Part shown: one piece after another, positions 1 through 64,000 of the stretch
Layout: each line of letters opens with the position of its first letter
Position numbering within the stretch: the stretch's first letter is position 1
Notes under the pieces: model-generated
Database searches by the model: none
Told to the model about the DNA's origin: nothing
The model's input: the letters and a program-made list of their open reading frames with translations, nothing else
Assembly (NCBI RefSeq): GCF_900105595.1
Contig: NZ_LT629784.1
Coordinates: 2,046,001 to 2,110,000, forward strand
Direction: 5' to 3'
From: Stappia sp. ES.058
Lineage (GTDB): Bacteria > Pseudomonadota > Alphaproteobacteria > Rhizobiales > Stappiaceae
DNA length: 64,000 nt
Translations under genes and position numbers: made by a program

Positions 1-859
1 CCGCGTTGACCGGCACGGACACGCGGGTGCCGTCGATGATCAGCTCGGCGCTCGCCGCATGATCGGTGGCAGCACCGTCATGGGCGGGCTTGGGCGCATG
101 CGGCGCGGAGCCGTCGGCTGGCGTGAAGAACTCGCGGTGGATGCGCGCCTCGTCGAGGCCGAGCGCTGCAAGCGCGCCGCTCGCCGTCTCGATCATCTCG
201 CCCGGACCGCAGAGGAAAATCCCGTCGGCGTCCTTGGCCGGCACGGCATGGGTCAGGAGCACCTGGAGCTTGTCGGCATCGAGGCGGCCCGACAGCATGT
301 CGACATCCTGCGTCTCGCGCGACAGCACGTGGAAGACGCCGAGCCTGGTCGGGAACAGGTCCTTCAGGTTCTCGATCTCGTCCTTGAAGATGATGCTCTG
401 CGCCGTGCGGTTGCCGTAGAAGAGATAGAACTCGCTCTCCGGCTCGCGGGTCAGCACCGTGCGGATCATCGCAAGCACCGGCGTGATGCCGGACCCGGCG
501 GCAACGGCGATCAGCGTGCGCGGTCCACCGTCGTGCTGCGGCAGGACGAAGCGCCCCGAGGGCGTCATCACATCGATCTCGTCGCCGGGCGCGACGTTCT
601 CGTTGGCAAAAGAGGAAAACGCGCCGCCGTCGATCTTCTTCACCGCGACGCGCAATTCGCCGTCGTCCTCGCCGGCGCAGATCGAATAGGAGCGGCGCAC
701 GTCCGCGCCGCCGATCATCGCGCGCAGCGTCAGATACTGCCCGGCGGCGAAGCGATAGGCCTCGCGCAGCTCCTCCGGCACCTCGAAGGAGATCGACACC
801 GCCTCGGCGGTCTCGCGCCGGACATCCTTGACCTTCAACGCATGAAAACGCGGCGACAT
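1..859 (-). CDS. paaE: Phenylacetyl-CoA epoxidase reductase subunit PaaE (3' end outside window)
   Basis: Ferredoxin-NADP reductase-like subunit that passes electrons from NADPH to the di-iron PaaA in ring epoxidation of phenylacetyl-CoA. The visible part reads MSPRFHALKVKDVRRETAEA and continues into an FAD-binding segment (RSYSIC), an NAD-binding segment (GSGITPVLAMIRTVL) and a CGPGEMIE motif, all typical of the family. The C-terminal 2Fe-2S plant-type ferredoxin domain would lie beyond base 1, so the gene is truncated by the window and not broken. A good ribosome site (GGAGGAAG) precedes the ATG. It is the last visible gene of the paa operon, 72 nt after paaD. Confidence 0.93.
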   Translation of the reverse strand, partial: MSPRFHALKVKDVRRETAEAVSISFEVPEELREAYRFAAGQYLTLRAMIGGADVRRSYSICAGEDDGELRVAVKKIDGGAFSSFANENVAPGDEIDVMTPSGRFVLPQHDGGPRTLIAVAAGSGITPVLAMIRTVLTREPESEFYLFYGNRTAQSIIFKDEIENLKDLFPTRLGVFHVLSRETQDVDMLSGRLDADKLQVLLTHAVPAKDADGIFLCGPGEMIETASGALAALGLDEARIHREFFTPADGSAPHAPKPAHDGAATDHAASAELIIDGTRVSVPVNA

Positions 860-931
860 GCGGCTTCCTCCCTCAAAACCGGCGGGCCCGCGTATGGGGC
901 GGCCGCGCCGGAGTGTTCTGTCAGATTTCGA

Positions 932-1450
932 TCAGTGACACTTGAAATAGTCGAAGGGCTCGGAACACGCCGTGCAGCGCCACAGCGCCTTGCAGGCGGT
1001 CGAGCCGAACTCCGAGACCTTTTCGGTGGCAAGCGATCCGCAGCGCGGACAGGCGACCTCGTCGTCGCCGAAGAGCGCCCGGCGCGAGGCCTTTCCGGCC
1101 GGCGGCGCGATGCCGTAGGCGCGCAGCTTCTCGCGCGCCTCCTCGCTCAGCCAGTCGGTGGTCCAGGCCGGCGACAGCACGGTCTTGATGCGCACGGTCT
1201 TGAAGCCCGCCTCGAGGAGTGCTGTCTCGATGTCCATGGTGAAGACCGACATGGCCGGACAGCCGGTGTAGGTCGGCGTGATGTCGACCTCGACCGTGCC
1301 GTCCTCCATCAGCCGCACGTCGCGAAGCACGCCGAGATCGCCGATGGTCAGCACCGGCACTTCCGGATCGGGCACTTGCGCCGCGATCTCCCAGGCCCGC
1401 ATGCGGGCGGCTGCGGCATCGACGGCGGCGGTCTGCGGGTCGGTGTTCAT
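932..1450 (-). CDS. paaD: Phenylacetyl-CoA epoxidase assembly/accessory subunit PaaD
   Basis: 172-residue DUF59 (MIP18-like) protein needed for a functional PaaABCE complex and thought to help Fe-S or metal insertion. The N-terminal part has the DUF59 signature (VPDPEVPVLTIGDLGVLRDV, then TPTYTGCPAM). The C-terminal part has four cysteines in a zinc-ribbon arrangement (CPRCGS ... CTACSEPFDYFKCH), as in PaaD proteins. It starts 3 nt after the paaC stop, so the two are probably translationally coupled. Confidence 0.93.
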   Translation of the reverse strand: MNTDPQTAAVDAAAARMRAWEIAAQVPDPEVPVLTIGDLGVLRDVRLMEDGTVEVDITPTYTGCPAMSVFTMDIETALLEAGFKTVRIKTVLSPAWTTDWLSEEAREKLRAYGIAPPAGKASRRALFGDDEVACPRCGSLATEKVSEFGSTACKALWRCTACSEPFDYFKCH

Positions 1451-1453
1451 GGC

Positions 1454-2206
1454 CTACCACCGCATCCCGGGATAGGCGCGCTGCATGTATTGCATCTCGG
1501 AAAGCAGATGGCCGAAGCTCTCCGAATGCCGGCCGGACCGCCCGCCGGTCTGCATCCAGCCCTCCGGCGGCAGCGCCAGCGTCGCCTCGTCGCACACCCG
1601 GCGCAAGGTCGCGTGCCATTCGTCGCGGATGGTCTCGGGATCGACGGCAATGCCCTCGGCAACCAGCCGTTCCACCACGCCGTCGGCCTCGAAAAGCTCA
1701 CCCGTATAGGGCCACAGCAGATCGATGGCGTCCTGCATGCGCGCCCGGCTTTCCGCCGTGCCGTCGCCCAGACGAATGGTCCATTCGCCGGAATGGCGCA
1801 GGTGGTAGGCCGCTTCCTTCTCCGCCTTGGCGGCAATCGCCGACAGCGTCTCGTCCTTCGAGCCGGTCAGCTTGCGCCAGAACGGCAGCATGAAGGCGGA
1901 GAAGAACAGCTGGCGCGCGATGGTCTGCGCGAAATCGCCGTTTTGCTGTTCCACCAGCAGGCAGTTGCCGAACTCGCGTTCCTTGCGCAGAAAGCAGAGC
2001 TGGTCCTCGTCGCGGCCCGCGCCCTCGACCTCGCCGGCGTAGGTATAGAGGTTGCGCGCCTGGCCGATGTGATCGAGCGCGACATTGGCAAGGCCGATGT
2101 CTTCCTCGAGCGTCGGCGCGTGGCCGCACCATTCGCCGAGCCGCTGGCCGAGAATGGCCGCGTCGTCGGCAAGGCGAAGCGTGTAGGTGAAAAGATCGCT
2201 GGTCAT
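1454..2206 (-). CDS. paaC: Phenylacetyl-CoA epoxidase structural subunit PaaC
   Basis: 250-residue ferritin-like subunit that forms the stable core with PaaA but is not itself catalytic. The family pattern is visible in LADDAAILGQRLGEWCGHAP, then LANVALDHIGQARNLYTYAGEVEG and FSAFMLPFWRKL. The length matches the E. coli protein (about 248). The start at the MTSDLF methionine gives the normal N-terminus; a longer in-frame extension upstream overlaps paaB and is not credible. Confidence 0.94.
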   Translation of the reverse strand: MTSDLFTYTLRLADDAAILGQRLGEWCGHAPTLEEDIGLANVALDHIGQARNLYTYAGEVEGAGRDEDQLCFLRKEREFGNCLLVEQQNGDFAQTIARQLFFSAFMLPFWRKLTGSKDETLSAIAAKAEKEAAYHLRHSGEWTIRLGDGTAESRARMQDAIDLLWPYTGELFEADGVVERLVAEGIAVDPETIRDEWHATLRRVCDEATLALPPEGWMQTGGRSGRHSESFGHLLSEMQYMQRAYPGMRW

Positions 2207-2225
2207 CGATGTGCGCTCCCGCCGC

Positions 2226-2513
2226 TCACATGTTTCCGACTTCTTCGGGGATCTCGTAGAAGGTCGGATGACGGTAGATCTTGGAGGCGGTCGGCTCGAA
2301 CATCTCGTCCTTCTGCGCCGGATCGGAGGCGACGATCTCGGCGGACGGCACCACCCAGATCGACAGGCCCTCGCCGCGCCGCGTGTAGACGTCGCGCGCC
2401 GCCTGCAGCGCCATTTCCGCATCCGCTGCATGCACCGAGCCGCAATGGCGATGCGCCATGCCGGTGCGCGAACGGATGAAGACTTCCCAAAGCGGTGTGG
2501 TTTTCTCGGTCAT
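2226..2513 (-). CDS. paaB: Phenylacetyl-CoA epoxidase subunit PaaB
   Basis: 95-residue small subunit that bridges PaaAC dimers in the epoxidase complex. It begins MTEKTTPLWEVFIRSRTGMA and contains the family signature HRHCGSVHAADAEMALQAAR followed by RRGEGLSIWVVPSAEI. Length and content agree with PaaB of other proteobacteria. It lies between paaA and paaC on the same strand with short gaps. Confidence 0.94.
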   Translation of the reverse strand: MTEKTTPLWEVFIRSRTGMAHRHCGSVHAADAEMALQAARDVYTRRGEGLSIWVVPSAEIVASDPAQKDEMFEPTASKIYRHPTFYEIPEEVGNM

Positions 2514-2547
2514 GTTCGTCTCTCCCTCGGGCAAATCGTTCGGCGGC

Positions 2548-3549
2548 TCACTCGGCCGCGTGACGGGCGGCCTCGCGGCGGTCGGCGCGTTTTTGCGAAA
2601 AGGCAAGGGCTGCCTCGCGCACCCAGGCGCCGTCTTCATGCGCCTTGTTGCGCGCGGCGAGCCTTTCGCGGTTGCACGGCCCGTCGCCGGCGACGACGCG
2701 CATGAACTCGTCCCAGTCGATCGCGCCGAATTCCCAGTGGCCGCTCTCCTCGTTGAAGGCGAGCTTTTCGTCTGGAATGGTCAGGCCGAGGTAATGCGCC
2801 TGCGGCACCGTCGCGTCGACGAACTTCTGGCGCAGCTCGTCGTTGGTGAAGCGCTTGATCTTCCAGGCCATCGATTGCGCGGAATGCTTGCTGTTGGTGT
2901 CCGACGGCCCGAACATCATCAGCGACGGCCACCACCAGCGGTTCAGCGCGTCCTGCACCATCTCCTTCTGCTCCTCGGAAGAGCGCACCATCTCCAGCAG
3001 CAGCTCGTAGCCCTGGCGCTGGTGGAAGCTCTCTTCCTTGCAGACGCGGATCATCGCGCGCGAATAGGGTCCGAAGGAACAGCGGCACAGCGGGATCTGG
3101 TTCATGATCGCGGCACCGTCGACCAGCCAGCCGATGGCGCCGATGTCGGCCCAGGTCAGCGTCGGATAGTTGAAGATCGAGGAATATTTCGCCTTGCCGG
3201 AGAGAAGCTGCTCGGTCAGTTCCTCGCGCGACACGCCCAGCGTCTCGGCGGCGGAATAGAGATAGAGACCGTGGCCGCCCTCGTCCTGCACCTTGGCAAG
3301 GAGCGCTGCCTTGCGCTTCAGGGTCGGCGCGCGGGAAATCCAGTTGCCCTCCGGCAGCATGCCGACGATCTCGGAATGGGCGTGCTGCGAGATCTGGCGC
3401 ACCAAGGTCTTGCGGTAGCCCTCCGGCATCCAGTCGTTCGGCTCGATCTTCTCTTCCGCATCGACGCGCGCCTGGAACGCCGCGACGCGATCCGCGTCCT
3501 CGACGGCTCCTGTCTCGGTGTCCCGCGCATTGAGTGCCTGGGTATACAT
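2548..3549 (-). CDS. paaA: Phenylacetyl-CoA epoxidase catalytic subunit PaaA
   Basis: 333-residue di-iron oxygenase subunit that forms the ring-1,2-epoxide of phenylacetyl-CoA in aerobic phenylacetate catabolism. Family sequence is clear: [41 protein letters not shown] (E and H metal ligands), [19 protein letters not shown] (second E..H ligand set) and [14 protein letters not shown]. The start at [14 protein letters not shown] is preceded by GAGGAGG; an upstream in-frame extension lacks a ribosome site. It is the first structural gene, 166 nt downstream of paaX. Confidence 0.96.
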
Positions 3550-3670
3550 GGTGAAACCTCCTCGAACCGTCCGCCGTCCGTTTCCGGAAAAAGACACGCG
3601 GATCCGTCCCGTTCCGCGCCAGCGTGAGACGACTATACGTGACGAATATTTTGGGTTTCAAGCAGTTTTT

Positions 3671-3685
3671 GTCACACGTTGTGAC
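3671..3685. promoter_or_regulatory. Palindrome between paaX and paaA, candidate operator
   Basis: GTCACACGTTGTGAC is a perfect 6-3-6 inverted repeat in the 166-nt gap between the paaX stop and the paaA start. A related half-site (CGTGACGAAT) lies about 35 nt closer to paaA. The position fits an operator for PaaX or for another repressor of paaA. The sequence is not the E. coli PaaX consensus as I know it, so the bound protein is inference. Confidence 0.4.
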
Positions 3686-3715
3686 GCACTGCGGCAAGTC
3701 TCTGAAAACGCGAAA

Positions 3716-4612
3716 CTAAGAGGAAAACCGCGCGCTGTCCTCTGGGGCCTGCGCGGGCAGCGGGCCGGCAGTCGAGCGGGCGTTTTGCACGATCCAGCGC
3801 TCCGCGCCGGGACGAAGCGCGGCATAGATCCGGGCGGTGAGTGCGTTTGCCTCACGCCCCGGCCAGTCCGCAGGCAGCAGCTCGGCCGCCAGCATCGGAT
3901 CGCGCAAGATCAGCCGGCGATAATCGTGAATGAGCAGCGTGCGGGCGACCATCGCGCCGGCATCGGATGGAGCGCCGCCCTTTGCAAGAGCCGTATCGAG
4001 CGGCGCGAAGGCGGCGATGAAGCGGCGATAGCGCTCCGAAAGCGGCGGCAGGTCGAAGGCGCGCGCGGCGAGATCCGCCGCCGATCCGCCGATCACCTCG
4101 GCGGCGAGATGGATACAGCGCTCCGCGCCCGCCCCCTCGAGCGGCGGGCTGGCGGAGGTGCCGACCAGAACCGACGCGCCCAGCGCGCCGTAACCGGACT
4201 TCAGCGCGCCGTCGCGCAGGGAACCGCGCTCCTCGCTTTCGGGAAGCACCACGACCCGCAAGGCCGCCGCCGCCTCGCGATGGTCGCTCAGCCGGTACAC
4301 CCGCGCCAGCGCCGGCACGAAGACCCGGTGTCCCTCGGCGGACAGCCGGTAGTAGCTGAGCCGGCCGACCTTCATCCGGTCGACCCAGCCGTCCCGCGCA
4401 AGCCGGGAGAGCGCGGCCCGCACGGCCGCCGCATCGATCCGCATTTCGGCCAGAAGATCGGACAGCGTCCCGGCCCAGACCTCACCGCCGCGCGGCGCCA
4501 CAATGTCGCCGAAGATCGTGACGATCAGCGACCAGACGCGCAAAGGCTGCGTCGCCTGCAGCCGCTCGACAAGCGCCGCGACACAGGCGTCGGGAGAAGA
4601 GTGCTTATCCAT
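3716..4612 (-). CDS. paaX: Phenylacetic acid degradation repressor PaaX
   Basis: 298-residue GntR-like repressor that in E. coli releases DNA when phenylacetyl-CoA binds. The winged-helix N-terminus reads VWSLIVTIFGDIVAPRGGEV, followed by AAAVRAALSRLARDGWVDRMKVGRLSYYRLS, which is characteristic of PaaX. The C-terminal part (LLIHDYRRLILRDPMLAAELLPADWPG) is the conserved PaaX C-domain. It lies upstream of and in the same direction as paaABCDE, so it may be co-transcribed with them or separately promoted from the 166-nt gap. Confidence 0.93.
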   Translation of the reverse strand: MDKHSSPDACVAALVERLQATQPLRVWSLIVTIFGDIVAPRGGEVWAGTLSDLLAEMRIDAAAVRAALSRLARDGWVDRMKVGRLSYYRLSAEGHRVFVPALARVYRLSDHREAAAALRVVVLPESEERGSLRDGALKSGYGALGASVLVGTSASPPLEGAGAERCIHLAAEVIGGSAADLAARAFDLPPLSERYRRFIAAFAPLDTALAKGGAPSDAGAMVARTLLIHDYRRLILRDPMLAAELLPADWPGREANALTARIYAALRPGAERWIVQNARSTAGPLPAQAPEDSARFSS

Positions 4613-4699
4613 CGACAGCTGACTTCATTTCTGGAACCAGGGTGATGATGTCAAACTGCTTTACCCCCTGAAAACACGAAGCGGCTCTGCTTACCCGCA

Positions 4700-4825
4700 G
4701 CGTCATACCGGGCAAGGCGCAAGCCGCGACCCGGTATCGGAGAGCCCGGACCTTCCCTGATCGAGCCCGAGAGGCCGTGCCTCCCCGATCCCGGATCTGC
4801 GCGAACGCTCCGTCCGGGATGACGC
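4700..4825. repeat. Inverted pair of 41-nt extragenic palindromic repeats
   Basis: Bases 4700-4740 begin GCGTCATACCGGGC and end GACCCGGTATCGG. Bases 4785-4825, read on the other strand, begin GCGTCATCCCGGAC and end GATCCGGGATCGG. Each copy is an imperfect palindrome and the two are in opposite orientation. This type of GTCATxCCGG...CCGGxAT repeat is common between genes in Hyphomicrobiales. No coding sequence is visible in the 267-nt gap 4613-4879, which this pair largely fills. Confidence 0.6.
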
Positions 4826-4879
4826 AAATCACAAGACCTGGAGGCAAAACAGGGGGCGCCAGAGGCGCCCCCTGTCAGC

Positions 4880-5053
4880 TTAACTCGGGCGGACTTCCGG
4901 AAAGCGCTTTCCGGAAAGCACTTCACTGACGCGCCCTTGATTGACGTTCAAATGAGCCGCGATTTCATGCTGCATGAGATCGGTATCCCGACCCATAGCC
5001 TTGATTTCAGCGGCCATTTCCGGTGTTAAAGGAGGACTTCTTCTGCGCGACAT
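4880..5053 (-). CDS. 57-residue helix-turn-helix protein
   Basis: Small basic protein starting MSRRRSPPLTPEMAAEIKAM with a helix-turn-helix of the form HEIAAHLNVNQGRVSEVLSG, followed by KRFPEVRPS and a stop. The HTH pattern (A-H-L-N-V-N-Q-G-R-V-S-E-V-L) is typical of small DNA-binding proteins that recur on alphaproteobacterial chromosomes, phages and plasmids. Its start codon shares one base with the stop of the preceding YjzC-like gene (TGATG), so the two are probably co-translated. The role is unknown; a local regulator is the simplest guess. The serine-glycine tail is encoded by a nearly repetitive GC-rich stretch (4895-4925). Confidence 0.7.
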   Translation of the reverse strand: MSRRRSPPLTPEMAAEIKAMGRDTDLMQHEIAAHLNVNQGRVSEVLSGKRFPEVRPS

Positions 5054-5250
5054 CAGCGCCCCCTCCCTGCACCGTTTTTCGAACGATCGACCAAGATGTA
5101 GCTTTCGCCAGACTTGGTCGTGGGAGGCAAGGGCTCGCCCTTCACCACCGTACGTTCTACGCCCTTGCGTCCGCCGCGAGGGCCAACACGCTCATATTGC
5201 CCGGAGGCAGGGGCCTTCTGGCCCGGTTTCAGCCTGGTAATAGGCTTCAC
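5053..5250 (-). CDS. YjzC-like small protein
   Basis: 65-residue basic protein containing ITRLKPGQKAPASGQY, then GPRGGRKGVERTVVKGEPLPPT and a final SYILVDRSK stretch. The PGxKAPxSGxY opening and the VxKGxPLPPTxK segment resemble the YjzC-like family of small proteins. I chose the GTG at 5250, which places AGGG 8 nt upstream and gives a normal length; a TTG at 5304 would add 18 residues without family similarity. It overlaps the HTH gene by one base. Function unknown. Confidence 0.65.
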   Translation of the reverse strand: MKPITRLKPGQKAPASGQYERVGPRGGRKGVERTVVKGEPLPPTTKSGESYILVDRSKNGAGRGR

Positions 5251-5365
5251 TCCTAGCGCCCTATTGCGTTGGAGGCCGACGAAGTGATAGATGACCAATG
5301 CCAACTGGTATCTAGCTTCAAATTTCGATTGCCTGCTCGCGGGCGCCGACGACGCTAGACAAACG

Positions 5366-5401
5366 AAAAGGGCCTGCAGGAAAAACCTGCAGGCCCTTTT
5401 T
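5366..5401 (-). terminator. Perfect 15-bp hairpin terminator downstream of the allantoinase gene
   Basis: AAAAGGGCCTGCAGG, five A as loop, then the exact reverse complement ending in T residues. Both sides carry a U-run when transcribed, so it can act in either direction. It most likely ends the puuE-like transcript and insulates the YjzC/HTH pair. Confidence 0.85.
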
Positions 5402-5525
5402 AGATAGAATTTACTTTTCGATCAAGCGCGAAACGCACTTATCCCCATTAAATCCACGTATCATAATACACCATGGGGCGCATATGCCCGTCAAGCGAAA
5501 TTTGCGCAAACGCATATTTTTTTGC

Positions 5526-6434
5526 TCAGCCGGCGTGATGGGCATGCCAGTGCCAGGCGATGTCGATGCGCCGCGCGACCCAGGCGTCCTCGTGGGCAGC
5601 GACATAGTCGAGGAAGCGCGCAAGGGCTGCCGCGCGGCCCGGACGTCCGGCGAGCCGGCAGTGCAGCCCGACCGACATCATCTTCGGCGCGCCCGCCTCG
5701 CCTTCCGCATAGAGCGTGTCGAACGTGTCCTTGAGATAGGCGAAGAACTGGTCGCCGGAGTTGAAGCCCTGCGGGGTTGCAAAGCGCATGTCGTTGGCGT
5801 CGAGCGTATAGGGAATGACCAGATGCGGCCCCGACGGCCCTTCCACCCAATAGGGCAGGTCGTCTGCGTAACTGTCGGAATCGTAGAGGAACCCGCCCTC
5901 CTCCATCACAAGGTCGCGGGTGTGTTCCGACGAGCGCCCCGTGTACCAGCCGAGCGGACGCGAACCGGTCACCTCCTCGTGGATGCGGATCGCCTCGTCC
6001 ATGTGGCGGCGTTCGTCGTCGCGCGAGAAGTCCTTGTACTCGATCCACTTGAGGCCGTGCGAGGCGATTTCCCAGCCGGCCTCGTTCATCGCCTCGACCG
6101 CCTGCGGATTGCGCTGGAGCGCGGTGGCGACGCCATAGACGGTGAGCGGCATGGCACGGCTCGTGAACATCCGCCACAGCCGCCAGAAGCCGGCGCGCGC
6201 GCCGTATTCGTAGATCGATTCCATGTTCATGTGGCGCTGGCGCGTCCAGGCCGCCGCGCCGACGATCTCCGACAGGAAGGCCTCGGAGTGCGTGTCGCCA
6301 TGCAGGATGCAGTTCTCGCCGCCCTCTTCGTAGTTGAGGACGAACTGAACCGCGACCTTGGCGCCATTCGGCCATTGCGGGTCGGGCGTCTCGCGTCCGT
6401 AGCCGATCAGGTCGCGCGGATAGGTGTCGCTCAT
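5526..6434 (-). CDS. puuE: PuuE-type allantoinase / polysaccharide deacetylase family protein
   Basis: 302-residue NodB-fold protein of the PuuE allantoinase group, which opens allantoin to allantoate in purine catabolism without the usual metal-dependent amidohydrolase. Family sequence includes YPRDLIGYGRETPDPQWPNG, VQFVLNYEEGGENCILHGD, EIASHGLKWIEYKDF and GWYTGRSSEHTRDLV. Length is standard (about 300-310). No other purine-degradation gene is in the window, so the substrate is inferred from the family only. It stands alone between two non-coding gaps. Confidence 0.85.
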   Translation of the reverse strand: MSDTYPRDLIGYGRETPDPQWPNGAKVAVQFVLNYEEGGENCILHGDTHSEAFLSEIVGAAAWTRQRHMNMESIYEYGARAGFWRLWRMFTSRAMPLTVYGVATALQRNPQAVEAMNEAGWEIASHGLKWIEYKDFSRDDERRHMDEAIRIHEEVTGSRPLGWYTGRSSEHTRDLVMEEGGFLYDSDSYADDLPYWVEGPSGPHLVIPYTLDANDMRFATPQGFNSGDQFFAYLKDTFDTLYAEGEAGAPKMMSVGLHCRLAGRPGRAAALARFLDYVAAHEDAWVARRIDIAWHWHAHHAG

Positions 6435-6544
6435 GGAGATGGGTCCCGTGTTCGCCGCTGGCAGGTGCCGTCACGTATCGCAGCGAAGAAACCCAAAACG
6501 CGGGCGCGATGCAAGAGATTCCACCCGCTCGACCCGCCGGAAGG

Positions 6545-6964
6545 CTATGACCGCACGCGCACCGGCGCGGGCCGGAGCGCCGGCCGAAGCCCGGACATGG
6601 CCGCAAGTCCCTCGTCGAGACGCTGGCCCTTGCCGCCCTTTCCGCCGCGGTCGTTGCGCTCCGCGGACGGCAGCGCCATCACGGCCGCGCCCATCGCCGC
6701 CGAACACAGCGTGATCATCAGCCCGAACAGCAGGACGACGACCGGCAGCACCGGATTGTCGGAATTGAGAATGAGGCTGCGCAGGTTCGCCGTGTCGAAA
6801 AACATCAGTCCGCCAAGCACCATCACGGAAACGAAGGCGCCGATCAGCCAGTTGATCGCAAGCAACCGGAAAAACGGAGACGCCCAGAGCGAGCGCAGGG
6901 AATCGGGCTCGCGAAAGGTCGTATCGTCCGCCGCGCCGTCGCGGCCGGTCCTGTCGTCTGCCAT
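6545..6964 (-). CDS. Small two-helix membrane protein, hypothetical
   Basis: 139 residues from the MADDRTGRDG methionine. A polar N-terminus is followed by two hydrophobic helices: residues about 32-57 (FFRLLAINWLIGAFVSVMVL and on) and about 72-98 (PVLPVVVLLFGLMITLCSAA and on). The C-terminal tail is basic and glycine-rich. I recognise no family. It lies upstream of and divergent from the padR-RND operon, with the shared 350-nt gap holding the AT-rich repeats, so co-regulation is possible but unproven. Confidence 0.6.
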   Translation of the reverse strand: MADDRTGRDGAADDTTFREPDSLRSLWASPFFRLLAINWLIGAFVSVMVLGGLMFFDTANLRSLILNSDNPVLPVVVLLFGLMITLCSAAMGAAVMALPSAERNDRGGKGGKGQRLDEGLAAMSGLRPALRPAPVRVRS

Positions 6965-6991
6965 CGGATGCCTCCAAAGCTCGTTGCGCAA

Positions 6992-7317
6992 TCGAACGAC
7001 CGATCATGTGCGCAGCCGGGCCGCCATGTCGACGCGGCCCTTTGGCGCAGCCCCGTTTCCGCGCCGCCCGCACGATCACACTCCTCCTCTATCCTGTGGT
7101 CTTCGCCGGCAACTTCAAGGACACGCGGGAAAAATGACGCCGGGTCTTGCACCCTTTCCTCAAGCCTATATATACAGCGAGGATATATCGAGCCGATATA
7201 TAACGGATTGTGAATATTGCGGCTCGTTCCCGAAGGTGCCGGCAGAACAGGCGCATGGCCTTCGACCCTTCAGGGACGGCAACCTGCCAGCGACGGCAAC
7301 CGGAAAGGACGACCCTC
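6992..7317. promoter_or_regulatory. Promoter region of the PadR-RND operon with TATATA-rich repeats
   Basis: Non-coding gap of about 330 nt. Within an otherwise GC-rich stretch, 7167-7203 contains three close TATAT/ATATAT blocks, including the direct repeat GATATATCGAGCC followed by GATATAT. AT-rich repeated or palindromic sites close to the start of a padR gene are the usual pattern for PadR autoregulation, so this is a candidate PadR operator. A Shine-Dalgarno-like GGAAAGGA precedes the padR ATG at 7318. Confidence 0.5.
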
Positions 7318-7869
7318 ATGAGCGTACGGACCCTGTGTCTCGCGATTCTCAATTTCGGGGACGCCACCGGCTACGAGATCCGCAAGCTGTCCACCGAAGG
7401 CCGCTACAGCTATTTCGTCGACGCGAGTTTCGGCTCGATCTACCCCGCCCTCGCCCGCCTGGAGTCCGACGGCCTCGTGACCGTGCGCGAGGAAGCGCAA
7501 AGCGGCAAGCCGTCGCGAAAGATCTATTCCATCACCGAGGCCGGCCGCGAAGCTTTCGTGGAAGCACTGAGCGAGACACCCGCGCCCGACACCTTCCGCT
7601 CGCCGTTTCTTCTCGTTGCCATGTGCGCGGATCTCGTCGACACGCAGACCATCCGCGCGGCCATCGATCACCGGCTGCAAAACCTGCATGAAGAATTCGC
7701 CAAGCTCGACGGCATTGCCGAGGAATGCAGCCACGCACCGACCAAATTCATTCTCGATTACGGCCGCCATTGCATGCGTCAGGACATTGCCTTCCTGACG
7801 GAAAACCGCGCCCGCATCGAGACCCTCGAACCACACACGGCAGCAGACCTCCCCGCTGCGGCCGAATAG
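7318..7869 (+). CDS. PadR family transcriptional regulator
   Basis: 183-residue regulator with an N-terminal PadR winged helix: LCLAILNFGDATGYEIRKLS, FGSIYPALARLESDGLVTV and RKIYSITEAGREAF. The C-terminal part (about 90-175) is the helical dimerisation domain of the AphA/VirR type. It is followed after 24 nt by the efflux adaptor gene on the same strand. PadR repressors commonly control adjacent efflux pumps and release DNA on binding the pump substrate, so it is probably the local repressor. Start chosen at MSVRTLCLAI, which has a good ribosome site. Confidence 0.9.
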   Translation: MSVRTLCLAILNFGDATGYEIRKLSTEGRYSYFVDASFGSIYPALARLESDGLVTVREEAQSGKPSRKIYSITEAGREAFVEALSETPAPDTFRSPFLLVAMCADLVDTQTIRAAIDHRLQNLHEEFAKLDGIAEECSHAPTKFILDYGRHCMRQDIAFLTENRARIETLEPHTAADLPAAAE

Positions 7870-7893
7870 AAATCGACCCGGAGACCTCAGGTC

Positions 7894-8997
7894 ATGACGA
7901 TCCGCTTTTCCCACATTCTCGCAGTCGCGATCACCGCCGGCGTCGCCGGCTGGATGTGGACCGGCACCTATATCGAAGGCGGGCGCGCCGATGCCGCCAA
8001 CGCCACGCCGCCGCCGGCCGAGCGCAGCAGCGAGCAGGATGCGACGCCGTTTCGCGTCGCCGTGCGCGACATCGCCGCTGAAGAGCGCAGTTCGGTGATG
8101 GTGATCCGGGGTCGCACCGAAGCCGAAGCGGCCGTGGCTGTGCGCGCGGAAACCACCGGCCGCGTCGCGGAGCGCAAGGTTGGCGAAGGCCACCGGGTCG
8201 AGCGCGGCGACGTGTTGTGCGTTCTCGACAAGGGCGCGCGGCAGGCCAAGGTGCTGGAAGCCGAGGCACTGCTGGCCCAAGCGAAGCTCGACCATTCGGC
8301 CGCGACGCAATTGCAGACCAAGGGTTTTGCTGCCCAGACCCGGGTCGCGGCGCAGAAGGCGGCAATGGACGCCGCAGCCGCCAGGCTCGAGGAACAGCAG
8401 CTTGAACTGTCGCGCACCGTCATCACCGCCCCGATCGGCGGCGTGGTGGAAAGCCCGATGGTCGAGGTCGGCACGATCCTGGCCACCGGCCAGGTCTGCG
8501 CCACACTGATCGACGCGGACCCGATCCTTGCCATCGGCCAGGTGTCGGAACGCGACGTCGGCAAGCTGTCGATCGGCCAGGCGGCCGAGGTGGAACTTGT
8601 GACGGGGGAGACCGTCAAGGGCGCCATCCGCTACATCGCGCCGGCGTCCGACGATGCCACCCGCACCTTCCGGGTCGAGATCGAGATCGCCAATCCCGAC
8701 GGCGCGGTTCGCGACGGCATCACCGCAACGGCGCGGGTGCCGCTCGCGTTGCAGAAGGCGCACCGGCTGAGCTCCGGCATTCTCACGCTGAACGACGCCG
8801 GCACGGTCGGCGTGCGGGCCGTCGCCGACGACGACACGGTCGTCTTCCATCCGGTCACGATCCTGGGCGGCGACACGGACGGCATCTGGGTGTCCGGACT
8901 TCCCGAGACGCTGTCGGTGATCACTGCCGGCCAGGACTATGTAACAGAGGGCCAGACCGTCGAACCGGTGCGGCAGATGGCGGAGGCGCCGAAATGA
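7894..8997 (+). CDS. RND efflux periplasmic adaptor (membrane fusion protein)
   Basis: 367-residue membrane fusion protein that joins an inner-membrane RND pump to an outer-membrane channel. An N-terminal membrane segment (FSHILAVAITAGVAGWMWTG) is followed by a lipoyl/barrel-sandwich hybrid (VRAETTGRVAERKVGEGHRV), a coiled-coil hairpin (KVLEAEALLAQAKLDHSAAT), the return strand (TVITAPIGGVVESPMVEVGT) and a beta-barrel domain. The last 4 nt overlap the start of the pump gene (ATGA). No outer-membrane factor is encoded nearby, so a TolC-like channel from elsewhere would be needed. Confidence 0.93.
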   Translation: MTIRFSHILAVAITAGVAGWMWTGTYIEGGRADAANATPPPAERSSEQDATPFRVAVRDIAAEERSSVMVIRGRTEAEAAVAVRAETTGRVAERKVGEGHRVERGDVLCVLDKGARQAKVLEAEALLAQAKLDHSAATQLQTKGFAAQTRVAAQKAAMDAAAARLEEQQLELSRTVITAPIGGVVESPMVEVGTILATGQVCATLIDADPILAIGQVSERDVGKLSIGQAAEVELVTGETVKGAIRYIAPASDDATRTFRVEIEIANPDGAVRDGITATARVPLALQKAHRLSSGILTLNDAGTVGVRAVADDDTVVFHPVTILGGDTDGIWVSGLPETLSVITAGQDYVTEGQTVEPVRQMAEAPK

Positions 8998-11900
8998 TCG
9001 ACATGCTTGAAAGCGTCCTGCGTCGCCCGCGCACCGTCATCACCCTCATGCTGGTGATGGTCACGGCCGGCATCCTCGCCTATATCGCCGTCCCGAAAGA
9101 AGCCGATCCGGACATCGACATCCCGGTGTTCTATGTCTCGGTCACCCAGCAGGGCATCTCGCCCGAAGACGCCGAGCGACTTCTGGCGCGGCCGATGGAA
9201 ACCGCGTTGCGCGGTCTCGACGGCCTCAAGGAGATCACCACGATCTCCGCCGAAAGCCATCTCGGCGTCGTGCTCGAGTTCGACATTTCCTTCGACAAGG
9301 ACAAGGCGCTCGCCGATGTCCGCGACAAGGTCGACCAGGCCAAGGCGAAGCTCCCCGAGGAGGCCGAGGAACCGACGATCAACGAGACGAATTTCGCGCT
9401 GCAACCGACCATCTATGTAGCGCTGTCGGGCGCGGTGCCCGAACGCACGCTCTATCAGCACGCCCGGCGCTTGAAGGACGAGATCGAGGCCGTCCCGACC
9501 GTGCTGGAGGCGGAGCTGTCCGGCCACCGCGAGGAAATGCTCGAGGTCGTGATCGATTCCATGAAGCTGGAATCCTACCGCGTCACCCAGCAGGACCTGC
9601 TGACCTCGCTGTCGCAGAACAACCAGTTGGTGCCCGCCGGCTTCCTCGACAACGGCCAGGGCCGCTTCAACGTCAAGGTGCCCGGTCTCGTCGAGAACGC
9701 CGAGGACGTCTATTCGCTGCCGGTCAAGCAGTCGGGAGAAGGCGTCGTCACGCTCGGCGACATCGGCGAGATCCGCCGCACCTTCAAGGATCCGACGAGC
9801 TTCACCCGCGTCAACGGCCAGCCCGCGATCACCATCAACGTGGTGAAGCGCAAGGGCACCAACATCATCGAGAACAACGCCGCCGTGCGCGACGTCGTCG
9901 ACAGCGCGACCGGCGACTGGCCGGATGCGATCCGGGTCGACTACCTGCTCGACAAGTCGGAAAACATTTTCGACATCCTGGGCTCGCTGCAGTCCTCGAT
10001 CATGACGGCGATCTTCCTGGTGATGATCCTGGTGATCTGGGCGCTCGGACCGAAATCGGCGCTTCTGGTCGGCATCTCGATCCCGACCTCCTTCATGATC
10101 GGCTTTTTGATCCTGTCCACCATCGGCATGACCGTGAACACCATGGTGATGTTCGGCCTGGTGCTGACCGTCGGCATGCTGGTCGACGGCGCCATCGTCA
10201 TGGTGGAATACGCCGACCGAAAGATCGCGGAAGGCATGCCGGCGCAGGAGGCCTATATCCGCGCCTCGCGGCTGATGTTCTGGCCGATCGTCTCCTCCAC
10301 CGCGACGACGCTCGCCGCCTTCCTGCCGATGCTGCTGTGGCCGGGCGTCGCGGGTGAATTCATGAGCTACCTGCCGATCATGGTGGTGATCGTGCTGTCC
10401 GCCTCGCTGCTCACCGCGCTCGTGTTCCTGCCGGTGACCGGCGTGGTGCTGTCGGGCGTGATTTCCTGGTCGGGCCGCCACGCCGCCGCCATTCTGGCCG
10501 GCATGGTCGGTCTTGCCGTTGCCTTCGCCGTCGCCATGGCCGGCGGAGTGTTGCCCTTCGCCCTGCCCCAGGCAGCGTTGATCCCGCTCGGCGTTGTTGC
10601 GGGCCTTGGCCTTGGCGCCCTCTCCTACCGTGTGTTCAAGCCGGTGGTGGAGCGCTCGCGCGCCAGGGCGCAGAAACTGGCGGACAGGGAACAGGCCGCG
10701 GCCCGGCAACTGTCGGCCGACGCGCATTTCGACCCCAAGAAAGTCGCGGGCGCGACCGGCGCCTATGTACGGTTCCTCAGCTTTGCCGCCGGCACCGCGC
10801 TCGGCAACGTGGTGACGCTCGCAGCCGTCGTGCTGATCGCCGGCGGGATCACGCTCTACTTCCAGCAGAACATGCAGGGCGTCGAGTTCTTCGTCGACGA
10901 AGAGCCGGAGGCCGCCGTGATCCTGGTTTCCGGTCGCGGCAACTTCTCGGTGCGCGAGGCGCTCGATCTCGTCGACGACGTCGAGGCGGTGGTCCTCACC
11001 GTTCCCGGCATCGACAACGTGGTGATGAACGCGACCGCCGGTGGCGGTGGAGGCGGCGGCGACGGGCTCGGCGGCGTCCAGGACAAGCCCGCAGACGTGA
11101 TCGGCGAGTTGAACATCGAGCTTGCCGACTTCTGCTGCCGGCGCAAGGCGGAGGACATTTTCGCAGAGATCCGTACACGCACCGCGTCGCTTCCCGGCAT
11201 CCGGGTCGAGGTTCGCAAGATCGAGGGCGGCCCGCCGACGGGCAAGGACGTCAACCTGCAGATCACCTCGACGAGCTACGACGATCTGGTGACGGCGATC
11301 GGCCGGGTGCGCGACCAGGTCGACACGATGGACGGCCTGCAGGACCGCGAGGACAGCCGGCCGCTTCCCGGCATCGAGTGGCAGATCACCATCGACCGCG
11401 AGCAGGCCGGCCGCTTCCAGGCGGGCATCGGCTCGGTCGGCGCGATGGTGCAGCTCGTCACCAACGGCGTGCTGATCGGCAACTACCGGCCGGACGATTC
11501 CGAGGACGAGGTCGACATCCGCGTCCGGCTGCCGGAATCCGAGCGCACGCTCGACCGCTTCGACAGCCTGCGACTGCAGACCGAGCTCGGACTGGTGCCG
11601 CTGTCGAACTTCATCGACCGCCAGCCGCAGCAGAAGGTGACCTCGATCACCCGCCGCGACGGGCTCTACGCGATGGACGTGAAGGCCAATGTCGCCCCGG
11701 ACGCGACGATCACAACCGACGACGGCGTGACCCGCCCGGCGACCGCCGACGACAAGGTCGGCGAGCTTCAGGCCTGGCTCGACGGCCAGACCTTTGCCGA
11801 CAACGTGTTCCTCAAGTTCCGCGGCGCGGACGAGGACCAGAAGGAGTCGGGCGAATTCCTGCAAAAGGCGATGATCGGCTCGCTGTTCCTGATGTTCATC

Positions 11901-12611
11901 ATCCTGGTGACGCAGTTCAACAGCTTCTACCAGACGATCCTGACGCTCTCGACGGTGATCATGTCGGTCTTCGGCGTGCTGCTCGGCATGGCGCTGATGG
12001 GACAGAAGTTCTCCATCATCATGACCGGGACGGGCGTCGTCGCGCTGGCCGGCATCGTCGTCAACAACGCCATCGTTCTGATCGACACCTACAATCGTTT
12101 CAGAGAAGACGGCATCGAGCCGATAGAAGCGATCCTGAAGACCTCGGCGCAGCGCATCCGACCGGTGCTGCTGACCACGACCACGACCATCGCCGGCCTC
12201 ATCCCGATGATGACGATGGTCAACTTCGACTTCTTCAACCGTGTCATCGAGGTCGGCTCGGTCACCGCCGTGTGGTGGGTGCAGCTGTCGACGGCGATCA
12301 TCTTCGGCCTGGGGTTCTCCACGATCCTGACGCTGATCATGATCCCGACGATGCTGGCGATCCCGACGGTGTGGATGCGTCTCTTCACCCGGCGCGGCGC
12401 GAACGCGCAGGACGCCGGGCCGGTCGCCGCCGAGGCGGTTGCAACAGGAACGCCGCAGCCCGCGCCGACACCGGCGGACGCGGCCTTCGGAACACGGGTC
12501 GGCACGGCCCCCGCTCCGGCCAATGTCACGCCGATCGGCAAGACGGCAGCGGTGAAAGAAAACCCGCCGACGTCCGGCGACCGGAACGACCTGCCGCAGG
12601 CGGCCGAATAG
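8994..12611 (+). CDS. RND multidrug efflux permease (HAE1-type), enlarged
   Basis: 1205-residue inner-membrane proton-driven exporter. It shows the RND N-terminus (VLRRPRTVITLMLVMVTAGI), the substrate-domain pattern (DPDIDIPVFYVSVTQQG, PEDAERLLARPMETALRGL) and the TM4 region with TVGMLVDGAIVMVEYADRK. AcrB has two adjacent aspartates in TM4; here the first is kept (near residue 398) and the second is glycine. The protein is about 150 residues longer than AcrB: roughly residues 490-600 hold an extra hydrophobic segment and a basic, alanine-rich linker, residues near 680 have a run of seven glycines, and the C-terminal 70 residues are proline/alanine-rich. The substrate cannot be told from sequence. 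Confidence 0.93.
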   Translation: MIDMLESVLRRPRTVITLMLVMVTAGILAYIAVPKEADPDIDIPVFYVSVTQQGISPEDAERLLARPMETALRGLDGLKEITTISAESHLGVVLEFDISFDKDKALADVRDKVDQAKAKLPEEAEEPTINETNFALQPTIYVALSGAVPERTLYQHARRLKDEIEAVPTVLEAELSGHREEMLEVVIDSMKLESYRVTQQDLLTSLSQNNQLVPAGFLDNGQGRFNVKVPGLVENAEDVYSLPVKQSGEGVVTLGDIGEIRRTFKDPTSFTRVNGQPAITINVVKRKGTNIIENNAAVRDVVDSATGDWPDAIRVDYLLDKSENIFDILGSLQSSIMTAIFLVMILVIWALGPKSALLVGISIPTSFMIGFLILSTIGMTVNTMVMFGLVLTVGMLVDGAIVMVEYADRKIAEGMPAQEAYIRASRLMFWPIVSSTATTLAAFLPMLLWPGVAGEFMSYLPIMVVIVLSASLLTALVFLPVTGVVLSGVISWSGRHAAAILAGMVGLAVAFAVAMAGGVLPFALPQAALIPLGVVAGLGLGALSYRVFKPVVERSRARAQKLADREQAAARQLSADAHFDPKKVAGATGAYVRFLSFAAGTALGNVVTLAAVVLIAGGITLYFQQNMQGVEFFVDEEPEAAVILVSGRGNFSVREALDLVDDVEAVVLTVPGIDNVVMNATAGGGGGGGDGLGGVQDKPADVIGELNIELADFCCRRKAEDIFAEIRTRTASLPGIRVEVRKIEGGPPTGKDVNLQITSTSYDDLVTAIGRVRDQVDTMDGLQDREDSRPLPGIEWQITIDREQAGRFQAGIGSVGAMVQLVTNGVLIGNYRPDDSEDEVDIRVRLPESERTLDRFDSLRLQTELGLVPLSNFIDRQPQQKVTSITRRDGLYAMDVKANVAPDATITTDDGVTRPATADDKVGELQAWLDGQTFADNVFLKFRGADEDQKESGEFLQKAMIGSLFLMFIILVTQFNSFYQTILTLSTVIMSVFGVLLGMALMGQKFSIIMTGTGVVALAGIVVNNAIVLIDTYNRFREDGIEPIEAILKTSAQRIRPVLLTTTTTIAGLIPMMTMVNFDFFNRVIEVGSVTAVWWVQLSTAIIFGLGFSTILTLIMIPTMLAIPTVWMRLFTRRGANAQDAGPVAAEAVATGTPQPAPTPADAAFGTRVGTAPAPANVTPIGKTAAVKENPPTSGDRNDLPQAAE

Positions 12612-12634
12612 CGACGCTCGACGCCATCACGAGA

Positions 12635-12668
12635 AAGCCGGCGGGATCGTTTCCCGCCGGCTTTTTTG
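12635..12668 (+). terminator. Intrinsic terminator of the RND operon
   Basis: AAGCCGGCGGGA, a short loop, then TCCCGCCGGCTT followed by T residues, 24 nt after the permease stop. Strong GC stem plus a T-run. Confidence 0.9.
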
Positions 12669-12698
12669 TGTTTCCAGGTTTTTGCGGATCTCAAGCGA

Positions 12699-12869
12699 TC
12701 AGACGCGCGGGCGCGGCAGACCGAAAAGCTTCGCGTGCTCGCCTGCACTCACCCCGGGCGGCACCAGATACAGCTCCGCCAGGAGCTCGCCCTGGTCCGG
12801 CCCGGTGTCCGTCAAAAAGGAACAGATACTCCACTGACCATGGATGCTGATGGCGTGCTGCCGGTTCAA
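12699..12869 (-). CDS. Possible small hypothetical protein
   Basis: Open frame of about 56 codons downstream of the cyclotransferase-like gene and on the same strand. It reads ISIHGQWSICSFLTDTGPDQ and ends LFGLPRPRV. Amino-acid content looks protein-like, but there is no good start: a TTG at 12869 has its purine-rich stretch almost touching it. It may be a short real gene, the decayed 3' end of one, or chance. No family recognised. Confidence 0.25.
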   Translation of the reverse strand: MNRQHAISIHGQWSICSFLTDTGPDQGELLAELYLVPPGVSAGEHAKLFGLPRPRV

Positions 12870-12876
12870 TCTCCGC

Positions 12877-13482
12877 TCACGCCGTGATGTAGCGCACGCC
12901 CTGTTCCGCCAGCAGACCGTCGAAGAAGGCAAGAAGCTCGGGATCGATCACCTGCGCGCGCGGATAGCGGGGGGCTGCGCGGTCTGCGAGCAAGGGCGCG
13001 TCCCAACCGTCCGTCGTGGCGATGAAGCCGCGCACGCCAGCCTCGCCCCAGGCGGCGTGAAACCCGGCCATCACGCAGTCGACATAGCTTTGCAGGATCG
13101 GGTGGTCGTCGTCGCCCGCATGGCGAATCGGGGTGTCGGCCTCGTAGAGGAACGCCCCCTCGGGGGCAGGCCTTCCCTGCGCATCGCAGCGAAACGCATC
13201 GGCAATTCCGTCCGTGACGCGCTGATACCGTTTCTCGCGCTCATCAAGCACGGCAAGCCGCGCCGCCGGTTCGCTCACCATGACGCCCTGAATGGCGCTT
13301 TGCGGCGCGCGCTTGACGGTCAACGTGCACACGCCCGGCCGCTGCGACGACGCGCCCTCGGTGCGCCACCAGGCGCGCCATTCGCGCCGCCAGCCGGACA
13401 GCGTTCCGGCAATCGCTGCCGCCTCGTCGCCGAGCGTGCGGGTGTTGACCAGCGATCCGTAGCCGAAATAGGTAATCTCCAT
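12877..13482 (-). CDS. Gamma-glutamylcyclotransferase-like protein
   Basis: 201-residue protein with the GGCT-like opening MEITYFGYGSLVNTRTL (the YGSL substrate loop) and a later LDEREKRYQRV segment, where family members carry the catalytic glutamate. Such enzymes cleave gamma-glutamyl peptides, often glutathione breakdown products, to 5-oxoproline. The exact substrate is not known. The ATG at 13482 is preferred over a GTG 12 nt upstream because it has GGGTGAG at a normal distance. It is divergent from the PLP-dependent enzyme gene at 13543 with only 60 nt between starts. Confidence 0.75.
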   Translation of the reverse strand: MEITYFGYGSLVNTRTLGDEAAAIAGTLSGWRREWRAWWRTEGASSQRPGVCTLTVKRAPQSAIQGVMVSEPAARLAVLDEREKRYQRVTDGIADAFRCDAQGRPAPEGAFLYEADTPIRHAGDDDHPILQSYVDCVMAGFHAAWGEAGVRGFIATTDGWDAPLLADRAAPRYPRAQVIDPELLAFFDGLLAEQGVRYITA

Positions 13483-13542
13483 TGATGATCTCACCCTTCT
13501 TCGTTCCGCTCACCCCTTTATACCTAAAGGATCCTGACAATC

Positions 13543-14748
13543 ATGACCAGCGTTCTGCCCGAACCGAGCCCCTGGAGCGATGCGGACACGGCCGCTCTCA
13601 GGGCCGGGACCCCGGCCTGCGAAACGCGCATTCACTTCAACAACGCCGGCGCCGGACTGATGCCGACACGCGTGATCGACGCCGTGCAGAACCATCTCGA
13701 CCTGGAGGCGACCATCGGCGGCTACGAGGCGGCGGAGCGAACGCAAGCGAATGTGGCGGATTTCTATCCTGCGATCGCGGCCCTCCTTGGCGCGCACCCG
13801 AATGAAATTGCCTATGTCGAGAACGCCACCCGGGCCTGGGACATGGCGTTTTACGCGATCCCGTTCCAGCCCGGTGACCGGGTGATCACGGGACGCGCGG
13901 AGTATGTGTCCAACTACGTCGCGCTGCTTCAGATGAAGGCGCGCGCCGGCATCGAGATCGACCTGATCGACGACGATGCCGGCGGGCAGATCGATCTCGA
14001 CGCGCTGGAAGCGGCGATCACCCCGCGCACCCGATTGATCGCGCTGACCCATGTTCCGACCTTCGGCGGGCTGGTCAATCCGGCGGAAGCGGTCGGCGCG
14101 ATCGCCCGCCGGCACGGCCTTCTCTATCTGCTCGACGCGTGCCAGTCGGCCGGCCAGATCGACCTCGATGTGTCGCGCATCGGCTGTCACATGCTGTCGG
14201 GCACAGGCCGAAAATACCTGCGCGGGCCGCGCGGCACGGGATTTCTTTATGTGTCGGACGCGGTCGCCGACACGCTGGAGCCGCCCTTCGTCGATCTGGA
14301 ATCGAGCGACTGGCTCGACGCCGACCGCTACCGGCTGGTCGCAGGCGCCAGACGCTTCGAGAACTGGGAGCGTTATGTCGCCGGCCAGATCGGCCTTGCG
14401 AAAGCGGCGCGGCTTGCCTGCGAGATCGGTACCGCCCGGCTTGAGCACCGCATCGCGGAGCTTGGCGCAAGCTTGCGCGACGGCCTGTCGCGTCTGCCCG
14501 GCATCACGGTGCATGACAAAGGTTCGAAACGCTGCGGCATCGTCACCTTCCTGGTCGAGGATGAAACACCCGCCGCCACCAAGGCGCGGCTCGCAGAGGC
14601 GGGGATCAACGTGTCCGTGTCGGGTGCGGGGTCGGCGCGCATCGACCTGCCGGCGCGCGGGCTCGACGCGCTGGTGCGCGCCTCCGTCCATGCCTACAAT
14701 ACGGTATCCGAGATCGACACGATGCTCAGGCACCTGCGCGACGGCTGA
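13543..14748 (+). CDS. Class V aminotransferase / cysteine desulfurase-like PLP enzyme
   Basis: 401-residue fold-type I PLP enzyme. The class V pattern is visible: [20 protein letters not shown] at the N-terminus, [31 protein letters not shown] (PLP-binding D and Q), and [19 protein letters not shown], where K224 should form the Schiff base. The group includes cysteine desulfurases, isopenicillin-N epimerase-like proteins and the ergothioneine C-S lyase EgtE. The missing SufS-type active-site cysteine loop argues against a true Fe-S desulfurase. No other ergothioneine gene is nearby, so the substrate stays open. Confidence 0.8.
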
Positions 14749-14765
14749 CGGGCGCGCGCCGTCCG

Positions 14766-15284
14766 CTAGTGGTCGGGCCGCGCCCGCCGCCGCAAGCGAC
14801 CCGAAGCGGCCAGCCCGTCGGCGATATTGCGCCCGATCAGGAAGAGGTTGAGCGCACCGGCGACAAGCTCAACGGCCTGGACCGCGTAGAAGGCCGTGTC
14901 GAATTCGCCCGCGCGCGCCTTCATCGCCAGAAACACCGCGGACGGCACCAGGATCAGGATCCCGTTGGCCGCGATCAGCGGCATGCGCCGGCGTTTGGCG
15001 TCGAGCAGCGCGCCTTTGCGCCCCTTGCCGAGCGAGAACCCGCTCGCCCCCGTGATCGCGAGTGCGGGTACCAGCACGACCATCGCATAGAGGATCGCCT
15101 GCTTCACCGCCGCAATCGCCTGCGCCGATCCGAACAGCTCGGAGACGGCCGTCGATACCCAGAAGGTCGCGATCATCGCGAAGGCGAGCAGGCCGGCCGT
15201 GCGATGCGCGATCCTCGCAGGCGAAGAGGATTGTGCACGCCCGTCCTGGGGGGCCGATGCAGGCGTCGAGGCGGTGCGGGTCAT
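14766..15284 (-). CDS. Four-helix integral membrane protein, hypothetical
   Basis: 172-residue protein with four hydrophobic segments: RTAGLLAFAMIATFWVSTAV, AILYAMVVLVPALAITGASG, MPLIAANGILILVPSAVFLA and a last one around TAFYAVQAVELVAGALNLFL. The pattern and small loops resemble uncharacterised proteobacterial membrane proteins often found with MarR regulators. Its start overlaps the stop of the MarR gene by 4 nt (ATGA), so the pair is one operon. No transport or enzymatic motif is visible. Confidence 0.75.
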   Translation of the reverse strand: MTRTASTPASAPQDGRAQSSSPARIAHRTAGLLAFAMIATFWVSTAVSELFGSAQAIAAVKQAILYAMVVLVPALAITGASGFSLGKGRKGALLDAKRRRMPLIAANGILILVPSAVFLAMKARAGEFDTAFYAVQAVELVAGALNLFLIGRNIADGLAASGRLRRRARPDH

Positions 15285-15793
15285 GAACGGTCTCCTTCGC
15301 AACGCGCCGAAAGCCGGCGCAAGACGGTCAGACAGGCGGCAAGCGCCTCCGCGCCGAGGCCCTCGGCCAGCTCCTCCGCCCAGGCGATCTGGCGGCGGTC
15401 GGCTTCCGCATAGGCCGCCTCCCCCGCCGGGGTCAGCACCACGAGCCGCGCCCGCTTGTGATCGGGATTGTCCTCAAGCGCGACAAGTCCGGCGCCGACC
15501 AGATCGTTGACGACGCGCTGCACCGCCTGACGCGACAGTCCCATGCGCCGGGCGATCTGCGCCACCGACAGCGGCCGGCCTTCCAGCGCGACGGCGCCGA
15601 GCACCTGCCAGCGCGCGCTGGTCAGCCCGAGATCGCCAACCAGCGCGTCCCCCGCCGAAAGCAATGCCCCGTTGAGACGGAAGGTTTCCAGAATCACCTG
15701 CGTCACAAGCCCGCTTTCGGGCGAATGCGCGGGCATGGCGTCTCGGGCCTTTGCGCCGTCGTCCGCGCGCCCCTTGTCCACTGTGCTGCTCAT
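15281..15793 (-). CDS. MarR family transcriptional regulator
   Basis: 170-residue winged-helix regulator: GDLGLTSARWQVLGAVALEG, SVAQIARRMGLSRQAVQRVV (recognition helix) and a wing at NPDHKRARLVVLTPAGEAAY. It is the first gene of a two-gene operon with the membrane protein gene that overlaps its stop. The perfect palindrome just upstream of its start is the likely autoregulatory operator. Confidence 0.9.
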   Translation of the reverse strand: MSSTVDKGRADDGAKARDAMPAHSPESGLVTQVILETFRLNGALLSAGDALVGDLGLTSARWQVLGAVALEGRPLSVAQIARRMGLSRQAVQRVVNDLVGAGLVALEDNPDHKRARLVVLTPAGEAAYAEADRRQIAWAEELAEGLGAEALAACLTVLRRLSARCEGDRS

Positions 15794-15809
15794 GCAACAA
15801 GCTTACAAT

Positions 15810-15827
15810 TTGACAATATGCTGTCAA
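15810..15827. promoter_or_regulatory. Perfect 6-6-6 palindrome, likely MarR operator
   Basis: TTGACAATATGCTGTCAA lies 17 nt upstream of the marR start. Both arms are exact reverse complements, and each arm resembles a -35 hexamer (TTGACA), so a bound dimer would block promoter access. Palindromes of this size next to a marR gene are the normal binding site for that family. Confidence 0.7.
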
Positions 15828-15910
15828 TAGGCAGATATCCGGATCGGCTGAAGACAGTCCGCCCCGGACCGGGAAAGACGACCCTCGCCACTTGAATCAA
15901 AACTTCACCT

Positions 15911-15971
15911 GAAAAAACAAACGCCTGGAGCAAGGTCCGGATTCAAATCCTTCAGACCCCGCGCCAGGCGC
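15911..15971 (-). terminator. Terminator downstream of glutathione reductase
   Basis: Read on the minus strand: CGCCTGG, a loop containing a smaller GGTC/GGACC stem, CCAGGCG, then TTTGTTTTTT. It lies 40 nt beyond the gor stop. Confidence 0.7.
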
Positions 15972-16010
15972 TCTCAGCATTCAAACCCGGCAGCCCGCCG
16001 TCGGATGGAT

Positions 16011-17387
16011 TCAGGCCGTGACGCGCTCGGTCGGCTCGCGCATGGTGACAAGCTCTTCGGCGGCGGTGGGATGCACCGCCATGGTCGCATCGAAATCCGC
16101 CTTGGTTGCGCCCATGCGCATCGCAACGCCGAGCACCTGCGCCAGTTCGCCGGCATCGTGGCCGAGGATGTGAACGCCGAGCACCTTGTCGCTCGCCGGA
16201 TCGACGAGAAGCTTCATCAGCATCTTCTCGTCGCGCCCGGACAGCGTGTGCTTCATCGGACGGAAATGCGCGCGGTAGACATCAACGGTGCCGTGCTTGG
16301 CCACGGCTTCCGCCTGCGTCATGCCGACGGTGCCGATTTCGGGCTGCGAGAACACCGCCGTGGGGATCATCGTGTGATCGGCAGACCATGTCTTGCCGCC
16401 GAATACGGTGTCGGCGAAGGCATGGCCCTCTCGGATCGCCACCGGCGTCAAATTGACCCGATCCGTGACGTCGCCCACCGCATAGACCGACGGCACATTG
16501 GTCCGCGACTGGTCGTCGACCGCGATGGCGCCCGATGCCGAGGTCACCACACCGGCGGCCTCCAGCCCGAGGCCGGCGGTGTTCGGACGACGCCCGATGG
16601 CGAACATGATGCGGTCGGCCTCGATGGCCTCGCCGAGCTTGGTATGGCCGACGAAATCATTGTCCCCGCGCTTCTCGATCGAGGTGAAGACATCGCCGCA
16701 AAGGACTCTGATGCCTTTCTTTTCCATCTCCTCGTGCAACACCTTGCGCAGATCGTCGTCGAAGCCGCGCAGGATCTCCTCGCCCCGGTAAATCAGAGTG
16801 GTATCCGCGCCCAGTCCGGCGAAGATGCCGGCGAATTCCACGGCGATATAGCCGCCGCCGGCGACCACAACCCGCTTGGGGAAGTCGGCAAGATGAAACG
16901 CCTCGTTGGAGGTGATGACATGTTCGCCGCCCGGCAGGTCCGCATCGACATTGGGCGTCGCGCCGGTGGCGATCAGGATCGTCTTGGCCCGCACCCGCCG
17001 GTCGACGGACATGATATGTACGGTATGCTCATCCTCAAGCACCGCGCGGCTGTCGAACATCTCGACGCCGGAGCGCTCCAGATTGCGCCGATAGACGTTT
17101 TCAAGACGCGCGATCTCGCGGTCCTTGGCATCGATCAGCCGCTCCCAGTTGAAGCTGCTTGCTCCCACGTCCCAGCCGAAACCTGCCGCGTCCTCGAACT
17201 CCTCGGAGAATTTGGAGGCCTGGACGAACAGCTTCTTGGGCACGCAGCCCCGGATCACGCAGGTACCTCCATAGCGGAACTCTTCCGCGATCCCGACCCT
17301 TGCCCCGTGGCCGGCGGCAATCCGCGCCGCGCGCACGCCACCCGACCCGCCGCCGATAACAAACAGGTCAAACTCGAACTCGTTCAT
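16011..17387 (-). CDS. gor: Glutathione-disulfide reductase
   Basis: 458-residue FAD/NADPH disulfide reductase. It shows the FAD-binding N-terminus (FDLFVIGGGSGGVRAARIAA), the redox-active cysteine pair in GGTCVIRGCVPKK, an NADPH-binding segment (VVVAGGGYIAVEFAGIFAGLG), IGRRPNT, VYAVGDVTDR and the C-terminal active-site HPTAAEELVT. The CVIRGCVPKK form is typical of glutathione reductases, as opposed to lipoamide or mercuric reductases. The start at MNEFEFD is preceded by GAGG; upstream residues are not family-like. It keeps cytosolic glutathione reduced. Confidence 0.96.
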   Translation of the reverse strand: MNEFEFDLFVIGGGSGGVRAARIAAGHGARVGIAEEFRYGGTCVIRGCVPKKLFVQASKFSEEFEDAAGFGWDVGASSFNWERLIDAKDREIARLENVYRRNLERSGVEMFDSRAVLEDEHTVHIMSVDRRVRAKTILIATGATPNVDADLPGGEHVITSNEAFHLADFPKRVVVAGGGYIAVEFAGIFAGLGADTTLIYRGEEILRGFDDDLRKVLHEEMEKKGIRVLCGDVFTSIEKRGDNDFVGHTKLGEAIEADRIMFAIGRRPNTAGLGLEAAGVVTSASGAIAVDDQSRTNVPSVYAVGDVTDRVNLTPVAIREGHAFADTVFGGKTWSADHTMIPTAVFSQPEIGTVGMTQAEAVAKHGTVDVYRAHFRPMKHTLSGRDEKMLMKLLVDPASDKVLGVHILGHDAGELAQVLGVAMRMGATKADFDATMAVHPTAAEELVTMREPTERVTA

Positions 17388-17482
17388 GCCATGCCTCGCT
17401 GTGTGCCTGCCGAAGCGCGGGGGCAACACGCAGGCGTGCCGGCAGCTCCCGCGCCCTTGCGCTGTGGGGGAAAGCCGGGACG

Positions 17483-18007
17483 TTATTCCGTCTTCGGCTC
17501 AGCCGCCTGGCGCTTGTTCAGCTCCTCGCGCACCAGCGTGACCATCTCGGTGGAAATGGCATCGCCCCACTGTTTCGCGGCACCGATCGACAGGGCGCGC
17601 AGCTCCGGCTCTACCTTGGAGTACTTCTGACCGAGCGGCGACTTGTAGAACTCGGCGAGCTGGTTCAGCTCCTCGATGGTGAAACGGCGCGCCCACACCT
17701 CGTAGACCACCCGGTTCAGCTCGGGGCGGCGTTCGGCGAGCTTCAGCGCGACCTCGTTGACCACCAGGTCGATCTCGGTGGTGTTTGCCGGATTGCTCTG
17801 GATGAAGAGCGTGCGGGTGCGATCCGCCATCAGCGGCAACACATTGTCGAACGCACGGATCGCATTGGCAGCGAGAACCGTCTCCCGCGCGGCAGCGATA
17901 TGCTCGTCGGAGATATTTTCCTGCGCGCTCGCCGGAACGGCAACGGCCGCCAGCAGGAACAGCGCGGAGGCTGCGGACGTCAAATGGTGACGAAGGGTCG
18001 AAAACAT
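17483..18007 (-). CDS. DUF2059 periplasmic protein
   Basis: 174-residue secreted protein. A signal peptide (about residues 1-32, MFSTLRHHLTSAASALFLLA and on, cleaved after ASAQ) is followed by a helical DUF2059 domain with VVYEVWARRFTIEELNQLAE and FYKSPLGQKYSKVEPEL. The family is widespread in alphaproteobacteria and has no settled function. Start chosen at the ATG with GGAG 6 nt upstream; an ATG 12 nt further upstream is possible. It sits between rpiA and gor on the same strand, an order commonly seen in Hyphomicrobiales. Confidence 0.88.
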   Translation of the reverse strand: MFSTLRHHLTSAASALFLLAAVAVPASAQENISDEHIAAARETVLAANAIRAFDNVLPLMADRTRTLFIQSNPANTTEIDLVVNEVALKLAERRPELNRVVYEVWARRFTIEELNQLAEFYKSPLGQKYSKVEPELRALSIGAAKQWGDAISTEMVTLVREELNKRQAAEPKTE

Positions 18008-18068
18008 GAGGAACTCCATGACAAGAGGCGGTCGCACCTAGCGAAACGCGCCGCGGTCCATCTAAGGT

Positions 18069-18761
18069 TCAAGGCACCGGAACGAGGCGGGTCACGCCTC
18101 CCGCACCGGCAAGATAGGCGGCATCGGCGATGCCGATGAACAATCCATGATCGACGACACCTGGAATATCGAGGAGCGCGCGCGACAGCGCGCCAGCATC
18201 CCCGATCTGCCCCAGTTCGATGTCGAGAATATGGTGTTGGCCGTCGGTCACGAACGGCGTATCGCCCCCGCGCAGCGTGATCCGGGCCTCATGGCCAAAC
18301 CCGGCGATCGCGGCCTCGACGGCATTGCACGTGGCGCGCAGGCCGAAGGGCACGACCTCGACGGGCAGCGGAAACGCGCCAAGGGTCGCGACCTGCTTGC
18401 CTTCATCGGCGATCACGATCATGCGCGCCGAGGCCCGCGCCACGATCTTCTCGCGCAGCAGGGCACCACCGCCACCCTTGATCAGGGTCAGCCGTGCGTC
18501 GAGTTCATCGGCGCCGTCGACGGTCAGATCCAGTTTCGGGCAGGCGTCAAGCGTCGCAAGCCGCACACCCAGGCTCTCGCAAAGCGATGCGGTGCGCTCG
18601 GAGGTGGGAACGCCGACAACATCAAGACCGTCCGCGACCCTTGCGGCCAGTGCGCGCACGAAGTGTTCAGCGGTCGATCCGGTGCCGATCCCCAGGCGCA
18701 TGCCGTTGCGGACTTCTTCCAGTGCCGCCTCTGCAGCAAGTCGCTTAAAGTCGTCGCTCAT
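18069..18761 (-). CDS. rpiA: Ribose-5-phosphate isomerase A
   Basis: 230-residue pentose-phosphate enzyme interconverting ribose-5-phosphate and ribulose-5-phosphate. Active-site motifs are intact: [12 protein letters not shown] (phosphate loop), [27 protein letters not shown] (catalytic E and K) and VIADEGKQV. Length and order match the RpiA family fully. It starts the rpiA-DUF2059-gor gene string. Confidence 0.97.
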
Positions 18762-19094
18762 TCATTCCCGCTCATGATGCCGCCCCTGACGGCGAGAAGC
18801 CGGTCGAGGGCCGGAGCCGTTCGATATCCCGCCCGCGCGCACCGATCGAGTGCGATGCAAGCCGGCGTTCGCGGGTGTAGCATGGCGCGCCGGCAAGGCA
18901 AAGGGACTGCGCGCTCCAACCGGCGCGATCCCATGTTCGGATGCAAGCCAGGCAAACACACCTGATGCAAATAGACGGTCCCAAATCGGCAAAAAGCGAC
19001 GCTGCGTTAACCATCAGTTCAATACGAACATCTACAGTCTCTACTGATTTTTTCGCTGGCCAGACCAGCATCGTTCGTTACCGGGAGACTCGTC
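18762..19094. promoter_or_regulatory. Non-coding gap upstream of the chemoreceptor with a possible CtrA site
   Basis: 333 nt with no credible gene. At 19007-19021 the sequence TTAACCATCAGTTCA matches the CtrA consensus TTAA-N7-TTAA with one mismatch. CtrA commonly controls motility and chemotaxis genes in alphaproteobacteria, and the site lies about 75 nt before the start of a chemoreceptor gene. A single near-match of this kind can arise by chance. Confidence 0.35.
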
Positions 19095-20864
19095 ATGCGT
19101 CTTTTTTCTGTTTCACAACGCAAGGACGTCGTGAAGAAAAACATTTCGGAGATCGCGCCGGAGCCGGACATTACGGTCGGCGCCGACACCACATCCACAT
19201 CGCTTGCCGGCGATCACCAGACATCGCTCACGCTCGACCTGATGGAGACGGATCTTCAGGCGGCGGCAGCAAAAATCGGCAACGGAGCAAAGGCGCTCGG
19301 GCTGAGGGTCGGGGAACAGCTCATCGTTCTCTCCGACATTCGCGGCCAGTCGGAAGCGCTTCGCGAAGAATCGCAGCAGGCCGATACGACCGCGCGCGAG
19401 CTCTCGACGGCGATTGCCCATCTGGCGGACGCAAGCGGCGAGATCGACGCACAGGTGCGCGCCTCCTCCCAACTGGCAGAAGAAGCCCGTGACGTCGCGG
19501 ACACCGCCAACGCCGGCATCGAGGACTTGAAGACGGCCATCGAGGACATTGCCAGTGTCGTGCGTCTGATTTCCGATGTCGCCAAGCAGACCAACCTGCT
19601 TGCGCTCAATGCAACCATCGAGGCCGCCCGCGCCGGAGAGGCCGGCAAGGGGTTCGCGGTCGTGGCCAACGAGGTGAAGTCGCTTTCGGTGGAGACGCAA
19701 ACGGCGACCGACGAGATCGTCGCCAACATCGGCCGTTTGCAGCACTCCGCCGAAGGCAGCATCCTGGCGGTCAACCGGATCATCGGTGTGATCGGCGAAA
19801 TCCTCCCCAGCTTCGCGAAAGTGGCGGACCAGGTGGGCGATCAGCTCGAGACATCGCGGTCGGTTGGGGAAACCGCGCGCCAGACCGCCGACTTCGTGCG
19901 CGCCGTCAGCGAGAAGGTCGACACGATCGCGTCGGCGACCGATGCCGCCGAACAGGCCGGAGAGGCCGCCCGCGCGGCCTCCGAAGGCATGATGGCGCTC
20001 GGCGCCGGGCTCGGCCAGCGCTTCACGATGATGATCCGTCAGACCGCGATCGGCGACCGACGCACCCAGGATCGCCTGCCCGCAGAGCGGGACGGAACCC
20101 TGTCCGCCGCCGGCACGCGCATCCGCGTCAAGACCCGCGACGTCTCCGAGGGCGGCGTGCTGCTGGTGCCGCAAGACGGCGACACCTGGCCCCGCCTCGG
20201 CCCCGCCGCGGCGGACATCGACGAGCTCGGCACGGTCGACCTGGCTGTCGTCGCGGCATCGGAGAACGGCCTGCATTGCGTGTTCCTGGAGCCGTCGGCC
20301 GCGTTTCGAACCAATGTCGCGGCCCTGCTCGCCACTGTGCGCAAGCAGCTCGATCCACTCATTGTCCGCGCCTGCGACGGCGCCGAACGCGTCGAGGCGG
20401 CCATGCGCGAGGCGCTGACGGACGGACGCCTGACCAAGGAAGATCTCTTCGACACGGACTATCGCCCAATTCCCGGAACCGATCCGGAGCAGGTGGAAAA
20501 CAACGCGCTTGCGGTTCTGGAGACCATCCTGCCGCCGATCCAGGAAGAGATCCTCGCCGCATCGAAAGGGATGGCCTTTTGCGCCGCCGTCGACCGCAAC
20601 GGCTATCTGCCGGTGCACAACCTGATCTACTCGAAGCCCCAAAGCGCGGACGACCCGGCATGGAACGCGGCCAACTGCCGCAACAAGCGGATCTTCGACG
20701 ACCGCGCCGGCCTGAGTGCCGCGCGAAACACACGGCCCTTCCTCGTCCAGACCTATCCCCGCAACATGGGCAACGGCACCATTGTCTGGATGCGCGAGGT
20801 CGACGCGCCGGTCGTGCTCGACGGCCACCACTGGGGCGGCTTTCGCACCGCCTACAAACTTTAG
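19095..20864 (+). CDS. Cytosolic methyl-accepting chemotaxis protein with PilZ-like and C-terminal sensor domains
   Basis: 589 residues without any transmembrane segment. Residues about 50-300 form the coiled MCP signalling domain with the conserved tip [20 protein letters not shown] followed by [15 protein letters not shown]. Residues about 315-420 look like PilZ: an RRTQDR box near 322 and DVSEGG near 348 match the two c-di-GMP-binding motifs (RxxxR, DxSxxG). The C-terminal part (about 440-589, with [35 protein letters not shown] and [11 protein letters not shown]) is a Cache-like input domain placed at the C-terminus, as in several alphaproteobacterial soluble receptors. It has its own ribosome site and no chemotaxis partners nearby. 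Confidence 0.9.
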
Positions 20865-20947
20865 GGAATCCGCGTCGCGATGGAGAGAGTTTCGGCATGG
20901 AGGCTTTTGCGTCTATAAGGACGCCGCCCCTGCAGCCGGAGCCGCCC

Positions 20948-21625
20948 ATGACCCCGACCGTCCTCGTGTTCGATCTCGACGGCACGCTCGTCGATACCAA
21001 ACATGACCTGGCCAACGCCCTGAACGCGGTGCTGGCGCAGGAGGGCCACACGCCGGTGTCGACGCAAAGCCTCGGACATCTCTTCGGCCACGGCGCGCGC
21101 GCGCTCCTGAGGAAGGGGCTGGAACTGAATGGCGTCGCGGCGCCCGACAGCGCCCTCCTCGACCGGCTGCAACCGGCCTTCCTCGATCACTACCGGGCGA
21201 ACATCGCCGTCGAAAGCCACCCTTTTCCCGGAGCCGTCGACGCGATGGCCGCGCTCAGGGCGCGCGGATTTCGCATTGCGGTCTGCACCAACAAGACCGA
21301 AGCGCTGGCGCGCCAGCTCCTGGACACGCTCGGCCTGAGCGCCGCGATCGATGCCTTCGTCGGCGGCGACACATACGCGCGGTCGAAACCCAATGCCGAA
21401 CCGGTGCTCGGCGCGATCAGCCGTGCCGGAGGCCAGCCTGCGCGCGCCGTGATGATCGGCGACAGCAAGACGGACGTCGACGCCGCACGGGCGGCGTGCA
21501 TCCCGGTCATCGCGGTGACATTCGGCTATGCGTCCGTTCCCGTGGCGGATTTGTCGCCGGACGCGATCATTTCAGCGTTTCAGACATTGCCGGAAACGCT
21601 CGCGGCACTGGGCCTCACGCCCTGA
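20948..21625 (+). CDS. gph: Phosphoglycolate phosphatase (HAD family)
   Basis: 225-residue HAD hydrolase that dephosphorylates 2-phosphoglycolate. Motif I is VFDLDGTLVDT, motif II AVCTNK, motif III lysine in YARSKPNAEP and motif IV MIGDSKTDVDAA. The DGTLVDTKHDLANALN opening is typical of Gph. The ATG at 20948 has GGAG 7 nt upstream; an in-frame ATG 51 nt earlier would add a non-homologous tail. Other HAD substrates cannot be excluded. Confidence 0.88.
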   Translation: MTPTVLVFDLDGTLVDTKHDLANALNAVLAQEGHTPVSTQSLGHLFGHGARALLRKGLELNGVAAPDSALLDRLQPAFLDHYRANIAVESHPFPGAVDAMAALRARGFRIAVCTNKTEALARQLLDTLGLSAAIDAFVGGDTYARSKPNAEPVLGAISRAGGQPARAVMIGDSKTDVDAARAACIPVIAVTFGYASVPVADLSPDAIISAFQTLPETLAALGLTP

Positions 21626-21901
21626 CCCCGCCGTTTGAGGACCGGCCGGCCCGCAAGCGCAAACACGCCGCCGGATGGCAGGGCGAGATAAACCCCCGAT
21701 AAACCGTCTTGCACAATACAGCCGCCAAGAAGCAATCTTGAATTGCGCGCACTTGCATTCTGCACGTTAAATAGAGCCTCGCACGCCACGCATTGGCCTT
21801 TCGGATCTCCATCGGTTTTTCCGGAGGTTTGTTGGGGGAACAAAGCTATGCATCGGTCGTAATATTTGGTCAGCTCAATGCAGCGCTGCACAGGGGACGC
21901 C

Positions 21902-22096
21902 ATGAAACCCAGTACGAACTCTCGCATGTTCATTTCAACGGAAATCAACCGTTGCATGTTCGAAGGCGACGTCGACGGGGCGCTGCAGCTGATTGGCTCC
22001 TACATGCGCGACAACGGCCTCAAGGCCTCGATCGAGACGGTGGCGGCCATCCCGATCAACTCCGTACCGAATTCCGGCCGACGATCGGTCCAGTAG
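21902..22096 (+). CDS. Small hypothetical protein (64 residues)
   Basis: Short frame MKPSTNSRMFISTEINRCMF and on, with a middle part (GDVDGALQLIGSYMRDNGLK) that looks like an amphipathic helix and has the GC-rich third-position bias of the genome. AGGGGA lies 3-8 nt before the ATG. No family recognised and no operon partner. Likely real but unproven. Confidence 0.45.
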   Translation: MKPSTNSRMFISTEINRCMFEGDVDGALQLIGSYMRDNGLKASIETVAAIPINSVPNSGRRSVQ

Positions 22097-22545
22097 CAGG
22101 CCGGCCTCACCGGCAGGAACGGTGATTGCGAGCCGTCGTCAGCATCACGGCAGGATGGTCTCCTGCCCTGCGGCATACGCCCGACAGTCGCGGCGTCCGA
22201 CACCCGCGATGTTGCGGTGACGTCGAGGGCAACACTTTGTGTTGCGCCCTCATCGTTGCGTTTGTTGCGGCTTTGGTTTTGCCGCCAGTCTGGCGAACCC
22301 AGACACCACGTCCGCCCGTATCGTGTCCGGCCCTGGCACAGCCCCCAAAACGCGTCGAGCGTCGATGACGAAAAAGCCCGGTCGGGGTTTCCCCCGCCGG
22401 GCGCAGGTATCGAGACCGTCAACCGTTGCGAGCCACCTGGACCAGCTGTCAACTCCAACGCAGACATCCGTTTCTGGTGCATCTTTCTGAAAGAGAAGAC
22501 CGAGACACCAGACAGGCTGTCGGCAGAAGCCGCAAGGCCGACCGC
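22097..22545. other. Gene-free stretch with a terminator for the leftward operon
   Basis: About 450 nt without a convincing gene. The only clear element is a leftward hairpin at 22369-22402 (GCCCGGCGGGG, GAAA loop, CCCCGACCGGGC, then TTTTT on the minus strand). Short open frames here have no family similarity or ribosome site. Confidence 0.6.
22369..22402 (-). terminator. Intrinsic terminator of the dehydrogenase/TctCBA operon
   Basis: Minus-strand stem GCCCGG-C-GGGG with a GAAA loop, closing strand CCCC-GA-CCGGGC and five T residues. It lies about 145 nt after the stop of the 3-hydroxyisobutyrate dehydrogenase-like gene. Confidence 0.75.
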
Positions 22546-23436
22546 CTATTTCGGGACGGCCGGTACGTGCCAGTCCTCCCACAGCTTCGCGATGACGGCG
22601 TAGTCTTCACGCGCATAGCCCGCACGCGCCGCCATTTCGTAGACCGAATGCGCGGCCTGGATTGCGAACAGGGGAATGCTCTCCGTCTGTGCCAGGTCGA
22701 GTGCGAGACGTGAATCCTTTCGAGCGGCGTCCAGGGGCATTCCGCCGGCATAGTCCCCCTCCACGACCCGCTTGGCGAAACGGTAGGTCAGCGGACGGTG
22801 CAGCCCCATCTGCGGGTCGGAGAGAAGCCCGACAAGCTTGTCGATGGAAACTCCCGTCGCGGTTGCCATGGAGCCGGCCTCTGCCACGACCACCATGACA
22901 GCATGGGCCACGGCGTTGTTGATGACCTTGGCGGCCGCGCCGGTTCCAAGGGCACCGAACACGGTCTGCTTCTCGGCAATCGCATCAAGAACCGGCTTGC
23001 AGACGGCGATGGCGGCCTCCTCTCCGCCGATGAGAAGCGAAGCGGTTCCTGCCTCCATCTGGCTCACGCCCGCCATGAGCGATGCGTCGATCACCCGGAT
23101 CCCGAAAGGGGCGAGAACATCCCGGCAAGCGATCACGTCCTCCGGGTTCACCGTCGAGGTTTCCACAACCACTGCGTCCTTTGGCAGATGCGGCGCGATC
23201 TGGCGAAGCACGGCAAGCGAGACCTTCGGGCTGGGCAGACACAGAACCACGACCGGTGTCTGCGACAGCGCCTCGGGCCCGGTGATGGTCTCGGCGCCGA
23301 ATTCCGTCCCGGCGGTGGCGAGCATGTCCTGGTTCAGATCGAAAACCTGCACCGCAAAACGGGCCGCAATTCGCCTGGCGAGGGGAAAGCCCATGTTGCC
23401 GAGACCGTAAACGGCAACCTTCGAGATATCGGTCAT
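22546..23436 (-). CDS. NAD(P)-dependent 3-hydroxyisobutyrate dehydrogenase family oxidoreductase
   Basis: 296-residue beta-hydroxyacid dehydrogenase. The Rossmann motif is VAVYGLGNMGFPLA, and the catalytic-lysine helix is GTGAAAKVINNAVA. The usual substrate motif DAPVSGG is replaced by DASLMAGVSQ, so the substrate may differ from 3-hydroxyisobutyrate or tartronate semialdehyde. It lies last in a string with an aldehyde dehydrogenase and a TctCBA transporter, suggesting it acts on an imported hydroxy acid. The precise reaction is not assigned. Confidence 0.82.
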   Translation of the reverse strand: MTDISKVAVYGLGNMGFPLARRIAARFAVQVFDLNQDMLATAGTEFGAETITGPEALSQTPVVVLCLPSPKVSLAVLRQIAPHLPKDAVVVETSTVNPEDVIACRDVLAPFGIRVIDASLMAGVSQMEAGTASLLIGGEEAAIAVCKPVLDAIAEKQTVFGALGTGAAAKVINNAVAHAVMVVVAEAGSMATATGVSIDKLVGLLSDPQMGLHRPLTYRFAKRVVEGDYAGGMPLDAARKDSRLALDLAQTESIPLFAIQAAHSVYEMAARAGYAREDYAVIAKLWEDWHVPAVPK

Positions 23437-23473
23437 AGATGCTCCGGAATTTCTGTTGGGTTATCGGGACGGG

Positions 23474-24910
23474 TCACTTGGCGATCGGCAGCGGATTCTC
23501 TTGCAGGCCGAAGAACATGCTCTTCACCTGCGCATAGAGACGAAGACCGTCGATGCCCTTCTCGCGACCGATGCCGCTGTCCTTGAAGCCGCCGAAGGGC
23601 GTGCTCGTCACGGATTGCTTGTAGGTGTTGATCCAGACGGACCCCGCCTCAAGCGCGCGCCCTGTGCGCCATGCCTTCTTGAAGTTCTCGGTCCAGATAC
23701 CGCAGGCGAGGCCGAAGTCCGTGCCATTGGCCATCTCAACGAGGTCGGCCTCGTTCTTGAACGGCAGCACGACCAGAACGGGGCCGAACGCCTCGTCCTG
23801 GCAGGAGACGGCATCGTGAGGCAGCCCATCGATCACGGTGGGCAGGTAATAGGCCCCTGCCCCGTAGTCTTCTCCTTCGGGAGCCGAGCCACCGCACAGC
23901 ACGCGCCCGCCTTCCGCGCGGGCGCCCTCCACGAAGGCGTGAACGCGTTCGCGGTGATGGAACGAGGCGAGCGGTCCCATCTCCACGCCCTTGGCGTCGG
24001 GAGCCGCCAACACGATGCGTTTCGCGCGGTCCACAAGCCGCGCCACGACCTCATCGTGAACGCTCTCCTCGACAAGCAGCCTGGAGCCGGCAACGCAGGA
24101 CTGGCCGGACGAGCCGAAAATGCCGGCGGCAACCGCCGCCACCGCGTGATCCAGATCCGCATCGGCGAAGACGACATGCGGGGACTTGCCGCCGAGCTCA
24201 AGAGCCACCGGAACGATACGCTCGCCGGCAACCCGGCCGATCACCCGCCCTGTGGTCGTGCCGCCCGTGAAGGAGATCATGCCCACTCCTTTGTGAGCCA
24301 CAAGGGCGGCGCCAACCTCGGCTCCACGCCCCTGCACCACCTGAAGCAGGCCGTCGGGCAACCCCGCGGCGGCGGCGATGCGCGCCAGCTCCGGCGCGAG
24401 CAGCGGGGCATCCTCCGACGGTTTCAGGATGACCGCGTTGCCGGCGGCAAGCGCGGGCGCCACCTTCGCCGCATCATTCATGATCGGCGAATTCCAGGGG
24501 TTGATGGCCGCAACCACGCCATAGGGCTCAAGCACGGTGAAGGATACGTAGTCACCGCGGCGCGGTGTGACGTCGGTCTCGAGCGTCTCGCAGACCGACG
24601 CGTAATACCGGAACGCGCCGACCGCATAGTCGACCATCCCCCGGCATTCGGCGATCGGCTTGCCGTTGTCCCGCATCTGGAGCGTTGCAAGCGGCTCCTT
24701 TTCGGCCAGCAGGCCGTTGGCGATTGCGTGCAGCACCTCCGCCCGCTTGTGCGGCATCAGCTCCTTCCAGCCCGAATTGCGGAAGGCAGCCTGCCCACGT
24801 GCGACGATGGCATCCAGCTCCAGCGGGGTGGTGATCGCCACGCGCCCCACTTCGCTGCCATCGGCGGGGTTGATGCTGACGAGTTCGTCGGCTTTCGTAC
24901 GGGTGTCCAT
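23474..24910 (-). CDS. NAD(P)-dependent aldehyde dehydrogenase
   Basis: 478-residue ALDH. Typical motifs: INPWNSPIMND, IGRVAGERIVPVALELGGKS with the general-base glutamate, the catalytic cysteine in FGSSGQSCVAGSR, and CQDEAFGPVLVV (cofactor glutamate). The C-terminal oligomerisation segment SVTSTPFGGFKDSGIGREKG is intact. It should oxidise a semialdehyde, perhaps the product or precursor of the neighbouring hydroxyacid dehydrogenase. Its start lies 34 nt after the tctA stop, in the same operon. Confidence 0.92.
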   Translation of the reverse strand: MDTRTKADELVSINPADGSEVGRVAITTPLELDAIVARGQAAFRNSGWKELMPHKRAEVLHAIANGLLAEKEPLATLQMRDNGKPIAECRGMVDYAVGAFRYYASVCETLETDVTPRRGDYVSFTVLEPYGVVAAINPWNSPIMNDAAKVAPALAAGNAVILKPSEDAPLLAPELARIAAAAGLPDGLLQVVQGRGAEVGAALVAHKGVGMISFTGGTTTGRVIGRVAGERIVPVALELGGKSPHVVFADADLDHAVAAVAAGIFGSSGQSCVAGSRLLVEESVHDEVVARLVDRAKRIVLAAPDAKGVEMGPLASFHHRERVHAFVEGARAEGGRVLCGGSAPEGEDYGAGAYYLPTVIDGLPHDAVSCQDEAFGPVLVVLPFKNEADLVEMANGTDFGLACGIWTENFKKAWRTGRALEAGSVWINTYKQSVTSTPFGGFKDSGIGREKGIDGLRLYAQVKSMFFGLQENPLPIAK

Positions 24911-24944
24911 GCCTGTGCTTATGTCCTGTGTTTTTCAGATGTGC

Positions 24945-26423
24945 TCAACCGGAAGACGCCTTGCGCGCTCGGCTACGCAGCAGCGGAAGGGAGAGGATCG
25001 CCAGGATCGCGATGACGAGGATGATCGAGATCGGCGACGAGACGAAGGAGAGCGGATCGCCGCGCGAGATCAGCAGAGCCTGACGGAAGGAGGATTCCGC
25101 CATCGGGCCGAGGATCGCGCCCAGAACGATCGGAGCGATGGGATAGCCCGAGCGGGACAGCACATAGCCTGTCACGCCAAAGGCGAGCATGAGCCAGACG
25201 TCGGCCATGGCATTCGTCGAGGCGTAAGTGCCGAGCGAGCAGACAATGAGGATCATCGGCGCAAGCAGCGCAGCGGGAATGCGCAGCATGTTCACGAACA
25301 GCTTCGCACCGACCAGTCCGAGACCGAGCATCATGAAGGCCGTCAGCAGCATCTGCCACATGAAGCCGTAGACGACATCCGCGTGCTGGCTGAACAGTGC
25401 CGGCCCCGGGGTCAGTCCCTGGATCAGCATCGCGCCCATCATCAGGGCCGCAACCGAGTTCCCCGGAACACCGAGCGCCAGGGTCGGGATCAGCGACGAG
25501 GCGTTGTCGGCATTGTTGGCGCACTCCGATGCAGCAATGCCGCGCGGGTCTCCCTTGCCAAAGCGCGAGGAATCCCGCGCCGCGCGCTTTTCCTCGGCAT
25601 AGCTCAGGATGCCGGCGAGATTGCCGCCGGCGCCGGGCATGATGCCGATGACAACGCCGATGATGCCCGAACGGATCCATGTGCGCGCGAAGGTGAAGGC
25701 CTCGCGCACCCTGAGGCCGGCGCCGGTCAGGTCGGCGCGGCTGCGTCCACCCGAGGAGGCGGAAAGCATGGCAAGTGCCGGAGGCACCGCGAAGAGCCCG
25801 GTGAGCATGACGGCGAGATCGATCCCACCGGCAATGTGGCGCACGCCAAAGACCAGCCTTTCCGAACCGGTCATCATGTCCATGCCGACGAGGCCGACGG
25901 CAACGCCGATCATTGCAGAGGCGAGCCCCTTGGCGGGCGCACCGGCGAGCAGCAGCGAGACACTGGTAAGGCCGAAGATCGCGACCCAGAAATATTCCGT
26001 GGGACCGAACTTCAGGGCGAGTGTCACCAGCGGCGGCGCAATGACCATGAGCGCGAGCGCGCTGATGATGGAGCCCGCCGTGGACGAGATCAGCGCAATG
26101 TGCAGCGCATATTTGGCCCGGCCGGCCTGTGCCAGCGGATAGCCGTCGAATGTGGTGGCAACAGCGGAGGGCGTACCCGGAATCCGCATCAGGATTGCCG
26201 GGATGGCACCGCCATACATGGACCCGTTGTAGATCCCGGCCATCATGCCGAGCGCCACGAGCGGCGACATCGTGTAGGTGAACGGCAGCAGGAGCGCCAT
26301 GGCCAAGGTGGCCGTGAGGCCGGGGATCGCACCGACGAGAATGCCGGCGGCAGTGCCCACAACCATCGCCAGAATGCTGTCGACAAGCAGGGCGTGTGGA
26401 AGCCCGGAGAGAACTTCGATCAT
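24945..26423 (-). CDS. tctA: Tripartite tricarboxylate transporter large permease TctA
   Basis: 492-residue inner-membrane protein with about 12 helices. The family signature GAIPGLTATLAMALLLPFTY near the N-terminus and YNGSMYGGAIPAILMRIPGT are clear, as is the repeat GIMPGAGGNLAGILSYAEEK in the second half. It is the large subunit of a sodium-coupled solute importer. It follows tctB by one nucleotide. The cargo cannot be read from sequence; TTT systems carry citrate, aromatic acids and other carboxylates. Confidence 0.94.
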   Translation of the reverse strand: MIEVLSGLPHALLVDSILAMVVGTAAGILVGAIPGLTATLAMALLLPFTYTMSPLVALGMMAGIYNGSMYGGAIPAILMRIPGTPSAVATTFDGYPLAQAGRAKYALHIALISSTAGSIISALALMVIAPPLVTLALKFGPTEYFWVAIFGLTSVSLLLAGAPAKGLASAMIGVAVGLVGMDMMTGSERLVFGVRHIAGGIDLAVMLTGLFAVPPALAMLSASSGGRSRADLTGAGLRVREAFTFARTWIRSGIIGVVIGIMPGAGGNLAGILSYAEEKRAARDSSRFGKGDPRGIAASECANNADNASSLIPTLALGVPGNSVAALMMGAMLIQGLTPGPALFSQHADVVYGFMWQMLLTAFMMLGLGLVGAKLFVNMLRIPAALLAPMILIVCSLGTYASTNAMADVWLMLAFGVTGYVLSRSGYPIAPIVLGAILGPMAESSFRQALLISRGDPLSFVSSPISIILVIAILAILSLPLLRSRARKASSG

Positions 26424-26424
26424 G

Positions 26425-26886
26425 TCAGCCTCCCAGGATCAGTTCCGCCGGGAACGGCTGTGCCAACGCGAGGTGGAACACGACATAGGCCATGACGACA
26501 AAGGCAAGCGTTCCGACGACGACGCGCACGACATTGCGGTCGCCGCCAAGAACCGCCATTGCAGGAATGAAAGCCAAAGAAGCCGTGAGAAAGCCGATCT
26601 GGCCGGAAAGCCCGATAAAGGCGGCAAGCAGGACGAGACCGGCGAACCCCTTGAGCAACGGCGCCTCGTCGGTGAAACGCAGGTCACGGCCAAGCCCGGC
26701 GACGGAGACCGCCGACAGCACGATCATCGCGCTGCCGACCGCAATGGGAAAGTAAGCACTTGCCCCGGCCTGCCGGGTGCCGTCGAAGACGACGACCCCT
26801 CCGGCAAGCGCGACGGCGAGAGCCACCGCCAGCCGCTCCAGCGGCCGGACGGTGTTTCCCTCTGCCCTTTCAGGCGTTACTGCCAC
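26425..26886 (-). CDS. tctB: Tripartite tricarboxylate transporter small permease TctB
   Basis: About 153-residue membrane protein with four helices, among them LAVALAVALAGGVVVFDGTR, VGSAMIVLSAVSVAGLG and MAVLGGDRNVVRVVVGTLAF. Low sequence conservation is normal for TctB; position between tctC and tctA makes the call. The start is uncertain: the GTG at 26886 overlaps the tctC stop by 10 nt, and another in-frame GTG lies at 26901. Neither has a strong ribosome site, which fits translational coupling to tctC. Confidence 0.85.
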   Translation of the reverse strand: MAVTPERAEGNTVRPLERLAVALAVALAGGVVVFDGTRQAGASAYFPIAVGSAMIVLSAVSVAGLGRDLRFTDEAPLLKGFAGLVLLAAFIGLSGQIGFLTASLAFIPAMAVLGGDRNVVRVVVGTLAFVVMAYVVFHLALAQPFPAELILGG

Positions 26887-27824
26887 GGGGACTCGGCCCA
26901 CATGGCCTGATAGTCCTCACGCAGCTTCTTCACGTGCTGCTGGAACTCCGCCGTCGGCTTGTAGGCGACCTCGGTGAAGAGCTTCTTGTTGCGCTCGATG
27001 AACGCCGGATCGTTGGCCACGGCCGCGATGGCTGCAGCGAGCTTCTCGACGATCGCCGGATCCGTGCCGGCCGGCACGCCGACGCCGCGCTCCGACAGCA
27101 TCTCGACGTCGACACCCAGCGACTTGGCGGTCGCAACCTCGGGCGCCAGCGGCGACGCCTCGGATCCGAAGTGGGCGAGGATCTTGACCTTGCCTTCCTG
27201 GGCGCTCGGCATGGCCTCACCAAGGTTCAGCGCGGCCGCGGACACGTGACCGCCCATCAGTGCGGTACGAGCAGCACCTGAGGACGCAAAGGGAACATGC
27301 GTGAATTCCGCGCCCGTCGCCTTGGCGAGGTAACGCATCGCGAGATGATCGTCAGTGCCGACGCCAGTCGTGCCGATCGTGACCGCGCCCGGGTTCTCCC
27401 TGGCGTAGGCGATCAGTTCGTCAAGCGAGTTGAACTGGCTGTTGCCGGGAACCGAGATCGCGGACGGGTCGCGCACCAGTCCTGCGACCGGAATGATCTG
27501 CTCCGGCTTGAACGCAGCATCCTTGGTGATCGGAATGGTGAGCATCGGCGGCAGGTTCACGATGCCGATCGTGTAGCCGTCAGGCTCGGCATTGGCGAGG
27601 GCCGCGTGACCCACCTCGCCGGCCGCGCCCGGGCGGTTGACGACGACGACGGACTGCCCGAGTTCCTTTTCCAGCAGCGGCTGGAGGGTGCGGGCGGTCA
27701 CGTCGGTGCCGCCTCCCGCGCCATAGGCAACAAGCAGCTCGAGCGACTTTTCGGGCCAGTCGGCAAGAGCCGGGCCGGCGAAGAGGCCAATGGCCGCGGC
27801 GGCCGTCATGAGTTTCTTGAGCAA
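26877..27824 (-). CDS. tctC: Tripartite tricarboxylate transporter substrate-binding protein TctC
   Basis: 315-residue periplasmic receptor (Bug family). It starts at a TTG 6-7 nt after a strong GGGAGGATTACC site and has a signal peptide (MTAAAAIGLFAGPALA). The mature part begins WPEKSLELLVAYGAGGGTDV, typical of TctC, and includes VVVVNRPGAAGEVGHAALA and ANAEPDGYTIGIV. It is the first gene of the tctCBA-ALDH-dehydrogenase operon and is divergent from a GntR regulator. Confidence 0.93.
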   Translation of the reverse strand: MLKKLMTAAAAIGLFAGPALADWPEKSLELLVAYGAGGGTDVTARTLQPLLEKELGQSVVVVNRPGAAGEVGHAALANAEPDGYTIGIVNLPPMLTIPITKDAAFKPEQIIPVAGLVRDPSAISVPGNSQFNSLDELIAYARENPGAVTIGTTGVGTDDHLAMRYLAKATGAEFTHVPFASSGAARTALMGGHVSAAALNLGEAMPSAQEGKVKILAHFGSEASPLAPEVATAKSLGVDVEMLSERGVGVPAGTDPAIVEKLAAAIAAVANDPAFIERNKKLFTEVAYKPTAEFQQHVKKLREDYQAMWAESPWQ

Positions 27825-27950
27825 GGTAATCCTCCCGGGATTGTTGCGGGCCGCCTTATTGCGGTCCCGTTGAAAGTGCCGGCAGACCATACGAACGGAC
27901 AAATGGGCAGCAAGTGAATTAGAGGCGGCATTTGCGCCGCCGCGCTTGGC

Positions 27951-27962
27951 GATATAAATATC
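27951..27962. promoter_or_regulatory. AT palindrome in the tctC / GntR divergent gap, candidate operator
   Basis: GATATAAATATC is a 5-2-5 inverted repeat lying 31 nt before the GntR gene start and about 125 nt before tctC. A divergent gap of this kind is the expected place for a GntR-family operator. Site identity is inference. Confidence 0.4.
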
Positions 27963-27993
27963 AAGAAAGTTATCAATAATCAGGTGACACATC

Positions 27994-28656
27994 ATGGCCA
28001 GACACGGGACCATGACCAAGGCGGCGGTTTCAGAGATCGTCTCGGTTCTGGAGCAGGACATTATTTTCGGCAGATTTCTGCCGAAGCAGCGCCTTTATGA
28101 GGACGAATTCATCGTCCGCTTCTCGACAAAGCGGCATATTGTGCGCGCCGCCATCCATGAGCTGGAGCGCCAGGGGATCGTCGAGCGTCAGCCCAACCGC
28201 GGTGCGGCGGTGCGCTATTTCTCCCGAACGGAAGTCGCCGCGCTCTACGAGTTGCGCGTCATCTTGCACGAAGCGGCGGCACGGCGTATCCGCCTTCCGG
28301 TCGATCCTGACTGGTTTGGGGAGCTGAAGGCGGCGCGTGACGCCCATGCCGAGGCTGTCGCCTCGCGCGACCTCGGGCTTGTGTTTCAGACCAATACGCT
28401 TTTCCACCGCAAGCTCTTCGAGGGGACGGGCAATCACTATCTCTCGGAAGCGATCGAGACCTCGAACGCCAAGACACACGGCATCCGCTCCCATGGCCTC
28501 GGCATGCCCTCACTCCTCGACAAGGCGAAGGCGGAACATTTCGCCATGGTCGATGCCGTCAAAAGCGGCGATCTCGAAAAGCTCGCAAGGCTCTGCATCG
28601 ATCACATGCAGCCGGCCCGCGCGTTCTACGAGGAAAAATACTGCAGCGTCATGTGA
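27994..28656 (+). CDS. GntR family (FadR/FCD subgroup) regulator
   Basis: 220-residue regulator. N-terminal winged helix: VSVLEQDIIFGRFLPKQRLY, STKRHIVRAAIHELERQGIV and ERQPNRGAAVRYFSR. The C-terminal FCD ligand-binding domain shows the metal/ligand histidines in TNTLFHRKLFEGTGNHYLSE and later HFAMVDAVKSGDLEKLARLC plus IDHM. It is divergent from tctC and is the likely regulator of that operon, responding to a carboxylic-acid substrate or intermediate. AGGTGA lies 7 nt before the ATG. Confidence 0.9.
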   Translation: MARHGTMTKAAVSEIVSVLEQDIIFGRFLPKQRLYEDEFIVRFSTKRHIVRAAIHELERQGIVERQPNRGAAVRYFSRTEVAALYELRVILHEAAARRIRLPVDPDWFGELKAARDAHAEAVASRDLGLVFQTNTLFHRKLFEGTGNHYLSEAIETSNAKTHGIRSHGLGMPSLLDKAKAEHFAMVDAVKSGDLEKLARLCIDHMQPARAFYEEKYCSVM

Positions 28657-28756
28657 TCGGGAGTGCCCCGCCGCCCGGGTGCTTTGGTGCCCGGACGACG
28701 GATGCAGTTCGGGTCGAGCCCCAGGGCCACGGCCGAGGTCACCGCACCCGTTGGCT

Positions 28757-29024
28757 TAGGGTGTGGACCCATAAATGAGGCTGACATGGCATGGAAAATG
28801 GCGATGAATTGCGAGGAAGGGCGTGCAGAGCGGGCCGGGTGCCCGGCCAAGCGCGCTGACGATGCGAAGCGAAGCCATTTCCCTGTCCTTCGGATTTGAC
28901 CGGATTGCGCCTCCTCTTCGTCGCGAAAGGCTTGAAAATACCCGCATTTCTCGGCGCTTACGCTCCTTGACGAGACGCAATCCGGCTCAAACCATGGCAA
29001 TCTCATTTATGGGCCCACACCCTA
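28757..29024. mobile_element. MITE-like element with about 32-bp inverted ends and TA flanks
   Basis: The left end reads TA|GGGTGTGGACCCATAAATG and the right end, on the other strand, TA|GGGTGTGGGCCCATAAATG. The first 21 element bases match with one difference and similarity continues (TG.CATGG) to about 32 bases. The TA on each side suggests a TA target duplication. The 264-nt interior encodes no transposase, so this is a non-autonomous element. TA duplication occurs in IS630 and some IS5-type (IS427-like) elements; I cannot decide between them. It abuts the autotransporter stop codon. Confidence 0.75.
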
Positions 29025-31690
29025 GAACCTGTACAGAAGGCTGACCCGCCCCGTGTGGTCCCGGGCAGTGGCACCAGCCTCCCCCTGATAGGTCAGTCCG
29101 AGGGCAAACGTGTCGTCTTTTTCCAGGGAGAGCCCGGCCTCGAACAGCGCCGTATTCCGGTCGATCGGCGTGCCGGCCACCGAAAACGCATCGCTGCCAG
29201 AGGCAAAGCGCATGGTTGCGGCCGGATCGATTTCGCCGAAGGCGTGGCGCCAGGCGAGCGAGCCGTTCAGGGCAGCCGTGATGCCGTTGAAGCGCCCGAT
29301 GACCGCCTCGCCGCGCAGGCCGAGCGTGGTCACGCCCATCAGGTTGTTGCTTGACCTGGCCGTCAGCGCGGCGGCCCCGCCCGTTTCCGTGAAACCGTCG
29401 GTGTGCTGGTTGATGCCGGCAATGCCTGCGAAGGGTTCGAGGGCAACGGCGTCCATTCGCATGGCATATCCCGCCTCCGCGAAAACCTGTGCGGTCGAGG
29501 CGGTGTAGTCGGCGGTCAAGGTGTCGGAAAATCCGGTGAAAGCGACCGCTCGTGCGGTGTCGAGGGCATGGAACGTGTAGCCGGCGCCCATGCGCAGGCC
29601 GATGTTGCCGAAGCGTGTGCCGGCATAGATGCCACTGTGATAGCTGTCCGCCGAGCCACTGGAGTTGTTTGCTCGGACTTCGAACCGGCTGCGCGAGTAG
29701 CCGGCCATGACACCTGTGCGCCAGCCTTCGAATATCTCCGCGTCGAAGCCGAGCAGCATCCCGCCGCCATGGCTGGTGTCCCGCGCGGTTCCCGACGTTG
29801 CGTCGGTTTCGCCTCAGCCGCCATAGGCCCGCCCCCACATCTGGGCGTTGAGCTGCACAAGCGCGGAAACCTCTCCCGCGCCATGGAAGCCCATAGACAC
29901 CTGGCCGCCGTCACCGCCGCCGCTGCCGACGGCGCCCATCACGTTCAAAAGGCGCTGGTTGATCGTGGAGCGGTCAATCCCGGCGCCGACCATGAACGCG
30001 CCCTGCAGGCTCGCATGGGTCTCGCCGGAAAGCTCCTGAAAGGCCTGTTCGGTCTCCCCCTCGGGCAGTCCGACAACACTGGAACTGGAGTACAGGGGCC
30101 CGATCCAAGCGTTCCGATCGCTTTCGCCGTGTTCTTCTGGTTCGGCGTCGCGGCCTTGTCCGTGAACGCACTTGCGCTTCTGCTCAGGGTCAGGATCACC
30201 TCCGTCGCGGAATAGGCAACCGAAGCGTCAAGGAACGCAAAGTTCTCCGTCACGGTGCCAAAGGACGAGCCTGCAATCGCATCCGCTGAAATGATCGTGT
30301 AGTCGGTCGACACGTTGTAGGTCGAACCGTCATCGGTGCCGTTTTCGGCACGTATCGAGAGCGTCGCGCCGCTGTCGATGGTCACCGTGCCGGTGGCCAA
30401 GATCTTGTCCGAATGTCCAGGCTTGTCCACTTCGACCTCGTAGGTCGAGCCAGACACGAACGAGAGATCTCCCGCAACGTTCAGCGTGCCGATCGAACTT
30501 CCCGGCGCGACCTTGGCCCCGGAGTTCAAAGTCACATTCGAGACCGTGCCCGTGCCACTCAGGGTGCCGCCGGAGAACACCGAAATGGCACTGGAAAAAT
30601 TCGAATTCAGATTGAGAGTGCCCTCGCGAATCTCCGTTGTTCCCGCAAAACCGGAGGTGCCAGTCACGGTCCATGTCGAACTGCCAGTCTTGGCGAAGGT
30701 CTCGAAACCGGAATACTGTGCCCCGATAAGACTCGCGTCAAACGTCGCGTCTACCGCTCCCCCGAGTATCAATGTGTCTGATGTTCCATTCGCGAAAACA
30801 GTGCCATTGATGACATAGCCTTCCTGCAACTCGAGCGAATTGACCCCGGACGTGAACAAGATGGCATTTGCGCGTGTCACACCATCCGCGGCAAGCCCAC
30901 CAGCTATGGTTTTGCTGTTGACCAGTGTGATGTTGTCACCGGAAACGCCGTCCCCGCCGGTCCCGCCGTCTCCACCATCGGCGATAACGCCATAGCTACC
31001 ACCAGCGCCACCAACGCCGCCAATGCCGCCTGCGACGGTTCCACTGTTGGACCACGAAAACAACGACCCGGAAACGCCGACCCCGCCGGATCCGCCGGCC
31101 CCGCCGACCTGAATAGTGCCATTCCCCGATTGACCGCTGGCACCGCTTGCGCCCGTCAGGTCTGCATCACTGGTCACGACAAATCCCATGCCGCTGACAA
31201 CGGAAGAGCCCGTCCCGTTGAACGTTCCGGAAAGATCCGTCGTCAACGGCACGTCGGAGGACACGCCGTCGAATTGCAGTGACTTGCTCACCGTGCTCGT
31301 GAGCGCGGCGCCAGTGATTTCCACCGCATGATCCGATTTGATCCTGATTGCCGCAGAAATGTCCGGCAGCGGGCCGCTGACGACGATCTCGGAAATGCCC
31401 GGAGCAATCTCGATTTCATCGCCGTCCGAGGTCGCGCTTGCGATCGCGTGGCTGAGGGATCCCGGCGTCCCCCCCGTGCCGTCATCCGTGGCTTGCGTCA
31501 CAGTGTAAGTTGCCGCATGCGCCGGATCGCCCGGCCACGGCAAAAGACTTGCCGCACACAGCACCGTCGATGCCAGCAGCCGTACCGAAAGGCGGGAACC
31601 GGCAATTGAGGAAAAGGCCGTTGCGGACGCCTTCGCCTCACGCACGCCAGCGCGTCGCCCGATTGACATATCCGATGAAAAGAACCGCAT
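29022..31690 (-). pseudogene. Autotransporter adhesin gene with a frameshift and a nonsense codon
   Basis: About 889 codons in total. From the ATG at 31690 there is an extended signal region, a glycine/threonine/serine-rich beta-helix passenger (for example DGGDGGTGGDGVSGDN) and an autotransporter repeat motif (FAGTTEIREGTLNLNSNFS, SGGTLSGTGTVSN). At 30095-30098 a run of four C (minus strand) puts the downstream part out of frame; five C would restore it. In the restored frame the pre-barrel linker (PEGETEQAFQELSGE) continues to QMWGRAYGG, where TGA at 29816-29814 replaces the expected tryptophan codon. The beta-barrel domain then runs intact to the terminal LLYRF. Two independent lesions make an intact product impossible as read. 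Confidence 0.85.
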
Positions 31691-31945
31691 CCAGATGATC
31701 ACCCTTCGCCCCGCTTAAACATGGCGCGCGAACCGATCCGACACGCGCACACAGAATTACCTGATTGAAATCATGTCAGATTCCCGGGTCCTATAATTTG
31801 TCGTAGTCTCAAAAATGTTGCGCCAGCATCTCAAACCGACCTGTCTTGTCCGCACCAGAGGCGTTCACACGAACGGAGCGGCCATTTTCTGGAAAAGGTG
31901 TGCGATGCGGACAGGGAAAACCCGCCGGCGGGTCGAGGGTCTGGG

Positions 31946-33007
31946 CTACTTGCCGAGCGCGAGCATCCACCTGCGCATTTCATCCGCTTCGCCGCCAACA
32001 GAATGCCCATCGGGCTGGGCGTTGACGCCAGCTGATGCCCGGAGGGTGCCCTGCCGGACCTCGCGCGGGGTCGTGCCGAACCGGCACCGGAACTGGGTGC
32101 TCAGATGGCTTGCGTTGGTGAGGCCGAAGTCTCCCGCGACATGGTAGATCGGGCGGGACGCCAACTGCGGATCGGCGAACGCGCGGAAACAGGCACTCAG
32201 GCGCTCCTGCTGGATGTAAGCCGATACACCGCCAACCTCGCGGAAAAGACGAAACAGGGTCGCACGGGAGAGCCGGAACCTGCGGGCCAGGTGTTCGCTG
32301 TTCAGCCCGGCGTCGCCCAGATGACCCTTGATGTAGGTCTTGATCGTTTCGAAGAGAACCGGCTGTACGGCCTCCGCCTCCGTGTCGCCAGGCCGGGCCG
32401 TCAGCGCCTCGACCAGGCCGACGAGCCCCGCGGTCAGCATCGGCACGTCGGCGCCGGTCGCCCCTTCCATCTCGCGGCGCATGGTGAGCAGATGGCCCGT
32501 CAGCAAACGGTTCGCAATGCTGCCGGCGGAAAAGAGATTGCCGCGCCGGCTTGCCAGATGCGGCAAGTGCTGCCGGATCAGGTCTCTCGGCAGAACGAGA
32601 GACAGAAAGTGGGATGCGGTTGCGAAGCCTTCCGAACGGTAGGCGAGATTGACCAGCGATACCGTGCCGTCCTCGATGTATTCCGTTTCGCCGCAAGTCG
32701 TGAAATTCCGGCCGCTGAGATAAACCTCGAGGATCAGATGGTCGACATCGTCATGCCGACGCAGCCATGTCGTGTCGCGCAGGAAATGCTGTTGCGGCGT
32801 TCGGGCCTCCACCAGAAGAAACTCGTTCGCATGGATCTGACAGCAGGTGTACGCACGGTTCTTCAGCCCGTCGCCGTTCCCTGTCGGCGTGGCCCGAAAG
32901 AGCGGCGAGACGCTGTGACGCCAAAGCTCGAAGAACTCCTCCGGACCTGTGTCCGTCGAGGAAAAATGCAGCCTGCGAAGGCGGGCGGCGCCAAGTGTGT
33001 GGATCAT
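31946..33007 (-). CDS. AraC family transcriptional regulator
   Basis: 353 residues. The N-terminal half is an AraC-binding-like sensor domain (FFELWRHSVSPLFRATPTGN, and on). The C-terminal part is the double HTH: SEHLARRFRLSRATLFRLFR, then the second helix pair with YHVAGDFGLTNASHLSTQFR and FGTTPREVR. It lies between the broken autotransporter and a transposase remnant and has no obvious target gene. It could regulate a remote operon. Confidence 0.9.
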   Translation of the reverse strand: MIHTLGAARLRRLHFSSTDTGPEEFFELWRHSVSPLFRATPTGNGDGLKNRAYTCCQIHANEFLLVEARTPQQHFLRDTTWLRRHDDVDHLILEVYLSGRNFTTCGETEYIEDGTVSLVNLAYRSEGFATASHFLSLVLPRDLIRQHLPHLASRRGNLFSAGSIANRLLTGHLLTMRREMEGATGADVPMLTAGLVGLVEALTARPGDTEAEAVQPVLFETIKTYIKGHLGDAGLNSEHLARRFRLSRATLFRLFREVGGVSAYIQQERLSACFRAFADPQLASRPIYHVAGDFGLTNASHLSTQFRCRFGTTPREVRQGTLRASAGVNAQPDGHSVGGEADEMRRWMLALGK

Positions 33008-33044
33008 GTCGATCTGAAGTTGCGGAGCGATTCACCCCCTCACC

Positions 33045-33150
33045 TTAGGGTGCGTGGACGGTCTTGATCAAGATGACCGCTTTGACGACAGCTACCATGG
33101 ATCCAAACGTCCTTTCGGTCTTCTCGCACTGCAGGACGACGCGTTTGAAC
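33045..33150 (-). mobile_element. Transposase C-terminal remnant (IS5-like) in a 327-nt gene-free gap
   Basis: The minus strand reads FKRVVLQCEKTERTFGSMVA followed by VVKAVILIKTVHAP and a TAA. This resembles the C-terminal end of IS5-type transposases (a xRxALRCEKTxRxF...LIxIKxVH pattern). No start and no N-terminal or catalytic part survives; a stop lies about 60 codons upstream. The end TTAGGGTG...TGGAC at 33045-33059 looks like an element terminus and shares its first bases with the MITE end. The rest of 33008-33334 shows nothing else of note. Confidence 0.55.
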
Positions 33151-33334
33151 GGCCCGTCAAGCGGATCCTGGGCGCGCCCCTGAAGCGCCGCGCCCACCTC
33201 CTGTCCGGCAAAAACGAAGACAGGGTTTCAACGGCGGACCGAAGCGCGGTTCCAACGACTGTGAAAAAGTGTCCGCGCGCACTTGCGCAGCATACTGACT
33301 TCCATTAGTTACCCTTCACCAGCCGAAACGGCGC

Positions 33335-33409
33335 GGGCGATTAGCTCAGCGGGAGAGCGTTCCGTTCACACCGGAAAGGTCACTGGTTCAATCCCAGTAT
33401 CGCCCACCA
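33335..33409 (+). tRNA. tRNA-Val (anticodon CAC)
   Basis: 75 nt including an encoded CCA. Acceptor GGGCGAT pairs with ATCGCCC, D-arm TAGCTCAGCGGGAGAGC, anticodon stem TTCCG/CGGAA with loop TTCACAC (anticodon CAC, reads GUG), T-arm GGTTCAATCC. Confidence 0.95.
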
Positions 33410-33501
33410 TTCTTTTCAATGACTTAGACTGAATATGCGGAACGGCCTCTGGTTCAAATGAACCGGGAAGAGCGAAACGCGCATGCTTCGCAAGCGGCAG
33501 T

Positions 33502-34449
33502 TCATGCAGGGGAATCGGACCTTTCGCGACACCCGTCCGACGGTCGGCACCGCCCCTCGCCGATGCGGCGCAGCAGAACGCGGTAGGCGGCGTGCGTATG
33601 CGGCGCCGCGGTCTCCACCAGAAACGACAGAAGCTCCGTTCCCGCCACGACGTCGCTGACGAACGCGTTGGCGAAGGCTTCGGCTGTATGTCCGATGGTC
33701 AGAGATGCTCCGTGCACCGGTGAAAACGCTCGGTAGTAGGCACGCGAATGCCCGCCGCCACGCTCGCGGTCATAGACCGCCCCGATGAAATCCCCCACCT
33801 TCGCCAGCGCATAGAGCTGAAGCCTTGCATCATCGCACGGGACGGGAGCAGCGGCACTGCGGCGACGCAGGCGGATGAAACCCCGGATCGCGTCGTCCAG
33901 CCGCCCATCCGTCCATGCGACCGCAAAACGCCCGGCCGCCCCACGTCCGGGGAGCCATGCAAGCAGCACCGCGCGCGCCGCATCCGGGAACGCGCGCAGC
34001 GCGCGTTCGGCATCCCCCCGCCCTGGACCCCGCAGTCCGGGCCCCCGAAAAGGCGGCTCCGGCATTTCCTTTCGGTCCTGCCGGATCGCCGGCGCCAGCC
34101 ACACCGACCGTCCGCCGCGCGCGCCGCGATCGTGCAGGTCGATGGCATGGCCGCTTTCATGGGCGAAAACGCCAAGCCAGACCTTGCCCTCCACAGTCTG
34201 CTCCCAGCGCGCCGGCGCAACGATGTAATGGTGCCCGGCCCGATAGGCGCCGTGGCTCCCGGCAAAGAATTTGCGACGCACGGACGGCGTTGCATTGAAC
34301 GCGCGCACCGCATCCGGATGGGCGCTCGCCGACAGATCCTTGACATAGTGACGCTCAAACGGCGTGCGTACCGCGAATCCGGCGGCACAAACCCCCGACA
34401 TGCCCACCCTTGCGCCCAACGGGGCGCACGGGTCGCGATCCACGCCCAT
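33502..34449 (-). CDS. Putative zinc metallopeptidase-like protein (HESGH motif)
   Basis: 315 residues, no family recognised with certainty. It contains VWLGVFAHESGHAIDLHDRG around residue 95, an HExxH zinc-protease-type motif followed by AID, which resembles the toxin-type HExGHAxD metalloproteases. No signal peptide is obvious; a short N-terminal stretch is cysteine-containing. The middle is rich in arginine and alanine. It has GGAGGG 5 nt before its ATG and lies 92 nt from tRNA-Val on the opposite strand, outside any operon. Secretion and substrate are unknown. Confidence 0.55.
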   Translation of the reverse strand: MGVDRDPCAPLGARVGMSGVCAAGFAVRTPFERHYVKDLSASAHPDAVRAFNATPSVRRKFFAGSHGAYRAGHHYIVAPARWEQTVEGKVWLGVFAHESGHAIDLHDRGARGGRSVWLAPAIRQDRKEMPEPPFRGPGLRGPGRGDAERALRAFPDAARAVLLAWLPGRGAAGRFAVAWTDGRLDDAIRGFIRLRRRSAAAPVPCDDARLQLYALAKVGDFIGAVYDRERGGGHSRAYYRAFSPVHGASLTIGHTAEAFANAFVSDVVAGTELLSFLVETAAPHTHAAYRVLLRRIGEGRCRPSDGCRERSDSPA

Positions 34450-34922
34450 GCACCCCTCCCGCGAAAAGGTGCGATGTGCAGGCTTACCAGAGGCTTAAAA
34501 GCCCGCACCGGCCGAACGCCGCCGGCACGCATCACAGAAGAAATCGGCGTTGGACAAATAGAAGAAGGCCGACACAAGCCCCCTTCTGGTCGTTGTTGCC
34601 GGGTCGAGAGCATTTCGTACTTTGTCGTCGCCCTGCTGAAAATCCTCACACGCATCGGCCCCCGCATCCCTCTTTCCGGAAAGAGAACGAGGACGCTCCG
34701 CTGCACTGCATCAAAGTTCCGATTTTCACACCGGCACGTAAGTTTACGCAGTGAGGAAAAACAATACTCACGGAAAAACATAAGTTGCACATATAAGATA
34801 ATTAGATACATGACTGCCCATGTATTGCCCTGAAATTTATTTGACAGGCACAGCCATGAGGAACAGACTGTCGCAAAATATAACGGGAATCCTTCCAGGC
34901 CACTTTAACGCGGACACAAAGC
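34450..34922. other. 473-nt gene-free gap upstream of the GlxA-type regulator
   Basis: Divergent gap between the HESGH protein gene and the GlxA-type regulator. The right half (34700-34900) is clearly AT-richer than the surroundings and probably carries the promoter(s). I see no conserved small ORF, RNA gene or repeat in it. Confidence 0.4.
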
Positions 34923-35954
34923 ATGTCGGCAGCGAACAACAGCGAAATCCAGCGGGTCGCACTGATCCTTCTCGACCAGTTTTCCCTCATCGCATACACA
35001 TCGACGATTGAGCCGATACGCTTGGCCAACCGTGTTCTTGGTCAGGAATTCTACTCCTGGAAAACATACTCCCTTGATGGACAGAGCGTGCAGGCAAGCA
35101 ATGGATGCACGGTGTCGGTCGATGGCGGCATTGCCGATCTGGACGATGCGGACATCACTCTGGTCTGTTCCGGCGTCGACGTCGAGCGCACCCCCCTTCC
35201 CCGGGAACTGGGAACGCGGCTGCGCAAGCTCAATGCGCGCGGCCGCACCTATGGTGCCGTGTGCACGGGGGCCTTCGTGCTCGCACGGTTCAATCTACTC
35301 GACGGACGGCGCTGCACCATCCACTGGGAGAACCTGCGCTCCTTCCGCGAGGAATTCCCCGACATCGAGGTCTCGGGCGACCTTTTCGCCATCGACCGCA
35401 ACTGCATCACCTGTGCCGGCGGCATGGCCGCGCTGGACATGATGCTGCGCGTGATCGCGATCCAGCACGGGGCTTATCTGGCGCATGAGGTCGCGGAGGT
35501 CGCGCTTTATCAAAACATGCGTTCGGGAGAAAGCGCGCAGCGCCATGACCTTGAAAGCCGCACCGGCATTTCCAACATCAAGATCCTCGACGCGATCCGG
35601 ATCATGGATCTGCACATCGAGGACCCTTTGTCCTGCCAGCAGCTTGCCATGACCGTAAGCCTCAGCCCGCGCCAGCTCGAACGGCTCTTCCGCCGTCACT
35701 TCGACTGCACCCCCGGCCAGTATTATCTCAAGCTCAGGCTGGAAACCGCGCGCGATCTCCTCCGCCGGACCAACCGCGCCGTTCTCGACGTCGCGATCGC
35801 CTGCGGCTTTGCCTCGACATCGCATTTCACGAAATGCTACCGTGAACGCTACAGCTGCACGCCGACCGAGGAACGTCAGTCCTATTTCTGGGCACAGGGC
35901 GGGCGCAAGACGCCCCGGACAGCCGTCCCTGCACAGGTCGTCACGGCGCCCTGA
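34923..35954 (+). CDS. GlxA family transcriptional regulator (DJ-1/PfpI domain plus AraC HTH)
   Basis: 343-residue regulator. Residues about 10-190 form a class I glutamine amidotransferase/DJ-1-like ligand domain (RVALILLDQFSLIAYTSTIE, GRTYGAVCTGAFVLARFNLL with the nucleophile-elbow cysteine). Residues about 225-320 are an AraC double HTH (CQQLAMTVSLSPRQLERLFR, AIACGFASTSHFTKCYRERY). Proteins of this shape regulate catabolism of quaternary amines such as carnitine or glycine betaine in related bacteria. Here the neighbour is a TRAP transporter operon, not one of those pathways, so the target is open. Confidence 0.9.
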   Translation: MSAANNSEIQRVALILLDQFSLIAYTSTIEPIRLANRVLGQEFYSWKTYSLDGQSVQASNGCTVSVDGGIADLDDADITLVCSGVDVERTPLPRELGTRLRKLNARGRTYGAVCTGAFVLARFNLLDGRRCTIHWENLRSFREEFPDIEVSGDLFAIDRNCITCAGGMAALDMMLRVIAIQHGAYLAHEVAEVALYQNMRSGESAQRHDLESRTGISNIKILDAIRIMDLHIEDPLSCQQLAMTVSLSPRQLERLFRRHFDCTPGQYYLKLRLETARDLLRRTNRAVLDVAIACGFASTSHFTKCYRERYSCTPTEERQSYFWAQGGRKTPRTAVPAQVVTAP

Positions 35955-35971
35955 CGGTCGCGGCGACCGGA

Positions 35972-36520
35972 TCAGTCCGACCCCACCCAGTCCGGCATCG
36001 CGTGGATCATCTTGGCCAGAAGCGCATCGAAGGTGGCTCGCTCCGGCGCGCTGAGGACCGCGCGCATTGCCGTCTGGCGGACCTCGAACAAGGGCACCAC
36101 CTGCGAAATCACCTCCTGCCCTGCCCGCGTCAGCCTGAGCAGCTTCGCCCGCTTGTCACCGACATCCGTCTCGCGTTCGATAAGGGCCTTGCCGAGAAGG
36201 TCGGAGACGGCCCGGCTGATCGAGTTCTTCGGCAGGCCTGTCGCCAGGCTGACGTCGCGCGCCACCAGCCCCGGTTTCTGCAGCAGGCTGAACAGGATCA
36301 CGAACTCGGGCCGCGACAGGCCGAAGCGCTCGCCCACATCCCGGTAGATCGGCCCGGTGAAGAAATTGGCGATGAAGCTGATGCTCCACGACGGCACCAG
36401 TTCCGTGTCGTTGAGCATTGTCACCGCGAGCGCGCCGAAACGGTCGGCGAGAGCCTGCTCGCCACCGGCGCGAGAAGGTTCTCCCGGCGTCAGGGAGCTG
36501 GCGATGGCGGAGTCGGGCAT
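35972..36520 (-). CDS. MarR family transcriptional regulator next to the TRAP operon
   Basis: 182 residues: VGERFGLSRPEFVILFSLLQ, VSLATGLPKNSISRAVSDLL (recognition helix) and the wing ETDVGDKRAKLLRLTRAGQE. It is divergent from the dctP gene (103 nt between the two starts) and the gap carries two TTCCAGATGG-type operator-like sites. It is probably the repressor of the TRAP operon and of itself. Start chosen at MPDSAIASS; upstream in-frame sequence is antisense to dctP. Confidence 0.88.
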   Translation of the reverse strand: MPDSAIASSLTPGEPSRAGGEQALADRFGALAVTMLNDTELVPSWSISFIANFFTGPIYRDVGERFGLSRPEFVILFSLLQKPGLVARDVSLATGLPKNSISRAVSDLLGKALIERETDVGDKRAKLLRLTRAGQEVISQVVPLFEVRQTAMRAVLSAPERATFDALLAKMIHAMPDWVGSD

Positions 36521-36542
36521 GGCAGGTCCCCTGATGGAGAAA

Positions 36543-36580
36543 GTTCCAGATGGAACTTTACATTTGGTTCCAGATGGCAC
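36543..36580. promoter_or_regulatory. Two operator-like sites in the MarR / TRAP divergent promoter
   Basis: GTTCCAGATGGAAC at 36543-36556 is a perfect 6-2-6 palindrome. GTTCCAGATGGCAC at 36567-36580 is a second copy with one change. The copies are 24 nt apart start to start, roughly two helical turns, so two dimers could bind on one face. They fill the gap between the marR and dctP starts. Confidence 0.75.
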
Positions 36581-36622
36581 TAAATGTCTCCCATAAGCGT
36601 TGAATACGCAAGGGAGGAAGAC

Positions 36623-37600
36623 ATGCGCAAGATAGTGGTTCTGGCCGGCGCCCTGGTGACGGGGCTCTTGACGGGAACAGCCGAGGCCCGCGAGCTGAGG
36701 CTTCTTGGCAGCTTTCCGGAGAATTTCGTTTTCACCCGCGAGATCGCCAAGCCGTTCATCGAGACCCTCGCCCGGGAAACCGGCGGCTCGCTGAGCGTCG
36801 TCTTCACCGGACCGGATGCGGTTCCCGGCCTCGAGCAGTTCGAACCCGTCCAGGCCGGCGCCTTCGACATGCTGTTCACCCATCCCGCCTATCACGCGGG
36901 AACCACCCCGGTCGGCCTGTCCATCGACGCGATCTCGACCGATCCGGACAAGCGCCGCGCCTCCGGCGTGATCGACTTCATCGACGCCCACTATCGCACG
37001 CTCGGCATGAAGCTGATCGCCGCGCCGGCGACCGGAACCAAGGGCTTCCGGTACTTCCTCAAGGAGCCGGTCGAGGGAACGCCGGGTCTCAAGGGACGCA
37101 AGATCCGCGGCACCGTCTCCTACCATCCGATGATCGAGGCGCTCGGCGGCAGCGGCGTCGTCATGGGCGGCGGCGACGTCTATTCCGCATTGCAGACCGG
37201 CGTCATCGACGGCGCCGCCTGGGGCCTGACCGGCGCCCGGGACTTCAAGTGGAACGAGGTCGCCGGCTACATGGCCGACCCCGTCTTCGGCCAGGTCGGT
37301 CTGATGATCTTCATGAACCTGGACACCTGGAACGACCTCACCGACGAAGAACGCGCGACGATCGAGCGCGCGGCCGTTGAACTCGAGCGCGACACCATCG
37401 ATCGCTTCGACGACCTCGCCGTGCAGGAAAAGAGCGACCTGCTCGAACTCGGCATGAAGATGACAAGCTTTTCCGACGAGGAAGGCAAGGACTTCGATGC
37501 GCTGTGGGCGAACGGTGTCTGGGCGGTTGCGGAAAAAAGCGCCCCCGAGCCGGTCGGCGCGCTGCGCAAGCTTGCCCGCGACGCCGAACTGACGGACTGA
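36623..37600 (+). CDS. dctP: TRAP transporter substrate-binding protein (DctP family)
   Basis: 325-residue periplasmic receptor. Signal peptide MRKIVVLAGALVTGLLTGTA is cleaved before the mature start (RELRLLGSFPENFVFTREIA). The family pattern TRGAxD-like QAGAFDMLFTHPAYHAGTTP, KGRKIRGTVSYHPMIEALGG and GGGDVYSALQTGVIDGAAWG are typical of DctP proteins. Start chosen at the ATG after GGGAGG. First gene of dctPQM plus an alpha/beta hydrolase; the substrate is unknown. Confidence 0.93.
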   Translation: MRKIVVLAGALVTGLLTGTAEARELRLLGSFPENFVFTREIAKPFIETLARETGGSLSVVFTGPDAVPGLEQFEPVQAGAFDMLFTHPAYHAGTTPVGLSIDAISTDPDKRRASGVIDFIDAHYRTLGMKLIAAPATGTKGFRYFLKEPVEGTPGLKGRKIRGTVSYHPMIEALGGSGVVMGGGDVYSALQTGVIDGAAWGLTGARDFKWNEVAGYMADPVFGQVGLMIFMNLDTWNDLTDEERATIERAAVELERDTIDRFDDLAVQEKSDLLELGMKMTSFSDEEGKDFDALWANGVWAVAEKSAPEPVGALRKLARDAELTD

Positions 37601-37648
37601 TCCCGCGCCGCTCGCGTCACAATGCACAAACGGCAGGGATCGCGCCTC

Positions 37649-38158
37649 ATGCACCGCCTCGCCCACATCCATGACCGGACCTCCCGCGGGCTTTTCCTGC
37701 TTGCGGGATGCGGGCTCGTCGCCGCCACGGCGCTCTATGTGTTCGAGGTCGTGGCGCGCTACGTCTTCGACGCACCGACGACGTGGTCCGGCGAGGCGGT
37801 GCAATATGCGCTTGCCGTCGTGATCTTTTGCGCCCTGCCCGAGATCACCCGCACCCGCGCCCATGTCGCCATCGACCTCGTCCCCGAAGCGGCCGGACCG
37901 CGTGCAGCACTCTGGCTTGGCCGCTTCAACCTCGCGGTCGCCGCAACCGCCTGCGGCGTCTCCGGCTGGATCGTCGCCGGCGAGGCCGTGAAACAGTTCC
38001 AGAGGGGCCTGATGACCAACGCCGCAAACCCGATCCCGCGCTGGTGGATCACTGCCGTCATCGCGCTCGGCCTTTCAAGCGCGGCGGTGCATCTCGCACG
38101 CCAGCTCGCCGAAACGCGTCGCCAGGCACGTGGCGAAACGCATCCGGAACCGCACTGA
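37649..38158 (+). CDS. dctQ: TRAP transporter small permease (DctQ family)
   Basis: 169-residue four-helix membrane protein: RGLFLLAGCGLVAATALYVF, WSGEAVQYALAVVIFCALPE, LWLGRFNLAVAATACGVSGW and WWITAVIALGLSSAAVHLAR. The DctQ hallmarks FEVVARYVFDAPTTWSGEA and ITRTRAHVAIDLV are present. I prefer the second methionine (37649), which has AGGGA upstream; a start at 37622 is possible. Its stop overlaps the dctM start (TGATG). Confidence 0.9.
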   Translation: MHRLAHIHDRTSRGLFLLAGCGLVAATALYVFEVVARYVFDAPTTWSGEAVQYALAVVIFCALPEITRTRAHVAIDLVPEAAGPRAALWLGRFNLAVAATACGVSGWIVAGEAVKQFQRGLMTNAANPIPRWWITAVIALGLSSAAVHLARQLAETRRQARGETHPEPH

Positions 38159-39477
38159 TGACCTGGGCCGTCTTCCTGCTGGTCGCCATCGGCCTGCTTC
38201 TGGCGCTGCTCTTCGCCGGCGTGCGTATCTTCGCCGCCTTCCTGGCGCTCAATCTCGTCGGCCTGACTCTCTTGCTCGGACCGCGCGGCTTCGGCCTGTT
38301 CTCCAATTCCATCTATGAAACGGCGACCTCCCCCTCGCTGATGACCGTCGCGCTCTTCGTGCTGATGGGCGAGGTCCTGTTCCGCTCGGGAACCGTCGCC
38401 GTCCTGTTCGACAGCATCGACCGGCTGGTCGGCGGGCTGCGGGGCCGCCTCTATGTGGTGACCATCGCGCTTTCCACCGTCTTCGGCGCGCTGTCGGGCT
38501 CCGCCGTCGCCGTGGCGGCCATGCTCGGCCGGTCCGTCCTGCCGCTGATGCAGGCGCGCGGCTACGACACACGGCTTTCCGCCGGAACGATCCTCGCCGG
38601 GGCCAGCCTCGCGCCGATCATTCCGCCGAGTCTGCTGGCGATCATTGTCGGGTCGCTCGCCGATGTCTCGATCGCCGGCCTGCTCGTCGCCGGCATCCTT
38701 CCCGGCATCCTGTTCGCCGGCCTTACCCTCGCCTGGGTGATTGTGAGCGGCGACAGCGGTGTCGAACGGCAATCCGCAGACGCCGTCGGACGGATCGCAT
38801 CCCCGAGCGCCGCCGGCCTCTCCGTGCCCCTGGCGATCGCCCGCATGCTGCCTTTCCTGATCGTCGTCTTTTCCGTAATGGGGCTGATCCTGCTCGGCAT
38901 CGCCACCCCCTCGGAGGCCGCCGCCACCGGGGTGGTCGGCGCCATCGTCGTTGCCGCGCTGTTCGGACGCCTGTCGCTGCGCATGCTGGGCGAAGCGGTC
39001 TCCTCCGCGGTCACCATCGCCGGCGTCATTCTCGTCATCGTCTGCTCGGCCAAGCTTTTCAGCCAGCTGCTGTCGCTGGCCGGCGCAACGCGCGGTCTCG
39101 TCGCCCTGACCGGCGAGCTCGGCCTCGGCCCCGACCTCACGCTGCTCCTGATGATGCTGATTCCTTTCTTTCTGTGCATGTTCATCGACCAGATCGCTTT
39201 CATGCTGCTGGCGGTGCCGATCTACCAGCCGATCGTCGCGTCGATGGGCTACGATCCGATCTGGTTCTGGACGTTGTTCCTGATCATCCTGACAGTCGGC
39301 AGCCTGACGCCGCCCTTCGGCTACACGCTCTTTGCCCTGCGCGGCGCCAATCCGACGCTCAGCACGGCACGCGTCTTTTCCGCCGCATGGCCAGTGGTCG
39401 GCATCTTCCTTTCCGGCATGGTGATCCTGTGGGCGCTTCCCGGTCTCGTCACCGCGATCCCGGCGCTGCTCAAATGA
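38158..39477 (+). CDS. dctM: TRAP transporter large permease (DctM family)
   Basis: 439-residue inner-membrane protein with about 12 helices, the sodium-coupled transport subunit. Family segments include VALFVLMGEVLFRSGTVAVL, GALSGSAVAVAAMLGRSVLP, AGASLAPIIPPSLLAIIVGS and GIATPSEAAATGVVGAIVVA. Starts inside the dctQ stop and its own stop overlaps the start of the next gene by 4 nt, so translation is coupled across three genes. Confidence 0.94.
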   Translation: MTWAVFLLVAIGLLLALLFAGVRIFAAFLALNLVGLTLLLGPRGFGLFSNSIYETATSPSLMTVALFVLMGEVLFRSGTVAVLFDSIDRLVGGLRGRLYVVTIALSTVFGALSGSAVAVAAMLGRSVLPLMQARGYDTRLSAGTILAGASLAPIIPPSLLAIIVGSLADVSIAGLLVAGILPGILFAGLTLAWVIVSGDSGVERQSADAVGRIASPSAAGLSVPLAIARMLPFLIVVFSVMGLILLGIATPSEAAATGVVGAIVVAALFGRLSLRMLGEAVSSAVTIAGVILVIVCSAKLFSQLLSLAGATRGLVALTGELGLGPDLTLLLMMLIPFFLCMFIDQIAFMLLAVPIYQPIVASMGYDPIWFWTLFLIILTVGSLTPPFGYTLFALRGANPTLSTARVFSAAWPVVGIFLSGMVILWALPGLVTAIPALLK

Positions 39478-40448
39478 GCTGGCGCCGACATGACACCGCG
39501 ACCTCGCATTTCGTGGCCTCGACGGACGAGACGGACCTTGCGCTGCATCTGCGCGCCCATGGCGACGACCCCGCACGCACGCCGGTCCTCTTCGTGCATG
39601 GCGCGACCTACGCCAGCCGGCTCTACGACGTACCCCATCCCGGGGCAAGCTGGTTGAAGGCCACTGCGGATGCCGGCTTTGCCGCCTATGCGCTCGACAT
39701 TCGCGGCTACGGAAAATCGCACTCCGCCCGCATGGAGCACACAAAGGCGCCCTACGCCCGCGCATCGGCGGCACGGCGCGACATCGACGACGCGGTCAAC
39801 TGGATCCTCGCCCGGCACGACCGGCTCCAGTTGCATCTGGTCGGCGGATCCTGGGGATCGATCACCACAGCCTCCTACGCCGCCGGTACGGGTGCGGACA
39901 GGGTCGAGCGGCTCGTTCTCTACGCGCCGATCTTTGCGGAGAAGAACGACGCCTGGCTGTCTCTGCTTGCCGATCCGGCCGATGCGTCACGGCTCAATCC
40001 GGCCTTCGGCGCCTGCCGCCTCGTCACCGAAGCGGACACGCGTGCCCGCTGGGACGCGGAAATGCCGGAGGGCGCGGACTGGCGTGACGAGGACGTGTTC
40101 CAGGCGATGGTGCGCGCCTCGCTCGCCGACGACCCGCAGTCGCCGCGCCACGAGGCTCCCGCCTTCCGCGCGCCCAACGGCACCTTCGTCGATCTGTTCG
40201 AGGCGTTCAGCGCCCGCCCCCTCTACGATCCGGGTGCGATCCGCGCGCCGGCGTTGCTGATCCGCGGCGGGGCGGATCCGACCTCGACGCGCAGCGATGC
40301 GCTCCAGCTCTTCGACCGCCTCGGGTCGGAGCAAAAACACTATCTGGAGATCGCCAACGGCGCGCATTTCGTCAGCGCCGAGCGACAGGCCCCTTCCGTC
40401 TTCGACGCCACGGCGCGTTTTTTGCTGGAAACGGCACTGCATCCGTAG
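39474..40448 (+). CDS. Alpha/beta hydrolase
   Basis: 324-residue hydrolase. HGATYASRLYDVPHPGASW holds the oxyanion region, LVGGSWGSITTASYA the nucleophile serine in GGSWGS, LLIRGGADPTSTRSDA the acidic residue, and NGAHFVSAERQ the catalytic histidine. It overlaps dctM by 4 nt, so it belongs to the TRAP operon. A hydrolase coupled to an uptake system suggests that the imported compound is an ester or lactone that is cleaved in the cytoplasm, but the substrate is unknown. Confidence 0.88.
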   Translation: MSWRRHDTATSHFVASTDETDLALHLRAHGDDPARTPVLFVHGATYASRLYDVPHPGASWLKATADAGFAAYALDIRGYGKSHSARMEHTKAPYARASAARRDIDDAVNWILARHDRLQLHLVGGSWGSITTASYAAGTGADRVERLVLYAPIFAEKNDAWLSLLADPADASRLNPAFGACRLVTEADTRARWDAEMPEGADWRDEDVFQAMVRASLADDPQSPRHEAPAFRAPNGTFVDLFEAFSARPLYDPGAIRAPALLIRGGADPTSTRSDALQLFDRLGSEQKHYLEIANGAHFVSAERQAPSVFDATARFLLETALHP

Positions 40449-40605
40449 AGCACCAAAAAAAAATTTGGAAGCACGGTTCGTTAAAATTCAACCGGTTCCA
40501 GAAACCCCGTGTTCGAGCTTCCCCCTCCATCTTTGATCCGAGGAAGAAAATTATTCTTCTCTTTACCTGACTCAACGCAAGTGAACCAAAACAAGGATCG
40601 GTCGC

Positions 40606-42213
40606 ATGCGTCATCATGTTGCAAGCCGGAGCGCGGCATCTCCCCTCCTTGATCACCTGCTGAACAGCGTTCACCAGGGCATCACGGTGTTCGATGCGGA
40701 TCTGCGTCTCGTCCTCGCCAACGACACGGCCCTTCAGATGCTCGGCGTTCCTGCAGGTCTTCTCCAGGACATGCCGACGATGGAACAACTGTTGCGGTTC
40801 AACGCCGAGCGCGGCGACTACGGCCCCGGCGACCGGGAAGAGCAGATCAGGAGCCGCCTCGAACTGGCCGCCAGCCAGGAGGCCCACGACTTCGAGCGAA
40901 CACGCCCGGACGGCACGATCCTGCGCATCCAGGGCACGCCGATGGCCGACGGCGGTTTCGTGACCCTTTACTCCGACGTCACCGAGCTTCGGCGCCAGGA
41001 ACGGGAACTGGCGGCCTCGCACGTTCGGCTGGAGGAGCGCCTGGAGGCGCGCACGGCCGAACTGCGCAAGGAGCACGACATGCTGGTCAACGCGGTGAAT
41101 GCCGTGCGCGACGGACTGGTCATTGTCGACCGGAACGGACGCATCGTGCTCGCCAACGAAACCTTCGAGCGTCTGTTTCCCTATCGCGATGACTTCGGCC
41201 GCCAGGACGCCGATATCCTCCCGGTCCTGCACCGCTACGGCCCCTGCGGCCTGGTCGAGGCGCTCGAGGGCATCGACAGCGACCCGGAAACGCCCAGCGA
41301 GTTCCAGTTCCGGACCGGCGCCTGGTATCGGGTCAGCCGCCGGCCGACCGGCGACGACGGGACGATTACCTACAAGTTCACCGACATCACGACCTTCAAG
41401 AAACAGCACCGCACGCTGCAGCGGCATACCGACAAGCTGGTCAAGATGCTGCGCCACGAGCAGGAGGTCAACGAGATGCAGCGGGAGTTCGTGTCGATGG
41501 CCTCGCATGAATTCCGCACGCCGCTGGCGATCATAGACAGCAATGCACAGCGGCTCCTGCGCCGCCTGCAGGTGGCACGAAACCGCGTCGACGGGGCGCC
41601 GCCCGATCCCGATACCCAGATCGAACGGCTCGGCCATATACGCGAATCCGTCGACCGGATGCAGTATCTGATCAATCGTTTCCTGCGCTTTTCGAAGGGA
41701 CAGTCGGGCGCACTCGAGATCGAGCCCGTCGACGCTCCGTTGCGCGAGCTGGTCGAGACCGTGTGCACGCGTCAAATGCGGGTCTGCGCCACGCACAAGA
41801 TCGATGTCGACCTCGCCGGCCTGCCCGAAATGTCGCGCATCGACACCAGTCTCATTGAGCAATGTGTCGACAACGTCGTGTCGAATGCGATCAAGTATTC
41901 CCCCGCCGGCGAGCGCATCCATGTACGCGGCGATGTGGAGGGACGCTTCGCGGTCGTTCGCGTCACCGACTGCGGCGTCGGCATCCCGGCGAACGAGATC
42001 CCCAAGATCTGCAATCGTTACTATCGCGCAACGACCGCAAGCGGGATCGCAGGAACCGGGATCGGCCTGCATATGGCCAACATGATCGTAACCGGACATG
42101 GCGGCAAGCTGGTGGTCTCGAGCAAGGTCGGCGACGGCACGACCGTGGAGATTCACCTTCCCGTCGCGCAGAACGTCAACGAAGTGTCAGAATCGAGCAA
42201 GGCAGCATCATGA
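40606..42213 (+). CDS. PAS-containing sensor histidine kinase
   Basis: 535 residues, no transmembrane segment. Residues 10-125 form a PAS-7 domain (HLLNSVHQGITVFDADLRLV), 126-160 a coiled coil, and 160-265 a second PAS (LVNAVNAVRDGLVIVDRNGR). HisKA has the phosphorylation site H301 in MASHEFRTPLAIID. HATPase motifs: N box CVDNVVSNAIKYSP, G1 DCGVGIPANEI, G2 GTGIGLHMANMIV. It overlaps the response regulator gene by 4 nt, so the two form a two-component pair. The signal is probably sensed in the cytosol. Confidence 0.93.
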   Translation: MRHHVASRSAASPLLDHLLNSVHQGITVFDADLRLVLANDTALQMLGVPAGLLQDMPTMEQLLRFNAERGDYGPGDREEQIRSRLELAASQEAHDFERTRPDGTILRIQGTPMADGGFVTLYSDVTELRRQERELAASHVRLEERLEARTAELRKEHDMLVNAVNAVRDGLVIVDRNGRIVLANETFERLFPYRDDFGRQDADILPVLHRYGPCGLVEALEGIDSDPETPSEFQFRTGAWYRVSRRPTGDDGTITYKFTDITTFKKQHRTLQRHTDKLVKMLRHEQEVNEMQREFVSMASHEFRTPLAIIDSNAQRLLRRLQVARNRVDGAPPDPDTQIERLGHIRESVDRMQYLINRFLRFSKGQSGALEIEPVDAPLRELVETVCTRQMRVCATHKIDVDLAGLPEMSRIDTSLIEQCVDNVVSNAIKYSPAGERIHVRGDVEGRFAVVRVTDCGVGIPANEIPKICNRYYRATTASGIAGTGIGLHMANMIVTGHGGKLVVSSKVGDGTTVEIHLPVAQNVNEVSESSKAAS

Positions 42214-43031
42214 ACAAGAAACAGACGATCCTGTGCATCGAGGACGAACCCCTTCTGCTCAAGGACCTCAAGGAAGAACTCGAGGACGCAGGCTACGAGG
42301 TCGTCACCGCAAGCAACGGAAAGGAAGGACTCGACGCCCTCGCCCGGATCAAGCCGGACCTCATTTTGTGCGATATGATGATGCCGATCATGAACGGCCC
42401 GGACCTGCTTGAGCGTATCCGCAAGGACCATCCGGCGCTCACCGGCGTGCCCTTCATATTCCTGACCGCGCTCGCCACCCGCGAAAACATCATCAAGGGC
42501 AAGCGCCTGGGCGCCGACGACTATCTGACCAAGCCGATAGATTTTGACATGCTCCTCGCCACGGTCGAGGCAAGGCTGAAAGAGGTTGAACGGATCAGCG
42601 GCGCCCACAAGCGGCAGTTGGCCAAGATCGCGAAGGCCGTGCGCAACATGACCCAGTCGAGGGGGCCGCTCGACATCGTCATCGTCGGCTCCAACCCGAA
42701 GATCACCGAACCGATCCGCTCCGCCCTCGACGAACTGGGCTGCAAGGTCACGCTGGTGTCCCAGGAAAGCCTGGCGCAAAGGCAGCTATGTCTGGACTCT
42801 CCCGACATCACGCTCCTCGTCTACAGCAAGATCGTGCACTATTTCCTGCAAAACCTGACCCGGCCCGGCGGGCGGGCGCACAAGGGAAAGATTGTCCTGC
42901 TTGCCCCGCCGCACCTGCCGGAAGACACGCGCAACGGCCTCGTCGAAACCGGCGTCGACGATTTTCTGGAGTACCCCTATCGTCCCGTCGACGTCTTCAA
43001 GCTGCTGATGGCCGGGCTTCAGCCGGCCTGA
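42210..43031 (+). CDS. Response regulator with a second, degenerate receiver-like domain
   Basis: 273 residues. The first receiver is complete: ED pair at 11-12, phospho-acceptor D55 in LILCDMMMPIMNG, T/S in FLTALATRE and K108 in DYLTKPIDF. Residues about 150-273 have a receiver-like fold pattern (LDIVIVGSNPKITEPIRSAL, DITLLVYSKIVHYFL, DDFLEYPYRPVDVFKLL) but no aspartate at the acceptor position. There is no DNA-binding or enzymatic output domain, so it may act through protein contact. Coupled to the kinase gene. Confidence 0.9.
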   Translation: MNKKQTILCIEDEPLLLKDLKEELEDAGYEVVTASNGKEGLDALARIKPDLILCDMMMPIMNGPDLLERIRKDHPALTGVPFIFLTALATRENIIKGKRLGADDYLTKPIDFDMLLATVEARLKEVERISGAHKRQLAKIAKAVRNMTQSRGPLDIVIVGSNPKITEPIRSALDELGCKVTLVSQESLAQRQLCLDSPDITLLVYSKIVHYFLQNLTRPGGRAHKGKIVLLAPPHLPEDTRNGLVETGVDDFLEYPYRPVDVFKLLMAGLQPA

Positions 43032-43106
43032 GCGTTTGCCGGCGCTGCCGGTCAAAGGGCGTTTCGACACGCCGGCCCCCTCAGCCGCAAGCCCCGCGAA
43101 CGCGAA

Positions 43107-43138
43107 ACGGGCGGCACCGGTGCTTCGGTGCCGCCCGT
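43107..43138. terminator. 13-bp hairpin between convergent regulator and aap operon
   Basis: ACGGGCGGCACCG, six-nt loop, CGGTGCCGCCCGT: a perfect stem in the gap between the convergent response-regulator and aapP genes. No strong T-run, so it may be a processing or bidirectional terminator element. Confidence 0.6.
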
Positions 43139-43222
43139 CTCATGTGTCTTTCGCAAGCGTGTTTCGCGCGCAACCGCATCCCGCGCGCCGCAGCGGGACG
43201 CGGAGCCTTGCGCGTCATGCCC

Positions 43223-44011
43223 TCAGTGCAGGATCTGGCTGAGGAACAGCTTGGTGCGCTCGTGTTGCGGGTTGGTGAAGAACTGCTCCGGTTCGTTCTG
43301 CTCCACGATCATGCCCTGATCCATGAAGATCACCCGGTTGGCGACCTGACGCGCAAACCCCATTTCATGGGTCACGCACAGCATGGTCATGCCCTCTTCG
43401 GCAAGGCTGACCATCACGTCCAGCACTTCCTTGATCATCTCGGGATCGAGCGCCGAGGTCGGCTCGTCGAACAGCATGATCTTCGGGCTCATGCACAGCG
43501 AGCGGGCGATGGCGACGCGCTGCTGCTGGCCACCGGACAACTGGCCGGGATACTTGCTGGCCTGCTCGGGGATCTTCACCCGCTCCAGATAATGCATCGC
43601 GATTTCCTCGGCCTTGGCCTTGGGCATCTTGCGCACCCAGATCGGCGCGAGCGTGCAGTTTTCCAGGATCGTGAGATGCGGGAAGAGGTTGAAGTGCTGG
43701 AAGCACATGCCGACCTCGCGGCGAATCTCGTCGATCTTCTTCAGATCGTCGGTCAGTTCGATGCCGTCGACGGCGATCATTCCCTTCTGGTGTTCCTCCA
43801 GACGGTTGATGCAGCGGATCATCGTCGATTTGCCGGAGCCGGACGGACCGCAGATGACGATGCGCTCGCCGCGCATGACCTTGAGGTTGATGTCGCGCAG
43901 CACGTGGAAATCCCCGTACCACTTGTTCATGTTCTCGATCTCGATGGCGACGTCCGTGTCCGAGATATGCATCGTCGGACGGGTAACGGCTGCGGCTGCA
44001 TTGTCGGTCAT
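43223..44011 (-). CDS. aapP: General L-amino acid ABC transporter ATP-binding protein AapP
   Basis: 262-residue ATPase of the polar amino-acid family. Walker [11 protein letters not shown]-loop [17 protein letters not shown], signature [16 protein letters not shown], Walker [16 protein letters not shown] and the switch histidine in THEMG are intact. The sequence [20 protein letters not shown] is typical of AapP in Hyphomicrobiales. Last gene of the operon aapJQMP. A start at the second methionine (MHISDTDV) is possible. Confidence 0.95.
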
Positions 44012-44081
44012 GTCTAGTTGCTCCAAACCTGAATAAGCGAGGCGATGTGCCGTGGATACCGGGTCGGCGGGAGACGCGCGG

Positions 44082-45383
44082 CTAGCGCGCGTGCCCCCTG
44101 TGCAGCCGCCGCTCCATGTACATGGAGTAACGCGACATGCCGAAGCAGAAGATCCAGAACACGAAGGCCGCAAAGATGAAGCCGGTGGCCGGCGTGTTCG
44201 GCGATGCCCAGTTGGCATCCGAGAAGTTCAGCGTCACGATGCCGAGCAGATCGAACAGGCCGATGATCAGCACCAGGCTGGTGTCCTTGAACAGGCCGAT
44301 GAAGGTGTTCACGATCCCCGGGATCACGAGCTTCAGCGCCTGTGGCAGGATGATCAGGCGCATGCCCTGCGAGTAGGACAGCCCCATCGCGTCGGCGGCT
44401 TCGTATTGCCCTTTCGAAATCGCCTGCAGCCCGCCGCGCACCACCTCTGCCATATAGGCGGAGGCAAACAGCGCGACGCCGATCAGGGCCCGCAGCAGCT
44501 TGTCGAAGTTGACGCCGTCGGGCAGAAACAGCGGCAGCATCACCGACGACATGAACAAGACGGTGATCAGCGGCACGCCGCGCCAGAACTCGATGAAGAT
44601 CACCGAAATCAGCCGCACGGCCGGCAGATGCGAGCGACGACCAAGGGCGAGAACGATGCCGATCGGGAAGGACGCCACGATGCCGACGATGGCAACCACA
44701 AGCGTGACCAGCAAACCGCCCCACAACTGCGTCTCGACGAACTCCAGCCCAAAGTCGAAGGCGGCGATGGCAAAGACCAGCGCCACCGATGCAACGCCAA
44801 GGCCGACGCCGATCAAGGGGCGTCCGAACGGGATCTTTGCGTTGATGCAGACCGCCGCGACAATTCCCAGCAGCACCGCCGAAAGCGCGGCATAGGTGAG
44901 CCAGAACCCGGCCGAGATGTCGACGTTGCCGCCCGTGAGCAGGATGAAACCGACAATCGGAAACACCACGATCAGATAAAGCACGGTCTCGCGCTTGAAC
45001 GGAACCTGGGGGATTGCCGCCGGAACCAGGCCGGCGATCAGCAACAGGCCCGTCAGATCGACGCGCCAGCGCTCCTCGAACGGATAGCGCCCGTACATGA
45101 ACTGACCGAACTTCGCGTTGACGAAGGCCCAGCAGGCCCCCGCTCCTTCCACGACGCAGGCGTCCCGACTGCTGCCGGTGTAGACCGCATCGATGAACAG
45201 CCAGTTGATGACCGGCGGCACGATCAGCGCGAGAATGGCGATGCCGACGATCGTCAGGATCGAGTTCCCGATCGAATCGAACAGATTGCCGCGTATCCAG
45301 CCAATGGTGCCGGTCTTGGTCGAAGGCGGCGCATATTGCGGGGCGTCTTCGGTGCGCACATAGGCGACTGTACCTGTATCCAT
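44082..45383 (-). CDS. aapM: General L-amino acid ABC transporter permease AapM
   Basis: 433-residue permease. Conserved cytoplasmic loop: [20 protein letters not shown] followed by [20 protein letters not shown] (the EAA motif that contacts AapP). About eight helices; the N-terminal region contains the WLFIDAVY segment seen in AapM. The start [13 protein letters not shown] lies 5 nt after the aapQ stop with GGAAAGG spanning that stop, so translation is coupled. Confidence 0.95.
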
Positions 45384-45388
45384 CGCCT

Positions 45389-46591
45389 TTACCTTTCCAC
45401 CAGCGCCACACGGCGGTTGTACCAATTCATGAAGGCCGACGTGGACAGCGAGATCGTCAGATAGACAAGCATGGTGATGATGATCACCTCGACCGCCTGA
45501 CCCGTCTGGTTCAGCACCGTTCCGGCGAAGACCGCGACGATATCCGGATAACCGATGGCCACCGCCAGCGACGAGTTCTTCGTCAGGTTCAGATACTGGC
45601 TCGTCAGCGGCGGGATGATCACCCGCATCGCCTGCGGGATCACGACGAGTTGCAGCGTGCGCCGGGGACGGATGCCGAGCGAGAACGCGGCCTCGGTCTG
45701 GCCGTGGGAGACGGCCAGAATGCCCGCGCGCACGATTTCCGCGACGAAGGCAGCCGTGTAGAGCGACAGGCCGAGAAGCAGCGCCATGAACTCCGGATTG
45801 ACGACCGTGCCGCCGGCGAAGTTGAACCCCTTGAGTTCCGCATAGGCGAGATTGACGGGCATGCCGGTCACGAAGAAGACCAGAAGCGGCAGCAGGATAA
45901 TGAGGCCGAGGCCGACGAGCAGGCTTGGGAACTGCTTGCCGGTGGCGAGTTGGCGCGCCCGCGCCCAGCGCATAATGCCGTAGCTTCCGGCGATTGCCGC
46001 CAGAAACGCATAGAAGATCAGGTCGCTGCCGGGCTGTCCGACGACATCGGGAAGGATAAGGCCGCGGTTGTTGAGAAAGACGCCGGACATCGGCTCAAGG
46101 GACTGACGCGGCGACGGCAGCACCGAGAGCACGGCCTTGTACCAGAACAGCAACTGCAGCAGCAGCGGCACATTGCGCAGGATCTCGACGTAGAGCTGCG
46201 CAAGCTGACGGATCACGAAGTTTTTGGAAAGCCTTGCAACGCCGACAATGAAGCCGATCACCGTCGCGATGAGAATGCCGATCGACGATACCAGCAGCGT
46301 GTTCACCAGGCCGACGAGAAACGCCCGGAAATAGGTGTTGTCATTGGTATACGGGACAAGCGTTTGCGAAATGTCGAAGCCGGCCCGTTCGGAAAAGAAG
46401 CCAAGACCGGAAGCGATGCCGGCCCGCTCGAGATTGGTCTTTGCATTATAGGCAAAGAATGCAACCACCCCAATGAGGGCGGCGACGACGAGCGCCTGGA
46501 ATATCAGGCCGCGCACGCGCGGATTGTAGAACCAGGATGTCCCTGCTGCGTCGCCTGCATGCTCGCCCGTGGCAGAGCTCACAGGTGTCAT
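45389..46591 (-). CDS. aapQ: General L-amino acid ABC transporter permease AapQ
   Basis: 400-residue permease of the HisMQ type. N-terminal [20 protein letters not shown] is the AapQ hallmark, [17 protein letters not shown] is present, and the EAA loop reads [20 protein letters not shown] with [20 protein letters not shown]. Start at MTPVSSATG; upstream residues are not family-like. It lies 150 nt downstream of aapJ behind a stable hairpin. Confidence 0.95.
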
Positions 46592-46701
46592 GTCAGACTG
46601 TATCCCCTCGCCCGAACCGGCGCAGTGGCCAGTCCGATACATTCACCCGTTTTCGGGCGCTTATGACCTGATTTTTCAGGTTTTCGGAAAGTGATGCAAA
46701 T

Positions 46702-46726
46702 GGACCCGGCGCGGTGCGCCGGGTCC
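46702..46726 (-). terminator. 11-bp hairpin between aapJ and aapQ
   Basis: GGACCCGGCGC, loop GGT, GCGCCGGGTCC: a perfect stem in the 150-nt aapJ-aapQ gap with no T-run. Hairpins in this position often protect the upstream binding-protein mRNA so that more receptor than permease is made. A partial terminator is the other possibility. Confidence 0.6.
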
Positions 46727-46742
46727 GGATCGTAAACCGCGG

Positions 46743-47759
46743 TTAGCGGATCGGCGGTGCGTACTGCAGGCCGCCCTTCGACCACAGCGCGTTCACGCCG
46801 CGCTCGATGCCGAGCGGGGTGTCCGGGCCGACGTTGGCGTTGAACATCTCGCCGTAGTTGCCGACATGCTTGATGATGCGCGCCGCCCAGTCGTTCGACA
46901 GGCCGATCGACTCGCCAAACTGGCCGTCAATGCCCAGAAGACGACGAATGCTCGGGTTTTCGGAGCTCATCATTTCATCGACGTTCTCGGACGTCACGCC
47001 CAGCTCTTCAGCGTTGACCATCGCAAACAGCGTCCACTTGACGATGTTGAACCACTGGTCGTCGCCCTGGCGAACGACCGGGCCGAGCGGCTCCTTGGAG
47101 ATGATTTCCGGAAGCACGACGTGGTCGGCCGGGTTGGTCAGCTGAAGACGGATCGAATAGAGGCCCGAGGCGTCCGTGGTGTAGACGTCGCAACGGTTGG
47201 CGTCATAGGCCGCATTGACCTCTTCGAGCTTCTCGAACACCACCGGCTGGTAGTCCATGCCGTTGGCCTTGAAGTAGTCGGTGAGGTTCAGCTCGGTGGT
47301 CGTGCCGGTCTGCACGCAGACCGAAGCGCCGGACAGCTCAAGCGCGGACGTCACGTCGAGGCCCTTGCGCACCATGAAGCCCTGACCGTCGTAGTAGTTC
47401 ACGCCGGTAAAGTTCAGGCCCAGCGTGGTGTCGCGGGTCATCGTCCAGGTTGTGTTGCGCACCAGAACATCGACTTCGCCGGTCTGCAGCGCGGTGAAGC
47501 GCTCCTTGGCGGTCAGCGGTGTGAACTTCACGGCTTCCGCGTCGTCGAAGATCGCCGCGGCGATTGCGCGGCATGTGTCAACGTCGAGGCCGGTCCACTC
47601 GCCGGCATCGTTGGGAGCGGCGAAACCGGCGAGGCCGGTGTTGGAGCCGCACTGCAGGAAGCCGTTGGCCTTGACATCGTCAAGCGTCGCAGCGGAAGCG
47701 GCCGTGGCGCTCAAACCAAGCGCGGCGCCAAGCGCGATCGTAAGAAATTTGTTCGTCAT
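46743..47759 (-). CDS. aapJ: General L-amino acid ABC transporter substrate-binding protein AapJ
   Basis: 338-residue periplasmic receptor for a broad range of L-amino acids. Signal peptide MTNKFLTIALGAALGLSATA with cleavage after ASA; then TLDDVKANGFLQCGSNTGLA, VDVLVRNTTWTMTRDTTLGL and GVNYYDGQGFMVRKGLDVTS, which are characteristic of AapJ. First gene of aapJQMP. The 285-nt gap before metC on the other strand should hold its promoter. Confidence 0.96.
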   Translation of the reverse strand: MTNKFLTIALGAALGLSATAASAATLDDVKANGFLQCGSNTGLAGFAAPNDAGEWTGLDVDTCRAIAAAIFDDAEAVKFTPLTAKERFTALQTGEVDVLVRNTTWTMTRDTTLGLNFTGVNYYDGQGFMVRKGLDVTSALELSGASVCVQTGTTTELNLTDYFKANGMDYQPVVFEKLEEVNAAYDANRCDVYTTDASGLYSIRLQLTNPADHVVLPEIISKEPLGPVVRQGDDQWFNIVKWTLFAMVNAEELGVTSENVDEMMSSENPSIRRLLGIDGQFGESIGLSNDWAARIIKHVGNYGEMFNANVGPDTPLGIERGVNALWSKGGLQYAPPIR

Positions 47760-48047
47760 GGATATGCAGCCTTCTCTTTTGCCCTGTCTGAATATCGGGT
47801 TCGTCCGAGATCACGTGCAAGGGATACAGCATGCAACCATGCGCAGCATTGGTGTCACTGGAATTCCCCTCCCGGCATGTCGCGACCATTGTTGTTTTCA
47901 AGCCGTCAGACATGCCACCGTTATCTCACGGGTGCATTCGATGGCATTTATGGCTAAGGGTCAAGAGGCGCTGCGTCATGCCGCCCGTGAATTGTGAAAA
48001 AATTTTCACAATCCGAAAAACCAAACAGCCATTCCGAAAGGAAGATG

Positions 48048-49226
48048 ATGTCCGCCTCCCAGTCGAACGGCAGCGCCGGTCTCGCGACACGCCTGACCCA
48101 GATCGGCCGCACGCCGAGCGCCTTTCACGGGTTCGTCAACCCGCCCGTCGCACATGCCTCGACCGTGCTGTTTCCGGACACCGCGACCATGCTGTCGGGC
48201 AAGCAGACCTACCACTATGCCCGCCGTGGCAATCCCACTACAAACGCCCTGGAAGACGCCATCGCGGATCTCGAGGGCGCGGCCGGCGCGAAGCTGGCCT
48301 CTTGCGGTCTCAACGCCATCGCACTGGCATTGCTGTCGTGTTTGTCGTCGGGCGATCATCTTCTGATCACCGACAGCGTCTATGGTCCCACCCGGAATCT
48401 GGCAGAGACAACGCTCAGGCGGCTGGGCATCGAGATCGAGTATTACGATCCCGCCATCGGGTCCGGCATCGCGGCGCTGATGCGCCCCAACACGAAAGCG
48501 GTGATGACGGAAGCCCCCGGGTCGCTCACCTTCGAGATGCAGGACATCCCGGCAATCGCCGAGGCTGCGCATGTCGCCGACGCCCTGGTTGTGATGGACA
48601 ACACCTGGGCCACGCCCTGCTATTTCCAGCCGATCGCCCATGGCGTGGATCTGTCGATCCAGGCCGGCACGAAATACATCGTCGGCCATTCCGATGCGAT
48701 GCTTGGAACGGTCGCGGCCAGCGAGCGCGCCTGGGAGGCGCTCGACGCCACTGCGGGTGCGCTCGGCATTCATGTCGGGCCGGACGACGTGTTTCTGGGC
48801 CTGCGCGGGCTGCGCACCATGCATGTGCGGCTGCGCCAGCACATGGAAAGCGGTCTGGAGATCGCCCGCTGGCTGCAAACGCGTGACGAGGTCGCCCGCG
48901 TGCGCCATCCCGCCCTGCCCGAGGATCCGGGCCATGCGCTGTGGAGCCGCGATTTCTGCGGTGCTTCGGGTCTCTTCGCCTTCGACTTCACCGACGACGT
49001 CACATTTGCGCAAGGCTGCGCCTTCCTCGATGCCCTGCGGCTTTTCGGTCTCGGCTATTCCTGGGGCGGCTTCGAGAGCCTCGCCATTCCCGTACGTCTG
49101 AAGGGCATGCGCACCGCGACGCCGATGCCCGACGGCGGGCCCGGCATCCGCCTGCATGTCGGGCTGGAGGATGTCGCGGATATTCGCGCCGATCTCGAAG
49201 CCGGTTTCGCCGCGCTCAAGGGCTGA
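48048..49226 (+). CDS. metC: Cystathionine beta-lyase (Cys/Met metabolism PLP family)
   Basis: 392-residue PLP enzyme. YHYARRGNPTTNALEDAIAD, LITDSVYGPTRNLAETTLRR, VVMDNTWATPCYFQPIAHGV and the Schiff-base lysine in SIQAGTKYIVGHSDAMLGTV define the family; the SGHSD-type GHSD segment favours cystathionine beta-lyase over gamma-synthase. It converts cystathionine to homocysteine. I chose the second of two adjacent ATGs because AGGA is then 5 nt upstream; a GTG at 47994 would add a basic tail. Confidence 0.9.
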   Translation: MSASQSNGSAGLATRLTQIGRTPSAFHGFVNPPVAHASTVLFPDTATMLSGKQTYHYARRGNPTTNALEDAIADLEGAAGAKLASCGLNAIALALLSCLSSGDHLLITDSVYGPTRNLAETTLRRLGIEIEYYDPAIGSGIAALMRPNTKAVMTEAPGSLTFEMQDIPAIAEAAHVADALVVMDNTWATPCYFQPIAHGVDLSIQAGTKYIVGHSDAMLGTVAASERAWEALDATAGALGIHVGPDDVFLGLRGLRTMHVRLRQHMESGLEIARWLQTRDEVARVRHPALPEDPGHALWSRDFCGASGLFAFDFTDDVTFAQGCAFLDALRLFGLGYSWGGFESLAIPVRLKGMRTATPMPDGGPGIRLHVGLEDVADIRADLEAGFAALKG

Positions 49227-49278
49227 ACCGCACCCGAATTGACCGCCGTCCGCGGCCCTGACGGTCTCCGTCACGGCG

Positions 49279-49303
49279 CGGGCGGTTGCTTTTGCACCGC
49301 CCG
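49279..49303. terminator. Hairpin between convergent metC and lipid-A-domain gene
   Basis: CGGGCGGT, loop, ACCGCCCG in the 87-nt gap between convergent genes. The loop is T-rich. Probably a shared bidirectional terminator. Confidence 0.5.
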
Positions 49304-49313
49304 AACCGCCACG

Positions 49314-49631
49314 TCAGATGCTGGGATCGCGGCGCTTTTCGCGGAAAATGAGCCAGAGATTGCGCAGGTAGATGATCAGGCCGAGGCCCTGGCCGGCGAT
49401 GAACACCGGGTCTCCCACCTGGATCGCATAGACGAACAAAAGACTGCCGCCGGCGATGGAAAAGAACCAGAAGGCCACCGGCACGATGGAGCGCCCGACC
49501 CGTTCGGACGCGACCCATTGCACCACGAAACGCATCATGAACATCGCCTGGGCGACGAATCCGAGCGCCACCCAGCCGTCGAACCGCTCGATGAACACGC
49601 TGTAGAGCCAGGCAGTCAGATCGGCTAGCAC
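49314..49631 (-). CDS. Lipid-A-disaccharide synthase N-terminal-like (LAB_N) membrane protein
   Basis: 105-residue protein with three hydrophobic segments: WVALGFVAQAMFMMRFVVQW, IVPVAFWFFSIAGGSLLFVY and VFIAGQGLGLIIYLRNLWLI. The pattern (GF..Q..F..RF..QW..SE, then P..FW..S..G...L..Y, then GQ......Y.RN) defines the lipid A biosynthesis N-terminal domain family. In other bacteria this module is found beside glycolipid or lipid-A modifying genes. It starts 6 nt after the glycosyltransferase stop. Confidence 0.88.
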   Translation of the reverse strand: MLADLTAWLYSVFIERFDGWVALGFVAQAMFMMRFVVQWVASERVGRSIVPVAFWFFSIAGGSLLFVYAIQVGDPVFIAGQGLGLIIYLRNLWLIFREKRRDPSI

Positions 49632-49637
49632 CGCAAC

Positions 49638-50411
49638 TTACTCCTTCGCCTTGTCCGCCGGAATGCCGGCGATGGCTGAAACCTGCGGGATGCGCTTGCG
49701 CCGGCGGCGCAGCCACCACACGCCGAAGAGATCGAGGACCCCGACGAGCGCCCGGTCGAAGATCCCGTATTTCGAGGTGCCGTGACGGCGCTGGCGGTCG
49801 ACGATATCGACGTGAGTCACGCCATAGCCCTCCCGCAGCACAAGCGCTGGAAGAAACCGGTGCCAGCTGTCGAAATACGGCAGGCGCAGGAAGACATCAC
49901 GCCGCAACGCCTTCAATCCGCAGCCCGAATCGCGCGTCTGGTCTTTCAGCATCCAGCCGCGCAGCCGATTGGCGAACCGCGAGGCAAGCCGCTTGGCGGC
50001 ACTCGCCTTGCGCCCGGTTCGCTGACCGGCCGCCAGCGCCACAGAAGGTCCGGCGGCCTCAAGCGCGGCAAGAAGTGCTGGAATGTAAGCCGGGTCATTC
50101 TCGCCGTCACCGTCGATGGTCACCACGACCGCGCCGCGCGCGGCATGGAGCCCCGAGCGAACCGACGCGCTCTGGCCGCAGGCCGAGGCGTGGCGCAGGG
50201 CGCGCAGGAACGGAAGCACGCGGGCGCGTTCCGCCAGCATCTCGGCGCTGCCGTCGCTGGACCCGTCGTCAACGACCACGATCTCGAAACTCCGGCCGGA
50301 AAGGCCGGCGGCGATCTCGTCGATCAGCCCCACCAGGTTCTCGCGTTCGTCCTTCGCCGGCACGATCACGGAAACGTCCGGCGCGGCGGACTGCCCGGGC
50401 GTCGTCGTCAT
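49638..50411 (-). CDS. Family 2 glycosyltransferase (polyprenyl-phosphate sugar transferase-like)
   Basis: 257-residue GT2 enzyme: VSVIVPAKDERENLVGLIDE, IVVVDDGSSDGSAEML (nucleotide-sugar and metal binding), VVVTIDGDGENDPAYIPALL and DSGCGLKALRRDVF. The form resembles ArnC/DPM1-type enzymes that load sugars on undecaprenyl phosphate. The donor is unknown. Overlaps the PAP2 gene by 4 nt; the upstream ArnT-like protein would be the natural acceptor-side partner. Confidence 0.9.
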   Translation of the reverse strand: MTTTPGQSAAPDVSVIVPAKDERENLVGLIDEIAAGLSGRSFEIVVVDDGSSDGSAEMLAERARVLPFLRALRHASACGQSASVRSGLHAARGAVVVTIDGDGENDPAYIPALLAALEAAGPSVALAAGQRTGRKASAAKRLASRFANRLRGWMLKDQTRDSGCGLKALRRDVFLRLPYFDSWHRFLPALVLREGYGVTHVDIVDRQRRHGTSKYGIFDRALVGVLDLFGVWWLRRRRKRIPQVSAIAGIPADKAKE

Positions 50412-51343
50412 TTCACATCCCCCGACAGGTCCGCCGCGCCGGCCGCAGGCCGGGCAAAGGACCGTGCGCCGGTCGCCGAGCGCCAAAGCGCGCGCGCGCT
50501 GGCGCGAAAGCTGACACGCCCCATGATCGGAGTGATCGCGCCGAGCCGGTTGAAACGGAAGCCGATGCGACGGTGCGCCATCCAGCGCGCCGCCACGACA
50601 CCGACACTCAGGCCCAGCAGCGTTCCGGCGATCACATCGCTCGGGTAATGAGCGCCGACCATGATGCGACTGAAGGCGATCCAGAAGCCGCACACGACGA
50701 TCAGCCAGCGATAGGTCGGAAAGATCAGCGCAAGCGTCGTCGCCAACGCCGCAATCGTCGTGGAATGACCCGACGGAAAGCTCGTATATGCGCCCTTCAG
50801 CGCGAGGAAGTCGAAATGAACCGGCCCGACCTCTTCGTAGAGCTTCGGCCGGGCACGGCCCAACACCCACTTCAGGAACAAAACGATGACGCCGCTGGAG
50901 GCGACCACGACGAAGATGTAGGCGCCGAAGGTCCACAGCGCCGACAACGCCATGCGCACACGCCAGGTCAGCCGGTCCCAATCGAGCGCAAGCGTCGCCA
51001 GGCAATAGATACCGGTGGTCCACAGGATCCAGTGTCCCTTGCCGAGATCGGTGATCGCGATGAAGGCGTTCTTGTATTGCTGCGGCAGGGAGCGAAGCCA
51101 AGGATAGGTGGGAATGTCGAGCACGATCACCGCGATCCCGACGGTCAGCAACAGCACGGCGAGAATGTCCTGCGGCCGATGACCCGGCGGCAGGGGGGCT
51201 CGCTGCGCCGCCACCCGGTGTTCGCGCCCCGCAATTAGTGTCCGGATCGCGACGGCATTGGAGCGTGCGCGGATCATGGCGCGCCGTATCCGGCCGTCAC
51301 CCGCATGCGCCGGCGCGCGGCTCGTTTCGCTCTCCTCACTCAC
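50408..51343 (-). CDS. PAP2 superfamily phosphatase (membrane)
   Basis: 311 residues. The lipid phosphatase motifs are intact: KWVLGRARPK (C1, KxxxxxxRP), SFPSGHSTTIAA (C2, PSGH) and SRIMVGAHYPSDVIAG (C3, SRxxxxxHxxxD). About six helices. Such enzymes dephosphorylate undecaprenyl pyrophosphate or lipid A. The GTG at 51343 has AGGAG 7 nt upstream and overlaps the ArnT-like stop by 8 nt; a GTG at 51361 is less likely. Confidence 0.9.
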   Translation of the reverse strand: MSEESETSRAPAHAGDGRIRRAMIRARSNAVAIRTLIAGREHRVAAQRAPLPPGHRPQDILAVLLLTVGIAVIVLDIPTYPWLRSLPQQYKNAFIAITDLGKGHWILWTTGIYCLATLALDWDRLTWRVRMALSALWTFGAYIFVVVASSGVIVLFLKWVLGRARPKLYEEVGPVHFDFLALKGAYTSFPSGHSTTIAALATTLALIFPTYRWLIVVCGFWIAFSRIMVGAHYPSDVIAGTLLGLSVGVVAARWMAHRRIGFRFNRLGAITPIMGRVSFRASARALWRSATGARSFARPAAGAADLSGDVK

Positions 51344-53069
51344 GCTCCGTCTCCTGTGCACGGTAAAGACCCATATCCATCTCGTCGCCGCCGTTGATGT
51401 TCAAACCGGTGACACGCACCGCGCTTGGGTCACGCACATCGCCAAGTTCCGCCATGGCCTTCAGGAAGGCCGCCTCATGACGCATGTCGATGACGACGAC
51501 ACGACACCCGGCGTCCGCCCCCTCTCCTGCCCCGGGTTCGACAAGAAAGCGCGCCGCACCCTCCGCCGAGGTCGGCAGCGTATCGGTGCCCTGCAGGAAG
51601 ATGTAGCTCGGTTCGTTGAAGCCGACGTTGGCAACGCGTGGCGACGCACAGCCCGCTTCCTGCGCCACCGCATCCGCAAGCCGGGAACTGATCCAGATCG
51701 GCGACAGGCCCGGCAACGTGAAGCCCCAGGTCGCCACGATCAGCAGGAAGCCGGCGAGAAGCGTCGACGGCAGGGCAGCCACCGCAGCGCCGCGGGCCAT
51801 ATGCCGCATCGCGGCAAGGCCGGGAACAAGCGCCAGCGCGGCGATCACGGCGCCCGGCGGCGACGGCCAGACACCCACGACAGGGCCGGCGATGAAATTG
51901 GCCGCCGCCACACCGGCGACGGGAACGAACAGCAGCCCGGCGGCGGCAAAGCACCATCCCTTCGACGGCGGGCCCTCCCGGCGTGACAGAAGCACGGCGG
52001 CGAGAAGCGCAATGCCGGGAAGCAACGGCAGCGTGTAATGCGGCAGCTTGGTCGCGGTGAACTCGAAGACAGCCCAGGTCGGCAAGACCCAACACAGCGC
52101 GAAGATCACCGCCGGCGCGCGACGCGCAGCCATCAGACCGGGCAGCGCCAGCACCATGAAGGCGGACAAAGGCCAAAAGGTGCCCAGCGCCGCGACAAGA
52201 TGGGTCAGCGGCGGCGCCCCGTGGCTTTCCTGCCCCGTTGCGACCTTGCCGAGCAGGTCCTTGCCGATGGCCTCCGCAAAGAACGCCCCGTCGGTGTGGA
52301 TGTGGATCGCCACGAACCACGGCAAGACCAGAAGCAGGAAAGCGGCAATGCCACGCAGCGGATAGAGGAGCTTCATCCAGCCGGTCTCGCGCGTCGCGAT
52401 CGACAGAAGCACCACGGTGAGACCGACCACCATCGGCCCGACCGGCCCCTTGATCAGCACCGACGCGGCGAGCGCGACCCAAAACAGCGCCGCCAGCCAA
52501 GGGCGCCCCCGCAAGGCGGCGCGTTCCAGCCAGATCCGCGCAAGCGCTCCCTGCGCGGCCAGGATGGTGGCCATCAGCATGGCGTCGGTCTTGGCCAGAC
52601 GTGCCTCCACCCCGACGATCAGCGAGGCCGCGACCAGCGCTCCGGCAACGAACGCCACCGGCGGTGCCGCAAAGGCGCGCACGCACCAGTAGGTCAGCAG
52701 GACCGCGAGGATCGCCCCCAGTTGCGAGGGCAGCCGATACACCCAGATCGGCGCATCCTTGCCAAGCCCGCTTGCCTCCACGACCGCGGACTGGAGCCAG
52801 TAGATGCCAACCGGCTTCTTGTGGCGCGCCGTCTCCTGGAACCGGATGTCGATGAAATCGCGGCTTTCCACCATCTGCTTGGTAGCCTGGGCGAAGCGCG
52901 GTTCGTCGCGGTCGAGCGGCGGCACCTGGGTGAGGCCCGGGGCGAAGAAAACGAGGCCCAGAAGAAGCAGAACAAGCGGGGCGAGGCCCCTCCGGCCGAT
53001 GACGCGCAACCAGCGCACGCCGGCAGTCCCGAAGCCTTCCGTTGCCCGCCCGGCGGATGTTTCGCTCAT
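51336..53069 (-). CDS. ArnT-like glycosyltransferase (GT83 family)
   Basis: 577-residue integral membrane enzyme with about 12 helices. The periplasmic acidic motif is PPLDRDEPRFAQATKQMVES, followed by PVGIYWLQSA and EARLAKTDAMLMA, the usual GT83 pattern. ArnT enzymes transfer a sugar from undecaprenyl phosphate to lipid A or another envelope glycan. With the GT2 and PAP2 genes this is a complete set for making and using a polyprenyl-linked sugar. Start at MSETSAGRATEG. Confidence 0.9.
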   Translation of the reverse strand: MSETSAGRATEGFGTAGVRWLRVIGRRGLAPLVLLLLGLVFFAPGLTQVPPLDRDEPRFAQATKQMVESRDFIDIRFQETARHKKPVGIYWLQSAVVEASGLGKDAPIWVYRLPSQLGAILAVLLTYWCVRAFAAPPVAFVAGALVAASLIVGVEARLAKTDAMLMATILAAQGALARIWLERAALRGRPWLAALFWVALAASVLIKGPVGPMVVGLTVVLLSIATRETGWMKLLYPLRGIAAFLLLVLPWFVAIHIHTDGAFFAEAIGKDLLGKVATGQESHGAPPLTHLVAALGTFWPLSAFMVLALPGLMAARRAPAVIFALCWVLPTWAVFEFTATKLPHYTLPLLPGIALLAAVLLSRREGPPSKGWCFAAAGLLFVPVAGVAAANFIAGPVVGVWPSPPGAVIAALALVPGLAAMRHMARGAAVAALPSTLLAGFLLIVATWGFTLPGLSPIWISSRLADAVAQEAGCASPRVANVGFNEPSYIFLQGTDTLPTSAEGAARFLVEPGAGEGADAGCRVVVIDMRHEAAFLKAMAELGDVRDPSAVRVTGLNINGGDEMDMGLYRAQETERE

Positions 53070-53263
53070 TGTCGTAAAGCCTATGCGACCGACTGGTAAT
53101 GGCAACCGCGCCCACGCGCGATCCGGCCCCCGCGCGCTTCCTACATGAGAGCGCGCAAAAGGGAAACCGTTCGCGCACAACTCTCTCGCCTTCACACGCG
53201 CTCGCCGCTAGCTTTCGACACGCTGTCCGTCCCGTTTGCCAAACCGAAGTGGAGATTTCCGCA

Positions 53264-54085
53264 ATGACCCTGATCGCGCAGATCACCGACCTGCACATCC
53301 GCCCGAGAGGCCTTGCCTGCTACCGCGTCAGCGAAACCAACATGCTGGCGGAGCGAGCCGTCGCGGCGCTGAACGCGCTCGCCCCCCAGCCCGACGCGGT
53401 CGTGGTCACCGGCGATCTCGCGGACGCGCCAGACGAGCGGGAATATGCCGGCGTCCAGCGGATTCTGTCCCGCATCAAGGCCCCGGTCTTTGTCATCCCG
53501 GGCAATCACGATTCGCCCGCGATGATGCGCGACCTGTTGACCGGCGTCGGCCCGATCGATCAGGGCAGCGACAGCAAGGTCCACTACGCGGTCGACATCG
53601 GCGACGTGCGGCTCGTCGCGCTCGACAGTTCGGTCCCGGGAAAGCCGCATGGCGAACTCGGCAGCGCCCAGCTTGCCTGGCTGGAGCATACGCTCGCAGA
53701 AAGCGACCGGCCGACGCTGATCGCCATACACCACCCGCCGGCGGCGACCGGCATCGCCCATATGGACCGGATCGGACTGAAGGATTCCGACGCGCTGGCG
53801 GCGCTTCTGTCGCGCAACAGCCATGTCGAGCGGATCATGTGCGGTCACATCCACCGCACCATCATCGCCTCCGTCGGCGGAACGGTGATGACACTGGCAC
53901 CCAGCACCGGCCATCAAGTGCACTTGGATATCGCCGACCGGGAACCGGGCCGCTTCATCATGGAACCTCCGGGTTTTTTCCTGCACCACCACACGCGCGG
54001 CAGCGGCGTTGTCAGCCACCTCGCCTATATCGAAGCGTTCCCCGGCCCCTTCCCGTTTTTCGCCGACGAGGGCGTGAGCTGGTAG
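53264..54085 (+). CDS. Metallophosphoesterase (GpdQ/CpdA-type phosphodiesterase)
   Basis: 273 residues with the class III cyclic-nucleotide phosphodiesterase metal motifs: ITDLHIRPRG (D, H), VVTGDLAD (GD), IPGNHDSPA (GNHD), AIHHPP and MCGHIHRTI (GHxH). The opening is closer to GpdQ-type glycerophosphodiesterases than to CpdA; both cleave phosphodiesters. A cAMP role is possible but not shown. Start at MTLIAQITDLH; upstream in-frame sequence is basic and not family-like. Single gene, divergent from the ArnT operon. Confidence 0.9.
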   Translation: MTLIAQITDLHIRPRGLACYRVSETNMLAERAVAALNALAPQPDAVVVTGDLADAPDEREYAGVQRILSRIKAPVFVIPGNHDSPAMMRDLLTGVGPIDQGSDSKVHYAVDIGDVRLVALDSSVPGKPHGELGSAQLAWLEHTLAESDRPTLIAIHHPPAATGIAHMDRIGLKDSDALAALLSRNSHVERIMCGHIHRTIIASVGGTVMTLAPSTGHQVHLDIADREPGRFIMEPPGFFLHHHTRGSGVVSHLAYIEAFPGPFPFFADEGVSW

Positions 54086-54428
54086 CCACTCCGTGCCTGA
54101 GCGCATCGGCCCGGCAGACTTTAACCTGTCGCGGACCAACCGCTGCCGATGATGCAGCAAAGACCAAAACACCGCGTCGACCGCCGTGCCCGTGCAAGCA
54201 GAGCGGTGGAAAATGCACTCCTACGAATCGTTGAACCCGCGAAAATACTGTCATTTATCGAAAGTGATTCGGTGAAAGATGCACGAGAACTATTGTAAAA
54301 AACACTGACCCACAGAAGAAGTAAACGCTACAACATAAGATGTTGGACTGCAAAAATTACTGTTTAATTTGCATCATCTTCTCTATAATAACAATTCAGC
54401 GTCAAATACGGCAAGAAATCGAGCATGC
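54086..54428. promoter_or_regulatory. AT-rich promoter region upstream of the GGDEF-EAL gene
   Basis: 343-nt gap with no gene. TATAAT at 54384-54389 is a perfect -10 hexamer about 40 nt before the start at 54429. This argues against an in-frame ATG at 54369, which would lie upstream of the transcription start. No other element seen. Confidence 0.45.
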
Positions 54429-56669
54429 ATGGCGCAAAATGACAAGAAAGAAACAGAATCGCAAGCAATGCTTGAGCAAGGTACGTCCTCGAATACGCGC
54501 AAATTGACCTCCTCCGATGCACCGTCATCCGGCTCGCTCCCGCCGGATGTTCCCGCACACATCGATGATCGACCGGATAAAATCGTGATTGGCGCAAACC
54601 CCGGCTTTCTTCTGGGTGACATTCCGTCCTTTGTGGTGATGCGGGTGTCCCGCTGCAGTGCAGGCGGGACGTTCTCCATCGATTTCATCAGCGAGAGCTG
54701 CGAAGCGATCTGGGGCCTCTCACAAGCGCAGATTGACAAGGATCTGGACCGCCTCTGGGCGCGCGTTGCCCCCGAAGACAAGACGCTGATGTTCGAGACC
54801 TTGCGGCAGGCCGGAAAGCAGGACCGCGAATGGGCCGGCACCTTCCGTATTCTTGAACCCGAAGGTGGCCGCAAATGGGTCGTGGGCCGCGGAATACCGC
54901 GCCGGGACATCTCCGTGTCCGAGACCTGGAGCATCACGATCACCGACGTGACGGAGCAGATACAGGCTTTCCACGACCTTCAGGCGAGCGAAATCCGCTT
55001 CAGGGCACTGGCGGAAAGCGTTCCAGGGGCGATTTTCAGATATTGCATTCACCCGGACGGCGCCGAGGAAATCACGGACATGAGCCCGGGCTGCCGGGGT
55101 CTTTGGGAACTCACGCCCGAGGAAACCATCATCGACGCCTCGTCGGTCTGGCAGCTGGTCCTCGACGAAGACCGTCCGGCAATGCAGCAGTCCGTCATGG
55201 TCTCGGCCCGAACCCTGGAGCCATGGCATCACGTATGGCGCATTCGGACGCGTTCGGGAAAACTGAAATGGCTCGAGGGCCGCGGACAGCCGAGACGCCT
55301 GCCCGACGGCAAAACCGTCTGGCACAGTGCCGTGTTCGATGTCAGCGAGCAGCGGGAAAAGGATGACGAGATCCGCCGCCTTGCGGAACAGGACGACCTT
55401 ACCGGTCTCGCCAATCGCGCCGTTCTGCGCATTCGGCTGCAGGACATGCTGGCGCGCCATCACGAGACGTATGGAACTGGCGCGCTCATTCTCATCGGCC
55501 TCGACCATTTCAAGGATATCAATGACACGCTTGGCCACGACGTCGGCGACGGCGTTCTCGTCACGATCGCCGAACGGCTCAAGGGCTGCCTGAACGACGG
55601 AGACCTCGTGGCACGTCCGGGCGGCGACGAATTCGCGGTGCTTCTGGACCACATGCCGGACGAACCATCGGTCACCGCCGTCATCGAACGCATTTCGCTC
55701 CGGCTTGGCGACGATGTCCTCCTCAAAGGACGCCAGATTGCCATCGGCCTGTCGATCGGCGCGGCCTTGTTTCCGCGCGACGGACGCACGGCAAGTGAAG
55801 TGCTGAAACACGCCGGCATCGCCCTGTTCGAGGCCAAGGCCGCTGGACGGAACACCCATGTCTTCTTCTCACCCGCCCACAGCGCACTTCGCGCCCGGCG
55901 TCAGACACTGGCGGAAGCCCTCAGAACCGCGATCGCAAACGGAACGCCACGGGTCGCCTTTCAGCCCATCGTCGAAACAGCAAGTGCCGCCCACCGGGGC
56001 TTCGAGGCACTCGCGCGATGGACCCATCATGAAACGCCGGTCTCGCCGTGCGAGTTCATTCCGCTTGCGGAAGAAACCGGGTTGGCGACCGCGTTGGGCG
56101 ATCTTGTGTTCCACAAGGCGTTGTCGCGCATTGCCGCGCTGCGCGAGCGCGGACTGAACCCGGGGATCGTCTCGATCAACGTGTCGGCGCGGCAATTGCG
56201 GGACCCGTCATTTCCACAGACCGTCGGCGACGCGTTGTCGTATCACGGACTCGCTCCCGGAGATCTGGAGATCGAGGTGACGGAAACCGTGATCTTCGGG
56301 CGCTGGGCGGACCGGATTGCCCGCACGCTCCAAGATCTGCACGGCATGGGTGCGCGCATCGCGCTCGACGATTTCGGCACGGGCTATGCGTCCCTCATTC
56401 ATCTCAGACGCTTGCAGGTGCACCGCCTCAAGATCGACCAGTCCTTCATCAAAGAGTGCACGGAAAGCGCCGACGACGCGATCATCGTGCGCGCGATCAT
56501 CAATTTGGCGCAGTCGCTCGGGCTTGATGTGGTTGCGGAAGGGATCGAAACCCAGCAGCAACGGCGGTTTTTGCAGGAAAGCGGCTGCGATTTCGCGCAG
56601 GGCTATCTGTTTGGCCGCCCGACGACGGATTTCGCCGCGATCGAGAGGTACTTGCGCGACGCACCCTGA
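54429..56669 (+). CDS. Bifunctional GGDEF-EAL protein with two PAS domains
   Basis: 746 residues, cytosolic. After a low-complexity N-terminus there are two PAS/PAC modules (about 70-190 and 195-310, ending in ITITDVTEQIQAF and AVFDVSEQREKDDE). GGDEF is intact (ARPGGDEFAVLL, near residue 398), with IGLDHFKDINDTLGHDVGDG before it. EAL is intact: RGFEALARWTHHE near residue 525, then EIEVTETVIF, ALDDFGTGYASL, KIDQSFIKEC and DVVAEGIETQQQ. It should make or break c-di-GMP; which activity dominates cannot be told. The start is the best of several ATGs. Confidence 0.93.
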   Translation: MAQNDKKETESQAMLEQGTSSNTRKLTSSDAPSSGSLPPDVPAHIDDRPDKIVIGANPGFLLGDIPSFVVMRVSRCSAGGTFSIDFISESCEAIWGLSQAQIDKDLDRLWARVAPEDKTLMFETLRQAGKQDREWAGTFRILEPEGGRKWVVGRGIPRRDISVSETWSITITDVTEQIQAFHDLQASEIRFRALAESVPGAIFRYCIHPDGAEEITDMSPGCRGLWELTPEETIIDASSVWQLVLDEDRPAMQQSVMVSARTLEPWHHVWRIRTRSGKLKWLEGRGQPRRLPDGKTVWHSAVFDVSEQREKDDEIRRLAEQDDLTGLANRAVLRIRLQDMLARHHETYGTGALILIGLDHFKDINDTLGHDVGDGVLVTIAERLKGCLNDGDLVARPGGDEFAVLLDHMPDEPSVTAVIERISLRLGDDVLLKGRQIAIGLSIGAALFPRDGRTASEVLKHAGIALFEAKAAGRNTHVFFSPAHSALRARRQTLAEALRTAIANGTPRVAFQPIVETASAAHRGFEALARWTHHETPVSPCEFIPLAEETGLATALGDLVFHKALSRIAALRERGLNPGIVSINVSARQLRDPSFPQTVGDALSYHGLAPGDLEIEVTETVIFGRWADRIARTLQDLHGMGARIALDDFGTGYASLIHLRRLQVHRLKIDQSFIKECTESADDAIIVRAIINLAQSLGLDVVAEGIETQQQRRFLQESGCDFAQGYLFGRPTTDFAAIERYLRDAP

Positions 56670-56784
56670 ACGCATGCGCCCAGACGGTTCCCGGAGAGCA
56701 TCCAAGCGGCGACCACAGGTGTAAAATGCGCTGTAAAACGCCTGGAAGCACCTGCGAAGGAATTGCTGCAACCCATTGAAAAAT

Positions 56785-56860
56785 TGGCGACCCCGGCAGG
56801 ATTCGAACCTGCGACCATCGGCTTAGAAGGCCGGTGCTCTATCCACTGAGCTACGGGGCC
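56785..56860 (-). tRNA. tRNA-Arg (anticodon TCT)
   Basis: 76 nt with encoded CCA. Acceptor GGCCCCG/CGGGGTC (one G-T), anticodon loop CTTCTAA (anticodon TCT, reads AGA), T-arm AGGTTCGAATCCT. Confidence 0.96.
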
Positions 56861-56944
56861 GTTTGGGCAGTCGTCATTGAGAAACGATCCGGGGCGCAGC
56901 CGGTCCGTGACCAAACCGCAAGCGCGCCCGACCGCGCAGCCTGC

Positions 56945-57250
56945 TCAATGCGTCCAGGGCAGGACCCGGTCGTACCGGAAATTGTCCGAATAGGCGATTT
57001 TCGGGACACGACGGGTCTGCTGAGCTTCGACCCGGTAGGCGATGCCGTTGCGTCTGGCATAGGCCACCGCCTCGTCCTGGGTCTCGAACCGCAGGCGCAC
57101 CTGCTGCTTCATGTCCGACGACGACGTGTACCCCATCAGCGGCTCGATCGAGCGTGCGGTTTCAGGCACGAACTCCAGGATCCAGTCGTGGGCGTTGCCG
57201 CGTCCGGATTGCGTTGCCGTCTTTGCCGGCGAGAAAATGCGTGCGACCAT
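56945..57250 (-). CDS. NDUFS4-like complex I accessory protein (ETC complex I subunit)
   Basis: 101-residue protein homologous to the 18-kDa NDUFS4 subunit. MVARIFSPAKTATQSGRGNA, HDWILEFVPETARSIEPLMG, YTSSSDMKQQVRLRFETQDE and AVAYARRNGIAYRV make the family signature; it ends YSDNFRYDRVLPWTH. The protein stabilises NADH dehydrogenase and is confined to alphaproteobacteria and mitochondria, which supports the taxonomic call. Typically encoded near tRNA-Arg, as here. Confidence 0.95.
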   Translation of the reverse strand: MVARIFSPAKTATQSGRGNAHDWILEFVPETARSIEPLMGYTSSSDMKQQVRLRFETQDEAVAYARRNGIAYRVEAQQTRRVPKIAYSDNFRYDRVLPWTH

Positions 57251-57391
57251 CGGGCGTGTTCCCTCACCATGAGCTTTGCCTGTCCCCGGCGGGACAAGGC
57301 TCTTCCTGTTTATTCCGTCCAGAGGACATGAAGTCAATGCCGAGCTGCGCACAAGACGCAGCCATCAGCCGCAACCCGATGTTCCCGCCCC

Positions 57392-58348
57392 TCATGGCTG
57401 GCCCAGCCGCAATCCGAAAACCGGGCGCAACCGGAAGGCATGCCATGGCGATGACGCGATACGCGCGACAATCGAGGGACCGCAGACCGCCTCCAGACGC
57501 TCGATGAAGGCCCGCATGCCATTATCCACGGCAGCATTGAACCCCTCGTGGCGCGACCCCACCTTCAACCCGATCGACGGGTTGGTGTTGATCTCGTAAA
57601 CGGCAAGCCGGCCGTCGCGAAACCCGAAATCGGCCCGACCGTAGTCGATGCCGGCTTCCTCGAACGCGGGCCGCAGCAGCTCCGCATGCGGATTGGCCGC
57701 CATTTCGGCAACGATTCCCTCGAACTCCGCATCCGTGGCGAGACCGCGCTGCCCGTATTTCACGAAAGGGCTGCCTTCCATCACCGTGTTTCCCGGCAGC
57801 ATCACGTCACCGACGCGGTAGATCGTATGACGCCGGTAGACCCCGTCGCGCACGGGTGTGTTGGCGAACTCGGTCACCAGCACGCGCGTCAGCGGGACGC
57901 CCTCGCTTTGAACCTTGTCGAGATAGGTCTCCAGCGCGGACTGATCCTCCAGCAATTCGAAAAAGTGCTGACTGTGCCCCTCCTCGCATTTCAGAAAGAC
58001 GGGGAACCGCTCCGGACACGGACGCTGGGCCGCCGGATAGACCCGGTAGTCGTTGATGCCCAGGCGATGAAGCGTGCACAGCAGATCGTAGCGCAACAGC
58101 ACAAGAGCCGGATCGTTGAACACCCGGACCCCGGCGTCGCGCAGCCTGCGGCAGACCTTTGCCGCCTCGGCGAGCTCGAAATAGCGCAGCCGGTCGAGGT
58201 CCGTGAACACGCAGGCGCTGGTCTCTATCCTGCTCTGGCGAAACAGCCAGTCGTATGTGCGCCCAGCCATCTCGAAATTGCGGTACGGCGACTTGCGAAT
58301 GCCCTTGAGCGTATAGGCGTGTTCCGCCGTGGTGATGAAATGAATCAT
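57392..58348 (-). CDS. ATP-grasp enzyme, candidate peptide-modifying ligase
   Basis: 318 residues, not a known housekeeping ligase. The central part has an ATP-binding lysine strand (FPVFLKCEEGHSQHFFEL, K120), and the C-terminal part a metal site of the form ADFGFRDGRLAVYEINTNPS (D240, E252, N254 are the expected magnesium ligands). The N-terminal 100 residues have no family I recognise. It is divergent from the repeat-peptide gene at 58477 with 128 nt between them, next to an HExxH-type enzyme. ATP-grasp enzymes cross-link peptides in graspetides or add amino acids in other peptide pathways. Start chosen at MIHFITTAEH. Confidence 0.8.
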   Translation of the reverse strand: MIHFITTAEHAYTLKGIRKSPYRNFEMAGRTYDWLFRQSRIETSACVFTDLDRLRYFELAEAAKVCRRLRDAGVRVFNDPALVLLRYDLLCTLHRLGINDYRVYPAAQRPCPERFPVFLKCEEGHSQHFFELLEDQSALETYLDKVQSEGVPLTRVLVTEFANTPVRDGVYRRHTIYRVGDVMLPGNTVMEGSPFVKYGQRGLATDAEFEGIVAEMAANPHAELLRPAFEEAGIDYGRADFGFRDGRLAVYEINTNPSIGLKVGSRHEGFNAAVDNGMRAFIERLEAVCGPSIVARIASSPWHAFRLRPVFGLRLGQP

Positions 58349-58476
58349 GACGCGATACGATAGCCTCCAGGCGAATGCGACGCCCCCGGTTGCAACAAGC
58401 GAAAACCGCAAGGATGGTTTGAATGCCAACATCGGCTGTGCTACGGATTTGTAGCAATATTTACAAGGTAGGTATC

Positions 58477-58800
58477 ATGTCCTTTCTCGTTTCGCTTGAC
58501 ACATGCAAGACGCTTGGCAACCGCTTGGCCGGGAAACAAATGGTCGGGGCTCCGAAGTTCGGACCGGTGAAGCCGACAATTTCCGGCGCCGGCGAGAGCG
58601 ACGGAACCCTTTCGCTTGACGCTGCCAAGGTGCTCGGCACCCGCCTGAGTGGCGCCAGCATGGTCGGTATAAGCAAACCCGGTGGCATAGCGATCTCCGG
58701 CGCGGTCACACTCGACGTCAGCAAGACCCTCGGCGCGCGTGTCGCCAACCCGCAGATGGTTGGCTCATCCAAGCCCACCGTTGAGACGACTGAGGACTGA
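58477..58800 (+). CDS. Three-repeat small protein, candidate multicore RiPP precursor
   Basis: 107 residues made of three repeats. Repeat 1 (residues 5-28) is VSLDTCKTLGNRLAGKQMVG plus APKF; repeat 2 (45-68) LSLDAAKVLGTRLSGASMVG plus ISKP; repeat 3 (77-100) VTLDVSKTLGARVANPQMVG plus SSKP. The consensus is [VL][ST]LDxxKxLGxR then MVGxxKP; an ISGA-type tail follows repeats 1 and 2 (ISGAGES, ISGAV). No signal peptide, membrane segment or catalytic motif. AAGGTAGG precedes the ATG. Neighbours are an ATP-grasp and an HExxH gene, so a modified peptide precursor is the best guess. No family recognised. Confidence 0.7.
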   Translation: MSFLVSLDTCKTLGNRLAGKQMVGAPKFGPVKPTISGAGESDGTLSLDAAKVLGTRLSGASMVGISKPGGIAISGAVTLDVSKTLGARVANPQMVGSSKPTVETTED

Positions 58801-58840
58801 TCTCAGGGTTGCCCGCACAGGCGGCCAGTCGACATCAGGA

Positions 58841-58870
58841 GGCGGCGGATGACAATCCGGCGCCTTTTTT
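58841..58870 (+). terminator. Hairpin plus T6 between the repeat gene and the HExxH gene
   Basis: GGCG-G-CGGAT, GACA loop, ATCCG-G-CGCC, then TTTTTT: a 4+5-bp stem with one G-G mismatch. It ends about 107 nt before the HExxH ATG and about 70 nt after the repeat-gene stop. It can act as a partial terminator, giving more precursor than enzyme. Confidence 0.65.
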
Positions 58871-58976
58871 CTGCCCCGCGCGGCAAATCTCGCCACGCTT
58901 GATCAACGATCATGAAACCGCGCCCCTCCCGCCTGGTCGGGGTCGCGGTCACGCTTTTCCGTTTCAGGATCAACCG

Positions 58977-59999
58977 ATGTCCGCTTCCCTCTTCCTGCCT
59001 GGAAAAAACGCCGCCATTCGCCACCTTTGCGCGCTGCACGGGAGGTTTCGGGAAAGCCTGTCGCATCTTTTCGAGCGGTGCCATGGACATGTCGACGTCG
59101 ACCGCTCGCGCGCAGACATGCTGCTCGCCCGGCTCGATCAGTCGGAACGCATTCCGCCCGCCCTCTTCGGCACCTATTTCGATGCAATCGATGCTGTCGC
59201 CGCACAGGATCTCGCAGGATTGCAGCACGCGATTGACGATCTGCTGACGTACGACCTGGCGACGGCACCCCCGGCGCTGCAACTGCGTCCGCTGAACCGC
59301 GACGCCTTCAGCCTGGAAGGCGAGGCGGCGTTGCGCCGGCAATTCGTCTCCGAATCGCTCCATGACCGACAGCTTTCGCATCTGGTTGGAGGCGATTGCG
59401 ACGCGGCGCTCGGCAAATTGCACGAGAGCCTTGCGCTCCTGCGCGAACACGCGCCCAAAACCTACGGCGAAATGGAAACCCTCGTTTCGGAGATCGTTCC
59501 GGCACATGGGTCCATTCACAACGGACTGGAGTTCGACGGCGCCAGTAGCCTGAAACGCTGGGGAACGGTGCTGATCAACATGAACCGCGGCCGCGGCAAG
59601 ATCGCGCTTGCCGAAACGCTGGTGCATGAAGCCGCGCACGGCACGCTTTTCGCCATGTCGCCGGTGGAGTTCTATGTCCTCAACGGGGCGGAGAAACGCT
59701 ATGCATCGCCATTGCGCATCGACCCGCGACCGCTTGACGGCATCTATCACGCCACTTTCGTTCTGGCGCGCATGCATTTCGCCATGCGCGAGCTGATAGA
59801 CGCTCCGAACCTTTCCGCCGATGACAGGGCGGAAGCTCGCGAGCTTGCCGGGCAAAGCCGCATCGGTTTCTCGGACGGATACGAGGTGCTGGCGGCCCAT
59901 GCGGACTACACGCCCACGGGACGACAGATCATGGAAGAAACCCATGCCTACATGCAGGCGCTGGAACCGGCACAGGCCGCTGCGCCGATCAGGCCATGA
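58977..59999 (+). CDS. HExxH-motif protein, peptide-modification (beta-hydroxylase-like) family
   Basis: 340 residues. The metal site is LAETLVHEAAHGTLFAMSPV (H217, E218, H221), followed by YASPLRIDPRPLDGIYHATF with H258 and FVLARMHFAM. This series (HExxH, SPLRxDPRPLxGIxHxxFV) matches the HEXXH motif domain family, which occurs in peptide natural-product loci and whose members are now regarded as 2-oxoglutarate-dependent peptide hydroxylases. Start at MSASLFLPGK, with AGGAT 6 nt upstream; longer in-frame upstream sequence overlaps the terminator hairpin. The substrate is inferred to be the repeat protein. Confidence 0.8.
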   Translation: MSASLFLPGKNAAIRHLCALHGRFRESLSHLFERCHGHVDVDRSRADMLLARLDQSERIPPALFGTYFDAIDAVAAQDLAGLQHAIDDLLTYDLATAPPALQLRPLNRDAFSLEGEAALRRQFVSESLHDRQLSHLVGGDCDAALGKLHESLALLREHAPKTYGEMETLVSEIVPAHGSIHNGLEFDGASSLKRWGTVLINMNRGRGKIALAETLVHEAAHGTLFAMSPVEFYVLNGAEKRYASPLRIDPRPLDGIYHATFVLARMHFAMRELIDAPNLSADDRAEARELAGQSRIGFSDGYEVLAAHADYTPTGRQIMEETHAYMQALEPAQAAAPIRP

Positions 60000-60026
60000 T
60001 AACAATGAAAAGAAGGTCGTAGAGAA

Positions 60027-60103
60027 TGGTCGGGGCAGCAAGATTCGAACTTGCGACCCTCTGCTCCCAAAGCAGATGCGCTACCAGGCTGCGCTATACC
60101 CCG
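60027..60103 (-). tRNA. tRNA-Pro (anticodon TGG)
   Basis: 77 nt with encoded CCA. Starts CGGGGTATAGCGCAGC, anticodon loop TTTGGGA (anticodon TGG), T-arm AAGTTCGAATCTT. Confidence 0.96.
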
Positions 60104-60275
60104 TCCGGTCTGCCGTGTATCGGTGTTCGGACCGATCCGTCAAGGCGGAAATGAAGACCGCGCCTCAAAGTCGCGAACCATCGGATGCACTGCGTCGTCA
60201 TCCAGCGGAATCCCCTTCAACAGGACGGCGGGCGCAGACACCCGGGCGCGGGAGGATCACGAACAGGGCGCAGCC

Positions 60276-61736
60276 CTACACGGCCTGACGCTTGTGCCGC
60301 TTCGACAGATACATCGCTTCCTCGGCCTCGTGCGGCAGCGCCTCAAGCGTTTGGTGGGCCTGCGTCGCGCAGGCGATGCCGAAAGAGGTCACTGGCTTGA
60401 TTGTGCTCACCGCCTTTTGGCCCGGAGCGGACCAGGACAACGGCCTTGAAATACGCGCGGCGATCCGTTGCGCGATCATGGTCGCCGCCTCCGCGTTCGC
60501 ATTGCGCAAGCCAACCATGAACTCATCCCCGCCGAGGCGTGCGGCGATATCGCCGTGCCGGATGGTTCTGTGCAACACGCGCGCCGCAGACTGGATAAGC
60601 GTATCGCCGGCCTGATGGCCGAAGGTGTCGTTGACCCACTTGAAGTTGTCGAGATCGATGTAGATGAAGGCCGCTTCCGGTATCCGTGCAGACACATCCG
60701 CAAGCAGGCGTTCCGCCTGATGGCGAAAGGCAACCGGATTGAGCAAACCGGTCATCGGGTCCGTCTCGTTCAACCGCTTGAGCCGCGCCGCCTCATGGCG
60801 GAGGTCCTGCTGCTGCGCCAGACTGTCCTCCAGTCTGCGGGTGCTGCGCTTTGCGTCCTCTGACGCCGTAAGGAACTTTCCGATCAAAGACTTCGATTGA
60901 TCCAGTTGCAGGATCACCAAAGGCCGCTTCAGCCCGACGATCTCCGAAAGTCGCCCACCGGAAAACGTCATCCTCTCGCCGTCGGTCCCTTCAAGGCCGA
61001 TGAACACCGGGGTCGAAGACTTGAATGCGCGCGACATCCGCGCGCGCGAGCGACCGGGCCCCTCGGCGAAAAGCGTCAGGAACTCCCCGCGCTCAACCAC
61101 ACCGTATCGACGCTGCGCCGCGCGATTTGAAAGCCAGAGCTGGCCGTCTTCATCAACGACGAAGGTGGCCTTCGGCATGTTTTCGATCGCAATCGCCAAC
61201 CCGCGCAGCAGAAGCTGCGCGTCAGGGGTAGAACTCGTAACCATTCGCGTGTTCCCGAGGCGACAGGTGGACACGCACCCGACACCGGGATGGTCGGTCG
61301 CGATAGCTTCCACAATCTCGACATGAGCGTAGCCATTGGCTGTCGCAACAATGCGGCCGAAGACATTGGTGGTCATCATGCACAAGGACGGTCGCCCCTT
61401 GACCTGTTCGGCAAAGGGACACCGGCTGTTGACCAGAACGATCTCGTCCCCGTCAATGGATTCAACCCGGCCCCCCACCGATACGGGCCTTCATGTCGGT
61501 CAGGATGGCCCCGATCATCTCGGGACCTGGAGGTTGGCCACGCATTCCCCCGACATACTGGGATGCCAGGTCGTCGCCGATCTTGCCGCCAACCACACCC
61601 ACAAAGGACGACGCGTCCTCGATCCCGACAACCTCTTCAAGAGTGCCGGCGAGCGTGCCGATCATTCCCTGAAAAAAATTACGTCATCCAGCTCGATATT
61701 GAAATCAGGATCACTGTCCAAAGTCACTTCAGACAT
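60276..61736 (-). pseudogene. Sensor diguanylate cyclase, frameshifted at homopolymer runs
   Basis: Three frames make one protein. Frame 1 starts MSEVTLDSDPDFNIELDDVI at 61736 and meets a stop after a run of seven T (minus strand, 61672-61678). Frame 2 (from about 61665) reads LEEVVGIEDASSFVGVVGGK to KARIGGG and stops after a run of six G (61471-61476). Frame 3 continues [20 protein letters not shown]. Read through, it is a MetOD1-like sensor with cysteines ([16 protein letters not shown]), a PAS domain (about [20 protein letters not shown]), a coil and a GGDEF domain with an intact [12 protein letters not shown]. One extra T and one fewer G would restore the frame. It may be a pseudogene, a phase-variable gene or a sequencing artefact. 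Confidence 0.75.
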
Positions 61737-61928
61737 TCAGCCGACTCTCTCGAACCAAGCTCAGAAATCATCGCCCCAGAACTTCAGTTGAATTGCAAAT
61801 TAAACATGCGCGCCGGGCGCGAAATTACACCGCCTACATGAATATAATCTTGTCGTTGCAGTCGTCAACAGAAACGCAAAGCATCATGAAAGGCTTTATC
61901 ACTTTGCCATGCCGGAACTCCCGCAAGG

Positions 61929-62459
61929 TCAGTCGGAAGCGGGCGTGGCGGCGATCTGGTCGCTCTGCACGACGTCCCCGGGCACGATTCCAAGCCGTGC
62001 CGCTGTCCCGCCCGGCACCTCGAGGACAAAGCGCACGACAGCCCGAGAGGGAACAAGGGCTTCGGAGAGCGGGGTGGTCTCGCGTGCTATATGGGCCACC
62101 CGGCCCGATGCCTCGATGAAGATCATGTCGAGCGGGATGAGAGTGTTCTTCATCCAGAAGGCGACTTCACGCTCCTGGCGAAAGTCGAACAGCATGCCAG
62201 CGTCGTCGGCCAGTGTTTCGCGATACATCAGTCCACGGGCCCGCGCCTGCGGCGTCTCGGCGATCTCCACCTCGAACCTGTGACGGCCTGAGGCCGAAAT
62301 CACGAACAACGGCTCGCGGCGAAGCTCCAGCGACGCCCCGACCTGCATGCCATCCGCGCGCACGCCACCATGAAACGCCAAAACACAGAAAAGCATCGCG
62401 ATGAGTGCGGCAAACGGAGGTGTCGCCGGCGCGCGACGCGGGTCGGCGGGCGACGACAT
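61929..62459 (-). CDS. DUF192 family protein
   Basis: 176-residue exported protein with an N-terminal hydrophobic helix (TPPFAALIAMLFCVLAFHGG) and the DUF192 core: VEIAETPQARARGLMYRETL, GMLFDFRQEREVAFWMKNTL, PLDMIFIEASGRV and VLEVPGGTAARLGIVPGD. The family has no established role. Its start codon shares one base with the cold-shock gene stop (TGATG). The CspA-DUF192 pair is conserved in Hyphomicrobiales. Confidence 0.92.
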   Translation of the reverse strand: MSSPADPRRAPATPPFAALIAMLFCVLAFHGGVRADGMQVGASLELRREPLFVISASGRHRFEVEIAETPQARARGLMYRETLADDAGMLFDFRQEREVAFWMKNTLIPLDMIFIEASGRVAHIARETTPLSEALVPSRAVVRFVLEVPGGTAARLGIVPGDVVQSDQIAATPASD

Positions 62460-63043
62460 CAGTGCGACGACGGAATATGCACGCCCTCACCGTCCGGACG
62501 GATCTCTGCGGCCATGCGCCCCTTGGGCCCCTGGCCGAACCGCACCATGACCGTCTGACCGGGTCGCAACTCGGTGATCCCGAAGCGGCGCAGGGTTTCC
62601 ATGTGAACGAAGATGTCCTCCGTCCCCTCGCCCTGGGTCAGAAAGCCGAAGCCCTTCACACGATTGAACCACTTGACGGTTGCCCGCTCGTATCCGCCTT
62701 CGGGAACGACCTGGACATGGGTGCGCGACGGCGGCAGTTGCGAGGGATGAACCGCAGTGCTCTCATCCATCGACAGGATTCGAAAGGCCTGAAGACCGCG
62801 TGAGCCGGGTGTGACCTCGCAGACGATGCGGGCGCCCTCGTAGGCCGTCCGGTAGCCGTCCCGCCGCAGGCACGTCACATGCAACAAAACATCCGCCGCG
62901 CCATTGTCGGGAACGATGAAGCCGTATCCCTTGGCCACGTCGAACCACTTTATTGCTCCGGCGAGAACATGCAGGTCGGTTCCTGGGTCTTCCCCGGTCC
63001 CGTCCGGCACCGCCATGGCGTGTTTCGATCCCAAGTCCTTCAT
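62459..63043 (-). CDS. Two-domain cold-shock protein
   Basis: 194 residues carrying two cold-shock (OB-fold) domains. Domain 1: AGAIKWFDVAKGYGFIVPDN. Domain 2: ATVKWFNRVKGFGFLTQGEG, followed by EDIFVHMETLRRFG. The KWF..KG[YF]GF pattern holds the RNP1 motif in both. Such double CspA proteins bind single-stranded RNA or DNA and are found in many alphaproteobacteria. Start at MKDLGSKHAM. Confidence 0.93.
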   Translation of the reverse strand: MKDLGSKHAMAVPDGTGEDPGTDLHVLAGAIKWFDVAKGYGFIVPDNGAADVLLHVTCLRRDGYRTAYEGARIVCEVTPGSRGLQAFRILSMDESTAVHPSQLPPSRTHVQVVPEGGYERATVKWFNRVKGFGFLTQGEGTEDIFVHMETLRRFGITELRPGQTVMVRFGQGPKGRMAAEIRPDGEGVHIPSSH

Positions 63044-63407
63044 AGTCCACGCCCCTGATACGCCGTAAGCTGGATACGCCTTCGCAGGAACCGCAACACC
63101 AATGATTCCGCATGGTGAGGATAACATCCTGCAAGGACAGGACCACATATAATTCCGAAAAAGTGCCAGTGGTCCAGCGTGTCGAGTGTGAAACGCTTTT
63201 TATCGATTCGCAAAGCCCGGACTTTGGGTCTGTCTGTGCGAAAGGCGGGCGAGTGCGTGAAAACAACCCCGCCGGAGCGATCCGCCATTGATCTGGGCGT
63301 GCAACTCCATAGTGTTTCGACAACACCGCCAACGGACCGGCCCGCGCACACGGCCTGGTCCCGACGGCATCGCCAAACCCGGAAACGCCATCACAAAAGA
63401 GGTGATC
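63044..63407. other. 364-nt divergent gap upstream of the cold-shock and VOC genes
   Basis: No gene found. It should hold promoters for both directions: TATAATT occurs at about 63148 on the plus strand. Cold-shock genes often have long 5' leaders, and the length here would allow one, but I see no cold-box or clear structure. Confidence 0.35.
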
Positions 63408-63848
63408 ATGCGCTATCTGCATACAATGGTCCGCATCCGCGACATCGACGAATCCCTGGACTTCTATTGCAAGACCTTCGGCCTTGAGGAAGTACGCCGC
63501 CACGAAAGCGAAGCGGGCCGCTTCACGCTGATCTTCCTGGCGGCGCCCGCCGACGTCGAGGCCTTCAAGAAGGGGTCCGCGCCCGCATTGGAGCTGACCT
63601 ACAACTGGGATCCGGAAGAGTATGACGGCGGGCGCAACTTCGGCCATCTCGCCTATGAGGTCGACGACATCTACGCGACCTGCGAAAAGCTCCAGGCCGC
63701 CGGCGTGACCATCAACCGTCCGCCGCGCGACGGACGCATGGCCTTCGTTCGCTCGCCCGACAATGTCTCCATCGAACTGCTGCAAAAGGGCGAGGCGCAG
63801 GCGCCGAAGGAGCCCTGGGCGTCGATGGGCAACACCGGCAGCTGGTAA
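63408..63848 (+). CDS. gloA: VOC family protein, lactoylglutathione lyase-like
   Basis: 146-residue glyoxalase I-type enzyme. [20 protein letters not shown] (metal-binding H5), [20 protein letters not shown] (E and H ligands) and [15 protein letters not shown] (E ligand) match glyoxalase I, which converts the methylglyoxal-glutathione adduct to lactoylglutathione. Length is normal (about 135-150). AGAGGTG precedes the ATG. Single gene. Glutathione reductase and gamma-glutamylcyclotransferase-like genes occur in the same window but are far away. Confidence 0.9.
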
Positions 63849-64000
63849 GGCCGCCGCCTCACGGCCGGGCCTCGGGCTCCGGCCGCGACGTGCATGGCGG
63901 CGGCACCGCACCGCCGCCACGCGCGGTTTTTCGCGGCTGCGAAGACGGCTGTGGATTACAGTGCATCTACCCCCTTGCCTGACAAAAAATTTCTGCCTAT

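Follow-up and report, generated by a model that had tools for sequence, protein, structure and literature searches.

Three adjacent genes in the genome of Stappia sp. ES.058 (a single contig of 4.63 Mb) encode a putative ATP-grasp ligase, a small protein built of repeats, and a protein with an HExxH motif, and the question they raise is whether the two enzymes modify the repeat protein as a ribosomally made peptide (RiPP). The window, that is, the whole stretch of 64,000 nucleotides that was analyzed, is the reference for coordinates below unless a locus (L) or genome (G) is named. Our analysis places the locus in a real, conserved family of RiPP-type cassettes; the cassette is probably self-contained, with the 107-residue repeat protein as its precursor.

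The Cassette and Its Genomic Site

All three open reading frames reported in a preliminary description of this DNA are present as annotated there. The ATP-grasp gene (57392..58348, minus strand; 318 aa) runs leftward; the genes for the precursor-like repeat protein (58477..58800, plus strand; 107 aa) and a predicted αKG-HExxH peptide hydroxylase (58977..59999, plus strand; 340 aa) run rightward. The repeat protein contains three units of 24 residues, SLDTCKTLGNRLAGKQMVGAPKFG (58492..58563), SLDAAKVLGTRLSGASMVGISKPG (58612..58683), and TLDVSKTLGARVANPQMVGSSKPT (58708..58779), all on the plus strand, with ten positions identical in all of them and an identity sum of 39 (maximum of 19 in 100 shuffles). 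A chance open reading frame or chance repeat was rejected on the basis of the shuffles, flank controls, and conservation.

The cassette is bordered on the left by an NDUFS4-family gene (PF04800; 56948..57253, minus strand) and on the right by a tRNA-Pro gene (60027..60103, minus strand), and computational comparison within the genus shows it to be present or absent at this one site. Among 14 genomes of the genus, the NDUFS4-family gene turned up in 13 and the ATP-grasp in four. In the occupied sites (the window, L120, and L121) the interval from NDUFS4 to tRNA-Pro is 2.6–2.8 kb and contains the cassette; in nine of the ten cassette-less genomes it is 180–351 bp (flank alignments cover six of the ten empty sites). 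The tenth (G001) has an interval of 1165 bp holding a different open reading frame (L118:2119-3033), for a hydrophobic protein of 304 aa, which makes the site a possible insertion hot spot. In the fourth genome with the ATP-grasp (G007), the contig breaks off inside the ATP-grasp gene and no NDUFS4 was found. Neither an integrase nor an end repeat was seen at the insertion site, and the two cassette ends share no 10-mers. The tRNA-Pro gene is inverted relative to NDUFS4 in several genomes of the genus.

Family Assignment of the Two Enzymes

The HExxH protein is a clear member of TIGR04267 (98.8 bits; cut-off 40), a model that matches all 23 HExxH family sequences at E 0.01. It combines an HEAAH metal-binding motif (residues 217-221; 59625..59639, plus strand) with an SPxRxDxRPxxGxxH block, SPLRIDPRPLDGIYHA (residues 244-259; 59706..59753, plus strand), that aligns to the ChlB HExxH domain, whose fold its predicted structure also matches. 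By both HMM and fold it thus belongs with the αKG-HExxH peptide hydroxylases (the ChlB HExxH domain, BpmH, PflC/PosC, and PesO). Available sections of the literature name His, Asp, Phe, Gln, and Pro as the residues hydroxylated by this family so far (PMC13060819), and radical SAM, MNIO, or asparagine-synthetase-like enzymes as its partners (PMC12636437, PMC13060819); a partner of the cassette's ATP-grasp type was not found described in open-licence PMC literature. HExxH is also the zincin motif, and the family member PflC can cleave, oxidatively or hydrolytically, according to the sections available of PMC12636437. That the cassette protein is a zinc protease, processing the peptide and not hydroxylating it, we regard as very improbable. 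The family is broader than the cassette: in a sample of 385 genomes of the class, six have a cassette-type ATP-grasp, 11 have TIGR04267, and three have both, so that eight of the 11 lack the ATP-grasp. In one of the three (G282) the nearest genes of the two kinds lie about 190 kb apart.

The ligase has a predicted ATP-grasp fold, with conserved acidic/Asn metal-site residues, and its best fold matches are RimK, LysX, and ArgX. Curated models of Pfam and NCBIfam do not recognize it as an ATP-grasp above threshold. At E 0.01, none of 25 sequences of the family matches any Pfam family or an NCBIfam ATP-grasp model; the single NCBIfam match among them is to an unrelated methyltransferase model (E 0.006). 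Graspetide membership was tested with the graspetide synthetase model TIGR04187, which likewise matches none of the 25 at E 0.01. Even at E 1, a search of the window's genome with this model returned two sub-cut-off matches, neither of them the window ATP-grasp. Another ATP-grasp of that genome (G000:C1:71761-72684; L135) scores 231.8 bits with it, below the cut-off of 350.

RimK, LysX, and ArgX add amino acids to protein carboxylates, and the predicted fold would lead one to expect carboxylate-amine ligation here also. A direct extension of this chemistry, in which free amino acids would be attached by the ligase to a carboxylate of the peptide (C-terminal or side-chain), has those fold matches in its favor, and we consider it unlikely. 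Identity to the three enzymes is about 15%, and the apparent substrate differs in being a dedicated precursor encoded alongside. An ATP-grasp family unrecognized by the curated Pfam and NCBIfam ATP-grasp models is now tied to a defined, recurring peptide family.

Recurrence of the Pair and the Putative Precursor Family

A scan of one-per-species genomes with a profile of the 25 ATP-grasp sequences gave 85 relatives, of which the best 80 were kept and L086 was added; L082, L084, and L085 were dropped as repeats of L002–L004 (equal scores and, in two cases, contigs of equal length), as were the window's own copies (L001 and L083). An HExxH relative is present in 49 of these 81 loci (best 80 of 85 relatives plus L086) and absent in 32. 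The association, shown by computation, takes three forms: 34 pairs are divergent, 14 tandem, and one convergent, all within 1546 bp, and no single open reading frame among the loci fuses the two enzymes. Pairs occur in at least the Pseudomonadota and Verrucomicrobiota. On the ATP-grasp tree the label of pair or solo changes six times (shuffled mean 25.7), so pairing with HExxH is clustered but not restricted to one clade. One locus contains two pairs about 4 kb apart (L036:6989-14009).

A search of 5.8 billion proteins with the window's repeat protein found only the protein itself, and its matches in Pfam and NCBIfam are all sub-threshold. Relatives were therefore sought through neighbors and motifs, and its family membership rests on motif and position. 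Small open reading frames of a common style lie in the divergent gaps or, in tandem loci, just upstream; 52 candidate precursors, with uncertain starts, were picked by eye from candidate lists, in 44 of the 49 HExxH-bearing loci and in the window. The five loci with no named precursor are L028 (inspected), L026 and L030 (where a contig end falls just upstream of the HExxH gene), and L058 and L059 (outside the inspection by eye). Ten of the 52 were scanned against family models; NCBIfam at E 0.5 gave no family for these ten, and Pfam gave three weak matches to unrelated families (best E 0.026). The strings SKLLGF, KLGAKVG, GAKIGAK, GSKIGGK, and GAKVGGK are absent from the open-licence PMC literature searched.

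Many precursors start with (K)IxLDxSKLLGF and continue in Gly/Lys stretches such as AKLGGKVGGKVGNK (L014), SVGAKLGIKVSAKVGGKPVEK (L070), TGAVKPAGAVKPAGAVKPVGG (L011), and MAGQKPVGRKP (L006); the group nearest the window (L003-L008 and L050) has LDxSKLLGxxxxGxxMxGxxK. The least alike picks are L017, L060, and the Hyphomonas-type loci L047, L056, and L063. In the candidates of this last type, which lie upstream of HExxH (for example, L056:5235-5405), LLGF/YSN is followed by KNDTMVGCKGG, which contains a Cys, and the C-terminus is basic and aromatic.

Mechanical motif scans show the same enrichment. The leader-type motif occurs in 24 of the 34 divergent gaps (0.05 expected from shuffles; 1.2% in flanks), and in 28 of 49 loci with HExxH versus none of 32 without it (Fisher p 9e-9, the loci not being independent). 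A looser GxKxG pattern discriminates less well (30 of 49 versus 7 of 32); neither pattern was found in 12 of the 49. The check that the preliminary description set, for homologous loci that keep the three genes together and differ in repeat number, comes out positive: precursors are named in 44 of 49, and repeat number varies from one to four units per open reading frame. The substrate proposed earlier, the repeat protein, is still the best reading, and we infer that the precursor peptide is acted on by both enzymes.

Gene neighborhoods bear on a different reading, in which the substrate of the ATP-grasp would be a glycan or lipid of the cell surface and HExxH alone would act on the peptide, or the peptide would be grafted to a glycan through Lys. 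ATP-grasps without HExxH often stand beside glycan genes: a cluster with a PF13480 acetyltransferase as representative occurs in 12 of the 32 loci, and two glycosyltransferase clusters in nine and eight (clusters were annotated from one representative each). In five tandem loci (L040, L047, L056, L058, and L063) HExxH and ATP-grasp are separated by a PF13440 flippase-like gene, and such a gene is found in five loci without HExxH. Together with the six label changes on the tree, these neighborhoods make a glycan link a live rival; we nevertheless judge it quite unlikely, as glycan families are rare in the divergent cassettes (a glycosyltransferase cluster in two of 34, L043 and L061, and flippase and acetyltransferase clusters in none of 34, all lower bounds, some genes having escaped the greedy ORF caller) and the leader motif accompanies the ATP-grasp/HExxH pair, not the solo ATP-grasps. 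Mesorhizobium-type relatives of the ATP-grasp (L025:6574-10934 and similar loci) have glycosyltransferases and a PF13480 acetyltransferase, with no HExxH or leader-motif ORF.

In the 34 divergent loci, families other than those of the two enzymes recur in four loci at most, all counts being lower bounds, and a private protease or exporter is therefore not evident; the most recurrent are an ABC ATPase cluster (four) and a short-chain dehydrogenase cluster. Single-linkage clustering of neighbors also produced one 17-locus cluster, mostly antisense to the ATP-grasp (15 of 20 members), which was set aside.

Possible Chemistry and Related Systems

The tails of all 52 precursors contain Lys and Gly, and no other residue is in all 52 (where the leader pattern failed, in five of the 52, the whole ORF was counted as tail). 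Counted with 10 near-duplicate rows left out and lysines of repeated leader motifs included, the tails hold 255 lysines, 56% of them preceded by Gly at −2 and 48% followed by Gly at +2. On this composition, Lys could plausibly be the modified residue and the likeliest site of the ATP-grasp reaction, a suggestion to which we give slightly less than even weight. Asp and Glu are absent after the motif in five of 52 precursors (L007, L042, L043, L051, and L061; L002 was excluded from this set, the pattern having skipped its first, degenerate unit), and the leader-motif Asp is replaced by Asn in L021, L027, and L043. An internal acidic donor therefore appears not to be generally available, the leader-motif Asp perhaps excepted. 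In the Stappia precursor both acidic donors and acceptor-type residues are present, and the leader Asp could serve as donor.

One rival reading is a graspetide-type pathway like that of corallotide, in which the ATP-grasp would crosslink Asp/Glu of each unit (for example, the Asp of LDxSK) to Lys and the oxygenase would then hydroxylate the crosslinked residue. The Stappia residues would allow it; the Asn-bearing leaders, the acid-free tails, the failure of TIGR04187, the model named for CorB, to match the window ATP-grasp, and the lack of Pfam or NCBIfam ATP-grasp matches across the 25 family sequences (E 0.01) argue against it, and we regard it as unlikely.

The reading we prefer is the self-contained RiPP cassette, and it is this reading as such that we call probable. 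In it, the LDxSKxLG motif would be a short, leader-like recognition element and the GxxK(P) stretch after each copy a core; the αKG/Fe HExxH enzyme would hydroxylate core residues, and the RimK/LysX-like ATP-grasp would activate a carboxylate to form an amide (or ester) involving core lysines. That carboxylate would most likely not be supplied by the core itself.

A more novel reading, to which we give well under even weight, is that the cassettes represent a RiPP class of their own. Their RimK-like ATP-grasp would use lysine side chains of GxKxG/GxxKP cores to accept a carboxylate from outside the peptide, which might belong to an amino acid, a glycan uronate, or some small acid; this would go with αKG-HExxH hydroxylation and take the place of the internal crosslinks by which graspetides are defined. 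In some tandem loci, a polysaccharide-type flippase would help to export the product or fix it to the cell surface.

RiPPs, αKG-HExxH hydroxylases, and ATP-grasp ligases are each already known; the ATP-grasp/HExxH pair is apparently undescribed, and no description of the pair, the cassette ligase family, or the precursor family was found in open-licence PMC literature. The preliminary description had recognized no system with this combination and precursor; within our searches that holds for the enzyme pair, but corallotide already combines an ATP-grasp, a 2OG/Fe(II) oxygenase, and a repeat precursor. As described in the available sections of PMC13097080, corallotide (graspetide group 15, recorded there only in Corallococcus) has a ligase of TIGR04187, an oxygenase of PF13640, a KxxxD motif, and a beta-lactamase gene, and its long precursor carries repeated Lys-containing motifs, each repeat being modified. 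The cassette differs in its ligase (no TIGR04187 match), its oxygenase (αKG-HExxH), its motif (LDxSKxLG with GxKxG/GxxKP), and its range, the pair being found in at least the Pseudomonadota and Verrucomicrobiota. Corallotide is thus the nearest published logic in the literature searched, realized with enzymes of other families.

Microviridin cores have acidic and Thr/Ser/Lys crosslinking residues; the cassette tails are Gly/Lys-rich, and in Stappia the leader-like motif is itself repeated. Multicore microviridins do resemble the cassette in having several cores per precursor and an ATP-grasp enzyme, as far as the sections available of PMC5934393 describe them. RiPP enzymology would gain a ligase-plus-HExxH pair from the cassette, which with its two enzymes is small enough for reconstitution in E. 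coli.

The earlier view that each repeat is a core needs amending, as a repeat seems to be more than that: in many loci the LDxSKLLG part is present as a single copy near the N-terminus, in the manner of a leader motif, with one GxKxG stretch or several after it. With each LDxSKxLG read as leader-like and the next GxxK(P) stretch as core, the Stappia precursor would be three leader-core units in a row; both here and in L055, the leader-like motif is repeated along with the Lys stretch. Such a unit, multiplying as a block, offers a direct way into the co-evolution of recognition motif and core. The window's precursor has three units and that of L055 four; L003 and L004 have two, as does L002, whose first is degenerate (SISPSKVLG), and each ORF of L005-L008 has one. 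A codon-position test on two precursor pairs gave three synonymous and five nonsynonymous changes in one and two and one in the other, too few changes to read. Separate precursor genes also occur, two each in L006, L013, L021, and L033 and four short ones in L027; those of the verrucomicrobial loci (L027:585-1581 and L021:1177-2619, the latter with extra ATP-grasp pieces) are short and have LNWGKLLG leaders.
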